Assembly: GCA_903894295.1 (NCBI GenBank)
Contig: CAITPI010000054.1
Location: 1-64,000, forward strand
From: an uncultured Acidimicrobiaceae bacterium
Lineage (GTDB): Bacteria > Actinomycetota > Acidimicrobiia > Acidimicrobiales > RAAP-2
Direction: 5' to 3'
Length of the DNA: 64,000 nucleotides
The first letter of the stretch is position 1, and the number at the start of each line of letters is the position of its first letter. The translations under genes were made by a program, and so were the position numbers. This document shows, in pieces, positions 1 to 64,000 of the stretch. Below the pieces are notes generated by a model, which was given only the letters and a program-made list of their open reading frames with translations, ran no database searches and was not told where the DNA came from.

Positions 1-103
1 CTCCGTGCATGAAGAGAACGGGGGCGGCATCCGGGTCGCCCCGGACGTCGGCCACGAGGTTCACGCCTTCAAAGCCGGTGAAGCTGACCGTCTCGGATTC
101 CAT
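1..103 (-). CDS. alpha/beta hydrolase, N-terminal fragment (runs off window edge)
   Basis: Minus-strand translation MESETVSFTGFEGVNLVADVRGDPDAAPVLFMHG..., typical N-terminus with HG oxyanion motif. Confidence 0.7.
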   Translation of the reverse strand, partial: MESETVSFTGFEGVNLVADVRGDPDAAPVLFMHG

Positions 104-123
104 GGTTGTCATCGTCCCACCCC

Positions 124-261
124 TCAGGGGCAGCCGAGACCGGCCAGGGCCGCGCAGGCCGGACAGAGCCAGACCGGTCCCTGTTCGTCGCGGTGGAGTT
201 GGGCCAGGGGAGACTGGCAGGAGGCACAGGCGGGCGGCGGGTTTCGGTCTTCGTCGGCCAT
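124..261 (-). CDS. 45-aa zinc-ribbon microprotein (CxxC...CxxC)
   Basis: Translated by hand: MADEDRNPPPACASCQSPLAQLHRDEQGPVWLCPACAALAGLGCP*; too short for the ORF track. Confidence 0.6.
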   Translation of the reverse strand: MADEDRNPPPACASCQSPLAQLHRDEQGPVWLCPACAALAGLGCP

Positions 262-313
262 GGCGAGATGCTACCCAGAAGGCCTGTTACACCCTCTTCG
301 TACAATCGTCTTT

Positions 314-363
314 CGTGTCGGGCCGGGCAGTACCGTGGCGGTACGGCGGCCCGGTCCGACACG
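314..363. repeat. 50-bp nested inverted repeat (hairpin) in a divergent intergenic region
   Basis: CGTGTCGG-GCCGGGC-A-GTACC-gtggc-GGTAC-GGCG-GCCCGGT-CCGACACG; 15-bp outer stem and 5-bp inner stem. Confidence 0.75.
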
Positions 364-396
364 ACCAGGTCGGAGCAAGAAACGGCAGGAGTTGCG

Positions 397-843
397 TTGA
401 CCCCCCAGCCCTGGAGCGAAGAGTACCGGTGGGCCCAGTACGCCCGCACCCTGGTCGAGGTGGAGATCACACCCGGGCACTGGATCCACCTGAACGGCCC
501 CGAAGCGATCGACGAGTGGCCGTGGTCGCTGCCGGTGCACATCGTCACGGCCTGGAACCCCGGGGCCGATTTCCGTTCGGACGACGAGAACCGGGAACAA
601 CAGCGTGCACTGATCCGCGAACTGGAGGAGATGGGTCTCACCTGGCTTCCGGCCCACGGTTCAGGTTTCGACGTCGACCACGGAGAGGAGAGCGTTGCCA
701 TCTTCGACCTCGGTCGGGATGCGGCGGTGGCGCTGGCCCGACGGTGGAGTCAGGATGCCGTCTTCGAACTTGAGGCGGACACCATGTGGCTGGTCTTCTG
801 CATCGACGACCGGGTGGTCGAACTTCCGCGGCGCCACGACTGA
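397..843 (+). CDS. DUF3293-like protein
   Basis: ORF 106..843; conserved part begins near TTG 397 (LTPQPWSEEYRWAQYARTLVEVEI...HIVTAWNP...). Confidence 0.65.
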   Translation: MTPQPWSEEYRWAQYARTLVEVEITPGHWIHLNGPEAIDEWPWSLPVHIVTAWNPGADFRSDDENREQQRALIRELEEMGLTWLPAHGSGFDVDHGEESVAIFDLGRDAAVALARRWSQDAVFELEADTMWLVFCIDDRVVELPRRHD

Positions 844-879
844 CCGTTACCATCGCCAAAGTTCGTCAGTGAGGAAGTC

Positions 880-1989
880 GTGAAAACACAAGCTGCCATC
901 TGCTGGGGTGTGGGACAGAACTGGTCGGTCGAGGAGATCGAACTTGATCCACCCCGGGAGGACGAAGTGCTGGTCCGGGTGGTGGCTTCGGGGCTGTGTC
1001 ACTCGGACGAGCACATCCTGACCGGAGATTCGCCGTTTCCCACGCCGATGATCGGAGGTCACGAAGCCACCGGCATCGTGGAAGAGGTCGGCTCCGGGGT
1101 CCGTTCCCTGATGCCGGGCGACCACGTGGTGATGGCGTTTGTCCCCTCCTGTGGTCGGTGCGTTCCGTGCTCGACGGGCCACCAGAACCTGTGCGATCTC
1201 GGTGCGCTGATCACCCACGGCCGCCAGGCCGACGGGACCTCCCGTCACCACGCCCGTGGCGAGGACCTGAACCTCATGTGCCTGGTGGGGGCCTTCGCCG
1301 ACCACACCGTGGTGGGTGAGGCGAGCTGCATCCGGATCGATCCCTCCTACCCGATGGAAAAGGCGGCCCTGGCCGGCTGCGGTGCCGTCACCGGGTGGGG
1401 ATCGGCGATCCATGCCGGTGCGGTCCGACCGGGCGACCGGGTGGCGGTGGTGGGCTGCGGGGGGATCGGATCCGCCGCCATCCAGGGGGCCCGACTGGCC
1501 GGAGCGGCCGAGATCATCGCCATCGACCCGGTGGCGTTCAAGCGGGAGAAGGCGGTGGGCTTCGGCGCCACCGCCACGTTTGCATCGATGGCCGACGCCT
1601 TCCTTCCGGTGCGCGATCTGACCCGGGGGTTGATGTGCAACCAGGTCATCATGGCCATGGGGGTCGGGCAGGGTGATGTCATGAACGAGGCGCTGGGACT
1701 CACGGCCAAGATGGGTCGGGTGGTCGTCACCAACATCCATCCGGCCCGGGAGCGACACGTCACGATGAACCTGTCGGCGCTCACCAGCCTGGAGAAGCAG
1801 GTGGTCGGTTCGCTGTTCGGTTCGGCCAATCCCCGCTCGGACATTCCGAAACTGCTGGACCTTGACGCTCGGGGGCTGTTCGACCTGTCCGGACTCATCA
1901 CCCGGACCTACCCGCTCGCCGAGGTGAACCAGGGCTACCAGGACCTCCGGGACGGAGTGAACGTCCGCGGCCTCCTCGTCACCGGCTAG
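880..1989 (+). CDS. NDMA-dependent type zinc alcohol dehydrogenase (MDR family)
   Basis: Zn-ADH motifs GHEATGIVEEVG, CGRCVPCSTGHQNLC, Rossmann VGCGGIGSAAIQGARLAGA; GAGG RBS upstream. Confidence 0.85.
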   Translation: MKTQAAICWGVGQNWSVEEIELDPPREDEVLVRVVASGLCHSDEHILTGDSPFPTPMIGGHEATGIVEEVGSGVRSLMPGDHVVMAFVPSCGRCVPCSTGHQNLCDLGALITHGRQADGTSRHHARGEDLNLMCLVGAFADHTVVGEASCIRIDPSYPMEKAALAGCGAVTGWGSAIHAGAVRPGDRVAVVGCGGIGSAAIQGARLAGAAEIIAIDPVAFKREKAVGFGATATFASMADAFLPVRDLTRGLMCNQVIMAMGVGQGDVMNEALGLTAKMGRVVVTNIHPARERHVTMNLSALTSLEKQVVGSLFGSANPRSDIPKLLDLDARGLFDLSGLITRTYPLAEVNQGYQDLRDGVNVRGLLVTG

Positions 1990-3266
1990 GTCAACCGGGA
2001 CGCCCGACGCGAGGCAAAGGTCCACCGGGCCGGCTTGGCTGCTTCCCCATCCCCTCCGTCGACGTCGGAAGCAGTCGCCGTGTTCGCCATATGTCGGCCG
2101 TAGGCGGCAATCAGCGGATTGGTACTGATCCCGTGGGCCAGGATGCTGAGGGCCACCGTCATCGAGACCACGGGAAGGATCACCGGCTCCGACGGGCCGA
2201 GCTGGTCGATGGCGATCAGGGCGAAGCACACCGAAGCCATGCCGCGTGGCCCGAACCAGCCGATGAACATGTCGGTGGCCAGACCGAGGCGTGTCCCAAC
2301 CAGGGCGATGGCCACGGGAACCATGCGGATCACGGTCAGGCTCGCCACGCCGTAGATGACCGGCTTTTCCAGGTTTCCATGGACGAGTGTCGGATGCAGC
2401 ATGACCGCGCCGAAGGAGAACCAGATGAAGCACGACAGCAGTTGGCTGAGGGCATCCGGGGCACCCGCCACATCCGGCCCGACCTGACTCTCGAAGACCC
2501 CGAAGGTCAGCCCCCCGATGAAGGCCGCGACGAAGCCGTTTCCGCCCAGGCTGATCGAGACGGCATACGTGCCGATCGCCGTGGCGGCCATGGCCACACT
2601 GGCACTCGATTGGTCGGTCCAGTTCCGACGGATGGCGAGGCGGAGAAGATAACCCGCCAGGAGGCCCGCCACGATGCCGATGGCGACACCGAGCAGGATC
2701 TCCCCGACGGCATCGATAACGGCATGGTGGGTGTGGCCGATGGCGCCCAGGACTCCGGCGATGGCCAAGGGGACCAGGGGGGAGGCAATGCCGTCGTTCA
2801 GGCCGCTCTCGACGTTCAGCGACTGGCGAACCCGAACCGGCACCATGGGGTTGGTCACGATGCCGGCGCCCAGTCCGGCGTCGGTCGGGGCCAGACAGGC
2901 GGAGATGAGTACCACCAGCCACAGGGATGATCCGCCGAAGAGCAGGTTGGCCACGACGGCGCCCAGGATGACCGTGAGGGGGAGGCCGACCCCGAGGAGC
3001 CGGGCCGGTATTCCTGCCTGGTGGCGCAGCGACGAGACCCGCACCCGGGCGGCGTCGGAGAAGAGGATCAGGGCCAGGGCGAGTTCGGCCACCGTCTGGA
3101 TCATGGACGACGTCACGGTCATGTGAAAGCCGGGGAGACCTTCGAGAACGACACCGGCTCCGGCGAAGACCATGGGTTCGGTAATGCTCCACCGGTCGGC
3201 CACCGAGGCGAACGAGGACCACGCCAGAATCAACACGGTGATGACGGCAACATCTCCCCACGTCAC
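1986..3266 (-). CDS. Na+/H+ antiporter, CPA1 (NhaP-like) family
   Basis: Multiple TM segments; ACLAPTDAGLGAGIVTNPMVPVRVRQSLNVESGLNDGIASPL motif. Confidence 0.85.
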   Translation of the reverse strand: MTWGDVAVITVLILAWSSFASVADRWSITEPMVFAGAGVVLEGLPGFHMTVTSSMIQTVAELALALILFSDAARVRVSSLRHQAGIPARLLGVGLPLTVILGAVVANLLFGGSSLWLVVLISACLAPTDAGLGAGIVTNPMVPVRVRQSLNVESGLNDGIASPLVPLAIAGVLGAIGHTHHAVIDAVGEILLGVAIGIVAGLLAGYLLRLAIRRNWTDQSSASVAMAATAIGTYAVSISLGGNGFVAAFIGGLTFGVFESQVGPDVAGAPDALSQLLSCFIWFSFGAVMLHPTLVHGNLEKPVIYGVASLTVIRMVPVAIALVGTRLGLATDMFIGWFGPRGMASVCFALIAIDQLGPSEPVILPVVSMTVALSILAHGISTNPLIAAYGRHMANTATASDVDGGDGEAAKPARWTFASRRASRLT

Positions 3267-3452
3267 GGTGACTCCCTTGGTCGTGTCCGCCAGAGATCAT
3301 CGCCCCTTTTGCCGCTTCGGTGGTGCCAGATCCGGTTTCCACCTCCTCCCTCACCGAGGGGACCGAACCCTCCGCCCGGCCCCGGGCAACGCCGGCGGGA
3401 CCGTCGAAGTCGGAAGTGGGCCCCGGGAGCGGGGTGGATCGGCGGAGGGGAT

Positions 3453-4346
3453 GTGCCCGAAGGGTTTCGCCTCCTGTGCAAGGCTGGAGAGGTGGCGCTG
3501 CCCCCCGTGATGAAACAGATGTACCGCCGTCTCCCGGAGCCAATGCGGCGGGCGTTGGCCAACGCGGCGGGGACCCACGCCCCATGGGAAGCGGGCTTCG
3601 ATTTCACACCGCCGGGACTTCTGGCCGGCGAAGTGATCGGACCTCCGGACTTCGTGGGAGTCGGCGTGCAGAAGGCGGGAACCAGTTGGTGGTACGAGTT
3701 GATCCTCGAGCATCCTGACGTCTACCACCGGAGGGACATCGCCAAGGAGCGTCACTACCTGACCCGGTTTCTCGACCAACCTTTCGGGCCGGCGGAGATT
3801 GAGGGCTACCACGGGTGGTTCCCCCGCAAACCGGGAACGGTGACCGGAGAGTGGACTCCGAACTATCTGACCTACCCCTGGGTGCTGCCGCTTCTGGCCG
3901 AGGCCGCTCCGGACGCCAGGATTCTGGTGGCCCTGCGGGACCCGGTGGCCCGCTTCCTGTCCGGCTTCACCTTCCGTCTGTCGATGGGCGCTCCCCATGG
4001 GGTGACCACGGTGGCTGACGCCTACCGCCAGGGCTTCTACGCCCGGATGCTCAACGACCTCTACCAGTGGTTTCCCGCCGAACAGGTGCTTGTCCTCCAG
4101 TACGAGCAGATGCGGAACGACCCGCAGCACTGGCTCGACCAGACCTTCTCGTTCCTCGGCCTGGATCCCTTCCGGCCGGCCGAGATCAGCCGGGAGGTCA
4201 ACGTGACCCGGCAGAAGCGGGTGGAGCTCGATCCCGAAGCCCGACGTCGGATCGTCGACATCTACCGCCCTGATGTCATCGAGCTCCGGGGCCTGGTGCC
4301 CCAACTCGACGTCGGCCTGTGGCCCGATTTCGCCGATCTGGCCTGA
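3453..4346 (+). CDS. sulfotransferase family protein
   Basis: VGVQKAGTSWWYELILEHPDVYHRRDIAKERHYL (5'-PSB loop), ALRDPVARFLSGFTFRLSMG (3'-PB); start codon uncertain. Confidence 0.85.
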   Translation: MPEGFRLLCKAGEVALPPVMKQMYRRLPEPMRRALANAAGTHAPWEAGFDFTPPGLLAGEVIGPPDFVGVGVQKAGTSWWYELILEHPDVYHRRDIAKERHYLTRFLDQPFGPAEIEGYHGWFPRKPGTVTGEWTPNYLTYPWVLPLLAEAAPDARILVALRDPVARFLSGFTFRLSMGAPHGVTTVADAYRQGFYARMLNDLYQWFPAEQVLVLQYEQMRNDPQHWLDQTFSFLGLDPFRPAEISREVNVTRQKRVELDPEARRRIVDIYRPDVIELRGLVPQLDVGLWPDFADLA

Positions 4347-4391
4347 GGGGATCCCGGCTAGGCGGGTGGCCAACTCACTAGAGTCAAAAGG

Positions 4392-5045
4392 GTGAGTGAG
4401 CGCGACCCTGGAAACCAACAGGAATCGACAACCGAAAGCGACCAGTCTCCGCCACCGGTGGAGCGAAGGAACTACGTCACGCGTCACGAGGCCGGACCGC
4501 GCCTGATCAATACCACGATCGAACTGCTCCGGACGATGACCTTCCCGGAAGTGACAACCCGACGGATCGCCGAAGCGGCCGAGTTGAACCTGCTGGCCAT
4601 CCAACGGATCTTCGGCTCCCAGACCGGTCTCTTTGTGGCCGTGGCCCAGACGTTGGCCCACAACACCGGTGAGCGACTGCTGCGGGAAGACGCACCGGAC
4701 GCCATCATGGCGGTGTTCGCCGATCCGGACGTTGTGTTGCGGACCCGGCTTGTGGCCTGGTTGGTGGGCAACGGAACCGACCCCAAGGTGTTCCGCACCG
4801 ACCCCGAATCGGCCCAACTCCCGATGATCCTGCGGAAGCGAATCGAATCCCATGGCCTGGGCGAGAACTCACCGGTGGCGGCCCGGGTGTACTCGGAGAT
4901 CCTCACGGTGGCGACCGAAGGCTTCGTCACCTTTGCCGAGACCCATGACTTCACGGCCGGAGACTACGAGAAGGCGGCCCAGCTCCTGACGCTCCTGGCG
5001 GACCGACTGCCCGGACTCGCCGGGGAGTTGGGCTGGGAGAACTAG
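4392..5045 (+). CDS. TetR-family transcriptional regulator
   Basis: N-terminal HTH LINTTIELLRTMTFPEVTTRRIAEAAELNLLAIQRIFGSQTGLF. Confidence 0.8.
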   Translation: MSERDPGNQQESTTESDQSPPPVERRNYVTRHEAGPRLINTTIELLRTMTFPEVTTRRIAEAAELNLLAIQRIFGSQTGLFVAVAQTLAHNTGERLLREDAPDAIMAVFADPDVVLRTRLVAWLVGNGTDPKVFRTDPESAQLPMILRKRIESHGLGENSPVAARVYSEILTVATEGFVTFAETHDFTAGDYEKAAQLLTLLADRLPGLAGELGWEN

Positions 5046-5077
5046 TCCCCGGCGTCGTCGGATGCCGGGCAGGATCC

Positions 5078-6286
5078 CTACGCGAGGGCGTGCTGCATGA
5101 GTTGGCCCATCGAAAGGCAGACCTCCGTGGCCAACTGGTGGCAAGTCGCCACGATGCCCATGCCGAAGAATCCGTGGATCTGGTCGTCGTAGCACCGATG
5201 GACAACCGGAACCCTGGCGGCCCGGAGGGATTCCGCGTAGGCGAGGCCTTCGTCCCGCAGGGGATCAAAACCGGCGGTCACCACAAGGGCCGGGGCCAGT
5301 CCTTCATGACCAGGGGCGAGTATCGGCGATACCGAAGGTAGCAGCCACGTTGCCTCGTCGGGAAGGTAGGCGTGGCGGAACTCCTCCATGCCCTTGCGGG
5401 TCAGGAAGAAGCCGTCGGCCAGGGTTCGCATGGAGCCACTGTCCAGACGGGCGTCCACCGCCGGATAGACCAGTCCCTGGGCAACCGGCGCCGGCACGTC
5501 GGGCACCTCGATCCCGTCGACGACCCCGCCGTCCCGGGTGAGCAGGGCCACCACAGCGGCCAGGTTGCCCCCGGCGCTGTCTCCCATGACTCCCACGATG
5601 CCCGGGGCCGTGCCGAGCTCGTCGGCATGGTCGTGCACCCATGCGTAGGCGTCCAGTGCGTCGTGGATGGCGGCCGGCCAGGGATGTTCGGGCGCCAGGC
5701 GGTAGTCGACGGCCACCACCACGCAGCCGGTGACGGCAGCCAGCAGCTGGCAGTCGCCGTCGTGGGAGTCAAGGTTGCCGAGTACCCAACCTCCGCCGTG
5801 GAGGAACAGGATCGCCCCGTTTCGCCGGCCCGGGTGGATGCCCGAGCCGAACCGGCGGTAGATGCGCACGGGAACCTCGGCTGATCCGTTCGAGGAAGGA
5901 AGCCGACGGTTGGTGACGTAGACGTCCCGGCGTTGGGGCATCGACATCCGTGCCGTCTGGGCAAACGTCTGCCGGGTGGCGGTGGGGTCAGGCCCAAGTC
6001 CCTCGAGCGGTGCCCCCGAGAAGCGCTCGGCGGCGGACGAGAGGGCCAGCAACGCCTGGAGGCTCCGGTCGAGCTGCCGTCCTTCCCGGATCACCGGGGC
6101 GCTCTGGCCGGTCAGACGCAGGAGAGGCTCAGGGTGGGCCAGGACCTTGCGGATCAGGGCACCGGAGATGCTCCAGCGCTCGTTTCTCCGACGCCGGACC
6201 GGATCGAAGGCGGCCATGGCCATCCCGCGCTTCCACGGTTCCCGGGGGCGCGACGGTTCGGACGACGGGGACGGGATCGTGGCCAT
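5078..6286 (-). CDS. alpha/beta hydrolase, HSL-type esterase
   Basis: FLHGGGWVLGNLDSHDG, GDSAGGNLAA, ...DPLRDEGLAYAE...IHGFF. Confidence 0.9.
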   Translation of the reverse strand: MATIPSPSSEPSRPREPWKRGMAMAAFDPVRRRRNERWSISGALIRKVLAHPEPLLRLTGQSAPVIREGRQLDRSLQALLALSSAAERFSGAPLEGLGPDPTATRQTFAQTARMSMPQRRDVYVTNRRLPSSNGSAEVPVRIYRRFGSGIHPGRRNGAILFLHGGGWVLGNLDSHDGDCQLLAAVTGCVVVAVDYRLAPEHPWPAAIHDALDAYAWVHDHADELGTAPGIVGVMGDSAGGNLAAVVALLTRDGGVVDGIEVPDVPAPVAQGLVYPAVDARLDSGSMRTLADGFFLTRKGMEEFRHAYLPDEATWLLPSVSPILAPGHEGLAPALVVTAGFDPLRDEGLAYAESLRAARVPVVHRCYDDQIHGFFGMGIVATCHQLATEVCLSMGQLMQHALA

Positions 6287-6356
6287 GTCTTATGGTTGCC
6301 GTTCCCGGCTGGCTTGGCAACCGGCACCGGCGAAGCTTCTGGGCCAAGATGGTCCC

Positions 6357-6980
6357 GTGCGCTACCAACTTGATCCTGCCCACACGGCCCTTCTGGTCAT
6401 CGATGCCCAGGAGGAGTACTTCGATCCTGACGGTCCGGCCTACTTTCCCGAAGCGGCGGCCACCCTCGGTGCGCTCAACCGGCTGATCGGGGCGTTTGAC
6501 GACCGTGCGGCTCCGGTCATCTACCTTCGCCATGCCCACCGGGACACGGGCGTCGACGTTGGGCGCATGGGGGATTTCGCTGAAGACGACGAGGAAGACT
6601 CGTTCGTCGAGGGAAGCGCCCGGGTGGCGTTCCACTCCGGACTCTGCGAGGCGGCCAACGCCACGATCGTGACCAAGAACCGCTACGACTCGTTCATCGG
6701 GACCGACCTCGAGGGGATCCTGCGGACGCTTGGCATCCGCACCGTCGTGGTCTCGGGCTACATGACGAGTTTCTGCTGTGACTCGACGGCCCGGGGCGCC
6801 CACAGCCGGGACTACGAGACCGTCTTTGTCCTCGATGCGGTGGGGGGACCCGACCTCGAGCGACTCGACGGCAGTGACTACCCGGCCGGCGAGGTCAAGG
6901 AGGACGTGGCCGCCGCGCTGGCGGCCGGATTCGCCGATGTGGCATCGGTCGACGACGTTGTTGCGGCGCTTGGTGGCTGA
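6357..6980 (+). CDS. isochorismatase-like cysteine hydrolase
   Basis: TALLVIDAQEEYFD..., VSGYMTSFCCDSTARGAHSRDYETVFVLDAVG; GTG start. Confidence 0.85.
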   Translation: MRYQLDPAHTALLVIDAQEEYFDPDGPAYFPEAAATLGALNRLIGAFDDRAAPVIYLRHAHRDTGVDVGRMGDFAEDDEEDSFVEGSARVAFHSGLCEAANATIVTKNRYDSFIGTDLEGILRTLGIRTVVVSGYMTSFCCDSTARGAHSRDYETVFVLDAVGGPDLERLDGSDYPAGEVKEDVAAALAAGFADVASVDDVVAALGG

Positions 6981-6982
6981 CC

Positions 6983-7471
6983 ATGGGTGAGGCCCAGACG
7001 ATCAACGTGAACGTGAGACGCCAGGGCTGTGGCTCGGGTTGCGGCACGGCCTTGTTGATCTTCTTCGCCATCGCCCTGGTGGTGTCGGCGGTCAGTTTCC
7101 TGGCCCACTACTGGTACGTCACGGTTCCCGTCCTGGTCGTGGTCGTGGTCCTGATCGCCGTCGGCATCCGGGCCGGGAAGAAGGATCAGGGAAGTGCCAC
7201 CGGGAAACCGGATCCCGGATCGACCGTCTCCCCGATCGAAGCCCGCACCTATGACCAGGACGGGTCCCCTGACCAGGACGGGTCCCCGGCCCCCACGTTG
7301 AGAGTCGTTCCGTCACCCACGCCACCTCCGGTGCCGCCTCCGCCTCCGGCGGTCGAACCGGGCTGGATCACCGACCCCGCAGATCCGACCCACATTGCCT
7401 ACTGGGACGGGATGCGTTACGTGGCCCACAAGTGGCTGCGGGGATCGGAGTGGGTCGACGGGGACGGGTAG
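6983..7471 (+). CDS. small membrane protein with Pro-rich linker and C-terminal W-containing domain
   Basis: TM segment ALLIFFAIALVVSAVSFLAHYWYV, PPPVPPPPPAVEPGW; no gap after the upstream gene. Confidence 0.6.
   Translation: MGEAQTINVNVRRQGCGSGCGTALLIFFAIALVVSAVSFLAHYWYVTVPVLVVVVVLIAVGIRAGKKDQGSATGKPDPGSTVSPIEARTYDQDGSPDQDGSPAPTLRVVPSPTPPPVPPPPPAVEPGWITDPADPTHIAYWDGMRYVAHKWLRGSEWVDGDG
7252..7287. repeat. perfect 18-bp tandem duplication, 2 copies
   Basis: TGACCAGGACGGGTCCCC x2, in-frame DQDGSP repeat. Confidence 0.9.
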
Positions 7472-7517
7472 GCCGGAGGAAGGGTAGTCGGGCCGACGGA
7501 ACGTCGGCGTCGAACCT

Positions 7518-7943
7518 TCAGAGCGCGTCGGTCGACCAGCCGGTCGTCGCGGTGACCTGGAGAACGATCATCCCGGCAAACGGCCGCCGGCGATACTGGA
7601 CGATCTTCTCCGCCAGCGTCCTGGCGAGGATGGCGACGACCTCAGGGGCCGGATCGGGCTGGTGGAGCAGTTCGGCCCGCACCCAGAACAGCCGGGACCG
7701 GTCGCCTGGATCCTGGTGACCGACCAGCAGGGCCGCTCTGGGATCCGTCTCGAGGTTCATCTTCCGCTGGAGCCGGGTGGTGGATTTGTCCTTGACCGTG
7801 TCGATGGGGATGCCCACCAGATCGCCGTCAACGGCGTAAACACACGGAACCGGATCCACGCCGCGGTGGAGGTGGGCCGTGCAGAGCACACCGTGGTGGG
7901 CGGCGGCCAGGAGGCGTTCGGCTTCGTCGGTGTCAAGTTCCAC
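7518..7943 (-). CDS. PPOX-class (pyridoxamine 5'-phosphate oxidase-like, possibly F420-dependent) protein, paralog A
   Basis: GVLCTAHLHRGVDPVPCVYAVDGDLVGIPIDTVKDK; GTG start at 7943 preferred from TAGGAA -10 box and alignment to paralog B. Confidence 0.75.
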   Translation of the reverse strand: MELDTDEAERLLAAAHHGVLCTAHLHRGVDPVPCVYAVDGDLVGIPIDTVKDKSTTRLQRKMNLETDPRAALLVGHQDPGDRSRLFWVRAELLHQPDPAPEVVAILARTLAEKIVQYRRRPFAGMIVLQVTATTGWSTDAL

Positions 7944-7987
7944 ACCAACGAGGTTCCTACCAACCGGGCCGGGAGGCAACTCCGGGA

Positions 7988-9526
7988 TCAGTCGGCGTCT
8001 TCTCCGTCCAGAAGGTCGCGCAGTTCGCGCTTGAGGACCTTGCCGTAGCCCGACGTGGGCAGGGAGTCGACGAAGCGGTACTCCTTCGGTCGCTTGTAGC
8101 GGGCAATGGAGTCGAGACAGAGTTCGTCCAGTTCCGCCGGATCGAGGGCCGGAGCATCGGGAGAGGCGACCACGAAGGCCACAACGGTCTCACCCCACTC
8201 GGCGTCCCTTCGGCCAACCACCGAGACGGCGGTGACCCCGGGATGGCGAAGGAGCACCTCTTCCACTTCCCGGGGGTAGATGTTCATGCCGCCGCTGATG
8301 ATGAGATCCTTCGAACGGTCCTGGAGGGTCAGGAAGCCGTCTTCGGAGAACGATCCGATGTCGCCGGTGTGCAGCCACCCTCCCCGCAAGGTCTCGGCGG
8401 TGGCCTCCGGCTGGTTCCAGTAACCCGCCATGACCACGTCGCCCCGGACCACGATCTCGCCCGACCGGCCCGGTGGCAGCGGTTGGTCATTCTCGTCGAC
8501 CACCCGGACCTCGAGGTCGGTCCGGACCGTACCGACACTGGCCAGGTGCTCCTTCCAGTCGGGATGTTCGTGTTCGGCGTGATGGCGCTTCGACAGGGCG
8601 GTGATGGTCATGGGGGTCTCGCCCTGGCCGTAGATCTGGGCCAGACGGGGTCCGAAGACCCCGAGCGCTTCTTCGAGGTCGGCGAGGTACATCGGCGCCC
8701 CGCCGTAGATGATGGTCTTCAGGTTGGTGAGATCGGCTCCTTTCACCACCGGATCGTCCGCCAGGCGTTTGACCATGGTGGGCGCGGCGAAGAACGAGAG
8801 GCCCGGCCAGTGCTGCACGAGTTCGACGATCTCTTCGGCGTGTACGCCCCCGGAGGCGGGGATGACGCTGACCGCGCCCCGCGCCACGTGGGGCAGACCG
8901 TAGAGGCCGGAGCCATGCGAGAGCGGCGCGGCGTGCAGGATGGCGTCGCCCGGCTCGACGGGATCGATGTCGGCGAAGTAGCTGAGGCTGGTCTTCAACA
9001 GGTTCCGGTGGGTGAGGGTCGCTCCCTTCGGCCGACCGGTGGTGCCGCTCGTGTAGAACAGCCACGCCGCATCGACGGGAGCCCGGTCGACGAGTTCCAT
9101 GGGTGGCGAGTCGAGCAGTGCCCCCCACTCCTCCGTGCCGACAACGACAACGTGGTCGAGCCCGTCGATGATCCCGGCGAGGGGAACGACGTCGTCTCCG
9201 TGCTCCGGGTCGGTCACCACGATCCGGGCACCGGAGTCGTCAAGGATGTAGGCGATCTCGTCGGGATGGAGGCGGGCGTTGACGGGAACGGCAACCAATC
9301 CGGCGTGCCACGCAGCAAACTTGGCCTCCAGGTACTCCGGCCGGTTCCGCATGACGAGCGCCACCCGGTCGCCCGGATCGAGGCCGAGGTCACGGAATCC
9401 CCGGGCCAGGGAGGCCACCGTGGAGGCGAAGCCGGACCACGTGGCATGCACCTCGGTTCCGATGGCGATGGCCGGATCATCCGGGCGTTCCCGGCCGTGT
9501 CGGGCAATCCAGTTTGCGAGGTTCAT
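7988..9526 (-). CDS. AMP-dependent acyl-CoA synthetase/ligase
   Basis: WLFYTSGTTGRPKGATLTH, GWLHTGDIGSFSEDGFLTLQDRSKDLIISGGMNIYPREVE; ATG 9526 or GTG 9559. Confidence 0.92.
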   Translation of the reverse strand: MNLANWIARHGRERPDDPAIAIGTEVHATWSGFASTVASLARGFRDLGLDPGDRVALVMRNRPEYLEAKFAAWHAGLVAVPVNARLHPDEIAYILDDSGARIVVTDPEHGDDVVPLAGIIDGLDHVVVVGTEEWGALLDSPPMELVDRAPVDAAWLFYTSGTTGRPKGATLTHRNLLKTSLSYFADIDPVEPGDAILHAAPLSHGSGLYGLPHVARGAVSVIPASGGVHAEEIVELVQHWPGLSFFAAPTMVKRLADDPVVKGADLTNLKTIIYGGAPMYLADLEEALGVFGPRLAQIYGQGETPMTITALSKRHHAEHEHPDWKEHLASVGTVRTDLEVRVVDENDQPLPPGRSGEIVVRGDVVMAGYWNQPEATAETLRGGWLHTGDIGSFSEDGFLTLQDRSKDLIISGGMNIYPREVEEVLLRHPGVTAVSVVGRRDAEWGETVVAFVVASPDAPALDPAELDELCLDSIARYKRPKEYRFVDSLPTSGYGKVLKRELRDLLDGEDAD

Positions 9527-9551
9527 GGAGGTCCACCTTTGCCGGTCGGAG

Positions 9552-9590
9552 ATGGGCACCGGTGGTACTGCGTAGTACGCTGGTGCCCAT
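9552..9590. promoter_or_regulatory. 39-bp dyad overlapping the divergent promoter and start codon (candidate operator)
   Basis: ATGGGCACC-ggtg-GTACT-gcgt-AGTAC-gct-GGTGCCCAT; contains candidate -10 TAGTAC (9573-9578) and the ATG at 9589. Confidence 0.6.
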
Positions 9591-10011
9591 GAAAATGGAG
9601 TCTGGCGAGGCGGTCCGACGTCTGACCACCTCGAATCGTGGAGTGTTGTGCACCCTGAGTCCCAAACGTGGCGTGCATCCCGAGCCGTGCCTCTACGCCG
9701 CCCATGGCGACCTCCTGGGCTTTGCCGTCGAGGCCATCAAGGATCGGGACCGGCCCCGGTTGGACTGCGAGAAGAACCTCGAGAACGACCCCCGGGCCGC
9801 CCTTCTGGTCGAACACTGGGACCCGGCAGACTGGTCGAAGTTGTGGTGGGTGCGGGCCGAGTTGCGTCATGTGGCCACTCCGGATGCGGAGCAGACCGAA
9901 GGGGTCTCGTCCGCCCTGGCCGCGGCCTTCGAGCGGTTCCGTGACCGCCCGTTCGACCGTCTGGTCGTCTTCGAAGTGGTCGGGCTGACCGGCTGGGCCG
10001 CCACGGGATAG
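9589..10011 (+). CDS. PPOX-class protein, paralog B
   Basis: MKMESGEAVRRLTTSNRGVLCTLSPKRGVHPEPCLYAAHGDLLGF..., aligns end to end with the 7518-7943 product. Confidence 0.75.
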   Translation: MKMESGEAVRRLTTSNRGVLCTLSPKRGVHPEPCLYAAHGDLLGFAVEAIKDRDRPRLDCEKNLENDPRAALLVEHWDPADWSKLWWVRAELRHVATPDAEQTEGVSSALAAAFERFRDRPFDRLVVFEVVGLTGWAATG

Positions 10012-10037
10012 CCGCCGCGGCCCAGCCGTCGGGCCCG

Positions 10038-11030
10038 TCAGCTGGCTTCGACCTTGGGCATGATCTCTTCGGCGAGCCGCTTCAGGTCGTCCATCGTCTT
10101 TGCGACCGGGACGTCGTTGAACGGCGGCCAAAGAAGCGGCATCGTCATGCCGGCCTGCTTGAACTCCTTCAGGTTGTCGGTGATCTGGTCCGCCGTGCCG
10201 GCCAGCAGGTTGGTCAACTTGCGGTTCCGGGTCTGGTCGGTCGGCTCGTCGGTGATCACGAACCAGATCATGGAGCACATGTCGAAGCCGTCGTCGAGGG
10301 AGCGGTCGCTTCCCATCTCGGTCAGCTCCCGCTGGATCTCGGCTTTCCACCGGGCGATCTCTTCGGGAGTGTCCTGGATGCCGATCCAGCCGGACAGTCC
10401 GTACTGGGCGATGCGGCTGGCCGAACGCTTGGCGTCCTTCAGGCCGCTGAAGTAGATGGGCATCTGACTCTGCAGGGGCTTGATGCCAAAACCGCAGGGC
10501 TCGAAGTCGGCGAACTCGCCGTGGTACTCGAAGATGTCGTTGTTCCAGATGCCCTGCATGATCTCGATCGTCTCGCGCACGTGGGCGTGACGCCGCGGGA
10601 AGATGGCGGTGGCGCTCGCCGCGGCGAACTCCTCGGGCATCCATCCGGCGCCCACGCCGACGTTCAACCGTCCCCCCGAGAGCTGGTCGATGGTGGCGAG
10701 TTCGGTGGCCAGCACGGCCGGCGCCCGGTAGGGGGTGTCGGTGATGCTCATGCCGAAACGCAGCTTGGTGGTCTTGGCGGCGAGCCAACTGAGGAGGGGG
10801 TAGCCCTGGAACCACTCGCCCCGGGAGAGGACGGGCATGGACTTCGGGAACTGTTCCATCATGCCGAAGGGGTGCTGGAGACCTTCGTGGTCCGACGACT
10901 CGGGAACGACGATCCGGTCCAGGGTCCATACCGAATCGAACTCGAGCTCTTCGGCGAGCATGGTCAGGTCTTCGAGTTCCTTCAGTGTCACCTTGGTGCG
11001 GAAGTTGGGTAGGTACAGGGCAAGCTTCAT
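10038..11030 (-). CDS. LLM-class (F420-dependent type) oxidoreductase
   Basis: MKLALYLPNFRTKVTLKELEDLTMLAEELEFDSVWTLDR..., LNVGVGAGWMPEEF. Confidence 0.88.
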   Translation of the reverse strand: MKLALYLPNFRTKVTLKELEDLTMLAEELEFDSVWTLDRIVVPESSDHEGLQHPFGMMEQFPKSMPVLSRGEWFQGYPLLSWLAAKTTKLRFGMSITDTPYRAPAVLATELATIDQLSGGRLNVGVGAGWMPEEFAAASATAIFPRRHAHVRETIEIMQGIWNNDIFEYHGEFADFEPCGFGIKPLQSQMPIYFSGLKDAKRSASRIAQYGLSGWIGIQDTPEEIARWKAEIQRELTEMGSDRSLDDGFDMCSMIWFVITDEPTDQTRNRKLTNLLAGTADQITDNLKEFKQAGMTMPLLWPPFNDVPVAKTMDDLKRLAEEIMPKVEAS

Positions 11031-11136
11031 GATGTTCCCCCATTCAGTTTGTCTGGATGCGGCGCCTGGCCTCTCCGGGCGTCGCCACCGACCCCGGGTC
11101 CCCCGGTCGGCTGGTTCGCACCGTAGAGAACGAAGT

Positions 11137-11180
11137 TCGTCACGGGATCAACGGTTTCTCAACTTTTGATCAACAGGTAC
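11137..11180 (+). promoter_or_regulatory. 11-bp-phased direct repeats, candidate OmpR/PhoB-type response-regulator box
   Basis: TCAAC at 11148, 11159 and 11170 (exact 11-bp period) plus degenerate TCGTC at 11137; followed by TACCCT -10 and the ATG at 11191. Confidence 0.6.
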
Positions 11181-11190
11181 CCTTCTGGCC

Positions 11191-11901
11191 ATGGGCGAGA
11201 CCCATTGGATCATGGTCGTGGACGACGACGAAGGCGTGCGGACCACCGTCACCTGGGCCCTCGAAGCCGAAGGCTTCGGCGTTGTGGCCCTGGACAACGG
11301 CGTGGCCGCCCTGGAGGCACTCCGGGCCGAGGCGCCTTCGCTGGTCATCCTGGACCTCTCCATGCCCGGGGTGGGCGGTCTCGACATCCTGCGGGAGGTG
11401 CGCCGGGCGGAAGATCTTGACGGGCGCTGGCGGCAGCCCATCATCATCCTTTCGGGCCGGGACAGCGAGACCGACCGCATCGTGGGTCTTGATCTTGGGG
11501 CCGATGACTATCTGGTGAAGCCGTTCTCGCCGGCCGAACTGGCGGCCCGGGCCCGTTCGGTGCTGCGACGAAGCTCAGGGCCTTCGCCGGTCGGGAGGTT
11601 CACCCCGGGCGGCCAGGGTGTCGAGGTGGACCGGGAGTCGCGGGAAGTGTGGGTCGAGGGTCGGCCGGTCGACCTGGCCGCCAAGGAGTTCGATCTGCTC
11701 GTCTACTTCCTCGACCACCCCCGACGGGCGTGTAGCCGGGAAGAACTGTTGTCGGCGGTGTGGTTCAGCCACGGGAACTGGCAGAACGAGTCCACGGTGA
11801 CCGAGCACGTCTACCGGCTCCGCGCCAAGATCGAAGACGATCCACAACATCCAAGGCGACTCCGCACCGTGCGGGCGGTCGGCTACCGCTGGGAGGGTTG
11901 A
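11191..11901 (+). CDS. OmpR/PhoB-family response regulator
   Basis: Receiver VVDDDEG...LVILDLSMPGVGG...GADDYLVKPFSPAEL, winged helix VTEHVYRLRAKIE...RLRTVRAVGYRW. Confidence 0.93.
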   Translation: MGETHWIMVVDDDEGVRTTVTWALEAEGFGVVALDNGVAALEALRAEAPSLVILDLSMPGVGGLDILREVRRAEDLDGRWRQPIIILSGRDSETDRIVGLDLGADDYLVKPFSPAELAARARSVLRRSSGPSPVGRFTPGGQGVEVDRESREVWVEGRPVDLAAKEFDLLVYFLDHPRRACSREELLSAVWFSHGNWQNESTVTEHVYRLRAKIEDDPQHPRRLRTVRAVGYRWEG

Positions 11902-11902
11902 C

Positions 11903-13171
11903 GTGCTGTCGGGCACCGACATCGGCGAGGTCCTGGACCACCAGACGGCCATGATGGGCGAACTCGCCTCGGGTACGCCACTGGCGAGCGTCCTCGAATC
12001 GATCGTGCTGGCCCTCGAGGAGATGATGCCGGACAGCCGGAGTTCGGTCTTGTTGCTTGATGATTCCGGACGCCTGCGTCACGGTGCGGGACCCTCGCTT
12101 CCCCGCTTCTATCTGGAGGCGATCGACGGACTCGAGCCGGGACCGCGGGCCGGATCGTGCGGCACGGCCATCCATCTGGGCGAACCGGTCATCGCCGTTG
12201 ACGTCACGGTGGATCCCCGGTGGGAATCGTTTCGCCAGCTGGCGGCCGACAGCGGCCTCGGTGCCTGCTGGTCGAGCCCCATCCGGGGTCGGGACGAGGT
12301 GGTCGGGACCTTCGCCGTCTATCACCCCTGGCCCTACGAACCCACGCCGAGGGACACCGCGCTCGTCGGTCACTTCACCCATTTGGCCTCGCTTGCGGTG
12401 GAACACGACCGGGCGGCCAAGGAACGGGCGGCCCGGGACGAGGCTGACGCCGCCCGCCAGGCCGCCGAGCGGGCCAACCAGTCCAAATCGCAGTTCGTGA
12501 CCGCCCTCAGCCACGAACTGCGAACACCCCTGCAGGCCATCACCGGCTTCACCGAGAACCTCCAGACCCTGGATCTCACCGCCGACCAGCGGCAGTTGGC
12601 CCTTGAACACATCGGCCTGGCGTCGTCCCACATCCTTTCGATTGTGGACGACGTACTCGACCTGGCCCGGGTCGAAGCAGGCGCCATGCCCTTCGACGTC
12701 GAAGTGGTCGATGCCCGTGACGTCATCGCCAGGTCCCTCGCCATGATCCGGCCGGTGGCGGACCGGAAGGACATCCGGGTCGAACCGGCCGGTGTTCCCC
12801 TCGTGGTACTGGCCGACAGCCGGCGTCTCCGGCAGGTGATCCTGAATCTCGTTTCGAACGCCGTGCGGTTCTCCCCCGGGGGCAGTGTGGTCCGGGTCGA
12901 AACCGGGACGGACAACGGCCACGGCCTCATCCACGTCATCGACCAGGGTCCCGGCATTCCGGCCAACCTGTTGGCCCGGCTGTTCGTGCCCTTCGACCGG
13001 TTGGGCGCCGATGCCGGCCGGGAAGGTGGAGCCGGGCTCGGGTTGGTGCTGGCCCGTCGTCTCTCGGAAGGAATGGGAGGGACCCTCGAACTCGAAAGCG
13101 TGGTGGGTCAGGGAACCCACATCACCGTCCGGCTGCGGCAGTGCCGGGTCGAGGACGAGGCACGACCGTGA
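11903..13171 (+). CDS. GAF-domain sensor histidine kinase (no TM segment seen)
   Basis: GAF region ...SCGTAIHLGEPVIAVDV..., H-box FVTALSHELRTPLQAITGF, N-box LRQVILNLVSNAVRFSPGG, G-boxes DQGPGIP, GAGLGLVLARRLSEGMGG. Confidence 0.93.
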   Translation: MLSGTDIGEVLDHQTAMMGELASGTPLASVLESIVLALEEMMPDSRSSVLLLDDSGRLRHGAGPSLPRFYLEAIDGLEPGPRAGSCGTAIHLGEPVIAVDVTVDPRWESFRQLAADSGLGACWSSPIRGRDEVVGTFAVYHPWPYEPTPRDTALVGHFTHLASLAVEHDRAAKERAARDEADAARQAAERANQSKSQFVTALSHELRTPLQAITGFTENLQTLDLTADQRQLALEHIGLASSHILSIVDDVLDLARVEAGAMPFDVEVVDARDVIARSLAMIRPVADRKDIRVEPAGVPLVVLADSRRLRQVILNLVSNAVRFSPGGSVVRVETGTDNGHGLIHVIDQGPGIPANLLARLFVPFDRLGADAGREGGAGLGLVLARRLSEGMGGTLELESVVGQGTHITVRLRQCRVEDEARP

Positions 13172-13255
13172 CGAACAGACCGGCAGGTTCTGCGGTCAGC
13201 CGAAGCGGCCGTTGACGTAGTCCACCGTCCGCAGGTCGGAGGGATAAGAGAAGAG

Positions 13256-13627
13256 TTTCGCCGTCCACTGCTGGTGGCCCTCCTGCGGGCGCACAAGACA
13301 CGACAAGGACGGCAATGCTGGGAGGCTCATGGGGCCTACCAGAACGGAGGCGACGTTCTGGCCGATGACCTTGGTCATCCCCTCCATCCGGACAACCTGT
13401 CGAAGTCGTTCCGGGTCGCCGTCGTCCAGTCAGGACTGCCCCAGTTGCGTCTCCACGACTGTCGGCACACTGCCGCCTCGCACCTGCTGATGGCTGGGGT
13501 ACCGGTGCAGGTCGTCGCCTCGAACTTCGGTATCGAACCCGCAGTGCTGATGCGCACCTACGCACACTTCTTTCCGGGAATGGCCGAAGATGCGCTGGCG
13601 AACCAGTCCCGGTCGTTCCTCGGCTGA
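13256..13627 (+). pseudogene. tyrosine recombinase (phage-type integrase), C-terminal remnant
   Basis: RRPLLVALLRAHKTRQ...GHPLHPDNLSKSFR...LPQLRLHDCRHTAASHLLMAGVPVQVVASNFG...LMRTYAHFFPGM; HxxR and Tyr present, N-terminal/core half missing. Confidence 0.8.
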
Positions 13628-13658
13628 AGCCCTACCGGGAGGCCTGCTCACGCACTTC

Positions 13659-13676
13659 GTTGTCAATCGGTTGTCA
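13659..13676. repeat. two GTTGTCA direct repeats, 11-bp period, between integrase remnant and tRNA
   Basis: GTTGTCA-atcg-GTTGTCA. Confidence 0.7.
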
Positions 13677-13733
13677 CTCCGCCGGAGAACGGGCACCTTG
13701 GGACTCATGGCAACCGGTTGAACTGGACTTCAG

Positions 13734-13806
13734 TGGGCCGTGTGGGTCTCGATCCCACCACCTTGGGATTAAAAGTCCCCTGCTCTACCGGATGAGCTAA
13801 CGGCCC
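13734..13806 (-). tRNA. tRNA-Lys (anticodon TTT)
   Basis: Minus strand GGGCCGTTAGCTCATCCGGTAGAGCAGGGGACTTTTAATCCCAAGGTGGTGGGATCGAGACCCACACGGCCCA; cloverleaf arms and CTTTTAA anticodon loop. Confidence 0.95.
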
Positions 13807-13878
13807 GCCGGGAAGGATAACGCGAACTGGTCTCCCACCTGCACCGCCAACCGGTGCCTTCCCGTAGGATCCCGTCAG

Positions 13879-14598
13879 GTGATGACGGCGACCGACCCCA
13901 CGCATCTGCTCGACAACCCGGTCTGGTCGGCGCTCACCGGCATCCAGCGCGGGTTCGGGGTGACGAACGAACTCGCCGGCCGGTTTGCCCCTGACCGTTC
14001 TCCGTTCGGTGCCTTTTGTGAGGAACCCGGCAGGGACCACTGGCAGGCCATGGCCGAACTGGTGGGACCCCGGGGAGTGGTGGGTCCGGTCGGCGTCCTG
14101 GGCGATGTTCCCGAGGGATGGACCCAGATCTGGAAGGGTCACGGTCTCCAGATGGTGGGCGACCGCATCTCCGCAGCTCCGGCCGACGGGCCACCGGGCG
14201 AACTGGCCGATGTGGTGGTCGACCTCGGGAAGGACGACGTGGATGACATGTTGGACCTCGTGGCCCTGGCCGAGCCCGGTCCCTTCGAGCGTCGGACCAT
14301 CGAGTTCGGTGGCTACGTCGGTGTCCGTCGCCACGGCCGGTTGGTCGCCATGGCGGGTGAACGCATGCAACTTCCCGGTTTCTCCGAGATCAGTGCCGTC
14401 GCCACCCACCCGGAGGCCCGCCGGGAGGGACTGGCCCGGGAACTGGTGTCCCGGGTGGCCCGGAGCATCATCGACCGGGGCAACACGCCGGTTCTGCATG
14501 CCTCGTCCACCAACCAGGCCGCCATCGCCCTGTATCGGGCGATGGGTTTCACCCCGCGCCGCCTGATCACCTTCGGGCGGGTGCAGGCGCCCGGCTAA
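13879..14598 (+). CDS. GNAT-family N-acetyltransferase (FR47-like)
   Basis: EISAVATHPEARREGLARELVSRVARSIIDRGNTPVLHASSTNQAAIALYRAMGF. Confidence 0.85.
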   Translation: MMTATDPTHLLDNPVWSALTGIQRGFGVTNELAGRFAPDRSPFGAFCEEPGRDHWQAMAELVGPRGVVGPVGVLGDVPEGWTQIWKGHGLQMVGDRISAAPADGPPGELADVVVDLGKDDVDDMLDLVALAEPGPFERRTIEFGGYVGVRRHGRLVAMAGERMQLPGFSEISAVATHPEARREGLARELVSRVARSIIDRGNTPVLHASSTNQAAIALYRAMGFTPRRLITFGRVQAPG

Positions 14599-15608
14599 GC
14601 CGGCGCCACGATGACAGCCGACGGCTGTCCGCCCACGGTCGCCGAGTGCAGGACCCGTCCGTCCGACAGGTCGACTTCGGTGGCCGTGCCGTTCCCGCCG
14701 GCGACCCACGCCCGGGTCGTGCCCGGCGTGATGGCGACGCCCCGGACGGTAAAGGCCAGCGGCCACTGCTTGAGGACACGACGGGCCGTCGTGGAGATGG
14801 TCACCAGGCGGGCCCCGGCGCTGGCCACGAGGGTGTCGGTGTCCGGAATCGACGCCAGTGCGGTGGGGTCCGCGCCCAGGCCGATGGGGGCGAGCGGCAG
14901 GGGAGTGGGTCCCGACAGGGAGACCGGGAGGATCTGGCTGCTCATGAGGTCGGCGACAAAGAGCTCGGTGCCCTTGTTGGTGTAGCAGAGCGCCGTCGGC
15001 TCGGCACCGGCCACGAACTTCGCGGTCACGGTGACCGAGGCGGGTGACGTAGTGGTCAGCAGACTGACGGTTCCACCCCGGAAGTTGGCCACCGCCGCGC
15101 TTTTGCCATCGGGGGCAAAGGCAACGGCAACCGGCCCCTGGCCCACCGCCATGGCCGGCCCGGCGGCAAAATCCGACAGGTCGACCAGGGTCACCGTATT
15201 GTCGGCGTAGTTGGCAACAAGGGCCAGGGTGCCCTTCGGATCGACGGCGACGGCATCCGGTTCGAGGCCGACGCCGACCCGATGAAGTTCCCGTCCCGAA
15301 GCCACACTGAACTCTGTCAGTTGGTTGTCTCCCTGGTTGGTGACGAGAAGGTCCTTGCCGTCGGGAGTGAGGGCCATGGCCGAGGGCAGGGCTCCGGTGG
15401 CCAGGGGTTGCAAGATGGCTCCGGACGACGCGTTGATGACGGCCAGCGTGGAGGCCGGGTCGACCAGGGTCGAGTGGTTGGCGACATAGACGGTGGGAGC
15501 CGATCCCCCGGTGGCCGAAGCGGAACTGCAGGCACCGAGGCCGAGGGAGGCCAATGCCAGGGCGATGACCGGGAGGGTGAACCTGGACAGTCCGGCGGTT
15601 CTAGCCAC
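14595..15608 (-). CDS. YVTN-type beta-propeller lipoprotein
   Basis: Signal/lipobox LALASLGLGACSS and repeats (YVANHSTL.., LLVTNQGDNQLTEFSV.., ALVANYADNTVTLVDL..). Confidence 0.75.
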   Translation of the reverse strand: MARTAGLSRFTLPVIALALASLGLGACSSASATGGSAPTVYVANHSTLVDPASTLAVINASSGAILQPLATGALPSAMALTPDGKDLLVTNQGDNQLTEFSVASGRELHRVGVGLEPDAVAVDPKGTLALVANYADNTVTLVDLSDFAAGPAMAVGQGPVAVAFAPDGKSAAVANFRGGTVSLLTTTSPASVTVTAKFVAGAEPTALCYTNKGTELFVADLMSSQILPVSLSGPTPLPLAPIGLGADPTALASIPDTDTLVASAGARLVTISTTARRVLKQWPLAFTVRGVAITPGTTRAWVAGGNGTATEVDLSDGRVLHSATVGGQPSAVIVAPA

Positions 15609-17031
15609 GGGAGCAGGCCGCGCCAAGTTCTTCGGCTGCGTGGCGCCAGTCCGGGTGGTCGGTCACGGGAAAGAAGTCACCGGTGGCGATGTCCTGCTCG
15701 TAAGGGACAGGGCTTTCCCCTCCACCCGCCAGGAGAGCCACGGCGGACACGAGGGCGTCGATGTCGGCAGCCGATGTACCCAACCCGGCGCTGGCCCGCA
15801 CGGCGCCGGGAATGTTGCGGTGGTCGCCGGCGATGACCTCCCGTCGGTAGGTGTCGACCGCTTCGTCGGACATGCCGAGGAGGCGGATGACGTAAGGGTG
15901 GGCGCAGAAGCAGCCGTGCCGGACGGCAATGGCGAACTCGGCACTGAGGCGGGCCGCCACCAGGGCGTGGTGCATCCCGTCGATGGTGAAGGTGGCCACG
16001 GGAAGGGTCTCGACCGGCTCGCCGTGGCCGGCGGGGCCTCTGGGACCCAGCACCGTGACGCCGGGGATCCGGGTCAGCCCGGCGAACAGCCGGGCCGCCA
16101 GGGCCCGTTCATGTTCGATGATGGCATCCCACCCCACGGCAGAGAGCGCGTCGATGGCGGCGTGCAGGGCCACGGCACCGATCACGTTGGGTGAACCCGC
16201 TTCATCCCGGTCGGGGGGTGTCGTCCAGATGACCTCGTCGAGGCCGACCAGGTCGACCGCCCCTCCTCCGGCCAGAAAAGGGTCGCCGGTGGCAAAGGTG
16301 GTCCGGGGGCCGATCAGTGCTCCCGAGCCGAATGGGGCGTAGAGCTTGTGCCCGCTGAAGACGAGGTAGTCGGCATCGACAGGCATCGGACGGTGGGGGG
16401 CCAGTTGGGCGGCATCCACCAGGACCGGCACGCCCCGGGCGTGGGCCGCTTCGATGATGGCGTCCAGCGGGGGCAGCCAACCGGTGACGTTGGAAGCGCC
16501 GGTAATGGCGAGGAGGGCCGGCGTTCTGTGGCCGGCATCAAGCGCGGCGGTCACGTCGTCGACGCTGAAGGTTCCCGATGTGTCGCACTCCACGTAGTGA
16601 CGCTCGGCCACCCGACCCCACGGCAGCAGGTTGGCATGGTGCTCCACGGTGGTGGTGACGACGATGTCATCCTTGGCCAGGCGAAGCCGGTAGGCGAGAT
16701 GGTTGATGGCCTCGGTGGTGTTGCGGACGAAGATGGCCACGTCCGGGCCATCCGGGTCCCGACCGGCGAAGGTCAGGACCGCCCGACGGGCCTCTTCGTA
16801 GGCGGCCGTGGCCCGCCGGGACCGGAACCCGGCGCCGCGGTGGACGCTGGAATACATCGGCAGGAACGCCTCCACCCGGGCCACGGCGGCTGGATGGGCC
16901 TGGGTGGAAGCCGCCTGGTCCAACTCGATGGCTCGCCTCATTCCGCCATCGAGGCAGGGCACCATGAGGCCGGCCCCCGCCAACTGGGCGAGCGGGGAAT
17001 CCCCTTCGGTTGGTGTAGCCGTCTGTGTCAC
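15601..17031 (-). CDS. class V aminotransferase, cysteine desulfurase-like
   Basis: GASNVTGWLPPLDAIIEAAHARGVPVLVDAAQLAPHRPM...YLVFSGHKLYAPFGSGALIG...VRHGCFCAHP. Confidence 0.88.
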   Translation of the reverse strand: MTQTATPTEGDSPLAQLAGAGLMVPCLDGGMRRAIELDQAASTQAHPAAVARVEAFLPMYSSVHRGAGFRSRRATAAYEEARRAVLTFAGRDPDGPDVAIFVRNTTEAINHLAYRLRLAKDDIVVTTTVEHHANLLPWGRVAERHYVECDTSGTFSVDDVTAALDAGHRTPALLAITGASNVTGWLPPLDAIIEAAHARGVPVLVDAAQLAPHRPMPVDADYLVFSGHKLYAPFGSGALIGPRTTFATGDPFLAGGGAVDLVGLDEVIWTTPPDRDEAGSPNVIGAVALHAAIDALSAVGWDAIIEHERALAARLFAGLTRIPGVTVLGPRGPAGHGEPVETLPVATFTIDGMHHALVAARLSAEFAIAVRHGCFCAHPYVIRLLGMSDEAVDTYRREVIAGDHRNIPGAVRASAGLGTSAADIDALVSAVALLAGGGESPVPYEQDIATGDFFPVTDHPDWRHAAEELGAACSRG

Positions 17032-17077
17032 CTCCTTACCCTACGACGCCCGATGCCCGGGGTTATGCTCTCCCGCC

Positions 17078-17494
17078 ATGGAAGAAGAGCGCACGGGTGG
17101 GTCCTCGGCGACGTGGGTGACCCGGCCCCGACCGGTCGTTGGCGGCTCCACGGGGAGCACCCGGGAGGCCCCGGTTCCGGCCCAGGCGTCGCCATCGGGT
17201 GAACGGAACGCTTCCTGGATCGAGCGACGTCAGGGTTCCCAGGTACTCACCGTGTCGGCCGAGACCGAGGCGATTGACGAAGCCGAGCGGGTGCTCGACG
17301 AGGTGGAAGCCGCCCTCGGGCGTCTGGACCACGGCACCTATGGCACTTGTTCCACCTGCGGGGAAGCCATCGACGATGAACGACTGGCCGACCAACCGAC
17401 GGTCCAGATCTGTGGCTCCTGTAGTGCCTCCCCTTCTCCCGGTCTTCTCGAGGTGACCGCGGCGCCATGGGATCCGGAAGGTCTGCCCGGATGA
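17078..17494 (+). CDS. TraR/DksA-type C4 zinc-finger protein
   Basis: LDEVEAALGRLDHGTYGTCSTCGEAIDDERLADQPTVQICGSC; ATG 17078. Confidence 0.8.
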   Translation: MEEERTGGSSATWVTRPRPVVGGSTGSTREAPVPAQASPSGERNASWIERRQGSQVLTVSAETEAIDEAERVLDEVEAALGRLDHGTYGTCSTCGEAIDDERLADQPTVQICGSCSASPSPGLLEVTAAPWDPEGLPG

Positions 17495-19008
17495 GCACGC
17501 CGGTCCGAGACGAGGACGGCATCGACACCGGGGCCATTGCGCTCAAGGTCTTCAAGAAGCAGATCACCCTGATCCCCCTGTTGGGCCTGATCTATTTCAG
17601 TGTTTCGGGCGGACCCTACGGACTGGAGAACGCCATCTCCTCCTCGGGGCCGGGCATGGCGATGCTTCTCATCATCGTGGTGCCGGTCATCTTCGCCATA
17701 CCGTGCGCCCTGATGAACGCCGAACTGGGCTCGGCTCTCCCACTGGAAGGCGGCTACTACTACTGGGTCAAGGTGGCGATGGGCAACTTCTGGGCCTTCG
17801 TCGAGGGCCTCAGTTCCTGGTTCACGTCGTTTCTCGACACGGCCCTGTATCCGGTGCTGTTCGTGGACTACCTGGCCACCTGGTTCCCCGGTGTGGCCCG
17901 GGGCCAACATGTGCTCTTCAGTGCATTCAACGGCAACTTCTCCATCGACCTCCACTGGGCCATCACGCTGGCGTTCATGGCTCCGCTTGCCTACCTGAAC
18001 GCCCGGGGCGCCAAGGTGGTGGGGGAGACCTCCTCGGTTCTCACCGTGGTCATCCTCGCCCCGTTCGTGGTGCTGACGGGCCTCGGCTTGTGGAAGATCC
18101 TCTCCACCTCGGGTGTGCATCCCCTTCACCCTTTCGTTCTTTCCGGCCAGTCCAAGTTCAGTGCCTTCAGCGCCGGCCTGGCCGTGGTGATCTGGAACTA
18201 TGTGGGCTTCGACTCGATCTCGACGGCGAGCGAGGAGATCGTCCGGCCCAAGCGGAACTATCCGCTGGCACTGGCCATCTCGATCCCCCTGATCATGATG
18301 TCCTACCTGTTGCCACTCCTGGCTTCGCTGGCTTCGGGTCTCCACCACAACAACCTGACGGCCTGGACCGACGGCGACTTCGCCAATGCCGCCGGTCTGC
18401 TGGGCGGTTCGTGGCTGAAGGCAGCGATCATCGGCGGCGCCATGTTGGCCCAGGTCGGACTGTTCTCGTCGTTGTTGATGTCGGGATCCCGGGTGCCGGC
18501 CGTGATGGCCGCCGACCGTTACCTGCCCGAGTCGCTGGCCCGCACGAATCCCCGGTTCGGGACCCCGGTGGTGGCGATCGTGGTGTCGTGCGCGGCCTTC
18601 GCCGTGTTCTGCGCGTTGAACTTCCAGACCCTGCTTGATGCCGACATCATCCTGGGACTCGGTGCGTTGGGGCTCGAGTTTGTGGCGTTCCTGATCCTGC
18701 GGGGCAAGTTCCCCCAGATGGCCCGGCCGTATCGGGTGCCCGGCGGATGGATCGGGGCCATCGTGATCACTCTGCTCCCGCTCCTGGTGTCGGGGGCCAT
18801 GATCTGGAGCACCTTCACCGGAGAGGCTGCCGCATTCTGGATTGGCGTCATCGGCTTCCTGCTGAGTGCCGCCCTGTTCTGGCCCGCCAAATGGTTCATC
18901 AAGCGGAACCACCCCGATGCCGAGATGGATCTCATGGGGGTTGACCTCGGCCCGGGCGTCGATGTGGCCGCCATCGTCGAGAACCGGGTGCCGGCCCGGG
19001 TGGGTTGA
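17467..19008 (+). CDS. APC-superfamily amino acid permease
   Basis: About 12 TM segments; LIYFSVSGGPYGLENAISSSGPG...; start 17467 or 17491. Confidence 0.88.
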   Translation: MGSGRSARMSTPVRDEDGIDTGAIALKVFKKQITLIPLLGLIYFSVSGGPYGLENAISSSGPGMAMLLIIVVPVIFAIPCALMNAELGSALPLEGGYYYWVKVAMGNFWAFVEGLSSWFTSFLDTALYPVLFVDYLATWFPGVARGQHVLFSAFNGNFSIDLHWAITLAFMAPLAYLNARGAKVVGETSSVLTVVILAPFVVLTGLGLWKILSTSGVHPLHPFVLSGQSKFSAFSAGLAVVIWNYVGFDSISTASEEIVRPKRNYPLALAISIPLIMMSYLLPLLASLASGLHHNNLTAWTDGDFANAAGLLGGSWLKAAIIGGAMLAQVGLFSSLLMSGSRVPAVMAADRYLPESLARTNPRFGTPVVAIVVSCAAFAVFCALNFQTLLDADIILGLGALGLEFVAFLILRGKFPQMARPYRVPGGWIGAIVITLLPLLVSGAMIWSTFTGEAAAFWIGVIGFLLSAALFWPAKWFIKRNHPDAEMDLMGVDLGPGVDVAAIVENRVPARVG

Positions 19009-19024
19009 GCCCGGAGCACAACGC

Positions 19025-19252
19025 TCACCCGTCGCTTGGAGTGGTGTCCGGACCGGCTGCGTTCTTCAGCCCGAAACGGAGAGGTCCGGCCTGCGAGGCA
19101 AGGACGGCGGCCTGTGGTCGGAACAGTTCGGGGTGGCGTTCGGCGCCGATCGCGAGTGCTTCCTCCGGATCGAACGCGTCGATCTCTTCGGCGTGGAAGT
19201 CGGGCCGGCCCATCCGTCCCCAGGTGACGATGAAACAGTGGAGTGTGGCCAC
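19025..19252 (-). CDS. hypothetical small protein (75 aa)
   Basis: MATLHCFIVTWGRMGRPDFHAEEIDAFDPEEALAIGAERHPELFR..., acidic and non-repetitive. Confidence 0.45.
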   Translation of the reverse strand: MATLHCFIVTWGRMGRPDFHAEEIDAFDPEEALAIGAERHPELFRPQAAVLASQAGPLRFGLKNAAGPDTTPSDG

Positions 19253-19277
19253 GGAGCGATGCTACCGGCGGGATGGA

Positions 19278-19319
19278 CGCGACAACGGCCGCACCCCGAA
19301 GGATGCGACCGTTGTCGCG
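19278..19319 (-). terminator. hairpin with UUCG tetraloop downstream of sodN
   Basis: Minus strand: CGCGACAACGG-T-CGCATCC-TTCG-GGGTGCG-G-CCGTTGTCGCG; 11-bp outer and 7-bp inner stems. Confidence 0.65.
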
Positions 19320-19351
19320 AGGCCGGAAGGACCGTCCTCAGCGAGGAGGAA

Positions 19352-19768
19352 CTACTTCTTGGACTCCCAGAACATGGTGTCGATGTCGGCGATCTCGGCC
19401 AGCAGGCGGTCCGCCACGGCGACATCGCCGGTCTTCTTGCACTCGCCGGCCGTCTTGGTGGCCTTCCAGAACTTGTCGTGCAGGTCGGGGAAACGCTCGA
19501 GGTGCTCGGGCTTGAAGTAGTCGGTCCACAGCACCCAGAGGTGGTGCTTGACCAACTCGCAGCGCTCTTCCTTGATGATGGCCGCCCGGGTCAGGAACGA
19601 CGGATCCTCGGACGCATTGGCCTTTTCCATGGTGGCCTTGACGGACTCGGCCTCGATGCGGGCCTGAGCCGGGTCGTAGACGCCACAGGGAAGGTCGCAG
19701 TGGGCGTGCACCGTGGTCGGAGCAGCGATGTGGTCCATCAGGTCGAGAAGGCGGTCAACGATGCGCAT
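19352..19768 (-). CDS. sodN: nickel-containing superoxide dismutase precursor
   Basis: Nickel hook HCDLPCGVY after the 22-aa propeptide MRIVDRLLDLMDHIAAPTTVHA; KHHLWVLWTDYFKPEHLERFPDLHDKFWKATK. Confidence 0.96.
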   Translation of the reverse strand: MRIVDRLLDLMDHIAAPTTVHAHCDLPCGVYDPAQARIEAESVKATMEKANASEDPSFLTRAAIIKEERCELVKHHLWVLWTDYFKPEHLERFPDLHDKFWKATKTAGECKKTGDVAVADRLLAEIADIDTMFWESKK

Positions 19769-19828
19769 GAATGAACTCCTGGCTTCTGGCCGGGGCCGAC
19801 GGTCCCGGGCGTCTGGTACAAGTGGGGC

Positions 19829-20308
19829 GTGACACCCGACCCTCTCACTGTATCCAGCCACGGAAGCAGGCGTGACCGGAGCAGGGGGAGGAGTGTCGTC
19901 GTCAGCGTGGCGGCCGTTCTGGCCGCTCTCCTCGTTTGGTTGCGGCGGGGCCACCCGCCGGTCCGTCGGGTCGAGGTTCACGGCGTCTCGATGGCCCCGA
20001 CGCTGTTGCCCGGTGATCGTCTTCTGGTGTGTCGCTGGCCGGTCCGCATCGGGGATCTGGTTGCCGTGTCCGATCCGCGCGCACCGGCCCGGGTGCTGGT
20101 CAAGCGCATCGCAGACCGGGATGAACGGGGTTTTTGGCTGCTCGGGGATGCACCGGACGAGAGTACGGACAGTCGCACGTTCGGATGGGTGGAGCCGGGC
20201 CAGGTACTGGGAAAGGTGGTCTATCGCTATGGACCGGCGCACCGCTCCGGGTCCCTGGTGGGAACCCGGGCGCCAACGCCCGGGGTGGGCGAGTACGATT
20301 CCCGGTGA
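19829..20308 (+). CDS. sodX: Ni-SOD maturation protease, S24/S26 signal-peptidase-like
   Basis: VEVHGVSMAPTLLPGDRLLVCRW (Ser), RVLVKRIADRD (Lys), GDAPDESTDSRTFGWV; divergent neighbour of sodN. Confidence 0.9.
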   Translation: MTPDPLTVSSHGSRRDRSRGRSVVVSVAAVLAALLVWLRRGHPPVRRVEVHGVSMAPTLLPGDRLLVCRWPVRIGDLVAVSDPRAPARVLVKRIADRDERGFWLLGDAPDESTDSRTFGWVEPGQVLGKVVYRYGPAHRSGSLVGTRAPTPGVGEYDSR

Positions 20309-20847
20309 TGGAAAGCCACAAGGAAGACCTCGCCCGAATTCTGGTTCCTACGTATCTCGACGGGATCGATGACCTGCCACTTGACGAGATCCGCGCCAAG
20401 CGCAGCGAGTGTCAGCAGATCGAGGTGGCGCTGTCGTACCTGCGCCGGTTGATACAGGGCCGACTCGACATCGTCTTTGCCTACGTCGCCCAGGCCGAGA
20501 ATGGCGAGACGCTTGAACTGGCGAACGTTGTGGACGACCTGCCGGGCATCCTCACCGCCGGTACCGGCTCCCGCGGGGCTGGCCGGCTCCCCCTGCTGCT
20601 GGCGCCGGACACCGAGGACTACCATCTCACCAGCGAACTCGACGCCATTCTCGGAGCCGACGAGATTGTCTCTCTGCCCGGCCGCGACCTGGCGGAGCTG
20701 CAGGATCTGGCGACCCGGTTGAGTGTCCTTGAAAAGCAGGTGTCGGCCGAGCGCCGTGGTCTGCACGAGCGGATCGATACCCTTCAGGCCGAGTTGGTGG
20801 ACCGTTACAAGTCCGGGCGGGCGTCGGTGGACGGCCTGCTGGCATGA
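20308..20847 (+). CDS. rsiG: RsiG-like anti-sigma factor (c-di-GMP-binding coiled-coil type)
   Basis: EVALSYLRRLIQGRLD fits E(X3)S(X2)R(X3)Q(X3)D exactly (nt 20422-20469); EKQVSAERRGLHERID fits with Q->H (nt 20731-20778). Confidence 0.75.
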   Translation: MESHKEDLARILVPTYLDGIDDLPLDEIRAKRSECQQIEVALSYLRRLIQGRLDIVFAYVAQAENGETLELANVVDDLPGILTAGTGSRGAGRLPLLLAPDTEDYHLTSELDAILGADEIVSLPGRDLAELQDLATRLSVLEKQVSAERRGLHERIDTLQAELVDRYKSGRASVDGLLA

Positions 20848-21266
20848 CGCCGTCGACGAGAAGTGACGGCCCGGGCCTCGGAGAGTTGCCGGAACGTCTG
20901 AACGACCTCGGCACCTTCATCCGGGAACAGCGGGCCTCGGCCCGCCTGTCCCTCCGGCGGCTGTCGGAACTGGCGGGCATCTCGAATCCGTACCTGAGCC
21001 AGATCGAACGGGGACTTCGGCGCCCGTCGGCCGAGATCCTGCAACAGATTGCCAAGGCCCTTCGCATCTCGGCCGAGACCCTCTACGTGCAGGCGGGCAT
21101 TCTGGACCGGCCGGACGGTGACACCGACCTGACCCGGCACATCTTCGCCGATGCCCACCTGACCGAGGAGCAGCGTCAGGCCCTGATCAGGATCTATCTG
21201 TCGTTCCGGAACGAGAACGAGAACGAGGCCGCCCAGGGCGTGCGGGTGTCGGGCGCGGAGGTCTGA
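20844..21266 (+). CDS. XRE-family HTH transcriptional regulator
   Basis: LGTFIREQRASARLSLRRLSELAGISNPYLSQIERGLRRPSAEILQQIAKALRISAETLYVQAGIL; ATG overlaps the upstream stop. Confidence 0.9.
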   Translation: MTPSTRSDGPGLGELPERLNDLGTFIREQRASARLSLRRLSELAGISNPYLSQIERGLRRPSAEILQQIAKALRISAETLYVQAGILDRPDGDTDLTRHIFADAHLTEEQRQALIRIYLSFRNENENEAAQGVRVSGAEV

Positions 21267-21337
21267 CCTTTTCCGTTCCGCCGTCGGGTTGCCCACCGGC
21301 TTCGGAACACGACCTTGGCCGTTAGGATCGAAACCGC

Positions 21338-22591
21338 ATGCAGCGCCTGGCCGTCCTCTCGTTTCATACCTCGCCGCTGGCCCAGCCCGGCACCGGCGAC
21401 GGCGGCGGGATGAACGTCTACGTCCGGGAACTGTCGTCCGCGCTGGCCCGGGCCGGAGTCACCTGCGACGTCTTCACCCGGGCGTGGTCGGACGACCTTC
21501 CCGGGTTCATCGACATCGAGCCGGGCTTTCGGGTGCACCACATCCCGGCCGGCCCGTTGGCGCCCGTCGACAAGGAGGAACTGCCCGGACTGGTCGGCGC
21601 CTTCACCGACGGAGTGCTTGCAGCCATGGAGAAGGTGCAGGCCTCGGAGGGAACGAACTACGAGGCGGTGCACGCCAACTACTGGCTGAGTGGGGTCGCC
21701 GGCCATTACCTGAAACACGAGTTGAACCTGCCGTTGGTGTCGACGTTCCACACCCTTGACCGGGTGAAGGCCGAATCGGGCCTGAGTGAACAGGAGACGT
21801 TGGCCTCGTACCGGCGGGCCGAGGAAGAGGCGGCGGTGATCCGGTGTTCGGACACGGTACTGGCGTCCTGCTCGGTTGAAGCGAGTCAGATCGTCGAGCT
21901 CTACGGCGCCGACCCCAGCCGGTTGCGCATCGTGGCTCCCGGCGTGGACCATGCCTTCTTCGGCCCGGGTGACCGATCCCAGGCCCGACGCGCCATCGGC
22001 CTGGCCGAAGGCGGACCACTGCTGCTGTTCGTCGGCCGGTTGCAGCCCCTCAAGGGGGCGACGGTGGCCGTCCGGGCCCTGGCTGAGGTCCGACAGCGGC
22101 ATCGAGATGCCCAGTTGGTGATGGTGGGTGGTCCGAGTGGACCCCAGGGCGAAGACGAGGTCTTCCGGATCGCCGAACTCGTCAGAGAACTCGGTCTCGC
22201 GTCGGCGGTGACCCAGGTGCCGCCGCGTCCCCATGAGCTGCTGTCTTCCTACTACCGGGCCGCCGATGTGGTGCTGGTGCCCAGCCGCTCGGAGTCGTTC
22301 GGACTGGTTGCCCTCGAGGCTGCCGCCTGTGGCACGCCGGTCGTGGCCAACGACGTGGGCGGCCTGCAGAGTCTGGTCGATCCCGGCCGGACGGGATTTC
22401 TGGTGGACGGTCAGGATCCCGGCCAGTTCGCCCGGCGGGTGCACGAGATCCTCGACGATCCGTTGTTGGCCGGCCAACTGGGTTCCGGGTCGGTCCTGCG
22501 GGCCCGGCGCTACACCTGGTCGCACGCGGCCGAGTTGCTGTTGGAAATCTACGCCGACCTCACGGCCGGGCGATTGGTGGAGTGCTCATGA
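21338..22591 (+). CDS. mshA: D-inositol-3-phosphate glycosyltransferase (mycothiol biosynthesis)
   Basis: GDGGGMNVYVRELSSALARAGVTCDVFTR, HANYWLSGVAGHYLKHELNLPLVSTFHTLDRVKAE, SRSESFGLVALEAAACGTPVVANDVGGL. Confidence 0.93.
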   Translation: MQRLAVLSFHTSPLAQPGTGDGGGMNVYVRELSSALARAGVTCDVFTRAWSDDLPGFIDIEPGFRVHHIPAGPLAPVDKEELPGLVGAFTDGVLAAMEKVQASEGTNYEAVHANYWLSGVAGHYLKHELNLPLVSTFHTLDRVKAESGLSEQETLASYRRAEEEAAVIRCSDTVLASCSVEASQIVELYGADPSRLRIVAPGVDHAFFGPGDRSQARRAIGLAEGGPLLLFVGRLQPLKGATVAVRALAEVRQRHRDAQLVMVGGPSGPQGEDEVFRIAELVRELGLASAVTQVPPRPHELLSSYYRAADVVLVPSRSESFGLVALEAAACGTPVVANDVGGLQSLVDPGRTGFLVDGQDPGQFARRVHEILDDPLLAGQLGSGSVLRARRYTWSHAAELLLEIYADLTAGRLVECS

Positions 22592-23100
22592 GCGATGAAT
22601 GGTCGGGCCTGCTGGGTGATGACGAGCGGGAGACGGTCTGCTCGGTGATCGACGCCTGGGCGGCTAGGGAGTTCGCCGCCGGTGGCGCACTGGTCGCGGT
22701 GGACCGTCAGCCTGGCGGTGACCCGGTGACCGGGGCGCCCCGCTGGTACCTGCGGATGAAAGGGGAGGAGAAGGAGTTCGTCACGGTGTGGCTGACGTTG
22801 CGTCAACGTACGCTCCATCACGAGACCCAGTTCATGCCGTTCCCCGAGACCAACATCGAAGCCACCTGGCAGTACCTGATGAAGAAGAACGCCGATCTCA
22901 TGGGGATGTCCTTCGCACTCGGCCCGGAAGATGCGGTCTACCTGATCGGACGGGTACCGGTCGGCCGGATCAGCGAGGACGAACTGGACCGCATCATGGG
23001 TGCATCGCTGGCGTACACCGACGAGTGCTTTCCCACCGCCATGCAACTGGGCTACGAGGGCCGCTATCGGCGGCGAACGGCTGCCGAGCGAGCCTCGTGA
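22588..23100 (+). CDS. YbjN-domain protein
   Basis: Downstream of mshA; WYLRMKGEEKEFVTVWLTLRQRTLHHETQFMPFPE...WQYLMKKNADLMGMSFALGPEDAVYLIGRVP. Confidence 0.8.
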   Translation: MSDEWSGLLGDDERETVCSVIDAWAAREFAAGGALVAVDRQPGGDPVTGAPRWYLRMKGEEKEFVTVWLTLRQRTLHHETQFMPFPETNIEATWQYLMKKNADLMGMSFALGPEDAVYLIGRVPVGRISEDELDRIMGASLAYTDECFPTAMQLGYEGRYRRRTAAERAS

Positions 23101-23130
23101 AACCCGGGACCCGCTGGTAGCGTTTTCCCT

Positions 23131-23922
23131 GTGCGTCCCAAACTGTTGATGGTCGGCGGAGGAAAGATGGGCACCGCCCTGCTCGGTGGCCTCGTTTCGG
23201 CCGGCTGGGCGCCGGTGGGCGAACTCGCGGTCTGTGATCCCGATTCCGGGGCGCGGGAGCGGTTGCTGGCGGAGTTCCCGGGCGTGACGGTGACCGATCT
23301 TCCGGTCGAGGCCGAGGGTGTCGTTCTGGCCGTGAAGCCGGATGTGGCCGAGAGCGTCCTGCGTGCCCTGGCCGCAGTGGGCAACCGTCGGGTGCTCTCG
23401 ATCGTGGCCGGACTGGCCACCGCCCGGTTGGAGGCGGCCATGGAACCGGGCGCAGTGGTGGTCCGGGCGATGCCCAACACTCCGGCCCTGATCGGGGCAG
23501 GCGTGTCCGGGCTGTCTGGTGGTTCGGCCGCCACTTCGGCCGATCTGGCCTGGGCCGAGGAGATCCTCGGCCAGGTCGGTTCGGTGATCCGGCTGCCGGA
23601 GCGCTATCTGGACGCCCTGACCGCCGTATCCGGCTCGGGACCGGCGTACGTCTTCTTCATGGCCGAAGCGCTGATCGAAGGTGGGGTCCATGCCGGCCTG
23701 CCCCGGGACGTCAGCCGGAAACTGGTACTCGAGACGATCCTTGGGGCCGCCCGGATGATGACCGAAACCGGTGACGATCCGGCCCTGCTGCGCGAAGCCG
23801 TGACCTCGCCGGGAGGCACAACGGCGGCGGCGCTGCGCACCCTCGAGTTCAAGGCGGTGCGGTCGGCCTATCTGGAAGCGGTGATGGCGGCCACCGAACG
23901 CTCGCGTCAACTGGGCCGGTGA
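23131..23922 (+). CDS. proC: pyrroline-5-carboxylate reductase
   Basis: LLMVGGGKMGTALLGGLVSAGW..., VRAMPNTPALIGAGVSGLSGG, TAVSGSGPAYVFFMAEALIEGGV. Confidence 0.95.
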   Translation: MRPKLLMVGGGKMGTALLGGLVSAGWAPVGELAVCDPDSGARERLLAEFPGVTVTDLPVEAEGVVLAVKPDVAESVLRALAAVGNRRVLSIVAGLATARLEAAMEPGAVVVRAMPNTPALIGAGVSGLSGGSAATSADLAWAEEILGQVGSVIRLPERYLDALTAVSGSGPAYVFFMAEALIEGGVHAGLPRDVSRKLVLETILGAARMMTETGDDPALLREAVTSPGGTTAAALRTLEFKAVRSAYLEAVMAATERSRQLGR

Positions 23923-24620
23923 GTCGGTTGGGAGGATCCCGGGCGAACTCGTGGTTCGCCGCCGGCCTCGTCGCACTGGTGGCGTTGACCGTCACCTCGT
24001 GCGCATCGGGCAACGCGCACCACCACCTGCCGACCACGACCCTCACGTATCCGACCACCCCCTCGGGCCCGACGACCACGACGTCACCTCCGCCGGTGCT
24101 CCGGTCGGTTCTCGAACCACGCCTTCTGACGCTGTCGTCTTTCCCTGCCGGCTGGACCAGCGATTCGGCCGCCGGGGCCGCCGACACGACCGGCTCGCCG
24201 GCCTGCGTTCAGGATCCCGTGCTGATGAAGGGCTCGCTGGCCAGTTTGTCGTCGGTCTTTACCGGTCCCACCCCACCCACCCCGCCGGATGCGGCGGTGC
24301 AGGCCGTAGGACTGTTCGCCAACAACGCCCAGGCGGTCGCCTCGGTCAAGTTCGAACATCAGGTCACCTACACCTGTGATGCCAACCTCACCGGTGTCTC
24401 CATGGCCATCGTTGCGGTACCCAGTCCGACCCAGCAACGCGATGGCTATGCCCGGCAACTGGTCTTCACCAAGGGGACGGGCCGGGCCATTGTCGACGAG
24501 TTCTATGCCATCAACGGACGCCTGGCCACCGCGCTGGTGTGGAAGACCTCGTCGACCGACACCACGGCGTTCACCTCGGCGATGAACGCCGCCTACAGCC
24601 TGCTGGGCTCAGCCGGCTGA
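23919..24620 (+). CDS. secreted lipoprotein-like protein with 'L.LS..P.GW' domain
   Basis: Signal peptide and lipobox VALTVTSCASG; RLLTLSSFPAGWTSDSAAG. Confidence 0.6.
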   Translation: MSRLGGSRANSWFAAGLVALVALTVTSCASGNAHHHLPTTTLTYPTTPSGPTTTTSPPPVLRSVLEPRLLTLSSFPAGWTSDSAAGAADTTGSPACVQDPVLMKGSLASLSSVFTGPTPPTPPDAAVQAVGLFANNAQAVASVKFEHQVTYTCDANLTGVSMAIVAVPSPTQQRDGYARQLVFTKGTGRAIVDEFYAINGRLATALVWKTSSTDTTAFTSAMNAAYSLLGSAG

Positions 24621-24698
24621 CCTGTCCGGGATCCTCCCCGATGGCGTCACCGGCGGTTTTGCCCGGCATCGAGGCGCCAATGCTCCTACGATTCACGC

Positions 24699-25472
24699 AT
24701 GGCGCCCGGAGAAACCGATGCTTCCGGCCTGACGGCGGACGTTGATGTGACCGAAGAAGGAGTGCGGGAACAGGGCGTCTCTCCCCGTCGGATTCCCCAG
24801 GCGACGGTGGTGCGACTGCCGACCTACCGGCGCCTGCTGGAAGAGTTCGGACGCTCCGGTCTCTCCACGATCTCCTCGGAGATGCTGGCCGCCGCCGCCC
24901 ACATGAATGCCGCCAAGGTGCGCAAGGACCTCTCGCTTCTCGGATCGTTCGGCACCCGGGGCTCGGGTTATGACCGCGATTTCCTGATCGGCCAGATCGA
25001 CCTGGCACTCGGTCTGGACCGCGTCTGGCCGGTGGTCATCGTGGGGATGGGAAATCTCGGCCGGGCCCTGGCCAACTCGACCCGGTTCGCCGGGCAGAAC
25101 TTCGAAGTCGTCGCCATGCTGGACGCGGACCCGGACCTGGTCGGCCAGGAAGTGGCCAACGGGGTGATCCGGCCGTTCGGGGAGCTTGGCGCCATAGCCT
25201 CCAGTCGGCCGCTTGCCATCGGCGTCGTCACCACCCCGGCCGACGTCGCCCAGGATGTGGCCGACCAGTTGGTGGCGGCCGGCGTCCACAGCCTGCTGGT
25301 GTTCGCTCCCCGGGTGATCGACGTCCCCCGCGGCGTCATGGTGCGCTACGTGGACCTCGGTATTGAACTCCAGGTGATGAGTTTCTACCAGTCCCGCCGG
25401 GAACGTCAGGGAGAGGATCACGACATGGCGGTCCTCGGATCGGTCGGCCTCGCCGGACCCCCCGGGGACTGA
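24699..25472 (+). CDS. rex: redox-sensing transcriptional repressor Rex
   Basis: IPQATVVRLPTYRRLLEEF...AAAHMNAAKVRKDLSLLGSFGTRGSGYDRDFLI; Rossmann VIVGMGNLGRALAN. Confidence 0.96.
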   Translation: MAPGETDASGLTADVDVTEEGVREQGVSPRRIPQATVVRLPTYRRLLEEFGRSGLSTISSEMLAAAAHMNAAKVRKDLSLLGSFGTRGSGYDRDFLIGQIDLALGLDRVWPVVIVGMGNLGRALANSTRFAGQNFEVVAMLDADPDLVGQEVANGVIRPFGELGAIASSRPLAIGVVTTPADVAQDVADQLVAAGVHSLLVFAPRVIDVPRGVMVRYVDLGIELQVMSFYQSRRERQGEDHDMAVLGSVGLAGPPGD

Positions 25473-25501
25473 CGTTTGGCGGCCACCGGGGGGCAACTGC
25501 C

Positions 25502-25609
25502 TAGAATGGGGGGCGCCGTCAGAGTGGGAACGAGTGGAGGGACCACTTGTCGCAGCGGTAAAGGACGACCGGTCGCCGTGGGAGAAGAAACCCAGATGCA
25601 GGTGATGGC
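25502..25609 (+). promoter_or_regulatory. candidate promoter and about 100-nt leader of hemA
   Basis: -10-like TAGAAT (25502-25507) then an uncoded leader with AGTGG-aggga-CCACT and GGG-agaagaaa-CCC hairpins. Confidence 0.4.
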
Positions 25610-26893
25610 GTGTCGGTAATCGTCGTGGGCCTCGAGCAACGCCAGGCCCCATTGGACCTGTTGGAGCAGGTGGCCATCTCCGAGGACGACCTGCCCAAGG
25701 CGCTTTCCCGTTTGCAGGATCTGGGCAACATCTCCGAGGCCGTTGTGCTGTCGACCTGCCTGCGGACGGAGATCTACGCCGTGGTCGAACGGTTCCACGA
25801 GGGAGTGGCCGAGCTTCAGGAGTTCCTCGCCTCTCTGGGTGGCCGCCCGGGCGAGAGTCTGACCGACCACCTCTCGATCCGCTTTGACGACGAAGTGACC
25901 GCCCACCTGTTCTCGGTAGCCGCCGGTCTGGACTCGGCGGTCCTCGGCGAGAGTGAGGTACTTGGTCAGGTCCGTCGTTCCTGGGAGCGGGCCCAGGCGG
26001 AGGACGCCTCCGGTCCGGTGCTCGGATCCCTGTTCCGCCATGCCGTGGAAGCCGGCAAGCGCGTGCGGTCGGAAACCGCGATCGCCCGGGGCATCACCTC
26101 GCTCTCCCATGGCGCCGTGGCCATAGCCGCCGGTCGTCGACCCGGCGGTCTGCAGGGTGCCCGGGTTCTGGTGGTGGGCGCCGGAGAGATGGGCGAGGGC
26201 GTCACCCAGGCCCTGGCCGACCATGACGTGGCGTCCATCGCGGTGGCCAACCGCACCAGTGACCGAAGGGATGCCGTCATCTCGAACTGGCCGGAAGGCC
26301 GGCCGGTGCAGCCCCGGGGAACCGATCTGGAAGGACTGGTGGAGGAGTTGGGTGAGGCTGACGTGGTGTTCACCACCGTCGCCACGACCCACCCGATCAT
26401 CGACCGGGAGATGGTCGAGGTTGCCGTGGCCGGCCGGGAAGGTTCGGCCCCACTGCTCATTGTCGACCTCGGGGTACCGCGCAACGTGGCGCCGGCCGCC
26501 GCCGCCCTGGCCACGGTCGTGCTGCTCGACATGGAAGTACTGCGTTCGGCGGTCGAAGATGCCCTCTCCGGCCGTCAGGAGCAGGCCGTGTTGGCGGCGG
26601 AGATCGTTGCGGAAGAAGTTGAACGGCACCGGGTCGATGTGCGGGCCCGGAGCGCTGCGCCGACCATCGCCGCCCTTCGTCGTCAGGTCGACGAGTTGCG
26701 GTCGGCCGAGCTCGAGCGGCTCCGGGCGAAGAACGGGGATCTGACCGACCAGCAGTGGGAGCAGATCGACGTCATGTCCCGGGCGCTGGCCAACAAACTT
26801 CTGCACGGTCCGACGGTGGCCCTGAAGGAAGCGGCCGGCACACCCCGTGGCGAGCGGATGACCGAGGCGCTGCGCGCCTTGTTCGACCTCTAG
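25610..26893 (+). CDS. hemA: glutamyl-tRNA reductase
   Basis: AVVLSTCLRTEIYAVV, GESEVLGQVRRSWERAQAE, VVGAGEMGEGVTQAL. Confidence 0.95.
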   Translation: MSVIVVGLEQRQAPLDLLEQVAISEDDLPKALSRLQDLGNISEAVVLSTCLRTEIYAVVERFHEGVAELQEFLASLGGRPGESLTDHLSIRFDDEVTAHLFSVAAGLDSAVLGESEVLGQVRRSWERAQAEDASGPVLGSLFRHAVEAGKRVRSETAIARGITSLSHGAVAIAAGRRPGGLQGARVLVVGAGEMGEGVTQALADHDVASIAVANRTSDRRDAVISNWPEGRPVQPRGTDLEGLVEELGEADVVFTTVATTHPIIDREMVEVAVAGREGSAPLLIVDLGVPRNVAPAAAALATVVLLDMEVLRSAVEDALSGRQEQAVLAAEIVAEEVERHRVDVRARSAAPTIAALRRQVDELRSAELERLRAKNGDLTDQQWEQIDVMSRALANKLLHGPTVALKEAAGTPRGERMTEALRALFDL

Positions 26894-26915
26894 GTGTCCG
26901 GGACTCCCGACTTCC

Positions 26916-27866
26916 GTGGCTGAAACCGTGCCACTCCGGTTGGCGACCCGTGGATCACCGCTGGCCCGCTGGCAGGCGCTCCGGGTGCAGTCGCTTCTGT
27001 CCGAGGTGGGGGTGCCTTCGGAACTGGTGGTGGTCGACACGGAAGGGGATCGCCGGAGCGACCTGCCCCTCGGCGCCCTCGGTGGGGCCGGTGTGTTCGT
27101 GAAGGAGATCCAGTACGCCCTGCTCCGAGGGGAAGCCGACCTTGCCGTCCATTCGGCCAAGGATCTTCCTGCCTCGTCCACCGTGGCCGTCAAGGGCCTC
27201 ACCCTGGCCGCCGTTCCCGAGCGCGGCGACTCCTCCGATGTCCTGGTCGGGGCAACTCTTGAATCACTGTCCCCCGGAGCCATCGTGGCGACCGGCTCTC
27301 CCCGCCGCCGGGTGCAACTGGCTGCCGTACGACCCGATCTCGGGTTTGTCGAACTTCGGGGCAACCTGGCCACCCGCCTGGCCCAGGTGGGAGTCGACGG
27401 GGTGACCGCCGTCATTACCGCCAAGGCGGCGCTTGACCGTCTGGAGTGGCAGGCGTCCCCGGGTCTGGAGTTCGAGATCCTCTCTCCCGACGTCATGGTC
27501 CCCCAGGTTGGCCAGGGCGCCCTGGCCGTCGAGTGCCGGAGCGACGATGTCGCCACCCTGGCTGCGGTGGCTGCCATCGACCGGCCGGCACAACGCCGGC
27601 TGGTGGAAGCCGAACGGGCGTTCCTCGCCACCCTGGGTGGTGGGTGCACCATGCCGGTGGGGGCGTGGGCCCGCTATGTGGAACCGGGTTCCCCGCAGTT
27701 GCCGTCCGCCTCCACCGTGATCGAACTTCTGGCCATGTTGGCTGACGAAGACCGGGGCGTGGTGGTTCGGAAGTCCGCCCAGGGGACAGATGGCGATTCG
27801 GTCGGACAGTCCCTCGCCGAAGCGTTGCTGGAAGACGTACCGCTCGCCGCCCCGGAGCATTCATGA
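26916..27866 (+). CDS. hemC: porphobilinogen deaminase
   Basis: LRLATRGSPLARWQ, LAVHSAKDLP, ATGSPRRRVQL, GGGCTMPVGAWA. Confidence 0.96.
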   Translation: MAETVPLRLATRGSPLARWQALRVQSLLSEVGVPSELVVVDTEGDRRSDLPLGALGGAGVFVKEIQYALLRGEADLAVHSAKDLPASSTVAVKGLTLAAVPERGDSSDVLVGATLESLSPGAIVATGSPRRRVQLAAVRPDLGFVELRGNLATRLAQVGVDGVTAVITAKAALDRLEWQASPGLEFEILSPDVMVPQVGQGALAVECRSDDVATLAAVAAIDRPAQRRLVEAERAFLATLGGGCTMPVGAWARYVEPGSPQLPSASTVIELLAMLADEDRGVVVRKSAQGTDGDSVGQSLAEALLEDVPLAAPEHS

Positions 27867-28579
27867 CCGTCTTTCTGGTCGGCGCCGGACCGGGTGACCC
27901 GGGCCTGCTGACGGTTCGGGGGACCCAGGTACTGTCCGAAGCCGAGGTGGTGATCCACGATCGTCTGGTGGCTCCGGCCATCCTCGGCCTCGCCCCCGAA
28001 GATGCCCTGCTGGTCGACGTGGGAAAGGTGGCGGGAGGATCTTCCACCCAGGCAACCATCAACGACCTGCTGGTCAGCTACGGGCGTCAGGGTGGTCTGG
28101 TGGTCAGGCTGAAGGGCGGAGACCCCTTCGTCTTCGGCCGGGGTGGCGAAGAAGTGGACGTCCTCGAGGCCGCCGGAATCGCCTGGGAGGTTGTCCCCGG
28201 CGTCTCGTCGGCGTTTGCCGCCCCGGGGGCGGTCGGTATCCCGGTCACCCATCGGAACGAGGCGTCTTCGGTCACCGTGGTGACCGGCCACGAAGATCCC
28301 ACCAAGGCCACCAGCGACGTCGACTGGGCGGCGCTGGCGGGCATCAAGGGGACGTTGGTCATCCTGATGGGAATGGCGCAAAGACGGGCGATCGCCGACG
28401 CATTGATGGCCGGCGGCATGGACGGCGCCACTCCGGTGGCGGTGGTCCGGTGGGGTACGACACCGGACGAGGAGCAGGTCCGGACGACCCTGGACGGACT
28501 GGCGGACGTCACCCTCGGCGCCCCGGCGGTCATTGTGGTGGGACAGGTTGCCGCCCGGGGCCGGGGAGACGACGGGTGA
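27863..28579 (+). CDS. cobA: uroporphyrinogen-III C-methyltransferase
   Basis: VFLVGAGPGDPGLLTVRGTQVLSEAEVVIHDRLV, RLKGGDPFVFGRGGEE. Confidence 0.95.
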   Translation: MTVFLVGAGPGDPGLLTVRGTQVLSEAEVVIHDRLVAPAILGLAPEDALLVDVGKVAGGSSTQATINDLLVSYGRQGGLVVRLKGGDPFVFGRGGEEVDVLEAAGIAWEVVPGVSSAFAAPGAVGIPVTHRNEASSVTVVTGHEDPTKATSDVDWAALAGIKGTLVILMGMAQRRAIADALMAGGMDGATPVAVVRWGTTPDEEQVRTTLDGLADVTLGAPAVIVVGQVAARGRGDDG

Positions 28580-29328
28580 CCGGTCGCCCTCTCGCCGGTC
28601 GGTCGGTGGTCGTGACCCGAAGTCGTCCACAGGCGTCCCAACTGGTGGAACACCTGCGGGAACTCGGCGCCGAGCCGGTCGAACTGCCGGTCATCGCCGT
28701 CTCCGACCCACCGGATGGTCGCCGGGCCCTGGCCGAGGCATCCCGTCGGCTTCTCGCCGGCGATTACGACTGGGTCGTCGTCACCTCGACCAACTCCGCC
28801 CACCGACTGATGGCCGAATGTGCAGGCGATCTTCCTCCGGAGACGGTGAAGTGGGCCGCCATCGGCCCCGGCACGGCGCTGGCACTGGCTGCTTACGGCA
28901 TCACCGTTGACGTGCTGCCCGAGCCGTCGGTGGCCGAAACACTGGTGGAGGACTTTCCCGGGGCAACCTCCGGTCCGGCAAGGGTGCTCTTTCCCCGGGC
29001 CGCCCGGGTCCGCCCGGTCGTGGCCTCCGGACTGGCCGCCAAGGGGTGGCAGGTTGACGATGTGGTGGCTTACCAGACGACAGCGGGCGATCCGTCCCCC
29101 GAGGCCTGTCGGGCGGCCCGCCAGGCTGACGCGGTCGCCTTCACTTCCTCGTCGACCGTGGAGCGCACCGTGAAACTCCTGGGCGCCGAGGGGGTCCCAC
29201 CGGTGGTGGTGAGTATCGGTCCGGTGACGTCCAGGGCCGCCACCAAGGCCGGGTTGCGCGTGGCGGCCGAGGCGGACCCGCACTCCATCGAAGGTCTGGT
29301 GGGAGCCATCCTGCGGGCCCTGACCTAG
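28576..29328 (+). CDS. hemD: uroporphyrinogen-III synthase
   Basis: LAGRSVVVTRSRPQASQLVEHLRELGAEPVELPVIAV..., VAFTSSSTVERTVKLLG, SIGPVTSRAATKAGL; GTG start. Confidence 0.9.
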   Translation: MTGRPLAGRSVVVTRSRPQASQLVEHLRELGAEPVELPVIAVSDPPDGRRALAEASRRLLAGDYDWVVVTSTNSAHRLMAECAGDLPPETVKWAAIGPGTALALAAYGITVDVLPEPSVAETLVEDFPGATSGPARVLFPRAARVRPVVASGLAAKGWQVDDVVAYQTTAGDPSPEACRAARQADAVAFTSSSTVERTVKLLGAEGVPPVVVSIGPVTSRAATKAGLRVAAEADPHSIEGLVGAILRALT

Positions 29329-29337
29329 TCTGGAACC

Positions 29338-30351
29338 GTGACTTCAGCGACCGGTCCGACGCCCCCCAGTCCTCCCGTGCTCAGGCCGAGACGGCTCCGG
29401 CGCACCGCCGCGCTCCGCCGTCTGGTGGCGGAAACCCGGTTGGGTATCGACGATCTCGTGGCCCCGCTGTTCGTGGCCGACGGACTCGACGATCCCCGAC
29501 CGATCGGCTCGTTGCCCGGCGTGTCCCAGCACTCCCTCAACTCCCTGGTTGAAGAGACGCAACGCCTGGTTGACCTTGGTGTTCCCGGCGTCATCCTCTT
29601 CGGCCTGCCGAAGCCCGAGGACAAGGATTCGTCGGGATCTGCCGCCTGGCATCCTGACGGCATCACCCAGCGGGCCCTGCGGGCCGTGCGGGATGCGGTC
29701 GGGGATGAGGTGGTGGTGATGGCCGACTGTTGCCTCGACGAGTTCACCGACCACGGACACTGTGGCGTCATCGATGCCCGGACCGGTCGGGTCGACAACG
29801 ATGCCACCATCGATCTCTACGCCCGTCTCGCGGTCGCCCAGGCCGAAGCCGGAGCGGCCGTCATCGCCCCGAGCGGCATGATGGACGGACAGGTCGCCGC
29901 CATCCGCCATGCGCTCGATGCCGGTGGATTCTCGGACACGGCGATCCTGGCCTATGCCGCCAAGTACGCCTCGGCGCTCTATGGCCCGTTCCGCGAAGCG
30001 GCCGGAGTGACCATCGAGAACGGGGGAGACCGGCGTGACTACCAACAGGACGTGAGGAACCGTCGGGAAGCGGCGGTGGAGGTGGCACTGGACCTGGCCG
30101 AAGGCGCCGACATCGTGATGGTCAAGCCGGCGTATCTCGACATCGTGGCCGAGGTCCGGGCGAGCGTCGACGTTCCGGTGGCGGCGTATCACGTCTCGGG
30201 CGAGTACGCCATGGTGAAGGCGGCCGCCGAGGCGGGATGGATTGACGGGCCGGCTGTGGCCCTCGAGGTCCTGACCGGCCTGAAGCGGGCGGGCGCCGAC
30301 ATGATCCTCACCTACTTCGCCCGAGAGGTTGCGGAGATGCTGCATGGCTGA
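29338..30351 (+). CDS. hemB: delta-aminolevulinic acid dehydratase (porphobilinogen synthase)
   Basis: RPRRLRRTAALRRLVAETRLGIDDLVAPLFV, DCCLDEFTDHGHCGV, VMVKPAYLDIV. Confidence 0.96.
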   Translation: MTSATGPTPPSPPVLRPRRLRRTAALRRLVAETRLGIDDLVAPLFVADGLDDPRPIGSLPGVSQHSLNSLVEETQRLVDLGVPGVILFGLPKPEDKDSSGSAAWHPDGITQRALRAVRDAVGDEVVVMADCCLDEFTDHGHCGVIDARTGRVDNDATIDLYARLAVAQAEAGAAVIAPSGMMDGQVAAIRHALDAGGFSDTAILAYAAKYASALYGPFREAAGVTIENGGDRRDYQQDVRNRREAAVEVALDLAEGADIVMVKPAYLDIVAEVRASVDVPVAAYHVSGEYAMVKAAAEAGWIDGPAVALEVLTGLKRAGADMILTYFAREVAEMLHG

Positions 30352-31693
30352 CGATCGGGTGGGAAAAGCAGACGGGCCATCGACCGCCCGCTCCGAGGCG
30401 CTGTTCGAACGGGCGTGTGCCGTCATTCCCGGAGGGGTGAACTCGCCGGTCCGGTCGTTCCGGTCGGTCGGTGGCCACCCGTATTTTGTCAGCCGGGGCG
30501 AAGGGGCCTACGTGTGGGATGCCGACGGTCGTCGCCTGATCGACTACGTGCAGAGTTATGGAGCGTCGTTGTTGGGCCACGCCCATCCCGCCGTCGTGGC
30601 CGCCATCAACCACGCGGCGACCCAGGGGACGACCTTCGGTGCTCCCACCGAGGGAGAGGTGCTGCTCGCCGAAGCGATGGTCTCCCGGGTCCCCGGACTG
30701 GAGATGGTCCGGTTGGTGTCGTCGGGAACCGAGGCCACCATGAGCGCCATCCGGGTGGCCCGTGGCTTCACCGGCCGGTCCCGGATCGTCAAGTTCTCCG
30801 GCTGTTACCACGGCCACTCGGACGGCCTGCTGGCCGGCGGAGGAAGTGGTGTCGCCACGTTGGGGTTGCCGGATTCCGCCGGCGTGCCGGCCGGTTCGGT
30901 GGCCGACACCTTGGTGGTGCCCTACAACGCGGTCCCCGCCCTGGACACTTCGGTGGCCTGCGTCATCGTGGAGCCGGTTGCCGCCAACATGGGACTGGTG
31001 CCGCCGGAGCCGGGTTTCCTGGCCGGCCTGCGTGAAGCGTGTGACGCCGTTGGGGCCCTGTTGATCTTTGACGAGGTGATCACCGGTTTCCGGCTCGGAT
31101 CGGGCGGGGCGGCCGCCTGGTCCGGTGTGGTTCCCGACCTCTGGTGCTTCGGCAAGGTGATCGGCGGAGGCCTGCCGGTCGGAGCCTTTGGTGGCCGGGC
31201 CGACATCCTCGAGGTCCTGGCTCCGCTGGGACCCGTCTACCAGGCCGGCACCCTGTCGGGGAATCCGTTGGCCACCGCCGCCGGCCGGACCGTCCTCGAA
31301 CTGATGACCGACGACCGTTACGAAGCGCACGCCGGTCGGGTGGCGTCGTTTGCGACCCGGCTGGCTGACGTGTTGAACGATGGGCTCCGGGCCGAAGGGG
31401 CCACGGACACGAACGGCGAGCGGGTTTCCGCCCTGGTGCCGGTTCTCGGTCCGCTGTTCGGCCTGTTCTTCGTGGCCGGAGACCAAGGTGGTGTGCGCAA
31501 CTACGACGAGAGTGTGGCGGCGGCCACGACCGGTTTCTACGCCCGGTTCTTCCGGGAGATGCTGGACCGGGGGGTGGCGCTGGCCCCAGGGCCCTACGAA
31601 GTGGCCTTCCCCTCGCTGGCCCACAGCCAGCAGGATTTCGACGACACCCTGGAAGCGGCCGGCAACGCCGTGGTGGCTGCGGCACGACAGTGA
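30344..31693 (+). CDS. hemL: glutamate-1-semialdehyde 2,1-aminomutase
   Basis: SEALFERACAVIPGGVNSPVRSFRSVGG, VSSGTEATMSAIRVARGFTGR, IIDEVITG-like LLIFDEVITGFRLG. Confidence 0.96.
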   Translation: MADDRVGKADGPSTARSEALFERACAVIPGGVNSPVRSFRSVGGHPYFVSRGEGAYVWDADGRRLIDYVQSYGASLLGHAHPAVVAAINHAATQGTTFGAPTEGEVLLAEAMVSRVPGLEMVRLVSSGTEATMSAIRVARGFTGRSRIVKFSGCYHGHSDGLLAGGGSGVATLGLPDSAGVPAGSVADTLVVPYNAVPALDTSVACVIVEPVAANMGLVPPEPGFLAGLREACDAVGALLIFDEVITGFRLGSGGAAAWSGVVPDLWCFGKVIGGGLPVGAFGGRADILEVLAPLGPVYQAGTLSGNPLATAAGRTVLELMTDDRYEAHAGRVASFATRLADVLNDGLRAEGATDTNGERVSALVPVLGPLFGLFFVAGDQGGVRNYDESVAAATTGFYARFFREMLDRGVALAPGPYEVAFPSLAHSQQDFDDTLEAAGNAVVAAARQ

Positions 31694-31807
31694 GGGTCGT
31701 GGCGCAGTCGGCGTTGCTGCGTCAAGATGTGGTCGTCGTTGGTGCGGATGAGGGGCCGCTTCGACCGGGCTGGACCTGCAGGATGGCCAGCGATCAAGGA
31801 GCAGGCA

Positions 31808-33493
31808 ATGACCGTCGGACTGACTGAGCTTCCCCCGGAAGGCATGCAGCTGGGCGGCGTGGCTCTGGCCGGTGATCCGGACCGGGGCACCCATGCCACC
31901 GAAGGACTCAGTCTCCTGTTCACTTCGGCCGGGGTGACCGTGCAGGGTCCGCAACCCCAGATCGAACGCCTCCTGGTGTGGACCGGTCTGGACTCGGCGA
32001 CGTGCGACGAGCGGACGACGCTCACCGATGGCCGGGATGCGGCAGTGATGCGGTTGACCTCAGGCGGTCAGTCCATCCGGTTCCTGCTGTGGCTGGGCGA
32101 AGTGTCGGAGGGCCAGGTGGCATTTCTGGCCCAGGCCCTCCCGTCCTGGCTCGATCGTTACGGGCGCCGCCCGGAGAGCCCGGAACCGACCGTCGTCCCT
32201 TCGGGCTTCACCGCTGATCCTGCTCCGGCCGTCCATCCTCCCGAACCCGGCCCCGCTGCTCCGGAGGCGGCAGGAGACCCGACACCGGTCCCCCCGCCTC
32301 CGCCCGACGAGCCGGTCGGTGAAGTGCCGACGATGACCCGGGAGGGGAGTGCGGCCGAGAGGGTGCCGGGGAGCGAGGCCGGGAGCACCACCGAGACCTT
32401 GTCAGGAGAGTCCCCGGGTCCGGATCCGATCCTGGCGGCCGCGGCCGCGGCCGTGACTGCTGCGCCGGTCGACCGTCCGGACCAGCGAGAAGGCGAGCGA
32501 CGGAAGAAGGACCGCCGGGCACCGGTTCCGCTGGCCTGGGAGCCACCGCGTGATCCGGTCACGGGGGAACTGCAGTGGGACTCGAAGGCCACCCCGGCGG
32601 GCCGACCACGGGAGTCCCGACGGTCGGCCGATGCGCCAGCGTCATCCGTGGCACCCGTCATCATGGCCGAGCCAACGAAGAAGACCGGCAAAAGGGTCCT
32701 CTGGATCCTTCTGGTGGTCGTGGTGGCCGCCCTGGCGGCGGCGGCCATCTATGTTGCGCTGCGCCACCACAACCAGGCCAGTTCGACGCCGTCCTCCCCC
32801 AATCAGCCCGCTGGCGAGCCGGGGGACACCGCCACAAGCGCACCATCGGCGCTGGCGACGACCACCGCCCGGGCCATCAACCTGCGGCTGTCCGACCTGC
32901 CAACGGGCTGGGTTGTCTTCACCGAGCCGCCACCGCTCCGGCCGCCTGGACTCGGGACCTCCGGGCAGACGGCGGCGCTCGCCACCTTGTCGACCTGCCT
33001 GAACACTTCACCCGCCCTGGCGGCCGGCGTGTTTGCCCAGACGCTTGCCCCCGGTGAGGGCGTCGTCGGGGCATCCCCCAACTTCGTTGCGTCGCCGACG
33101 TCGGGCGTCATCATGCACTCATCCACGGCCGTCTTTGCCACTCCCGCCCAGGCCGACAACTGGGCCGTCATCCTGGCCCGGCCCAACTTTGTCCGGTGCA
33201 TCGGGAACTACGAGTCAACCCTGGTGGCCCGAAGCGTGCCCGGTGGAACCGCAACGGTGGCTCCGGTTGCCTTGCAGGCTCCGGCCGGGACGCGGGCCTT
33301 CGGTTTTCTGACGATGGCTTCGGCGTCCAACGGACAGCACACCGTGGTGGGTCAGGCCTTCCTCTTTGGTGGGAGTATCGAGAGCGAGATCACCACCACG
33401 ACGGGCGGTGCCCCGGTGCCGACCGTGGCGTTTGCCCAGGCCTACCTGGCGCTCGGCAACCGTTTGGCCACGGCGGCCAACGCTCCCAACTAG
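31808..33493 (+). CDS. membrane-anchored protein: N-terminal cytosolic domain, Pro/Ala-rich linker, one TM, C-terminal extracellular 'LRLSDLPTGW' domain
   Basis: TM RVLWILLVVVVAALAAAAIYVALR; low-complexity PPPPPDEPVG; C-terminal LRLSDLPTGWVVF. Confidence 0.65.
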   Translation: MTVGLTELPPEGMQLGGVALAGDPDRGTHATEGLSLLFTSAGVTVQGPQPQIERLLVWTGLDSATCDERTTLTDGRDAAVMRLTSGGQSIRFLLWLGEVSEGQVAFLAQALPSWLDRYGRRPESPEPTVVPSGFTADPAPAVHPPEPGPAAPEAAGDPTPVPPPPPDEPVGEVPTMTREGSAAERVPGSEAGSTTETLSGESPGPDPILAAAAAAVTAAPVDRPDQREGERRKKDRRAPVPLAWEPPRDPVTGELQWDSKATPAGRPRESRRSADAPASSVAPVIMAEPTKKTGKRVLWILLVVVVAALAAAAIYVALRHHNQASSTPSSPNQPAGEPGDTATSAPSALATTTARAINLRLSDLPTGWVVFTEPPPLRPPGLGTSGQTAALATLSTCLNTSPALAAGVFAQTLAPGEGVVGASPNFVASPTSGVIMHSSTAVFATPAQADNWAVILARPNFVRCIGNYESTLVARSVPGGTATVAPVALQAPAGTRAFGFLTMASASNGQHTVVGQAFLFGGSIESEITTTTGGAPVPTVAFAQAYLALGNRLATAANAPN

Positions 33494-34803
33494 GCGGGTT
33501 CCGGGACGAGTGCGGCCAGGCGCGCCATGGCGCGGTAGGCCGCTTCGGCCGGGCCGATCTCGTCGGGGCGCAACAGGTTGGCCATGATGCGCAGAATCCA
33601 GGACATCAGCGTTTCGGAGTACATGCCGGTTCCCACGCAGATCCGCATGAGGCGGGGATCGCTGATGACCCGGATAAAGGTGCGGGCCACCTCGTAGTAG
33701 AGGCCGTAGGCCTCGTCGAGCCGTTCTTCGTAGCGGCGCAGGGAGGTGGTCCCTCCTCCGTTCAGGGCTTCACCGATGCTGGCGGCGGCCAGGCGACCGG
33801 TCTCCAGGCCGTAAGCAATGCCTTCCCCGTTGAACGGGTTGACCGCGCCACTGGCGTCGCCGGCCACCAGAACGTTGGGGCCGACCCGGGGCCCCACCGA
33901 CAGTCCCATCGGGAGTTTGCCGCCGGTCGGGGCGCCCAGGGCGGTGGCCGGTGAGAGTTCCCACTCCTTGGGTGCCCACGCCACAAAGTGGTCCATCAGG
34001 GTCCCGGTGTTGATGCCCTTCCACCGCTTGTCCGTCGAGAGCAGGCCCACGCCCACGTTCACCCGACCGTCTCCCAGGGGAAAGATCCAGCCGTAGCCGG
34101 GAACGATCTCGCCATCGGCGGTCCGGATGTCCAGATGGGACTCGATGAAAGGTTCCTCGTGGCCGGGCGAGGTGTAGTACCCGCGCAGGGCGAGACCCAT
34201 GGGCTGTTGACGGTTGCGGGAAGCGCCAATCGCGCGGCCGAAGCGCGAGTTGGACCCGTCGGCCACCACGACGTAGCGGGCCCTGATCTCCCGACGTTGT
34301 CCGGTAGCCTTGTCCTTGACCAGGGCACCTCGGCAACCGGCCAGGCCGGACGGGTCGGCGGGACCGTCGTCCAGGATCGGCTCGATGGCTTCGGTGCCCT
34401 GCCAGATCGTGGCGCCAGCCTCGGCTGCCCGTTGGTTGACCAGGCCGTCGAGATCGTGGCGGGTGATGACGTAGCCGTAGTCGGGGAAACCGGGGTGGCT
34501 GGGCCAGGCCAGGTCCATGACCTTGCCGAAGGCATGGGCCCGCAGGCCTCCGTAGCGGTGGGCTCCGGACAGGCTGTCCTCGAGTCCCATGTCGGCGATC
34601 TGACGCACCGACCGGGGGGTGAGGCCATCCCCGCAGGTCTTCTCCCGGGGGAAGACCTTTTTCTCCACGAGGGCGACGTCCCAACCGGCCTCGGCGAGCC
34701 AGTAGGCGCACGAGGAACCGGCCGGTCCTCCTCCGATGACGAGCACATCATGCATCTCGTTGTCAGGTGCGGCTTCGGGGGTCATGACGGTCGGATCGCT
34801 CAC
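33490..34803 (-). CDS. geranylgeranyl reductase-family FAD-dependent oxidoreductase
   Basis: DVLVIGGGPAGSSCAYWLAEAGWDVALVEKKVFPREKTCGDGLTPRSV; GTG 34803 preferred over the ATG inside the -10 box. Confidence 0.88.
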   Translation of the reverse strand: MSDPTVMTPEAAPDNEMHDVLVIGGGPAGSSCAYWLAEAGWDVALVEKKVFPREKTCGDGLTPRSVRQIADMGLEDSLSGAHRYGGLRAHAFGKVMDLAWPSHPGFPDYGYVITRHDLDGLVNQRAAEAGATIWQGTEAIEPILDDGPADPSGLAGCRGALVKDKATGQRREIRARYVVVADGSNSRFGRAIGASRNRQQPMGLALRGYYTSPGHEEPFIESHLDIRTADGEIVPGYGWIFPLGDGRVNVGVGLLSTDKRWKGINTGTLMDHFVAWAPKEWELSPATALGAPTGGKLPMGLSVGPRVGPNVLVAGDASGAVNPFNGEGIAYGLETGRLAAASIGEALNGGGTTSLRRYEERLDEAYGLYYEVARTFIRVISDPRLMRICVGTGMYSETLMSWILRIMANLLRPDEIGPAEAAYRAMARLAALVPEPA

Positions 34804-34990
34804 GCCGGACATCGTAGGGCGAGGTCTGCCGCGACGTTTCGGGTGGGCCGAACGGGCGTGGTTCCGCCCGGGTCGACGCCGGCGGAGGCGATCGCCCGCG
34901 GGAAGTCATGCCGGGTGACCCTTCCCCCGAGGAGAGTGGTCGCCACCGGAGCGGGACCGACCCGGACCGGCCGGCGACGCCCGGTCGTGC

Positions 34991-35034
34991 TTGTGAACGA
35001 AAGCACCAGCGGGCGTGGTAAAAATGTAGGCACC
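34991..35034 (+). promoter_or_regulatory. nuo operon promoter, leaderless-type, with Rex-like half-site
   Basis: TTGTGAAC (34991-34998) and TAAAAAT (35019-35025) just upstream of the GTG at 35035. Confidence 0.45.
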
Positions 35035-35526
35035 GTGGACGCCTACCTGCCCATCCTGATACTTCTCATTCTCGGGCTCCTTTTTGCTGCACTTTCCTTT
35101 GTGGCGTCGACCTTTCTGGCCCCCAAAAAGAAGCCGACGGCGGCCAAGATTGCTCCTTACGAGTGCGGAATCGTTCCCGAAGTGGAACCCCCGAGCCGTT
35201 TTCCGGTCCGGTTTTATCTGGTGGCCATGATCTTCATCATCTTCGACATCGAAGTCGTGTTTCTCTATCCGTGGGCCGTCATCTTCCGCCAGCTCGGGTC
35301 GTTCGGCCTGGTCGAGGTGGTGGTCTTTGCCGCGGTGGTCTTCGTTGCGTTCCTGTTCCTGATCAGCAACGGGGCATTCAGTTGGGGCCCGGTCGTCCGC
35401 CTGACTCCCGGCGTTCCGGCCCGGACCTCGTCATCCACGATTGCCCGGATTTCCGGTCGTCCCGGTGGGCCGGTGACGGCGGCCGGGGTGCCGGTCTCCA
35501 CGGGAACGCCCGGGCAGGCAGCCTGA
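35035..35526 (+). CDS. nuoA: NADH-quinone oxidoreductase subunit A
   Basis: [45 protein letters not shown]. Confidence 0.95.
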
Positions 35527-35527
35527 G

Positions 35528-36127
35528 ATGGGCCTCGAAGATCTCCAGCACAACTTTCTGACTGGAACCCTCGAGGAGGTCGTCAAGTGGTCGCGGCGGC
35601 ACTCCATGTGGCCGGCCACGTTCGGACTGGCGTGCTGTGCCATCGAGATGATGTCGGCCGGCGCCGCCGACTTCGACCTGGCCCGTTTCGGCATGGAAGT
35701 GTTCCGCGCCTCTCCCCGTCAGGCCGACCTCATGATCGTGGCCGGTCGGGTATCGCAGAAGATGGCTCCGGTGCTCCGTCAGGTCTACGACCAGATGATG
35801 GAGCCCAAGTGGGTGATCTCGATGGGGGTCTGTGCCAGTTCGGGCGGGATGTTCAACAACTACGCCATCGTCCAGGGGGTGGACCAGATCGTCCCGGTCG
35901 ATGTCTACGCGCCGGGCTGTCCGCCCACGCCGGAGACGCTGATCCACGCCATTTTGACCCTGCACGAGAAGGTGCGGACCGGAGAGATCACCCGTCGGCA
36001 CCGTGACGACCGGCGGGAACCGGTCGAGGCCACGCCGGCCTGGACGCCCGAGCAGCCCGATGCGTTGCATGTCGGGACTCCCAAGCGCATTGCCAGCATC
36101 GCCCGAAGCGTCGGTGAGCCCCTGTGA
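35528..36127 (+). CDS. nuoB: NADH-quinone oxidoreductase subunit B
   Basis: [58 protein letters not shown]. Confidence 0.97.
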
Positions 36128-36639
36128 CGGCTACGCACAGTGGAGAGTCCACCAGCTCGGTCCCGTCCGGAGGGCATCCGGGGAACCGGCCTGGCCACCC
36201 GGGAGTGCAGATGCTGTTTCCGTCAAGGGGCCAGTATGCCGGGCTGGTCGAGGAGTACCGCCAACAGGGTTTCGAGACGTGTTCGGACCTGTGCGCCGTC
36301 GACTACCTCACCCATCCCGGACGGAACCTTCCCGACGGCGTCAAGGCCGAGCGGTTCGAGATCGTCGTCAATCTCCTCTCTCTAAGCCAGGTTCGACGGG
36401 CCCGCATCCGGGTGCAGGTGCCCGAGTCCGATGCCCATGTGGCGTCGCTCTTCCCCATCTATCCGGGAGTGGAGGCCATGGAGCGGGAGGCCTACGACCT
36501 GATGGGGATCCTGTTCGACGGGCATCCCGACATGACCAGGATTCTGCTTCCCGAGGATTGGGAAGGTCATCCGCTGCGCAAGGACTTCGGGGTGAGCCGG
36601 GTCCTTGTCCAGTTCAAGGGAGCTCCGGGACCGCGATGA
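36124..36639 (+). CDS. nuoC: NADH-quinone oxidoreductase subunit C
   Basis: [49 protein letters not shown]. Confidence 0.95.
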
Positions 36640-38009
36640 CCGGTCACCACCCTGATCCCGAGGTCGCCCCGACCGGGAGAACCGGACCCGACGCCCTGGT
36701 TCTCGAGACGTCCGAAAGCCACCAGGGCCTCCAGCCCCGAGAGCAGACGTCGCCCGAGGAGTTGCGCCGGGAGGTCGGAGCGGTTCTTCGTCTGCCCGAA
36801 GGTGTGTCGGTCGACCCCACCAACATCGACGTCGAGCGGTCCGACGACGAAACGATGATCATCAACATGGGTCCCCAGCATCCCTCGACCCATGGCGTAC
36901 TGCGGCTCATGTTCGAACTCGACGGCGAGACGGTCCTGCGGACCAAGCCGGTGATCGGTTACCTCCACACCGGCATGGAGAAGACGGCCGAAGAGCTGAC
37001 CTACGTCCAGGGCTGCACGAACGTGACCCGCATGGACTACCTCTCGCCCCTCCACAACGAACTGGTCTTCTCGTTGGCCACCGAAGCGTTGCTGGGCGTG
37101 GAGATGCCACCCCGGTCCGACTGGATCCGGATGTTGCTCGTGGAGTTGAACCGGGTCTCGTCCCATCTCATGTGGATGGCGACCAACGGCATGGACATTG
37201 GCTCGACGTCCATGATGATCTACGGATTCCGGGAACGCGAGATGGTGCTGGCGTTCTTCGAAAAGACAACCGGGCTCCGCATGAACCACAACTTCATCCG
37301 GCCGGGGGGCACCGCCGCCGACCTGCCTGACGGCTGGGAAGACGACGTCATGGTGATCTGCGACACCATCCTGCCCCGTTGCGACGAATACGACGAGTTG
37401 ATGACCGGCCAACCGATCTTCCGGCGACGGACCGAGGGGGTGGGAGCCATCACCGCCGAAGAGGCCCTCGCCCTCAGTCTCACCGGTCCGATCCTGCGTT
37501 CGACCGGTGTGCCCTGGGATCTCCGGCGGGCCATGCCCTACCTGCGCTACGACGAGGTCGAGTTCGACGTCATCGTCGGGACCTACGGAGACAACTTCGA
37601 CCGCTACTCGGTCCGTCTCAACGAAATCCGGGAATCGATCCGGATCATCCGCCAGATCGTCGAGAAGATGCCGGCCGGGGACTACCGGGTACAGGACCGC
37701 AAGGTCACCCCGCCGCCTCGGGGCCGCATCGACGAGTCGATGGAGGCGCTGATCCATCACTTCAAGACCTTCACCGAAGGATTCCGGGTGCCCTCCGGCG
37801 AGGTCTACGTGGCCACCGAGTCGCCGCGGGGAGAACTCGGCTGCTACCTGGTCTCCGACGGCACCCCCAATCCCTACCGGATGCACATCCGGGGACCGAG
37901 TTTCGTGAACCTCCAGGCCATGCCCCTCATGATGCGGGGCGGACTGCTGGCCGACGCGGTCGCCGTCTGTTCCTCCATCGACCCGGTGATGGGGGAGGTG
38001 GACCGATGA
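36636..38009 (+). CDS. nuoD: NADH-quinone oxidoreductase subunit D
   Basis: INMGPQHPSTHGVLRLMFELDGE, GYLHTGMEKTAEELTYVQ. Confidence 0.96.
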   Translation: MTGHHPDPEVAPTGRTGPDALVLETSESHQGLQPREQTSPEELRREVGAVLRLPEGVSVDPTNIDVERSDDETMIINMGPQHPSTHGVLRLMFELDGETVLRTKPVIGYLHTGMEKTAEELTYVQGCTNVTRMDYLSPLHNELVFSLATEALLGVEMPPRSDWIRMLLVELNRVSSHLMWMATNGMDIGSTSMMIYGFREREMVLAFFEKTTGLRMNHNFIRPGGTAADLPDGWEDDVMVICDTILPRCDEYDELMTGQPIFRRRTEGVGAITAEEALALSLTGPILRSTGVPWDLRRAMPYLRYDEVEFDVIVGTYGDNFDRYSVRLNEIRESIRIIRQIVEKMPAGDYRVQDRKVTPPPRGRIDESMEALIHHFKTFTEGFRVPSGEVYVATESPRGELGCYLVSDGTPNPYRMHIRGPSFVNLQAMPLMMRGGLLADAVAVCSSIDPVMGEVDR

Positions 38010-38692
38010 GCGCGTCGTCCCCGGTTTCCCTGACCCGCCGTTCCGGCGCCCCGGCGTCGTTCACTCCAACCCACCTGCACCCTGAGGTGCTGGACCGGGC
38101 CCGCAAGTTGATCGCCCTGTATCCCGAGCCCCGTTCGGCCCTTATTCCTCTCTGCCACCTGGCGCAGGGCCAGGACGGTTGGCTTACCCCGGAGGCCATG
38201 ATCGACATCGCCGGTCTGGTGGGTGTGACGCCGTCCGAGGTACTCGGCACGGCGAGTTTCTACGACATGTTCCATCTGGAACCGGTCGGCAAGTACGTGG
38301 TCTCGCTCTGCACCAACATCGCCTGCCTGCTTCGTGGGGCGCTCGAGTTGCTGGAGCACGCCGAAGACTCGCTCGGCGTGAAGTCCGGAGGCACGACCGA
38401 GGACCAACTGATCACCCTGGAGGAGGCCGAGTGCCTGGCCGGTTGTGACCGGGCGCCGTGCGTCCAGGTCAACTCCCGCTATGTCGAGGCCACGACACCC
38501 GAGACGTTTGACCACCTCGTGGCCGATCTGCGGGCGGGACGTCGGAGTGCCGAGATCCCGGCCCACGGCACGCTCATCCGGGTGCAGCGCACCGTGGGCC
38601 TGGCTGCCGACCGGGACGAGATCGCCCGACAGCGGGCGGCCATGGCGGAAGCGGAAGCCCGGCGGGCGGCCACCGACGGGACGGCGTCATGA
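38006..38692 (+). CDS. nuoE: NADH-quinone oxidoreductase subunit E
   Basis: LCTNIACLLRGALELLEH, EECLAGCDRAPCVQVN-type 2Fe-2S motif. Confidence 0.95.
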   Translation: MSASSPVSLTRRSGAPASFTPTHLHPEVLDRARKLIALYPEPRSALIPLCHLAQGQDGWLTPEAMIDIAGLVGVTPSEVLGTASFYDMFHLEPVGKYVVSLCTNIACLLRGALELLEHAEDSLGVKSGGTTEDQLITLEEAECLAGCDRAPCVQVNSRYVEATTPETFDHLVADLRAGRRSAEIPAHGTLIRVQRTVGLAADRDEIARQRAAMAEAEARRAATDGTAS

Positions 38693-39993
38693 CGACGATG
38701 GCCGTGCCCAGAATCGTGTCGGCCCGGGTGCATCACGACGACTCGCACACGCTGGATCGCTATCTGGCCACCCGGGGCTACGAGGGCCTGAAGAAGGCGC
38801 TTGCCATGACCCCGGAAGCAGTCGCCCGCGAAGTGGACGAAGCCAACCTGCTGGGCCGGGGCGGGGCGGGTTTCCCGGCCGGGCGCAAGTGGTCGATGAT
38901 GCGCAAGAATCCCACGACCTACCTGGTCATCAACGGTGATGAAAGCGAGCCGGCGACGTTCAAGGACCACCTTCTGGTCGAGAACGACCCGCACCAGATC
39001 ATCGAAGGGGCCGTGATTGCGGCGTATGCCCTTCAGGTCAGCCAGATCTTCATCTACCTCCGGGGCGAGTTCGCTCTGGGTCTCGAGCGGCTGCAGAGCG
39101 CCCTGAACGAGGCGTACGCCTACGGTGCGGTCGGGCACGACATCTTCTCGTCGGGCTTCTCGATCGACGTCGTTGTGCATCCCGGCGCCGGGGCCTACGT
39201 CTGTGGCGAAGAGACGGCCCTGCTGGAGTCCCTCGAAGGCAAGCGGGGCTTTCCCCGGATCAAGCCGCCGAACTTTCCCGCCGCCGTCGGCATCTACGGC
39301 GAGCCGACCATCGTGAACAACGTGGAGACCCTGTCCAACGTGCCGTGGATCATCCTCAACGGAGGCGCCGCCTTCGCCGCCCTCGGGGAGGGGAGCTCGA
39401 CCGGAACCCGGCTGTTCGCTCTGGCCGGTCGGGTCCGCAATCCCGGTGTCTACGAACTCGAGATGGTGAAGAACACCTTCTCTGACCTGATCAACGACCC
39501 CGCGCTCGGCGGCGGACTGTTCCCCGGCCGGGAGTTGAAGGCCTTCATCCCCGGCGGTGTCTCGGCCCCATGGTTCTTTCCCGAGCATCTCGACCTCCCG
39601 CTGGGTCAGGAGCAGGTCGATGCCGCCGGATCCATGCTCGGCTCGGGTTCGGTTGTGGTGATGGACGACCAGACCTGCGTGGTGCGGGCCTCGTGGCGGA
39701 TCACCCGGTTCTTCCACCGGGAGTCGTGCGGCCAGTGCACGCCTTGTCGCGAAGGCAGTGGCTGGCTGGAGAAGATTCTGGAGCGTATCGAGATCGGTCA
39801 GGGTCGGCGAGAAGACCTCGACCTGCTGCTTGACGCGTGCGACAACATCTCGCCCGGACTCACCTGGCCGCCCCAGCAGACCACCATCTGCGTGTTGGGC
39901 CCCTCGATCCCCTCGTCCATCACCTCGGCCATCTCCCGCTTCCGGGACGACTTCCTCGCCCACATCACCCTGGGGAGGTGTCCGCATGTCTGA
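38689..39993 (+). CDS. nuoF: NADH-quinone oxidoreductase subunit F
   Basis: GRGGAGFPAGRKWSMM, ESCGQCTPCREGSGWL. Confidence 0.96.
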   Translation: MTTMAVPRIVSARVHHDDSHTLDRYLATRGYEGLKKALAMTPEAVAREVDEANLLGRGGAGFPAGRKWSMMRKNPTTYLVINGDESEPATFKDHLLVENDPHQIIEGAVIAAYALQVSQIFIYLRGEFALGLERLQSALNEAYAYGAVGHDIFSSGFSIDVVVHPGAGAYVCGEETALLESLEGKRGFPRIKPPNFPAAVGIYGEPTIVNNVETLSNVPWIILNGGAAFAALGEGSSTGTRLFALAGRVRNPGVYELEMVKNTFSDLINDPALGGGLFPGRELKAFIPGGVSAPWFFPEHLDLPLGQEQVDAAGSMLGSGSVVVMDDQTCVVRASWRITRFFHRESCGQCTPCREGSGWLEKILERIEIGQGRREDLDLLLDACDNISPGLTWPPQQTTICVLGPSIPSSITSAISRFRDDFLAHITLGRCPHV

Positions 39994-42688
39994 TCCGACT
40001 TCTGTGGGTGACACTGCCGACGAACTCACGTTCTCGCTCGACGGCCGGAGCGTGGTGGCCCACAAGGGAGAGAAGCTGATTGCCGCAGCCGAGCGGGCCG
40101 GTGTGTTCATTCCCCGGTTCTGCTACCACCCACGGATGAAGCCGGTAGGGGTCTGCCGGATGTGTCTGGTGGAGGTGGACGGTCCGCGTGGCCCCAGTCT
40201 GATGCCGAGCTGCTTCATCGATGTGCAGCCCGACATGGTGGTGGTGACCGAGTCGGACACGGTCAAGAAGGCCCAGGACGGCGTTCTCGAGTTCCTGTTG
40301 ATCAACCATCCCCTCGACTGCCCGGTCTGCGACAAGGGCGGGGAGTGTCCGCTCCAGGACCAGACACTGGCCTATGGGCCCGGGGAGAGCCGCTTCATCG
40401 AGGAGAAGCGTCACTTCGAAAAGCCGATTCCGATCTCGGAGCTGGTCATGTTGGACCGGGAGCGCTGCATCCAGTGCAGCCGGTGCACCCGGTTCGCCGA
40501 TGAAGTGGCGGGGGAGGCCCAGATCGACTTTGTCGGACGGGGGCCGCACATCGAGGTGGCTCCGTTCCCCGAGTTGCCGTTCACTTCCTACTTCTCGGGC
40601 AACACGGTGCAGATCTGTCCGGTGGGGGCGCTGACCGCCACCCCGTACCGCTTCACCGCCCGGCCGTGGGACCTCGACCAGGTCGAGTCGACGTGCACGA
40701 CGTGTTCCCTCGGGTGTCGGGTGGCGGTGCAGTCGTCATCGAACCGTCTCACCCGCATGCTGGGCATCGACGCCGATCCGGTCAACCAGGGCTGGATGTG
40801 CGACAAGGGCCGCTTCGCCTTTGAAGCCGTGAACGATCCCGGTCGTCTGACCCGGCCCCTCGTTCGCAAGAACGGCGGGTTGGTCGAAGTCTCCTGGTAT
40901 GAGGCTCTGGAAGCAGCGGCCGCCGGCCTGAGGAAGGCACGGACGGATCACGGACCGGCCGGAGTGGGGGTGATCGGCGGAGCCCGGTTGACCAACGAAG
41001 CGGCCTACGCCTGGACCAAGCTGGCCAAGGGCGTCATCGGCACCGACTCGGTCGATGCCCAACTCGGTGACGGCCTACCGGCCGAACTGGTGGTGGGCCT
41101 GCCCCGGGCCACCATTGACGAAGCGGTGAACGCCGACACCGTCATCCTGCTGACCGGCGACGTCCGGGAAGAAGTCCCGGTTCTCTTCCTGCGGCTGCGG
41201 GCCGGGGTCCGGTACGGCTCCCTGAACGTCGTCGAGCTTTCTCCCGGGGACACCTCGATGACAGGATTGGCGGCGGCGTCCTTGCGTTATGCCCCCGGCG
41301 AGGCCGACGAGTTGGTTCGCATCCTGCTCGACGTCAAGGCACCAACCCCGAACGGCATGCACCCTGACGAGTTCGCCGACGCCCGAAGGCTGATCGGCTC
41401 CCCCCGGGTGGTGGTGGTCCTCGGCCGTGGATCGCGGTCCGAGGACGAGACGATCATGGCCGCCGCCGCCCAGCGCATTGCCGCCGCCTTGCCCGGCGCC
41501 ACGTTCCTTCCGGTCCTGCCCCGGGGCAACGTCATGGGTGCTCTGGATCTCGGGATGGCTCCGGGTCTTCTGCCGGGTCGGGTGGCACTCGATGACGGAG
41601 CGGAGTGGTTTGGCCGTTGGTGGGACCAGGTGCCGGCCGGCCGGGGCCGCACCACCATGGAGCAGCTGGCGGACCTGGCGTCGCCGGAGCCGTCGATGGG
41701 TGCCGTGGTGCTCCTCGGGGCCGATCCGTGGGCTGACGTTCCGGATCGGCGACTGGTCGAACGGGCCTTCGATTCGCCGGTGTTTGTGGTGGCCGTGGGC
41801 ACCCAGATCGACTCGACGACCGAACGGGCCGACGTGGTGCTGCCGGCGGCCTCCGTGCACGAACGGTCGGGGACGACGACCAATATGGAGGGTCGCATCA
41901 GCCGTCTCGGCCAGAAACTCGTCCCACCGGGCCAGGCGTGGGCCGACTGGATGATCGCCGCCGAGTTGGCGGTGCACCTCGGATCCGATCTGGCCCTTGA
42001 GTCCGTCGGTGCCATCTGGGACGAGATCGAACGGTTGACCCCGCTTCATTCGGGGATCACCTCGGCCGTTCTGGGTCAACCCGGGGCGGCCGATGGTGTG
42101 GTGGCGCCACTGAGCGCAGCCAAGGTGTCTCTCTTCCGCCGCAGAGGTCGCCAGATGGACCCGGTGGCCATTCCCGGCGTGGAGTCGACCAATCGGCAAG
42201 GTCTGGATTTCCGGGCCGGATGGGCGGAAGACCCGACCTCGGGCTGGACCGGTCGCCCGGCGGTTCCCGTCAACCCGACGGAGGAGCGACCTTCGATGCT
42301 CCGGAAGATCCCGGCCTATGTGGCGCCTGTCATCGGCCGGGTCGACAGCTACTCGCACCGGTTGATGGCCACCCGCTGTCTCTATGACAACGGAGCGGCC
42401 ATGGCCAAGAGCCCCGCCCTCGATGCGCTGGTCGAGCCCGCCACCTTGGCCGTCCATCCTCACGATCTCGACGATCTCGGACTGTCGGCGGGCGACCGGG
42501 TCCGGGTGAAGACTGCTTCGACGTCGATGGTCATGGCGGTGCGGCCCGATCCGGGGTTGCCGACCCGGGTGGTGGCCCTGCCCATGAACGTCATGCTCGA
42601 CGGTGTCCCCGACGGAAGTCGTCACGACGTGGCCGACCTGATCGATGTCACGGTGCCGGTGACCGTCGTTCGTCTGGAGACGCCATGA
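39986..42688 (+). CDS. nuoG: NADH-quinone oxidoreductase subunit G
   Basis: CRMCLVEVDG, HPLDCPVCDKGGECPLQD, ERCIQCSRCTRF and N7-like CTTCSLGC...C. Confidence 0.95.
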   Translation: MSDPTSVGDTADELTFSLDGRSVVAHKGEKLIAAAERAGVFIPRFCYHPRMKPVGVCRMCLVEVDGPRGPSLMPSCFIDVQPDMVVVTESDTVKKAQDGVLEFLLINHPLDCPVCDKGGECPLQDQTLAYGPGESRFIEEKRHFEKPIPISELVMLDRERCIQCSRCTRFADEVAGEAQIDFVGRGPHIEVAPFPELPFTSYFSGNTVQICPVGALTATPYRFTARPWDLDQVESTCTTCSLGCRVAVQSSSNRLTRMLGIDADPVNQGWMCDKGRFAFEAVNDPGRLTRPLVRKNGGLVEVSWYEALEAAAAGLRKARTDHGPAGVGVIGGARLTNEAAYAWTKLAKGVIGTDSVDAQLGDGLPAELVVGLPRATIDEAVNADTVILLTGDVREEVPVLFLRLRAGVRYGSLNVVELSPGDTSMTGLAAASLRYAPGEADELVRILLDVKAPTPNGMHPDEFADARRLIGSPRVVVVLGRGSRSEDETIMAAAAQRIAAALPGATFLPVLPRGNVMGALDLGMAPGLLPGRVALDDGAEWFGRWWDQVPAGRGRTTMEQLADLASPEPSMGAVVLLGADPWADVPDRRLVERAFDSPVFVVAVGTQIDSTTERADVVLPAASVHERSGTTTNMEGRISRLGQKLVPPGQAWADWMIAAELAVHLGSDLALESVGAIWDEIERLTPLHSGITSAVLGQPGAADGVVAPLSAAKVSLFRRRGRQMDPVAIPGVESTNRQGLDFRAGWAEDPTSGWTGRPAVPVNPTEERPSMLRKIPAYVAPVIGRVDSYSHRLMATRCLYDNGAAMAKSPALDALVEPATLAVHPHDLDDLGLSAGDRVRVKTASTSMVMAVRPDPGLPTRVVALPMNVMLDGVPDGSRHDVADLIDVTVPVTVVRLETP

Positions 42689-43986
42689 CGTTGCTCGCCA
42701 ACAACGAGAATCCGCTCTTCGTCCACGGTGTGTCGTGGATGGTGTTGCTGATCGTGGTCATCCAGGCCGTGGTTGTCTTCGGGGCCTTGATGATCTCGGT
42801 CATGCTGATGATCTGGTTCGAGCGCAAGGTGATCTCGGACATGCAGAGCCGGATCGGTCCCAACCGGGCCGGACCCTTTGGCATCATGCAGACCCTGGCG
42901 GACGGCATCAAACTCTTCTTCAAGGAAGATCTGCAGCCGGAGCAGGCCGACCGCTTTGTTTTCAAGCTGGCGCCCTACCTGACGATCATCCCGGCCTTTC
43001 TGGCCTTTGCCATCGTTCCCCTCGGTGGGGAAGTCACGCTCGGTGGCCACCGGTTCTATCTCCAACTGGCCAATCCTCCGATGGGCATCCTCTTCCTCCT
43101 CGCCATGTCGGCCATCGGCGTCTACGGCACCATGCTGGCGGGCTGGGCGTCCGGATCGAAGTATCCGCTGCTCGGGTCGGTTCGGGCCTCGGCCCAGTTG
43201 ATCAGCTACGAAGCGGCCATCGGCATGACGGTGGTGATGGTGGTTCTGGTCACCGGTTCGCTCACCACGCATGACATCGTGGTGGCCCAGGCCACCCACC
43301 TCTGGCAGTGGAATGTGATCCGCCTGGCGGTCGTGCCGTTCGTGATCTTCTTCATCGCGGTCATCGCCGAGACCAACCGTCCGCCGTTCGACCTGGTCGA
43401 AGCCGAGCAGGAACTGGTCGGCGGATTTGTCACCGAGTACTCCTCGATCCGCTTCGCCCTCTTCTTCCTGGCCGAGTTCATGAACACCATCACCATGTCG
43501 GCCATCACCGTGACCCTGTTCTTCGGCGGCCCCGACGGACCGGTTCCCCATCTTGGGGGTTTCTGGTCCCACCTCCTGTGGATCGTTCCGCTGCTCTGGT
43601 TCCTCGGAAAGACCATCGCCTTCCTGTTCGCTTTCGTCTGGCTGCGGGGAGCGTTGCCCCGCTTGCGTTACGACCAGTTGATGGATCTGGGCTGGCGCCG
43701 CCTGATCCCGTTGAGTCTGGGCTGGCTGCTGATTGTCGCCGGGTTCATCACGGGCGGCTGGTGGGGCACCGGCCTGACGGCAGCCGTGGTGGTCTCCGCC
43801 GGCCTCATCTGGCGGGCCGCCATTGTCGGAGCCCGACGGGAAGACACCCAGGCCATCCTGACCCCGGTGGGCCGCCGGTTGTGGCGCCGTCCCGGTGGGT
43901 CGTTGCCGCAGGCCGGCGACGAGGGAAGCGGGGACGGGGCCGACGAGGTCGTCGGCGGACTCGACGCCCGGGGAGGGGCCATCTGA
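42685..43986 (+). CDS. nuoH: NADH-quinone oxidoreductase subunit H
   Basis: FERKVISDMQSRIGPNRAGPFGIMQTLADGIKL, AETNRPPFDLVEAEQELVGGFVTEYS. Confidence 0.97.
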   Translation: MTLLANNENPLFVHGVSWMVLLIVVIQAVVVFGALMISVMLMIWFERKVISDMQSRIGPNRAGPFGIMQTLADGIKLFFKEDLQPEQADRFVFKLAPYLTIIPAFLAFAIVPLGGEVTLGGHRFYLQLANPPMGILFLLAMSAIGVYGTMLAGWASGSKYPLLGSVRASAQLISYEAAIGMTVVMVVLVTGSLTTHDIVVAQATHLWQWNVIRLAVVPFVIFFIAVIAETNRPPFDLVEAEQELVGGFVTEYSSIRFALFFLAEFMNTITMSAITVTLFFGGPDGPVPHLGGFWSHLLWIVPLLWFLGKTIAFLFAFVWLRGALPRLRYDQLMDLGWRRLIPLSLGWLLIVAGFITGGWWGTGLTAAVVVSAGLIWRAAIVGARREDTQAILTPVGRRLWRRPGGSLPQAGDEGSGDGADEVVGGLDARGGAI

Positions 43987-44831
43987 TGGACGACGTGACA
44001 CCGCCCCGCCAGCGCCAGAACTTCTTCGGTGGCTTCAAGCTCACCCTGGAGCATCTCGGACGTCCGGCGGTCACCCGGCAGTATCCCGAAGAGAAGCGCC
44101 CGAAGCAGCCCCGTCAACACGGCCGCCATGTCCTCAACCGGTACGAGGACGGCATGGAGAAGTGCATCGGCTGCGAACTGTGCGCCGGCGTGTGCCCGGC
44201 CAAGTGCATCTATGTGCGTGGCCTCGACAATCCGCCGGACCACCCCCATTCGCCGGGGGAGCGGTATGGGTACGTCTACGAGATCAACTTCCTCCGCTGC
44301 ATTCACTGCGACCTCTGTGTGGAGGCCTGCCCGACCGAGGCCATCACCGAATCCAAGCTGATGGAGTTCTCGTTCACCAACCGGTCGGACGCGATCTACA
44401 CCAAGGAACAGCTGCTCGTGGGAGATGACGGTCGTCCACAGCACATGCCCTGGGAGGACTGGCGCCCCGGTGACGACCTCCACACTTCTGGCTGGATGCG
44501 GGCCACCGCGCCGGCCGGGAACGCATCTTTCGAAGGCGAAGTGCAGTGGTCGGGCGAACTCGGTTACGGCCAACGTGCGCCCGAAGCCGGCCAGAGTGGT
44601 CCGCCCAACGATGCCGCCACCGGCAACAAGCCGCTGCGCCAGACGCTGGAACGGCACCTGATCCCCTCCGACATGCCGGCCAACCAACGCGGCGTCCGGG
44701 GCATTGTCACCCGCGGGCTTGAAAAGGCCCGACGGTTTGCTCCGGGTGCCTCGCGCCGGAACCACACTGCCCGGGACGAGGCCTACGACCAGGCCATCAA
44801 GGATGCCGACACGGAACAGGGCCCGTCGTGA
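43986..44831 (+). CDS. nuoI: NADH-quinone oxidoreductase subunit I
   Basis: Two 4Fe-4S motifs: CIGCELCAGVCPAKC, CIHCDLCVEACPTEAI. Confidence 0.96.
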   Translation: MDDVTPPRQRQNFFGGFKLTLEHLGRPAVTRQYPEEKRPKQPRQHGRHVLNRYEDGMEKCIGCELCAGVCPAKCIYVRGLDNPPDHPHSPGERYGYVYEINFLRCIHCDLCVEACPTEAITESKLMEFSFTNRSDAIYTKEQLLVGDDGRPQHMPWEDWRPGDDLHTSGWMRATAPAGNASFEGEVQWSGELGYGQRAPEAGQSGPPNDAATGNKPLRQTLERHLIPSDMPANQRGVRGIVTRGLEKARRFAPGASRRNHTARDEAYDQAIKDADTEQGPS

Positions 44832-45541
44832 CGGCACTGGCAACCGTGCTGCTGTGGGCCACCGCCACCCATCCCACGCTGGTGGATGCCGGAACGTTCT
44901 CGGTGTCCGCCGCCCTCGTGATCGCCGGCGCGATCGGGGTGATCGTGGCCCGGAATCCTGTGCATTCGGCCCTGATGCTGATCATGACCCTGTTCGGGGT
45001 GGCGGTGCTGTTCCTGCTTCTCCAGGATCCGTTCCTCGCCGTCGTCCAGGTGATCGTGTACGCCGGGGCGATTGTCGTGATGTTCCTCTTCGTCATCATG
45101 TTTCTCGGTGTGGACCGGGAAGAGAATCTCGGCGCCGAGAAACTCCGGGGCCAACGGCCGACTTCGGTGATCCTCGCCGCCGCCAGCCTGGCCGGTCTGC
45201 TCATCCTGGGCTTCGTCGGACACTGGACGTTGGGTGCGCCTCACGTGGCGGGCCCCGATACCGGGGCACCGAACGTGAACCTGCTGGGCCAGTCGCTCTT
45301 CACCACCTATCTCTTCCCTTTTGAGGCCACGGCCGCCTTGTTGATCATCGCCGTGGTGGGCGCCGTGGCGCTGGCCCGCCGGCCCGGCGGGGAGCAGAAG
45401 GTCGTCGACGCCGCCCCTGGCCCCCTCGCCCCCGAGTTGGATCCGGCCTCCCGCTTCGTGGTGACGCCTCCGGCCCCGGGTGGGAACGAGGACGCAGAGC
45501 CGTCCGGCCCCGGCAACCAGAACGGCGGGGATGGGTCGTGA
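44828..45541 (+). CDS. nuoJ: NADH-quinone oxidoreductase subunit J
   Basis: ARNPVHSALMLIMTLFGVAVLFLLLQDPFLAVVQVIVYAGAIVVMFLFVIM. Confidence 0.95.
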   Translation: MTALATVLLWATATHPTLVDAGTFSVSAALVIAGAIGVIVARNPVHSALMLIMTLFGVAVLFLLLQDPFLAVVQVIVYAGAIVVMFLFVIMFLGVDREENLGAEKLRGQRPTSVILAAASLAGLLILGFVGHWTLGAPHVAGPDTGAPNVNLLGQSLFTTYLFPFEATAALLIIAVVGAVALARRPGGEQKVVDAAPGPLAPELDPASRFVVTPPAPGGNEDAEPSGPGNQNGGDGS

Positions 45542-45843
45542 CGGTCGGAGCTGACTGGTATCTGGGCCTCGCCGCGGTGGTGTTCGCCCTGGGTCTTCTT
45601 GGGGTGCTGGTGCGGCGCCAGACCCTCGTGATGATCATGTGCGTGGAGTTGATGTTGAACGCCGCCAACCTGACGTTTGCCACCTTTGCCCGTTCGCTGA
45701 CGGACATCGGCGGTCAGGTTCTCGTGTTCTTCGTCCTGGTCGTGGCCTCCGCCGAAGCGGTGGTGGGCCTTGGCATCGCCATCACCATCTTCCGCCACAA
45801 GGCTGACGTCAACGCCGATTCGCTCGACCGGATGAAGGGCTGA
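45538..45843 (+). CDS. nuoK: NADH-quinone oxidoreductase subunit K
   Basis: GVLVRRQTLVMIMCVELMLNAANLTFATFAR, VVASAEAVVGLGIAITIFR. Confidence 0.96.
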   Translation: MTVGADWYLGLAAVVFALGLLGVLVRRQTLVMIMCVELMLNAANLTFATFARSLTDIGGQVLVFFVLVVASAEAVVGLGIAITIFRHKADVNADSLDRMKG

Positions 45844-45848
45844 GCGGG

Positions 45849-47768
45849 ATGCTGACGGTCACCTGGTTGGTCATTGCCCTGCCCTTGTTGGGCTTCGTCG
45901 TGCTGGTGGCGACCGGTCGGCGCCTCGGTGAACCGTGGGCGGGCTGGCTGGCCACGGCCATGGTGTCGGCTTCCTTTCTCGTGGCCATCGGGCTCTATCT
46001 CGACCTGCTCGGTATCAAGGCACCGGTCAGGAGTTACTCGGAGAACCTCTGGACGTGGCTGGACGTCGGTGGACTGAACCTGCACGCCGGTCTCTACGTG
46101 GATCCGTTGTCGATGACGATGGTGCTCTTCGTAACCGGGGTGTCCGCCCTCATCCACCTGTACTCCATCGGCTACATGCATGGAGACAAGGACTTTGCCA
46201 AGTTCTTCCTCTACCTGAACCTGTTTGTGGCCTCCATGCTCATCCTGGTGCTGGGGTCCAACATGGTGATGACCTTCATCGGTTGGGAAGGGGTCGGGAC
46301 CTGCTCCTACTGGCTGGTCTCGTTCTGGTTCGAGCGCAACACGGCGGCGGTGGCCGGCAAGAAGGCGTTTCTCTACAACCGGCTCGGTGACGTCGGATTC
46401 ATGCTGGCCATGTTCCTCACCTTCGAGAACTTCCACTCGCTCGACTACTCCACCATCTTCGCCCGGGTGGACTCGGTGTCGTCGCTCAACATCACCGTCA
46501 TCTGTCTGCTCCTGGTGGTGGCCGTGATGGGCAAGTCGGCCCAGATCCCGCTCTTCCCGTGGCTGGCCGACGCCATGGAAGGCCCTACCCCGGTCTCGGC
46601 CCTCATCCATGCCGCCACCATGGTGACCGCCGGTGTCTACCTTCTGTGCCGGGTCCACCCCTTGCTCCACGCCTCACCGACGGCCTCGTTGGTGGTGGCC
46701 ATCATGGGGGCGGTGACGGCCTTTGTCGGAGCCACCATTGCCTGCGCCCAGCAGGACATCAAGAAGGTTCTCGCCTACTCGACCATCTCCCAATTGGGCT
46801 ACATGTTCCTGGCCATCGGCTGTGGGGCCTACACGGCGGCCATCTTCCTGATGGTGGCCCATGCGTTCTTCAAGGCGCTCCTCTTCCTCGGCTCCGGTTC
46901 GGTGATCCATGGGCTCCACGGCGAACAGGACCTCAAGCGCATGGGCAACCTGCGCCAGTACATGCCGATCACCTTCATCACCTTTGCCATCGGATGGCTG
47001 GCCATTGCCGCCGTCCCGCCGCTGTCGGGTTTCTGGGCCAAGGGCGACATCCTCGACAACGCCTTCGCCGCCCGGCCGGTGTTGTGGGGCATCGGTGTGT
47101 TCACCGCCGCCCTCACGGCGTATTACATGAGCCGGCTCACGTCGCTGGCGTTCTTCGGGTCGGACCGTTGGGGCCAGAAGCATCCGGTGGATCCGGACCC
47201 GTGGGCCCACCACGCCGAAGTGGGCGAGCAGCGGGCTCCGGTCGAGTCGCCGCTTGTCATGACGCTTCCGTTGTGGATCCTGGCGTTCTTCGCCGCCACC
47301 GCCGGTCTGTTGGCCACCTCGGGCAACTTCTCGCTCTCGGCCTGGGTGGATCCGGTGTTCGGATCGTCGCTCTTCTCGAACCATCTCCCGGCGGGCGACC
47401 TGTGGGTGCTCGGCCTGCTGGATACGGTCGTTGCCCTCGGTGGCGTGGCGCTCGGCATCTGGCTGTGGGTGTCCCGGACCGACCGGCCGGCGCTCGAGAT
47501 CCCCTTCCTGCGCAACGCCTGGTATGTGAACGAGGCCTACGACACCCTGCTCGGCCGTCCTTCCACCAGGCTGGCCCACTTCAGCGCCGAGGAAGTCGAT
47601 CTCAAGGTGATCGACGGGGCGGTCAACTCGCTGGCGGGCCTGGTGCGGGGCGCCGGGCGGATCGTGGCGAAGACCCAGACCGGCTACCTGCGCAACTACG
47701 CCCTCGCCATGGTGGGTGGCGTCGTGCTGATCCTGGCGTTCATGGTGACCCGGATGTGGTGGGGCTGA
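45849..47768 (+). CDS. nuoL: NADH-quinone oxidoreductase subunit L
   Basis: LVLGSNMVMTFIGWEGVGTCSYWLVSFWF, AMEGPTPVSALIHAATMVTAGVYLL. Confidence 0.97.
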   Translation: MLTVTWLVIALPLLGFVVLVATGRRLGEPWAGWLATAMVSASFLVAIGLYLDLLGIKAPVRSYSENLWTWLDVGGLNLHAGLYVDPLSMTMVLFVTGVSALIHLYSIGYMHGDKDFAKFFLYLNLFVASMLILVLGSNMVMTFIGWEGVGTCSYWLVSFWFERNTAAVAGKKAFLYNRLGDVGFMLAMFLTFENFHSLDYSTIFARVDSVSSLNITVICLLLVVAVMGKSAQIPLFPWLADAMEGPTPVSALIHAATMVTAGVYLLCRVHPLLHASPTASLVVAIMGAVTAFVGATIACAQQDIKKVLAYSTISQLGYMFLAIGCGAYTAAIFLMVAHAFFKALLFLGSGSVIHGLHGEQDLKRMGNLRQYMPITFITFAIGWLAIAAVPPLSGFWAKGDILDNAFAARPVLWGIGVFTAALTAYYMSRLTSLAFFGSDRWGQKHPVDPDPWAHHAEVGEQRAPVESPLVMTLPLWILAFFAATAGLLATSGNFSLSAWVDPVFGSSLFSNHLPAGDLWVLGLLDTVVALGGVALGIWLWVSRTDRPALEIPFLRNAWYVNEAYDTLLGRPSTRLAHFSAEEVDLKVIDGAVNSLAGLVRGAGRIVAKTQTGYLRNYALAMVGGVVLILAFMVTRMWWG

Positions 47769-49393
47769 TGACCACCTCCTCGTTCCCGTACCTGTTGCTG
47801 CTCGTCGTCATCCCGGCGCTGGGCTCGTTGCTGGTGGCCATCTGGCCCCGCAAGTCGGTGGCGGACTGGTTCCACGAGGCCCTCGGCGTCGGGGTTTCGG
47901 TCCTCACGCTGGTGATGGCCGTGGCGGTCCTGGTCGTCTTCAAGTCCGGCGTCGCCGGCTACCAACTGGCCAGCGAACACGCCTGGGCCAGCGGGCTTGG
48001 CATCCAGTGGTCGGTCGGGATCGACGGGATCTCCCTCTTCCTCGTGGTCATGACCGGGCTGCTCTTCCCGGTCGCCCTGTTGGGAGCCCGGGTGAAACGG
48101 GACCGACGCGCCTTCGTGGCGTGGGTGCTGCTCATGGAAGCGGCCTGTATGGGCAGCTTCGTCTCGCTGGATCTGGTCTTCTTCTTCCTCTTCTTCGAAC
48201 TGACCCTGGTCCCGACGTACTTCCTGATCAGTGGGTGGGGCTATGCCCGGCGGGGTTACGCCGCCATCAAGTTCTTCATCTACACCTTCACCGGTTCGGC
48301 CTTCATGCTGGTCGGCATCGTGGCGCTGGCCTTCATCCACCGGTCCCAGACCGGCGTGCTGACCTTCGATCTCGTCCCGCTTATGCACACCCATCTGTCC
48401 GGGACCCAGGGAGTCCTGCTGTTCTGCGCCTTCACGGCCGCGTTCGCCGTCAAGGCGCCGATCTTTCCGTTCCACACCTGGCTGCCCAACACCCACTCCG
48501 AGTCCCCGGTGGCCTGTGCCGTCCTGATGATCGGCGTCATGGCCAAGATGGGCACCTACGGAGTCATCCGGTTCGACCTCAACCTGTTTCCCCAGGCCTG
48601 CCGCACGGTGGCGCCCGTCCTGTTGACCCTGGCCGTCATCGGCATCACCTACGGCGCCCTTGTGGCCTGTGCCCAGCGCAACATCAAGGTCCTGCTGGCC
48701 TACTCCTCACTGGCCCAGATGGGATTTGTCGTGCTCGGGACGTTCGCCATCGACCCGCAAGGGGTCACCGGCGGCGTCCTCCAGATGGTGAACCACGGCA
48801 TCACGAGCGCCGCCCTGTTCATCCTCGTCGGGTGGATCTACCGGCGTCGTCACACCTGGCAGATCGCTTCCCTGCGGGGCCTCCAGGCATCGGCACCGGT
48901 GATGGCTGGCGCCTTCATGCTGGCCATGCTGGCCTCGATCGGCGTTCCGGGCCTGAACGGATTCGTGAGCGAGTTCCTCGTCCTGCTTGGCACCTTCGAA
49001 GCCCATCGTTGGTGGGGGGTGGTCGCCGTGGCCGGGGTGGTGATCGCTGCGGTCTACTTCCTGTGGACCTACCAACGGGTGTTCCAGGGCGCTCCGGGCC
49101 CAGATGATGCCACCACCTCCGACCTCACCTGGCGGGAGGGGCTCATCGTGGCGCCGCTCCTGGTGCTGATCGTCGTGATGGGTGTCTTCCCGAAGCCGGT
49201 GCTTGACCGGATCACCCCGTCGGTCGACCGGTTGGTGGTCCACGTGGACCACGTCACCCACACCGACCTGCCATCCGGCCTACATGGCTCGGCGTTGCCG
49301 GCCCTCCATTCGTCGGCCCTCTCGGCGCAATGTTCGTCAACGGCCGTCTCGTGTCACCCGGCCACCTCCGCCACCCGGGGGGTGGCCCGATGA
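47768..49393 (+). CDS. nuoM: NADH-quinone oxidoreductase subunit M
   Basis: FFLFFELTLVPTYFLISGWG, FPFHTWLPNTHSESPVACAVLMIGVMAKMGTYGVIRF. Confidence 0.96.
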   Translation: MTTSSFPYLLLLVVIPALGSLLVAIWPRKSVADWFHEALGVGVSVLTLVMAVAVLVVFKSGVAGYQLASEHAWASGLGIQWSVGIDGISLFLVVMTGLLFPVALLGARVKRDRRAFVAWVLLMEAACMGSFVSLDLVFFFLFFELTLVPTYFLISGWGYARRGYAAIKFFIYTFTGSAFMLVGIVALAFIHRSQTGVLTFDLVPLMHTHLSGTQGVLLFCAFTAAFAVKAPIFPFHTWLPNTHSESPVACAVLMIGVMAKMGTYGVIRFDLNLFPQACRTVAPVLLTLAVIGITYGALVACAQRNIKVLLAYSSLAQMGFVVLGTFAIDPQGVTGGVLQMVNHGITSAALFILVGWIYRRRHTWQIASLRGLQASAPVMAGAFMLAMLASIGVPGLNGFVSEFLVLLGTFEAHRWWGVVAVAGVVIAAVYFLWTYQRVFQGAPGPDDATTSDLTWREGLIVAPLLVLIVVMGVFPKPVLDRITPSVDRLVVHVDHVTHTDLPSGLHGSALPALHSSALSAQCSSTAVSCHPATSATRGVAR

Positions 49394-51051
49394 CCCACCT
49401 GGCCGCCACCGCATCGACCATCCATCTCCCTCACGTCAACTACGTGAGCATCCTGCCCATCCTGATCATGATGGGCGGGGCCCTCCTGCTCCTGCTGCTC
49501 TCGTCGCTGCTTCGACGGATCATCAGCACCGGAGTGTGCACGGCCATCACCGTGATGACCTCGGCGGCGGCCGCGGTGGCGGCCATCGTGCAGTGGGATC
49601 AGGTCCTCGCCAACGGAGCCCAGACAACAATTGCCGGTGCGGTCGCCTACGACGGCTTCTCGGTGCTCATCCAGCTGTTGGTTCCACTGGCCTTGGGCCT
49701 GACCGCCCTGGTGGCCGACGGCTATCTCAAACGGGAAGGCGTGGTCGGCGGCGAGTTCCAAGTTCTGGCCATGGCCTCTGCCTCGGGGGCCATGGTGATG
49801 GGGGCGGCCAACGACCTCATCGTGGTCTTCCTCGGACTGGAGATCCTCTCGATCGCCCTCTACGTGCTGGCCGCCTTCAACCACCGTCGGGCCGAATCCG
49901 GGGAAGCGGCGCTCAAGTACTTCGTGCTGGGCAGCGTGTCGTCTGCGATCTTCCTCTACGGCATTGCCCTCATGTACGGAGCGACCGGCAGCACCAACCT
50001 GGCCAAGATGGCCGAATTCCTGGCCCGCCGGGCCGTCCTGTCCAACGGTCTCCTGCTGGCGGCCATGGCCCTCCTGCTGGTGGGCTTTGCCTTCAAGGTG
50101 TCGGCGGTTCCATTCCACATGTGGTCACCCGACGTCTACCAGGGGTCGCCATCGCCGGTCTCGGGGTTCATGGCCTCGGTGGCCAAGGCCGGAGCCTTCG
50201 CCGCCCTGCTCCGGGTCTTCGTGTCGTCCCTTGCCACCCAGCGGCTCGGCTGGCAGCCCGTCATCTGGGTGCTGGCGGCCCTGTCCCTGCTGGTCGGTGC
50301 CATCGTGGCCCTCAACCAACAGGACGTGAAGCGGATGCTGGCCTACTCGTCGATCAACCACGCCGGGTTCATCCTGCTCGGCGTCGATGCCGCCGATGCC
50401 CGGGGCATCTCCTCGGCGCTGTACTACCTGGTGACCTACACCATCATGGTGATCGGCACCTTTGCCGTCGTCACCGTGATCGCCGGACGTCAGGACCGGG
50501 CCACCGGACTGCTGGAGTTCCGGGGTCTCGCCCGGCGTCAACCGGTGCTGGCCCTGGCCCTCGCCATTCTCCTGCTCGGTCAGGCCGGAGCGCCTTTCAC
50601 CACCGGATTTCTCGCCAAGTTCAACGTGATCGAGGCCGTGGTGCTCACCCACGGCTACACCCTGGCCGTCATCGCCATGGTGTCGGCTGCCGTTGCCGCC
50701 TTCTTCTACCTCCGGGTCGCCCTCACCATGTTCTCTCCGGTCGGGGAGTTCGGGGACGGGCCCGACGACGATGTTCCCCTCGACCCGGCGGCGCTGGTGG
50801 GAGCGGCAACACCGGGCGCCGCTTCCGGAGTGACCACGGTCCCGCCCCGGGCGTGGAGCGCTGCGATGCCCGGGATCGACGAGTTGGCCGATGCTCCCCC
50901 TTCCGAGGTGGTCGAGGCCCGCGGCAAGGTGCCGGTCCCTCCGGCCACGTGGGTCGTCATCGGCTTCTGTGCCTTGTTCACGGTGGTGTTCGGCATCTAT
51001 CCCGCCCCGCTGGTGGACTTCGCCCAGCACGCCACGCTGCTCTTCATCTGA
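49390..51051 (+). CDS. nuoN: NADH-quinone oxidoreductase subunit N
   Basis: FLGLEILSIALYVLAAFNHRRAESGEAALKYFVLGSVSSAIFLYGIALMYG, FHMWSPDVYQGSPSPVSGFMASVAKAGAF. Confidence 0.96.
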   Translation: MTHLAATASTIHLPHVNYVSILPILIMMGGALLLLLLSSLLRRIISTGVCTAITVMTSAAAAVAAIVQWDQVLANGAQTTIAGAVAYDGFSVLIQLLVPLALGLTALVADGYLKREGVVGGEFQVLAMASASGAMVMGAANDLIVVFLGLEILSIALYVLAAFNHRRAESGEAALKYFVLGSVSSAIFLYGIALMYGATGSTNLAKMAEFLARRAVLSNGLLLAAMALLLVGFAFKVSAVPFHMWSPDVYQGSPSPVSGFMASVAKAGAFAALLRVFVSSLATQRLGWQPVIWVLAALSLLVGAIVALNQQDVKRMLAYSSINHAGFILLGVDAADARGISSALYYLVTYTIMVIGTFAVVTVIAGRQDRATGLLEFRGLARRQPVLALALAILLLGQAGAPFTTGFLAKFNVIEAVVLTHGYTLAVIAMVSAAVAAFFYLRVALTMFSPVGEFGDGPDDDVPLDPAALVGAATPGAASGVTTVPPRAWSAAMPGIDELADAPPSEVVEARGKVPVPPATWVVIGFCALFTVVFGIYPAPLVDFAQHATLLFI

Positions 51052-51056
51052 TCCGT

Positions 51057-51070
51057 CCCCTCGAGAGGGG
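51057..51070. terminator. short hairpin after nuoN stop (possible weak terminator)
   Basis: CCCCT-CGAG-AGGGG immediately after TGA; no T-tract. Confidence 0.35.
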
Positions 51071-51085
51071 CACGGTGGGGATGCC

Positions 51086-51133
51086 GACCCAGCCGTCCGA
51101 CCCAGCCGTCCGACCCTGCCGTCCGACCCTGCC
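51086..51133. repeat. 13-bp tandem repeat, about 3.7 copies
   Basis: GACCCAGCCGTCC x2, GACCCTGCCGTCC, GACCCTGCC. Confidence 0.9.
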
Positions 51134-51200
51134 ATGCCCGCCGTGGCGGTGGTGACCCGGTACGCTTGGTCAACCGTTCGTCGTGATCAGGAGGAAGCCA

Positions 51201-51443
51201 ATGGCCGGGGAATCCGGGAACAAGCGGGCCATGACCGACAACCTCAGGCTGGTCGGCGCACTGGTGCTTCTCGTGTTGCTGGTGGCCTTCATCGTCGGCA
51301 ACAGCCAGAGCGTGGAGGTCAGCTTCATCTTCTTCAAGACCTCCATCAGCCTGATCTGGGCCCTATTGATCGCCGTGATTCTCGGTCTCGGGATCGACCG
51401 GCTGATCATCGCCATGATGAAGCACCGCAAGAACAAGTCCTAG
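51201..51443 (+). CDS. LapA-domain (DUF1049) membrane protein
   Basis: AGGAGG RBS before ATG 51201; LVLLVAFIVGNSQSVEVSFIFFKTSISLIWALLIAVILGLGIDRLI. Confidence 0.8.
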   Translation: MAGESGNKRAMTDNLRLVGALVLLVLLVAFIVGNSQSVEVSFIFFKTSISLIWALLIAVILGLGIDRLIIAMMKHRKNKS

Positions 51444-51485
51444 GCCGGATTGGCCCAAACGGGCCCCCGATGGCAGGATGCCGCC

Positions 51486-52874
51486 ATGCGTCAGTCACCT
51501 TCCGACCGGGCGGCCATCGGGCGCAAGGCCCGCGAGATCGTTCCCCGGAGTGCCTTGGGCGAGTGGGTTGCTCCCGCCGACCGGACGGACCCGTTGGCGA
51601 TCCTGCGCCTGCAGGCCACCACCCGGGTGGAGAGCCTGGTGCCGCTGCGGTTTGGCCGAATGGCCGCCTCACCCTTTGCCTTCTTCCGTGGGGCGGCCGC
51701 CGTGATGGCGGCCGATCTGGCCCGCGATCCCCACACCTCGTTGGAGGCCCAACTCTGCGGTGACGCCCACCTGGTGAACTTCGGCGGATTCCGCTCCCCG
51801 GAGCGGGACATGGTCTTCGATGTCAACGACTTTGACGAGACCCTGCCGGGTCCGTTCGAGTGGGACCTCAAGCGCCTGGCGGCCAGCATCGAGGTGGCCG
51901 CCCGGGACCGGGAAGCGGATGCGAAGACCGCCCAACATCTGGTCCGGTTGGCGATGGCCGAGTACCGGAGCGCCATGGCCGAGTTCGCCGGCATGAGCAA
52001 TCTCGCCATCTGGTACCTGCGGATGGACGCCCAGATGATCTTCGACCGCTACGGATCCGAGGCCGGTGACGACATTCTGGCCCGGTTCATGGCCGCAGCC
52101 GAGAAGGCCCAGCGGAAGGACCAGCTGAAGGCGGCGGCGAAACTGACCCATGAAGTGGACGGACAGCTCCGCTTCCTGGCCGATCCACCCTTGTTGGTGC
52201 CGGCGGCCGACATCGTCGACGACTTCTACGGCCCGACCGCCCAACGCCGGTTCGCCGACGGACTGATGCTGTACGGGAAGAGTCTCAACCGGGACCGGGC
52301 GGCGCTCATGGACCGCTACGAGTTCATGGATCTGGCCCGCAAGGTGGTCGGCGTGGGCAGCGTCGGCACCCGGTGCTGGGTTGCGCTCTTCGTCGGACGA
52401 GACTTTGGCGACCCGCTGGTCCTGCAGGTCAAGCAGGCCGAAGCGTCGGTGCTCGAGCCGTTTCTCGCCCCGAGCGCCTATGGAAACCACGGGCAGCGGG
52501 TGGTCGAAGGCCAGCGCCTGATGCAGGGTGCGAGCGACATCTTCCTCGGCTGGGACCGGGTGGAGTTGGCCGAGGGCGACACCCGCGACTTCTACTTCCG
52601 CCAGCTGTGGGACGCCAAGCTCTCCGCCCAGGTGGAGACGATGCCCGTCGATGCGCTCGGCTTCTACGTCCGCATGTGTGGATGGACACTGGCCCGGGCC
52701 CATGCCCGTTCCGGGGATCCGATTGCCATCAGCGCCTATCTGGGATCGAGCGACCGGTTCGACACCGCCATGGCCCGCTTCGCCTCGGCCTATGCGGACC
52801 AGAACGAGGTCGACCACGCCGCCTTGAAGTCGGCGATAGCCAACGGGCGCATCGGAGCCATCCAGGGCGTCTAG
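51486..52874 (+). CDS. DUF2252-family protein
   Basis: MAASPFAFFRGAAAVMAADLARDPHTSLEAQLCGDAHLVNFGGFRSPERDMVFDVNDFDETLPGPFEWDLKRLAAS. Confidence 0.92.
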   Translation: MRQSPSDRAAIGRKAREIVPRSALGEWVAPADRTDPLAILRLQATTRVESLVPLRFGRMAASPFAFFRGAAAVMAADLARDPHTSLEAQLCGDAHLVNFGGFRSPERDMVFDVNDFDETLPGPFEWDLKRLAASIEVAARDREADAKTAQHLVRLAMAEYRSAMAEFAGMSNLAIWYLRMDAQMIFDRYGSEAGDDILARFMAAAEKAQRKDQLKAAAKLTHEVDGQLRFLADPPLLVPAADIVDDFYGPTAQRRFADGLMLYGKSLNRDRAALMDRYEFMDLARKVVGVGSVGTRCWVALFVGRDFGDPLVLQVKQAEASVLEPFLAPSAYGNHGQRVVEGQRLMQGASDIFLGWDRVELAEGDTRDFYFRQLWDAKLSAQVETMPVDALGFYVRMCGWTLARAHARSGDPIAISAYLGSSDRFDTAMARFASAYADQNEVDHAALKSAIANGRIGAIQGV

Positions 52875-52877
52875 GCC

Positions 52878-54119
52878 TCAGCTGCCCGTCGTGTCCGGAC
52901 CGGTTCTCTCAACCGGTTTGGCCGGGATGATCGGGGCCAGGTTCTCGCCGACCGAGAGCCGGGGGGTGTCCGTCGTGGACCAGTCGACATTGAGGGCCTT
53001 GCCCCGCCACAGGCGCATCCGTCCCACCGTGGCCGGCCGGTCGGTCGTCCACGGTGCCGGGTAGGCATCGGTGAGGGCCGCCAGCGCACGTAGTGGGAGG
53101 TCGTAGCCGGAGCGGATGAAGGAGAACCGGTGCCAGGCCTCTTCCCGCTGTTCCCCGGTCAGGTGGGCGATCCCGTCCAACTGGTCCAGGGCCTCGGTGA
53201 ACTCCTGGTTGGTGACGGAGATCTCCGGGACGGGTGCTCCTCCCAACGAGGCCAAGAGCAGCTCGGCCAGGTTGGCCGGCGGACCGCAGGGAATCGCCGA
53301 GGCCCGGGCGACGTCGCCCATCGAAGGCAGTCCGTGGGCCAGGATCATCATCGGATGCTTGAGCTGGTTCCGCTGGGGTCCGTTGGGATCGAAGTCGGCG
53401 GTGGCCAAAAGGAGGGCGCAGCCATCGAGCAGGGCCCCGACCGAGGCGACCCAGGACCGGTCCGGCGACGACTCGGGGAAGTAGCACAGCGCCGGGAAGG
53501 ACCGGTGGCTCTGGTGGATGCCGAGCAGCCAGGATGTGCAGCCGCTCCAGACGTCCGGGTTGTCCATGGCCCTGAACTCGTCGAGGTTGAGCACCAGCCT
53601 CACCGGGTTGGGCGGCGTTCCCGAAAAGGGTCGGAGGATGCTCATGCCGAACTCCCGGGCGTTGTAGGCCGCGTAGATGGTCGGGAGGTAGCTGATGAGC
53701 AGGGCCACCAGTCCGAGACCGATGGTGGCTTCGATGAAGGTGACCCAGATCCGGCTGATGCCCGGGGGCTTGGAAAAGCCGAGGGTGAACAGCGACGAAC
53801 CGGAGATCTCGAGCGAGTTGGCCATCGATCCCGAGTGCACCGACCAGAAGATCAGCATGAAACCGACGGTGGTCAGCATCATCCACACCAGCGGGAGACA
53901 GACGAGGGCGACGGGTGCATAGAGGTTCCGCAGTTTGCTCGCCCGGGCGTCGCTGCCCCAACGGTGCACCAGGATCCGGTCGGCCAGGGCGAACACCGTC
54001 CGGGTGATGATCGTGAAACCGTGGCGGGGGAGCACCGCGGTTTCGATGGCCGACAAGAGGACCCCGCAGACCGTGGCCACGCCCAGTACCCCGATGGCCG
54101 GGTGGATGATGATGTTCAT
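52878..54119 (-). CDS. channel-like multi-TM membrane protein with cytosolic C-terminal domain
   Basis: TM segments, pore-like SGSSLFTLGF, overlaps the upstream ClC-type gene by 4 nt. Confidence 0.55.
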   Translation of the reverse strand: MNIIIHPAIGVLGVATVCGVLLSAIETAVLPRHGFTIITRTVFALADRILVHRWGSDARASKLRNLYAPVALVCLPLVWMMLTTVGFMLIFWSVHSGSMANSLEISGSSLFTLGFSKPPGISRIWVTFIEATIGLGLVALLISYLPTIYAAYNAREFGMSILRPFSGTPPNPVRLVLNLDEFRAMDNPDVWSGCTSWLLGIHQSHRSFPALCYFPESSPDRSWVASVGALLDGCALLLATADFDPNGPQRNQLKHPMMILAHGLPSMGDVARASAIPCGPPANLAELLLASLGGAPVPEISVTNQEFTEALDQLDGIAHLTGEQREEAWHRFSFIRSGYDLPLRALAALTDAYPAPWTTDRPATVGRMRLWRGKALNVDWSTTDTPRLSVGENLAPIIPAKPVERTGPDTTGS

Positions 54120-55522
54120 GGGGAGACCCTTTCAGACGGGGAGCTGCCGGCACCACGCCGGGCGACGTTCCAGCGCTGGGGCAGCCAGGCAACGGCAACG
54201 TAGGAGACGACCACAGCCACGATGACCAACGGCATCACGGTGATGCCGTTGTGGCCAATGAGCAGCGTGGCCAACAAGGTGGAGCTCAGCGGGAGGCGGA
54301 GCATCACCGTGCACATTACCCCGATCCCCATGGCCACCCCGGGCGTGATGGAAAGGCCCGGCAGATGGCCGGCGGCCAGGCCCAGCACGCCGCCGATGAA
54401 GATGGCCGGGAAGATCGGGCCACCCCGGAACGACGAGAGGGAGACCATGTAGGCCAGGGTCTTGAACAGGGCGAGCACCACGAGCAGGCCAACGGCGTAG
54501 GCGCTTCGATGCGAGATGATGGTGGGAAGCGCGTCCTCGCCCGAGAAGAGAACGTCGAGTGGGCTTTTGTGGGTGGCCGCGCCATAGGCGAGGACGATCA
54601 GTCCCACCACTGCGCCCGCCACGGGGGTAGCGAGGACACTCCGGGGCTCCACGATCTGCTGCAGGCGCTGGCTGACCAGGCGGATCGCCGTGCCGAGCAG
54701 CGGTGCCACCAGTCCGAAGGCGACGGCCCAGCCGAACATGGCGACGTCGGGATGGGCGAAGGCGGGCAGGTCGGGCACGGAGAAGGAGATGGTGCCCACG
54801 CCGGTCAGGGAGCCGAGACCGATGAAGACGAGCGAGCCGATCCCGGCGGCCAGCAGGCCGGGAGCCAGGATCACCCCGATCATTGGACCGCCCAGACCGG
54901 ATACTTCCATCAGCAGGAAGGCTCCGAGCAGCGGGGAGCCAAAGAGGGCCGAGATGGCGGCGAACGATCCGGCCGAAGCCAGCACCAGGGCAGCCGACGG
55001 TGGGGCGTCCGGCTTGGCCAGGCGCACCGCCAGCACGGCCAGGCCGCCGCCGAGGGCGATGAGCGGGGCTTCGGGGCCGAGCACCACGCCGAGCGAGAGC
55101 GAGGCCAGGGCGGCCAGGATGATGCCGGGCAGTTCGGCCGGCGTCGGCGGCCCCCCGGCCTGGAAGCCGTCGGCCGGACGGTGGCCTCCCGTGCCGGGCA
55201 GGCACCGGATGCACAGTCCCGTCAGCAGTCCGGCCAGGACCAGAAACGGCAGGGGCCACCAGGCCGGAGTTCCCGTGAAGCCGAGCGAGTGGGGCAGCGC
55301 TTCGAACACGTCGTGCTGGGCGGCGACGGTGAACCGCAGGAACACATACGCTGCGGCCGAGACCGGCACGCCGATGATGGCCGCCAGTATGAGGGCCGAC
55401 ACGTACTGCTTCGACCGCAGCATGGCCATCGGGTCCGGTGTCGCTTCGGCTGCGGACTGCTCCAGGGCTGCGACTTCACCGGCCGGGCGACTCTCGGTGT
55501 CCGGATCGCCAGAAGGAACCAT
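54116..55522 (-). CDS. ClC-type chloride channel/transporter
   Basis: LGPEAPLIALGGGLAVLAVRLA, SAGSFAAISALFGSPLLGAFLLMEV, SSFRGGPIFPAIFIGGVLG. Confidence 0.88.
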   Translation of the reverse strand: MVPSGDPDTESRPAGEVAALEQSAAEATPDPMAMLRSKQYVSALILAAIIGVPVSAAAYVFLRFTVAAQHDVFEALPHSLGFTGTPAWWPLPFLVLAGLLTGLCIRCLPGTGGHRPADGFQAGGPPTPAELPGIILAALASLSLGVVLGPEAPLIALGGGLAVLAVRLAKPDAPPSAALVLASAGSFAAISALFGSPLLGAFLLMEVSGLGGPMIGVILAPGLLAAGIGSLVFIGLGSLTGVGTISFSVPDLPAFAHPDVAMFGWAVAFGLVAPLLGTAIRLVSQRLQQIVEPRSVLATPVAGAVVGLIVLAYGAATHKSPLDVLFSGEDALPTIISHRSAYAVGLLVVLALFKTLAYMVSLSSFRGGPIFPAIFIGGVLGLAAGHLPGLSITPGVAMGIGVMCTVMLRLPLSSTLLATLLIGHNGITVMPLVIVAVVVSYVAVAWLPQRWNVARRGAGSSPSERVSP

Positions 55523-55630
55523 GGCTGAACTTTAGGGTAGCCCCGGGTCGTGGGTCGGACACCGGGTCCACGTCCGGGGGCCCGGTCAGGACTAGGTTAC
55601 GAACGGAAGCCCCAATCAAGGAGTTGTGTT

Positions 55631-56038
55631 GTGACCTTTGCGTACGTGTATCCCATTCTGGGACTGTTCTGGACGATCCTCGAGATCTTCATGTTCGTGG
55701 TCTGGATCTGGTTGCTCATCATGGTCTTCGGTGACATCTTCCGGAGCCACGACATGGGCGGTCTGGCCAAGGCCCTCTGGGTGATCTTCGTCATCATCTT
55801 CCCCTTCCTCGGCATCTTCATCTACCTGATCGCCCGTGGTGGTGGCATGCATGAGCGTCAGGCCCAGGCCATGGCGAACCAACAGAAGGCGTTCGAGAAC
55901 TACGTCCGTCAGACGGCCGGAACGGCCGGTGGGGGTAGCAATGTCGATGCCCTGGCGAAACTGGCCGACCTGAAGGCATCAGGAGCCATCAGCGATGCGG
56001 AGTTCGAAGCCGAAAAGGCCAAACTGATCGGTTCGTAG
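55631..56038 (+). CDS. PLDc_N/SHOCT-domain small membrane protein
   Basis: Two TM segments then NVDALAKLADLKASGAISDAEFEAEKAKLIGS; AAGGAG RBS. Confidence 0.85.
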   Translation: MTFAYVYPILGLFWTILEIFMFVVWIWLLIMVFGDIFRSHDMGGLAKALWVIFVIIFPFLGIFIYLIARGGGMHERQAQAMANQQKAFENYVRQTAGTAGGGSNVDALAKLADLKASGAISDAEFEAEKAKLIGS

Positions 56039-56051
56039 CCGCTCCGGACAC

Positions 56052-56087
56052 AAGGCCGCCTTCGGGACACTTCCCGGAGGCGGCCTT
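56052..56087 (+). terminator. Rho-independent-type terminator
   Basis: AAGGCCGCCTTCGGGA-cact-TCCCGGAGGCGGCCTT followed by TGT; 16-bp stem. Confidence 0.85.
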
Positions 56088-56140
56088 TGTCGCGTCAGGA
56101 GATACCGGTCCGACGCTGATGCGGTCGCTAGGGTGAGTCC

Positions 56141-57391
56141 ATGCCTGCCGATTCGGACGCCAATGCCGTGAACCAGGAAGGGCCTGGGTCATCACCGGCT
56201 CCCGATGGTGATGCTCCGGCCAAGGAGCATCACCGGATCCGTTCCGTCCTTTCGTGGGTGACGCTCGTTCTGGCCTGCCTGCTCGCTGTCCTCTCGGTGG
56301 TCGCCATCTACGCCCGGAACGAAGTACTGAACACCGATGCCTTCGTGGCCACGGTGGGACCCCTGGCCCGGAGTCAGGCCATCCAGGAAGCGGTGGCCAC
56401 CAAGGTGGCTGACAAGGTCAACAGCGAAGTCAACTTCGACCAGCAACTGAACCGCTACCTGCCGAAGAAGCTGGACTTCCTCTCGGCCCCGGTGGCCTCG
56501 GCCGCCCAGACCGCCGTCTACCAGGTGACCTTGCGGATCGTGCAGTCCCGACAGTTCCAGACCCTGTGGTTGCGGGCCGTCCGCAACTCCCACGTTCAGG
56601 TGGTGGACCTGTTGACCGGCCGGAGCGAGGGCGCCTTTTCCTCGTCCAACGGTGTGGTGAGTGTGGATCTCGGAACGGTGGAGACCCAGGTCAAACAGCA
56701 ACTGGTCCACGCCGGCCTGGGTTTCGTCGCCAAGGTTCCGAACTACCACGCTCCGGCCCTGGTTCTGTTCAAGTCCAACCAGCTGCTGCGTCTGCAGCGC
56801 CTGGCCCGGTTGCTCAACCGGCTGGCGTTGGCGTTGCCGGTCCTCACCCTTCTCCTCTTTGCCGGAACGGTGGCCCTCAACCGCGACCGTCGGCGCGGGG
56901 TGATGCGGTCAGGGGCCGGACTGGCCATTTCGATGGCGGCGGTCCTCGTGCTGGCGGCGGTGGGACGGAACCTCTATCTGGGCTCCGAGGTCCGGACGAA
57001 CACCACCAGCGCCGAAGCGGCCGTGATCGATGCCGTCTCGGCCCTTCTCCTCCGGGAAGTCCGGGTCGTGATGGTCGGCGCGGCCGTGGTGTCGGTGTTG
57101 GCCTTTGTCGTCGGCAGTGCCCGGGTCCGGTCCTGGCTGGGTGGTCATTGGCCGTCCTGGATTTCCGAGGGCCCCTTCCACGACTTCCTGGCCCGCTTCC
57201 GCAAACCCTTGCAGTGGATTGTCCTGACCCTCGGCCTGGCCCGGATTGTGACCTCGGAGTATCCGACGGTGCTCGGCGTGCTGGTGACCCTGATCGTCAC
57301 CCTGGTGGTGATCGGCCTGATTGGCCTGGTTGCGTCCAGCCGCCCCCGTCTGGCCGACGGATCAGGGCGCGGTCAGGTCCCGGCCGGTTAG
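56141..57391 (+). CDS. integral membrane protein, unknown function
   Basis: N-terminal TM, extracytoplasmic helical region, three more TM segments. Confidence 0.65.
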   Translation: MPADSDANAVNQEGPGSSPAPDGDAPAKEHHRIRSVLSWVTLVLACLLAVLSVVAIYARNEVLNTDAFVATVGPLARSQAIQEAVATKVADKVNSEVNFDQQLNRYLPKKLDFLSAPVASAAQTAVYQVTLRIVQSRQFQTLWLRAVRNSHVQVVDLLTGRSEGAFSSSNGVVSVDLGTVETQVKQQLVHAGLGFVAKVPNYHAPALVLFKSNQLLRLQRLARLLNRLALALPVLTLLLFAGTVALNRDRRRGVMRSGAGLAISMAAVLVLAAVGRNLYLGSEVRTNTTSAEAAVIDAVSALLLREVRVVMVGAAVVSVLAFVVGSARVRSWLGGHWPSWISEGPFHDFLARFRKPLQWIVLTLGLARIVTSEYPTVLGVLVTLIVTLVVIGLIGLVASSRPRLADGSGRGQVPAG

Positions 57392-57823
57392 CTCCCCGTC
57401 GAAGCGGTCGAGCGGGAGCGCCAACAGGAACAACAGCACCGCCAGCGGCCACAGGACGGGCCCGATGGTCAGCGTGCCGGCCAGCGCCGCCACACCCATC
57501 ACGACAGCGGTCACCGTGGCCGGGACCGACCGCCGGGCACTGTGTGACCGGATGCGCTGGCGGAGGCTGAGGTAGCCGATGACCCAGGCCGCCAGACAGA
57601 CCGACAGGATCACGAGAACCGGCACCGGCGCTTCGTGGAAGACGGTGGTGGTCCCGGAGGAACTGACGTGGACGGAACCGTGCGTCGACACCTTCCCGGT
57701 TCGGTAGGCCGGCAGCAGGAACAGGGACGCCGTGATGGCCAGCACCCAGAGGAGACCGAGGGCGGCCATGATCCGGCGGGCCCGGATCTGGCGCTCGAGC
57801 GGCGAGAGCGCTTCTCCACTCAC
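57362..57823 (-). CDS. small integral membrane protein (about 4 TM)
   Basis: RIMAALGLLWVLAITASLFLLPAY..., VLVILSVCLAAWVIGYLSL; start overlaps end of the 57820 gene. Confidence 0.6.
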   Translation of the reverse strand: MSGEALSPLERQIRARRIMAALGLLWVLAITASLFLLPAYRTGKVSTHGSVHVSSSGTTTVFHEAPVPVLVILSVCLAAWVIGYLSLRQRIRSHSARRSVPATVTAVVMGVAALAGTLTIGPVLWPLAVLLFLLALPLDRFDGELTGRDLTAP

Positions 57824-60800
57824 GGGATTCGCCGCGACGCTCCGGCCGGTTCGATGGCAGGAACCTCCGGTGCGAGTTGTCGGGCCCGGTAATGCTCGGT
57901 CTCCTCCCGGGCGGCCTGCATCCGCCTTTCGGCCCCGGCCGAGAGCAGTCGGCCGAGTACGGGAATCTCCCAGAGGGACTCGGCCCGCAGGATGGCCATG
58001 GCCACCGGTGCCAGGTGCTCGGCGGTGTCGTAGACGACGTAGCGGGCCAGCCATTCCGGTTCGTACTTGGCGTTGAACTTCCAGAGGGACTCGATCTGGG
58101 CAAAGTTGGACAGGCGCTTGAGGATCCACCGCTCCGCCCGCTGTACCGTGCCGTCACCCCGGTCACCGGCCAGCGTGGAGCGCATGGCGGCAAAGTTCAG
58201 GCTCAACCCGACCGCGCCCTCGAGGCGCAGGTGCTCGATGGTGGAACAGAGGGCGAAGTCGATGAGTCCGTTGGGATGTTCACCGGGATCCCGGCGCATC
58301 AGGTCGAGCGAGTAGCCGTGGATGCCGGGTGCGGGCACGAACTGGCACATGGCAACGGCCCGGCCCTCGGGGTCCCGGACCACCACGAGCAGGAGGTCGG
58401 AGTCCCGGGGATCGAAGATCCTCCCCAGCATCATGGAAAAGCCGCGTTCGTGCTCGCCCTGGCGGCTGAGGCTCATCAGTTGGGTCAACTCGTCCGCCAG
58501 GGACGATTCCAGACGGGCCGGGTCGTGAAAGCTCACGGTGTAGCCCTTGTTGGCCACCCGGTTGTGGGCCTGGCGCAGCCCCTTCATGGCCTTGCCGGCG
58601 AGTGAGAACTCCTGGACGTTCACCACTGCTTCGTCGCCGAGGTAGATGTTGTGCATCCCCGATTCCCGGTAGATGGGGAGCCACTCCTGTCCGGCTCCCA
58701 TGATGGCGACGATCCACCCCTGCTCCTGGGCGAAGTGACGGAACGCTTCCCAGACCTGGTGCCGTTCGTTGACGGGGCCGATGGGGTCGGGTGAGATCAG
58801 GCAGATACCACCGTAAACGGCGTAGGCCACCATCGAATCCCGGTGGAAGTACCAGCGCTTGTCGGAGCGCAGGGCGAAGTAGTCGAGCGTGGACATTCCG
58901 TGTCGGCGGACCACGTCGCGGGCCCGGAGTTCCGCCGCCCGCCCCGAGACCATGCGTCGGTCCACCACTGGCCGGGTCAGCAGGTAGAGGACCACGATGA
59001 CCAGCATCACGCCAAGGACGAGCAGCAGAGGGGACAAGAAGCGGTCGGCCTTGATCGGAAGGGGGACCGCCGTGAACCCGACCAGCCGCTCGGCCACGGC
59101 GGCGAAAGCCGTCGGCCAGGGGATGGTGGCGTGATCGTGGGAAACATGGGTGAACAGTTCGATGGAGGTTGTGGTGAGGACGGTGACGCCCACCACGCCG
59201 GCGACGAGGGCCAGCATCGCCGTGCGCACGCTGGCCCGGTCGGACCGGGCCTGGAAGGAGCGCCGGTTGATCACGAGAAAGACGAGGATCCCCAGTGTGA
59301 TGAGCGACTCTTCGCCATCGACGCCGGCGAGGAGGTGGAGAGCCGTCGTGCCCGCCAGGAGGGCGATGGATACCAGCCACGCCCGACGTTGGCCGCGCAG
59401 AACGCCCCGGCCCAGACCGATGAGCACCAGTCCGATGATGGCCAGAACGGCGTTGGCGGCGATGGACGCCTGCAACGGGAGGAACTGGCTGACCAGGTGC
59501 AGTCGGTTCCGCAGGGGGGGAGTGATGGCATCAACAAGGTTGATCAGGCCGGCGAGGAGGATGAACAGCGCTCCCCACCGCCGGACCCGTCGGGTACGGC
59601 GGTGAAGTCGACGCAGATCCGAAGCCGGTGGCCATGACGCGCCCGACGGGTAGGAGGCGACTTCGTGGGGGTCAAGCACGGTCCCACCGGGCAACCGGGG
59701 AACTTCGTCGGCGGAGGTCAGGCGGGCGGGCGGGATGGCCACTGTCCGTTCGAGCCGGGTCCCGGCGGGAACGTCCGTCCGTCCGAGCATCAGGGACAGG
59801 TGAAGTTCCGCACCGGCTCCGATTTCGACCCAGCACACCTGTTCCGAGTGGAGGAAGACCGGTGGCAGGCCAAAGCGGGCCCGGTGTTCCCGGACCACCT
59901 CGGCGCTGGCACCGAGGTTGACGAAGAATCCCGGATAGAGCGAGGTGTACTCGGGATCGAAACCGATGGCGGTGATGTAGCCCTGGTAGCCGTGGGCCAT
60001 GAGCACCCGGGCCTGGTCCCGCTGGAGGTCGTTGATGGTCGTTCCCGGGATCCGGTCACCGATGGCGCCTCCGCCGAGTGTCGACCAGAGCCGCCGACTG
60101 AGGAGCCCGACGACCACCAGCATGACCACGGCGGCGACGGCTGCCACCCCAAGGGCAACCTGGAGCTGGTCGACACCGTCTGCCCGGTGGGCCCGGATCA
60201 GGGCCCGGCCGGCCGCGGATCCTCCGACGTGATTGGCCACCCATGGCGTAATGGCGATACGTACCACCATGGCCACCAGGAACGGGACGCCAAGCCACCA
60301 GAGGTGCCGACCGATCCGTCGGTAAAGCGTGCGGGACACCACGAAACGGTTGGAACGGGCCGGATCGCCCAACCGGTTGATGCCCTCCAGCCACGGCGCG
60401 TCGACCGGGGCGTTCAACCAGGGGGAGATCTCTTCGCGGGTGGCGCCGTCCCCCGGAGATCCGGGGTCCCAGGGCGTCCCTTCGTGCCCGATTCGTACCC
60501 TACGGGATCCCTCACCGGTGGCGACGAGCAGATCCAGGGCTCCGAAGCTTTCCAGTCCGGCCAGCAGGGAGGCCGGTTCGGTGGTTCCGTCCACCTGCCC
60601 GCCCTGGTGAACGAGCCGCCCGTCGTCACGGGCGGCGAAGGACTCAAGGGCGAAACGAAGACGGGGGTGGGCCTCGAGGGCCCGCCGTGCTTCAAGCAGC
60701 CTGGTCGGACCGGTCGACACGTCGAACAGGCGCCCGCTGAGAACGAAGAGACCCGGTCCCTCCCAGGTTTCGGCGACCTGGGCCAACTCGCTGGCAATGG

Positions 60801-60951
60801 CCGTGGACGACGCCGTGGCCTCGGCGGGCAGCAGAAGGTCGCCGACCACAAGAACCCGCCAGCCGAGCGGGACCGCAATGGTGTCAGGCGCCATCGTCAA
60901 ATCACCGATTTCGGGACCGGCCAGAGATTCGGAGGGCTTGAACGTGGTCAT
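57820..60951 (-). CDS. MprF-like protein: degenerate metallophosphoesterase-like N-domain, TM domain, C-terminal DUF2156 (LPG synthase-type) domain
   Basis: GWRVLVVGDLLLPAEATASST...; multiple TM; FALRSDKRWYFHRDSMVAYAVYGGICLISPDPIGP...GLIDFALCSTIEHLRLEGAVGLSLNFAAMRS...LWKFNAKYEPEWLARYVVYD. Confidence 0.75.
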   Translation of the reverse strand: MTTFKPSESLAGPEIGDLTMAPDTIAVPLGWRVLVVGDLLLPAEATASSTAIASELAQVAETWEGPGLFVLSGRLFDVSTGPTRLLEARRALEAHPRLRFALESFAARDDGRLVHQGGQVDGTTEPASLLAGLESFGALDLLVATGEGSRRVRIGHEGTPWDPGSPGDGATREEISPWLNAPVDAPWLEGINRLGDPARSNRFVVSRTLYRRIGRHLWWLGVPFLVAMVVRIAITPWVANHVGGSAAGRALIRAHRADGVDQLQVALGVAAVAAVVMLVVVGLLSRRLWSTLGGGAIGDRIPGTTINDLQRDQARVLMAHGYQGYITAIGFDPEYTSLYPGFFVNLGASAEVVREHRARFGLPPVFLHSEQVCWVEIGAGAELHLSLMLGRTDVPAGTRLERTVAIPPARLTSADEVPRLPGGTVLDPHEVASYPSGASWPPASDLRRLHRRTRRVRRWGALFILLAGLINLVDAITPPLRNRLHLVSQFLPLQASIAANAVLAIIGLVLIGLGRGVLRGQRRAWLVSIALLAGTTALHLLAGVDGEESLITLGILVFLVINRRSFQARSDRASVRTAMLALVAGVVGVTVLTTTSIELFTHVSHDHATIPWPTAFAAVAERLVGFTAVPLPIKADRFLSPLLLVLGVMLVIVVLYLLTRPVVDRRMVSGRAAELRARDVVRRHGMSTLDYFALRSDKRWYFHRDSMVAYAVYGGICLISPDPIGPVNERHQVWEAFRHFAQEQGWIVAIMGAGQEWLPIYRESGMHNIYLGDEAVVNVQEFSLAGKAMKGLRQAHNRVANKGYTVSFHDPARLESSLADELTQLMSLSRQGEHERGFSMMLGRIFDPRDSDLLLVVVRDPEGRAVAMCQFVPAPGIHGYSLDLMRRDPGEHPNGLIDFALCSTIEHLRLEGAVGLSLNFAAMRSTLAGDRGDGTVQRAERWILKRLSNFAQIESLWKFNAKYEPEWLARYVVYDTAEHLAPVAMAILRAESLWEIPVLGRLLSAGAERRMQAAREETEHYRARQLAPEVPAIEPAGASRRIP

Positions 60952-61090
60952 GACACCTCCATCGTAGAGGGCGGCCACGGTTAGGCTGCTGCACAGGTCC
61001 CGTGAGGGGTTGATGGAGCAACGTGCCCGGAATGGACACAGGAAACTGGAGCCGCTGCCAACATGGTGGTTCCCGGGGAGAACCGAATCG

Positions 61091-63109
61091 ATGACCGAAG
61101 AACCTACCGAGTCCACCGCAGAGCGAAACTCGATCCACTACGCCCTGGCCGAGGATCGCCTGTTCCCGCCGAGTGAAGCGTTCCGTTCCCAGGCGGTGGT
61201 GTCCGACCCGAACATCTATGACCAGGCCGACGGGGAGTGGGAGGCCTTCTGGGCCGAACAGGCGGCGGCCCTGGACTGGTTTTCACCGTGGGATCAGGTC
61301 CTCGAGTGGGATCTTCCCTTTGCCCGATGGTTTGACGGCGGCACACTGAACGTGTCCTACAACTGTCTGGACCGCCACGTTCTGGCGGGCCGGGGCGACA
61401 AGGTCGCCTACCACTGGGAAGGTGAACCCGGGGACAAGAAGACCACCACCTACAACGACCTCCTGTTGGAAGTCAGCCGGTTCGCCAACGTCCTGAAGGG
61501 GCTCGGTGTGCAACGGGGCGACCGGGTGGCCATCTACATGCCCATGATCCCCGAACTGCCGGTGGCCATGCTGGCCTGTAGCCGGATCGGAGCGGCCCAT
61601 TCGGTGGTGTTCGGCGGCTTTTCCTCGGATGCCCTGCGGGACCGGATCATCGATGCCCAGGCGGTAGCGGTGATCACGGCTGACGGGGGCTGGCGCCGGG
61701 GTTCGCCCAGCGTCCTGAAAGAGCACGTGGACGTCGCCCTTGCCGGGGTGGAGTGCGTGCAACACGTCGTAGTGGCCCGCCGACTGGGAGACGCCGTCGG
61801 GTCGCCGGTGGCCATGGACCCTGATCGGGACCACTGGTGGGACGACCTGATGGACGGCACGGATCCCTCGGCGGGTGGGCGACCTGACGACGTATGCGAG
61901 CCCGAGGCCATGGCGTCCGAAGACCTGCTGTTCCTGCTCTACACCTCCGGAACCACGGCGGCCCCCAAGGGAATCATGCACACCACCGGTGGCTATCTCA
62001 CCCAGGTGGCGTTCACCCACCGGGTGGTGTTCGACCTCCATCCCGAGACCGACGTCTACTGGTGTGCGGCCGACATTGGATGGGTCACCGGCCACAGTTA
62101 CATCGTCTATGGGCCCCTGGCCAACGGTGCGACCTCGGTGATGTATGAGGGAACCCCCGATACCCCGGCCAAGGACCGCTGGTGGGACATCATCGAGCGC
62201 TACAAGGTCACCATCCTCTACTGCGCCCCCACCGCCATCCGCACGTTCATGAAGTGGGGCGACCGGTATCCGGCGACCCATGACCTCACCTCGTTGCGTC
62301 TGCTCGGATCGGTGGGGGAGCCCATCAACCCGGAAGCATGGATGTGGTATTCGACGGTGATCGGCGGCGGAAGGTGTCCGGTGGTGGACACGTGGTGGCA
62401 GACCGAAACGGGGGCCATCATGATCTCGCCACTCCCGGGTCTGGTGGCCACCAAGCCGGGTTCGGCCACCCGGGCCCTGCCCGGAATCTCGGCCAAGGTG
62501 GTGGACGACAACGGCCACGAGATCACCGAAGGGGGCGGATACCTCACCCTTGACCGCCCGTGGCCCTCGATGCTTCGGGGCATCTACGGCGATCCCGAGC
62601 GCTACCGGGACACCTACTGGAGCACGTATCAGGGCAAGTACTTCGCCGGAGACGGGGCCCGGCTGGATGAAGACGGCTACCTCTGGCTTCTCGGCCGGGT
62701 GGATGACGTGATGAACGTCTCGGGGCACCGATTCTCGACCATCGAGGTGGAGTCGGCCCTGGTGGACCACCCGTTCGTGGCCGAGTCGGCGGTGGTCGGA
62801 GCGAGTGATCCGACCACCGGTCAGGCGATTGTGGCGTACGTGACGCTGGTCGGGGGAGCGGCCGAACCGGTGGAGGCGACCGGGGAGATCCTCCGGGCGC
62901 ACGTGGCCGAGAAGATCGGGGCCATTGCCCGGCCCCGCACCATCGTCTTCACCGACGAACTGCCGAAGACCCGAAGCGGCAAGATCATGCGCCGCCTGCT
63001 CCGGGATGTGGCCGAGGGCCGGGCCCTCGGAGACACGACGACCCTGGCCGATGTGGCCGTGGTCGACGAGATCCGTCGGCTCGCTGCGGCGGCCCCTGGC
63101 GAGGATTGA
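61091..63109 (+). CDS. acs: acetyl-CoA synthetase
   Basis: [75 protein letters not shown]. Confidence 0.95.
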
Positions 63110-63111
63110 CC

Positions 63112-63600
63112 GTGCGCATTCCTGACAACTGGGAGTGGAAGGCCGGCGAACTGGAGAAACCGGGCGAAGCGGTGATCTTCGATGTCGACGGCGTGTTGTC
63201 GGACGCAGTTGGTCGCCAGCACTTCATCGAGGAGGGTCGCCGGGATTGGGACGGCTTCTTCGAGGCGTGCGGGGACGATCCGGTCATCGCCGAACTGGTC
63301 CGTCTGATGGAACTTCTTGACCCGAAGCTCCAGGTCATCCTGTTGACTGGCCGCCCCATGCGGGTCCAACCCCAGACGCTCGCCTGGCTGGAGCGGTATG
63401 GACTTCGTTGGGACCTGCTGATCATGCGCTCGCGTGGCGACTACTCCCAGGTGACCTGGTTCAAGCGGGACGTGGTGGACGACCTGCGCAACTTCGGTTT
63501 CGACCTGCGCCTCGCCTTTGAGGACGATCCCCACAACGCCGCCATGTATCACGCCGTGGGCATTCCCTGCGTGTACATCCACTCCGGCTATTACGACTGA
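63112..63600 (+). CDS. HAD-superfamily phosphatase (PNKP-like)
   Basis: AVIFDVDGVLSDA, VILLTGRPMRV, LAFEDDPHNAAMYHAVGIPCVYIHSGYYD. Confidence 0.8.
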   Translation: MRIPDNWEWKAGELEKPGEAVIFDVDGVLSDAVGRQHFIEEGRRDWDGFFEACGDDPVIAELVRLMELLDPKLQVILLTGRPMRVQPQTLAWLERYGLRWDLLIMRSRGDYSQVTWFKRDVVDDLRNFGFDLRLAFEDDPHNAAMYHAVGIPCVYIHSGYYD

Positions 63601-64000
63601 GCGCGCCGGCGCCAAAGCCAGGACGTGGCCACCGCAATGCCGGCCAGAACCAGAACCGGATTGTCGCCCCAGTTGACGTAGATGGTGTGGCCCCGGCGTT
63701 CGTCCACGGTGGCCTGGAGTACCTGGCGTCCTCCGAGCACCGAGCGCTGCAGGAGTTCACCCCGGTGGTTCACCACTGTGCTGTAGCCGGTGGGAGCGGC
63801 CTGGAGGAGGTCCCGACCCTGTTCAACGGCCTGGATCTGGTCGGCCGCCACCTCCTGGGTGGGGACCTGGGCCGTGGAGTAGGACGAGGTGTTGGTCGGC
63901 ACCACGAGCAGTTCGGCCCCGGCGCGCACGGACGACCGCCCCCGGTCGGCGTAGAAGACCTCGTAGGAGACCATGACGCCGAGTGGACCGGCCGGAGTTG
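63591..64000 (-). CDS. lnt: apolipoprotein N-acyltransferase, C-terminal part (runs off window edge)
   Basis: VMVSYEVFYADRGRSSVRAGAELLVVPTNTSSYSTAQVPTQEVAADQIQAVEQGRDLLQAAPTGYSTVVNHRGE. Confidence 0.85.
   Translation of the reverse strand, partial: TPAGPLGVMVSYEVFYADRGRSSVRAGAELLVVPTNTSSYSTAQVPTQEVAADQIQAVEQGRDLLQAAPTGYSTVVNHRGELLQRSVLGGRQVLQATVDERRGHTIYVNWGDNPVLVLAGIAVATSWLWRRRAQS

Follow-up and report, generated by a model that had tools for sequence, protein, structure and literature searches.

Genes, junctions and candidate promoters

The window, meaning the whole stretch of 64,000 nucleotides that was analysed (C54:1-64000), harbors a divergent nickel superoxide dismutase (Ni-SOD) module, sodN and sodX, followed on the sodX side by rsiG, an XRE-family regulator gene (xre), an mshA-like gene and a ybjN-family gene (Table 1). 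The identities that a sequence-only reading had given to sodN, sodX, rsiG and xre are backed by profile searches. SodN scores 158.7 bits against TIGR02753 (cut-off 90) and 154.6 bits against PF09055, and carries the Ni-hook HCDLPCGVY at residues 23-31, after a 22-residue leader, which fits the nickel-SOD pattern HCxxPCGxY. SodX lies above the curated cut-off of TIGR02754 (72.6 bits against 63.25), has a PF10502 score of 51.7 bits and SMAPTL and VKRI boxes, and is encoded 60 nt from sodN. The arrangement resembles known Ni-SOD/SodX maturation pairs in that a sodN with the hook motif adjoins a signal-peptidase-like sodX, and differs from them in that sodX is the head of an rsiG-xre-mshA row.

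Table 1. Coordinates of genes and candidate elements at the sodN-rsiG locus, numbered from the first letter of the window
Feature	Position	Strand	Assignment and evidence
sodN	19352..19768	-	Ni-superoxide dismutase precursor; TIGR02753, PF09055, hook motif
sodN-sodX divergent intergenic region	19769..19828		60 nt; sequence, alignment with relatives
Conserved block A, CTGGTACAAG	19813..19822	+	Candidate sodX -10 TACAAG, 19817-19822; alignment with relatives
sodX	19829..20308	+	Ni-SOD maturation protease, S26-type signal-peptidase family; TIGR02754, PF10502
Conserved block B, plus strand CACTGTATCCAG	19846..19857	-	Candidate sodN -10 TACAGT; alignment with relatives
rsiG	20308..20847	+	Predicted twin-motif anti-sigma for WhiG; PF22802, 6pfj_T, motifs, fold match 6pfv_T
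XRE-family regulator (HTH_3), 140 aa	20844..21266	+	PF01381; after rsiG phylum-wide
mshA-like glycosyltransferase (mycothiol step 1)	21338..22591	+	TIGR03449, synteny
YbjN-family protein	22582..23100	+	Overlaps mshA; PF10722 26 bits, synteny

The XRE protein gives a generic HTH_3 match (PF01381, 51.9 bits), and it has no cysteine and no methionine other than at its start. BldD and Rv0474 are XRE regulators whose ligands are c-di-GMP and copper, respectively. A BldD-like or Rv0474-like character of the protein is at most tentative; BldD is absent among its 23 PDB matches at E≤0.01. MshA scores 420.5 bits against TIGR03449, a strong match that is nonetheless under the cut-off of 462.5. Mycothiol synthesis in the source genome is probable rather than established, because the best MshC match (G000:C37:16007-17116; L226) reaches 413.9 bits and lies under the family cut-off of 485.1. 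The mshA and ybjN genes open a same-strand row downstream of xre, mshA-ybjN-proC-orf-rex-hemA (21338-26893), whose order is kept in many Acidimicrobiia.

The gene junctions and the 60-bp gap between sodN and sodX had been read exactly, to the base. The sodX stop (TGA, 20306-20308) has one base in common with the rsiG start (ATG, 20308-20310), giving TGATG at 20306-20310, and the rsiG stop (TGA, 20845-20847) overlaps the xre start (ATG, 20844-20846) by four bases, giving ATGA at 20844-20847. Upstream, the minus-strand start of sodN at 19768 and the GTG start of sodX at 19829 diverge. That sodX, rsiG and xre form one transcription unit is likely because both overlaps recur in four related metagenome-assembled genomes (MAGs), and the overlapping stops and starts would couple translation of the three genes. 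The earlier proposal of probable co-transcription and translational coupling thus stands, on overlaps that are kept in relatives. A weak terminator-like hairpin at the end of xre (21248-21267) counts against a read-through operon. An Rfam search of 19.0-23.2 kb gave no match.

Two conserved blocks flank the sodX start. In six genomes, block A starts 16-18 nt and ends 6-8 nt upstream of the sodX start codon, while block B lies within the 5' end of sodX and contains a TANNNT element reading towards sodN. The spacing between the blocks is nearly fixed (33-35 nt in the six genomes), while the distance to sodN varies. At 16-18 nt from the start codon, block A would therefore give a leaderless sodX mRNA, from a candidate promoter that overlaps a divergent one for sodN. 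Blocks kept in six sequences are the basis of these promoter calls, and the block patterns were defined after inspection of the alignment, so that the shuffle test is illustrative. A standard sigma-70 scan of 19.0-23.2 kb found no promoter, and both the operon and its promoters at sodX-rsiG-xre are putative. Within 19813-19857 the blocks together resemble an imperfect inverted repeat (CTGGTACAAG / CTGTATCCAG), which may be a pair of -10 elements or a common operator of sodN and sodX. As repeats elsewhere in the window the blocks were rejected: exact copies occur only at sodN/sodX, and weaker matches are little above chance.

RsiG and its partners

By its sequence, rsiG is a genuine and ordinary gene for a twin-motif, predicted c-di-GMP-dependent anti-sigma factor, as had been proposed. 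The protein scores 85.8 bits against Pfam PF22802 (cut-off 27), and its best solved relative is Streptomyces venezuelae RsiG (PDB 6pfj_T, E=5.6e-16, residues 22-179). Both E(X)3S(X)2R(X)3[Q/H](X)3D motifs are intact, one on each helix of a predicted antiparallel pair: EVALSYLRRLIQGRLD at residues 39-54 (E39-S43-R46-Q50-D54) and EKQVSAERRGLHERID at residues 142-157 (E142-S146-R149-H153-D157). In an alignment of 20 homologues the two motifs are among the most invariant columns: S43, R46, D54, E142, S146 and R149 never vary, and E39, Q50 and D157 hardly vary. An AlphaFold model built from 8 sequences (mean pLDDT 73) has two long helices at 25-64 and 128-168. Its best PDB match is 6pfv_T (TM 0.65/0.70), and at E≤0.001 its matches consist solely of the RsiG chains of 6PFV and 6PFJ. 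The protein would be expected to bind c-di-GMP and WhiG.

The likeness to the Streptomyces type of RsiG (PMC8325347) extends to the twin motifs, full-length similarity, the predicted two-helix fold, and the WhiG and GGDEF genes in the genome. Unlike the Streptomyces gene, this one is found in an Acidimicrobiia MAG and directly adjoins sodX, xre and mshA, whereas in Streptomyces it lies well away from xre. The second motif also has histidine instead of glutamine, a frequent replacement that suits stacking on c-di-GMP (PMC8325347). The single-motif RsiG proteins of Rubrobacter and Thermoleophilia (PDB 7LQ2-7LQ4; PMC8325347) have the c-di-GMP motif and the WhiG partner family in common with the twin-motif form found here, but are short one-motif homodimers. 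The single-motif-like loci examined have no xre or mshA neighbors, in contrast with the locus in the window, where both adjoin.

The earlier statement that no sigma factor gene lies in the window holds for the Sigma70_r2 domain, of which there are seven in the source genome and none on C54:1-64000. The WhiG-like sigma factor that was to be sought elsewhere in the genome is present on another contig, C48 (G000:C48:13172-13846), within an xerC-whiG-rpsB-tsf locus; with no Sigma70_r2 domain in the window and whiG on C48, the locus is not a sigma/anti-sigma operon. This WhiG scores 263.7 bits against TIGR02479 (cut-off 189.6). Among PDB chains, the one that matches it best is S. venezuelae WhiG from 6PFJ (6pfj_A, E=5.7e-90). 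Frames named by eye as resembling pyrH, frr, cdsA and dxr lie downstream of the whiG locus. The source genome also encodes nine GGDEF domains.

In a survey sample of 198 genomes of the class Acidimicrobiia, RsiG is found in 122, WhiG/FliA (E≤1e-40) in 128, Ni-SOD in 111 and GGDEF in 135. The presence of RsiG and WhiG agrees in 191 of the 198 genomes (119 with both, 72 with neither, 3 with RsiG only and 4 with WhiG only), a tally that leaves out five genomes whose sole sigma match is weaker. A GGDEF gene is present in every one of the 122 RsiG genomes. Between RsiG and SodN there is a slight negative association, with both in 58 genomes, RsiG only in 64, SodN only in 53 and neither in 23. The surveyed genomes are akin, so that Fisher p-values overstate independence. 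Across genomes, rsiG tracks whiG and GGDEF genes, not sodN. In the family to which the window belongs, all 12 other sampled members are without rsiG and without whiG. The only class genomes with RsiG and no WhiG match are G119 and G182, which are incomplete, and G122, which has a listed completeness of 96% and may hold a real orphan RsiG.

Conservation of gene order

A survey of sodX neighborhoods in relatives, proposed earlier with the absence of the linkage in all of them as its refutation, finds rsiG-like and xre genes linked to sodX in several. Four loci (L037, L039, L040, L041) have the complete order sodN<>sodX-rsiG-xre-mshA-ybjN-proC, followed by rex and often hemA. The TGATG and ATGA/GTGA overlaps are kept in L038, L039, L040 and L041, whose RsiG proteins are only ~58-61% identical to that of the window. 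In further relatives order and strand are kept with short gaps, while L047, L048, L049, L050 and L051 have a differing arrangement or an inserted gene; the insertions in L047 and L048 are ~1.2 kb, and orientation is altered in L050, L051 and L068. L050 (G004) and L051 (G006) belong to distant SodN lineages with sodN still near rsiG, and may represent repeated or older linkage.

Among the 58 class genomes having both genes, sodN lies within ~3 kb of rsiG in 11, representing 10 families, and sodX is immediately upstream of rsiG in 6 of these. The chance expectation of ~0.1 is a rough estimate for a 6-kb target in ~3 Mb, and the 11 genomes are related, hence not 11 independent events. The signal in a SodN tree is too low for it to prove that the linkage was inherited vertically.

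The two parts of the row also occur apart. In the family of the window, 11 genomes without rsiG and whiG keep sodN<>sodX right before xre-mshA or mshA: in L053 and L054 sodX and xre share four bases, and in members without a detected xre sodX precedes mshA. Conversely, rsiG-xre-mshA is common in class genomes and families in which sodN is elsewhere or absent. Beyond Acidimicrobiia, rsiG...xre...mshA...ybjN...proC again occur in this order, with intervening genes and with no sodN or sodX nearby. In three genomes of 7-9.5 Mb, probably Streptomyces, rsiG and xre share a strand and are separated by ~14-25 kb; two of these have mshA-ybjN beyond xre, and the third has no mshA within ~50 kb downstream of rsiG. 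The rsiG-xre-mshA row is a phylum-wide block, mostly without sodN and sodX. A term search of the paper on RsiG evolution (PMC8325347) found genomic context, synteny, neighbors and superoxide unmentioned, and the open-access literature, searched for RsiG with mshA and for c-di-GMP with Ni-SOD and sigma factors, yielded nothing on the linkage seen here.

Explanations for the linkage

The most probable explanation, held with good confidence, is that an old actinobacterial rsiG block abuts a Ni-SOD module, so that the gene order is inherited and RsiG acts as in Streptomyces. The block, rsiG-xre-mshA-ybjN(-proC...), would be ancient in actinobacteria and tightly packed in Acidimicrobiia, with the divergent sodN<>sodX module at its upstream end. 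A single unit, sodX-rsiG-xre and probably on into mshA, would be read from a promoter just upstream of sodX, with translation of SodX, RsiG and the XRE protein coupled through the overlaps of stop and start codons. At high c-di-GMP, two c-di-GMP would bind the paired helices of RsiG, which would keep sigma-WhiG off RNA polymerase; a drop in c-di-GMP would release WhiG. The tie to superoxide defense would be common transcription through an inherited neighborhood.

The sequence-only reading had raised a functional joining of c-di-GMP/sigma signaling to superoxide defense, and this is unsupported because the presence of rsiG varies independently of that of the SOD module, each keeping its own partners. 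In its explicit form, co-transcription with sodX was selected because it ties RsiG dose to a redox- or nickel-dependent SOD promoter, and oxidative stress raises RsiG and restrains WhiG. The overlaps kept in close relatives, the proximity of sodN and rsiG in 10 families, the conserved pair of promoter-like blocks, and the presence of mshA, of an antioxidant thiol pathway, among the next genes and of rex further on all speak for it. It is nonetheless unlikely: rsiG follows whiG and GGDEF genes, not sodN, with which its presence is, if anything, negatively associated; sodN is not nearby at most rsiG loci; and the 11 same-family genomes that lack rsiG retain the sodN/sodX-(xre)-mshA row. It is similarly doubtful that in Acidimicrobiia the sodX promoter sets RsiG dose, and that oxidative or nickel status feeds WhiG-controlled expression through the coupled operon. 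Control in the other direction, with sodN and/or sodX as sigma-WhiG targets and RsiG of the same operon as feedback, is the least probable of the explanations. Physical linkage speaks for it, but the flagellar/WhiG consensus TAAA-N15/16-GCCGATAA has no match within 3 mismatches in 19.0-23.2 kb, match numbers are near chance window-wide, and the genome has 27 matches against 24 for the reversed-pattern control, most of them inside coding-like frames or without an obvious downstream gene. The row is also retained where whiG is absent.

Packing by chance, in a genome that is compact and without common transcription of importance, would suit the varying gaps, insertions (L047, L048) and orientation changes (L050, L051, L068) seen beyond the nearest relatives. 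It is rated very improbable, as identical overlaps are found in relatives whose proteins are ~60% identical, and the gene order is met again phylum-wide. That the genes are neighbors here argues only weakly for a circuit joining superoxide and c-di-GMP. The RsiG-WhiG-c-di-GMP partners occur in a large share of the sampled Acidimicrobiia, with near-perfect co-inheritance and joint absence in the family of the window, and the comparison brings out an rsiG-xre-mshA-ybjN order that recurs across the phylum.
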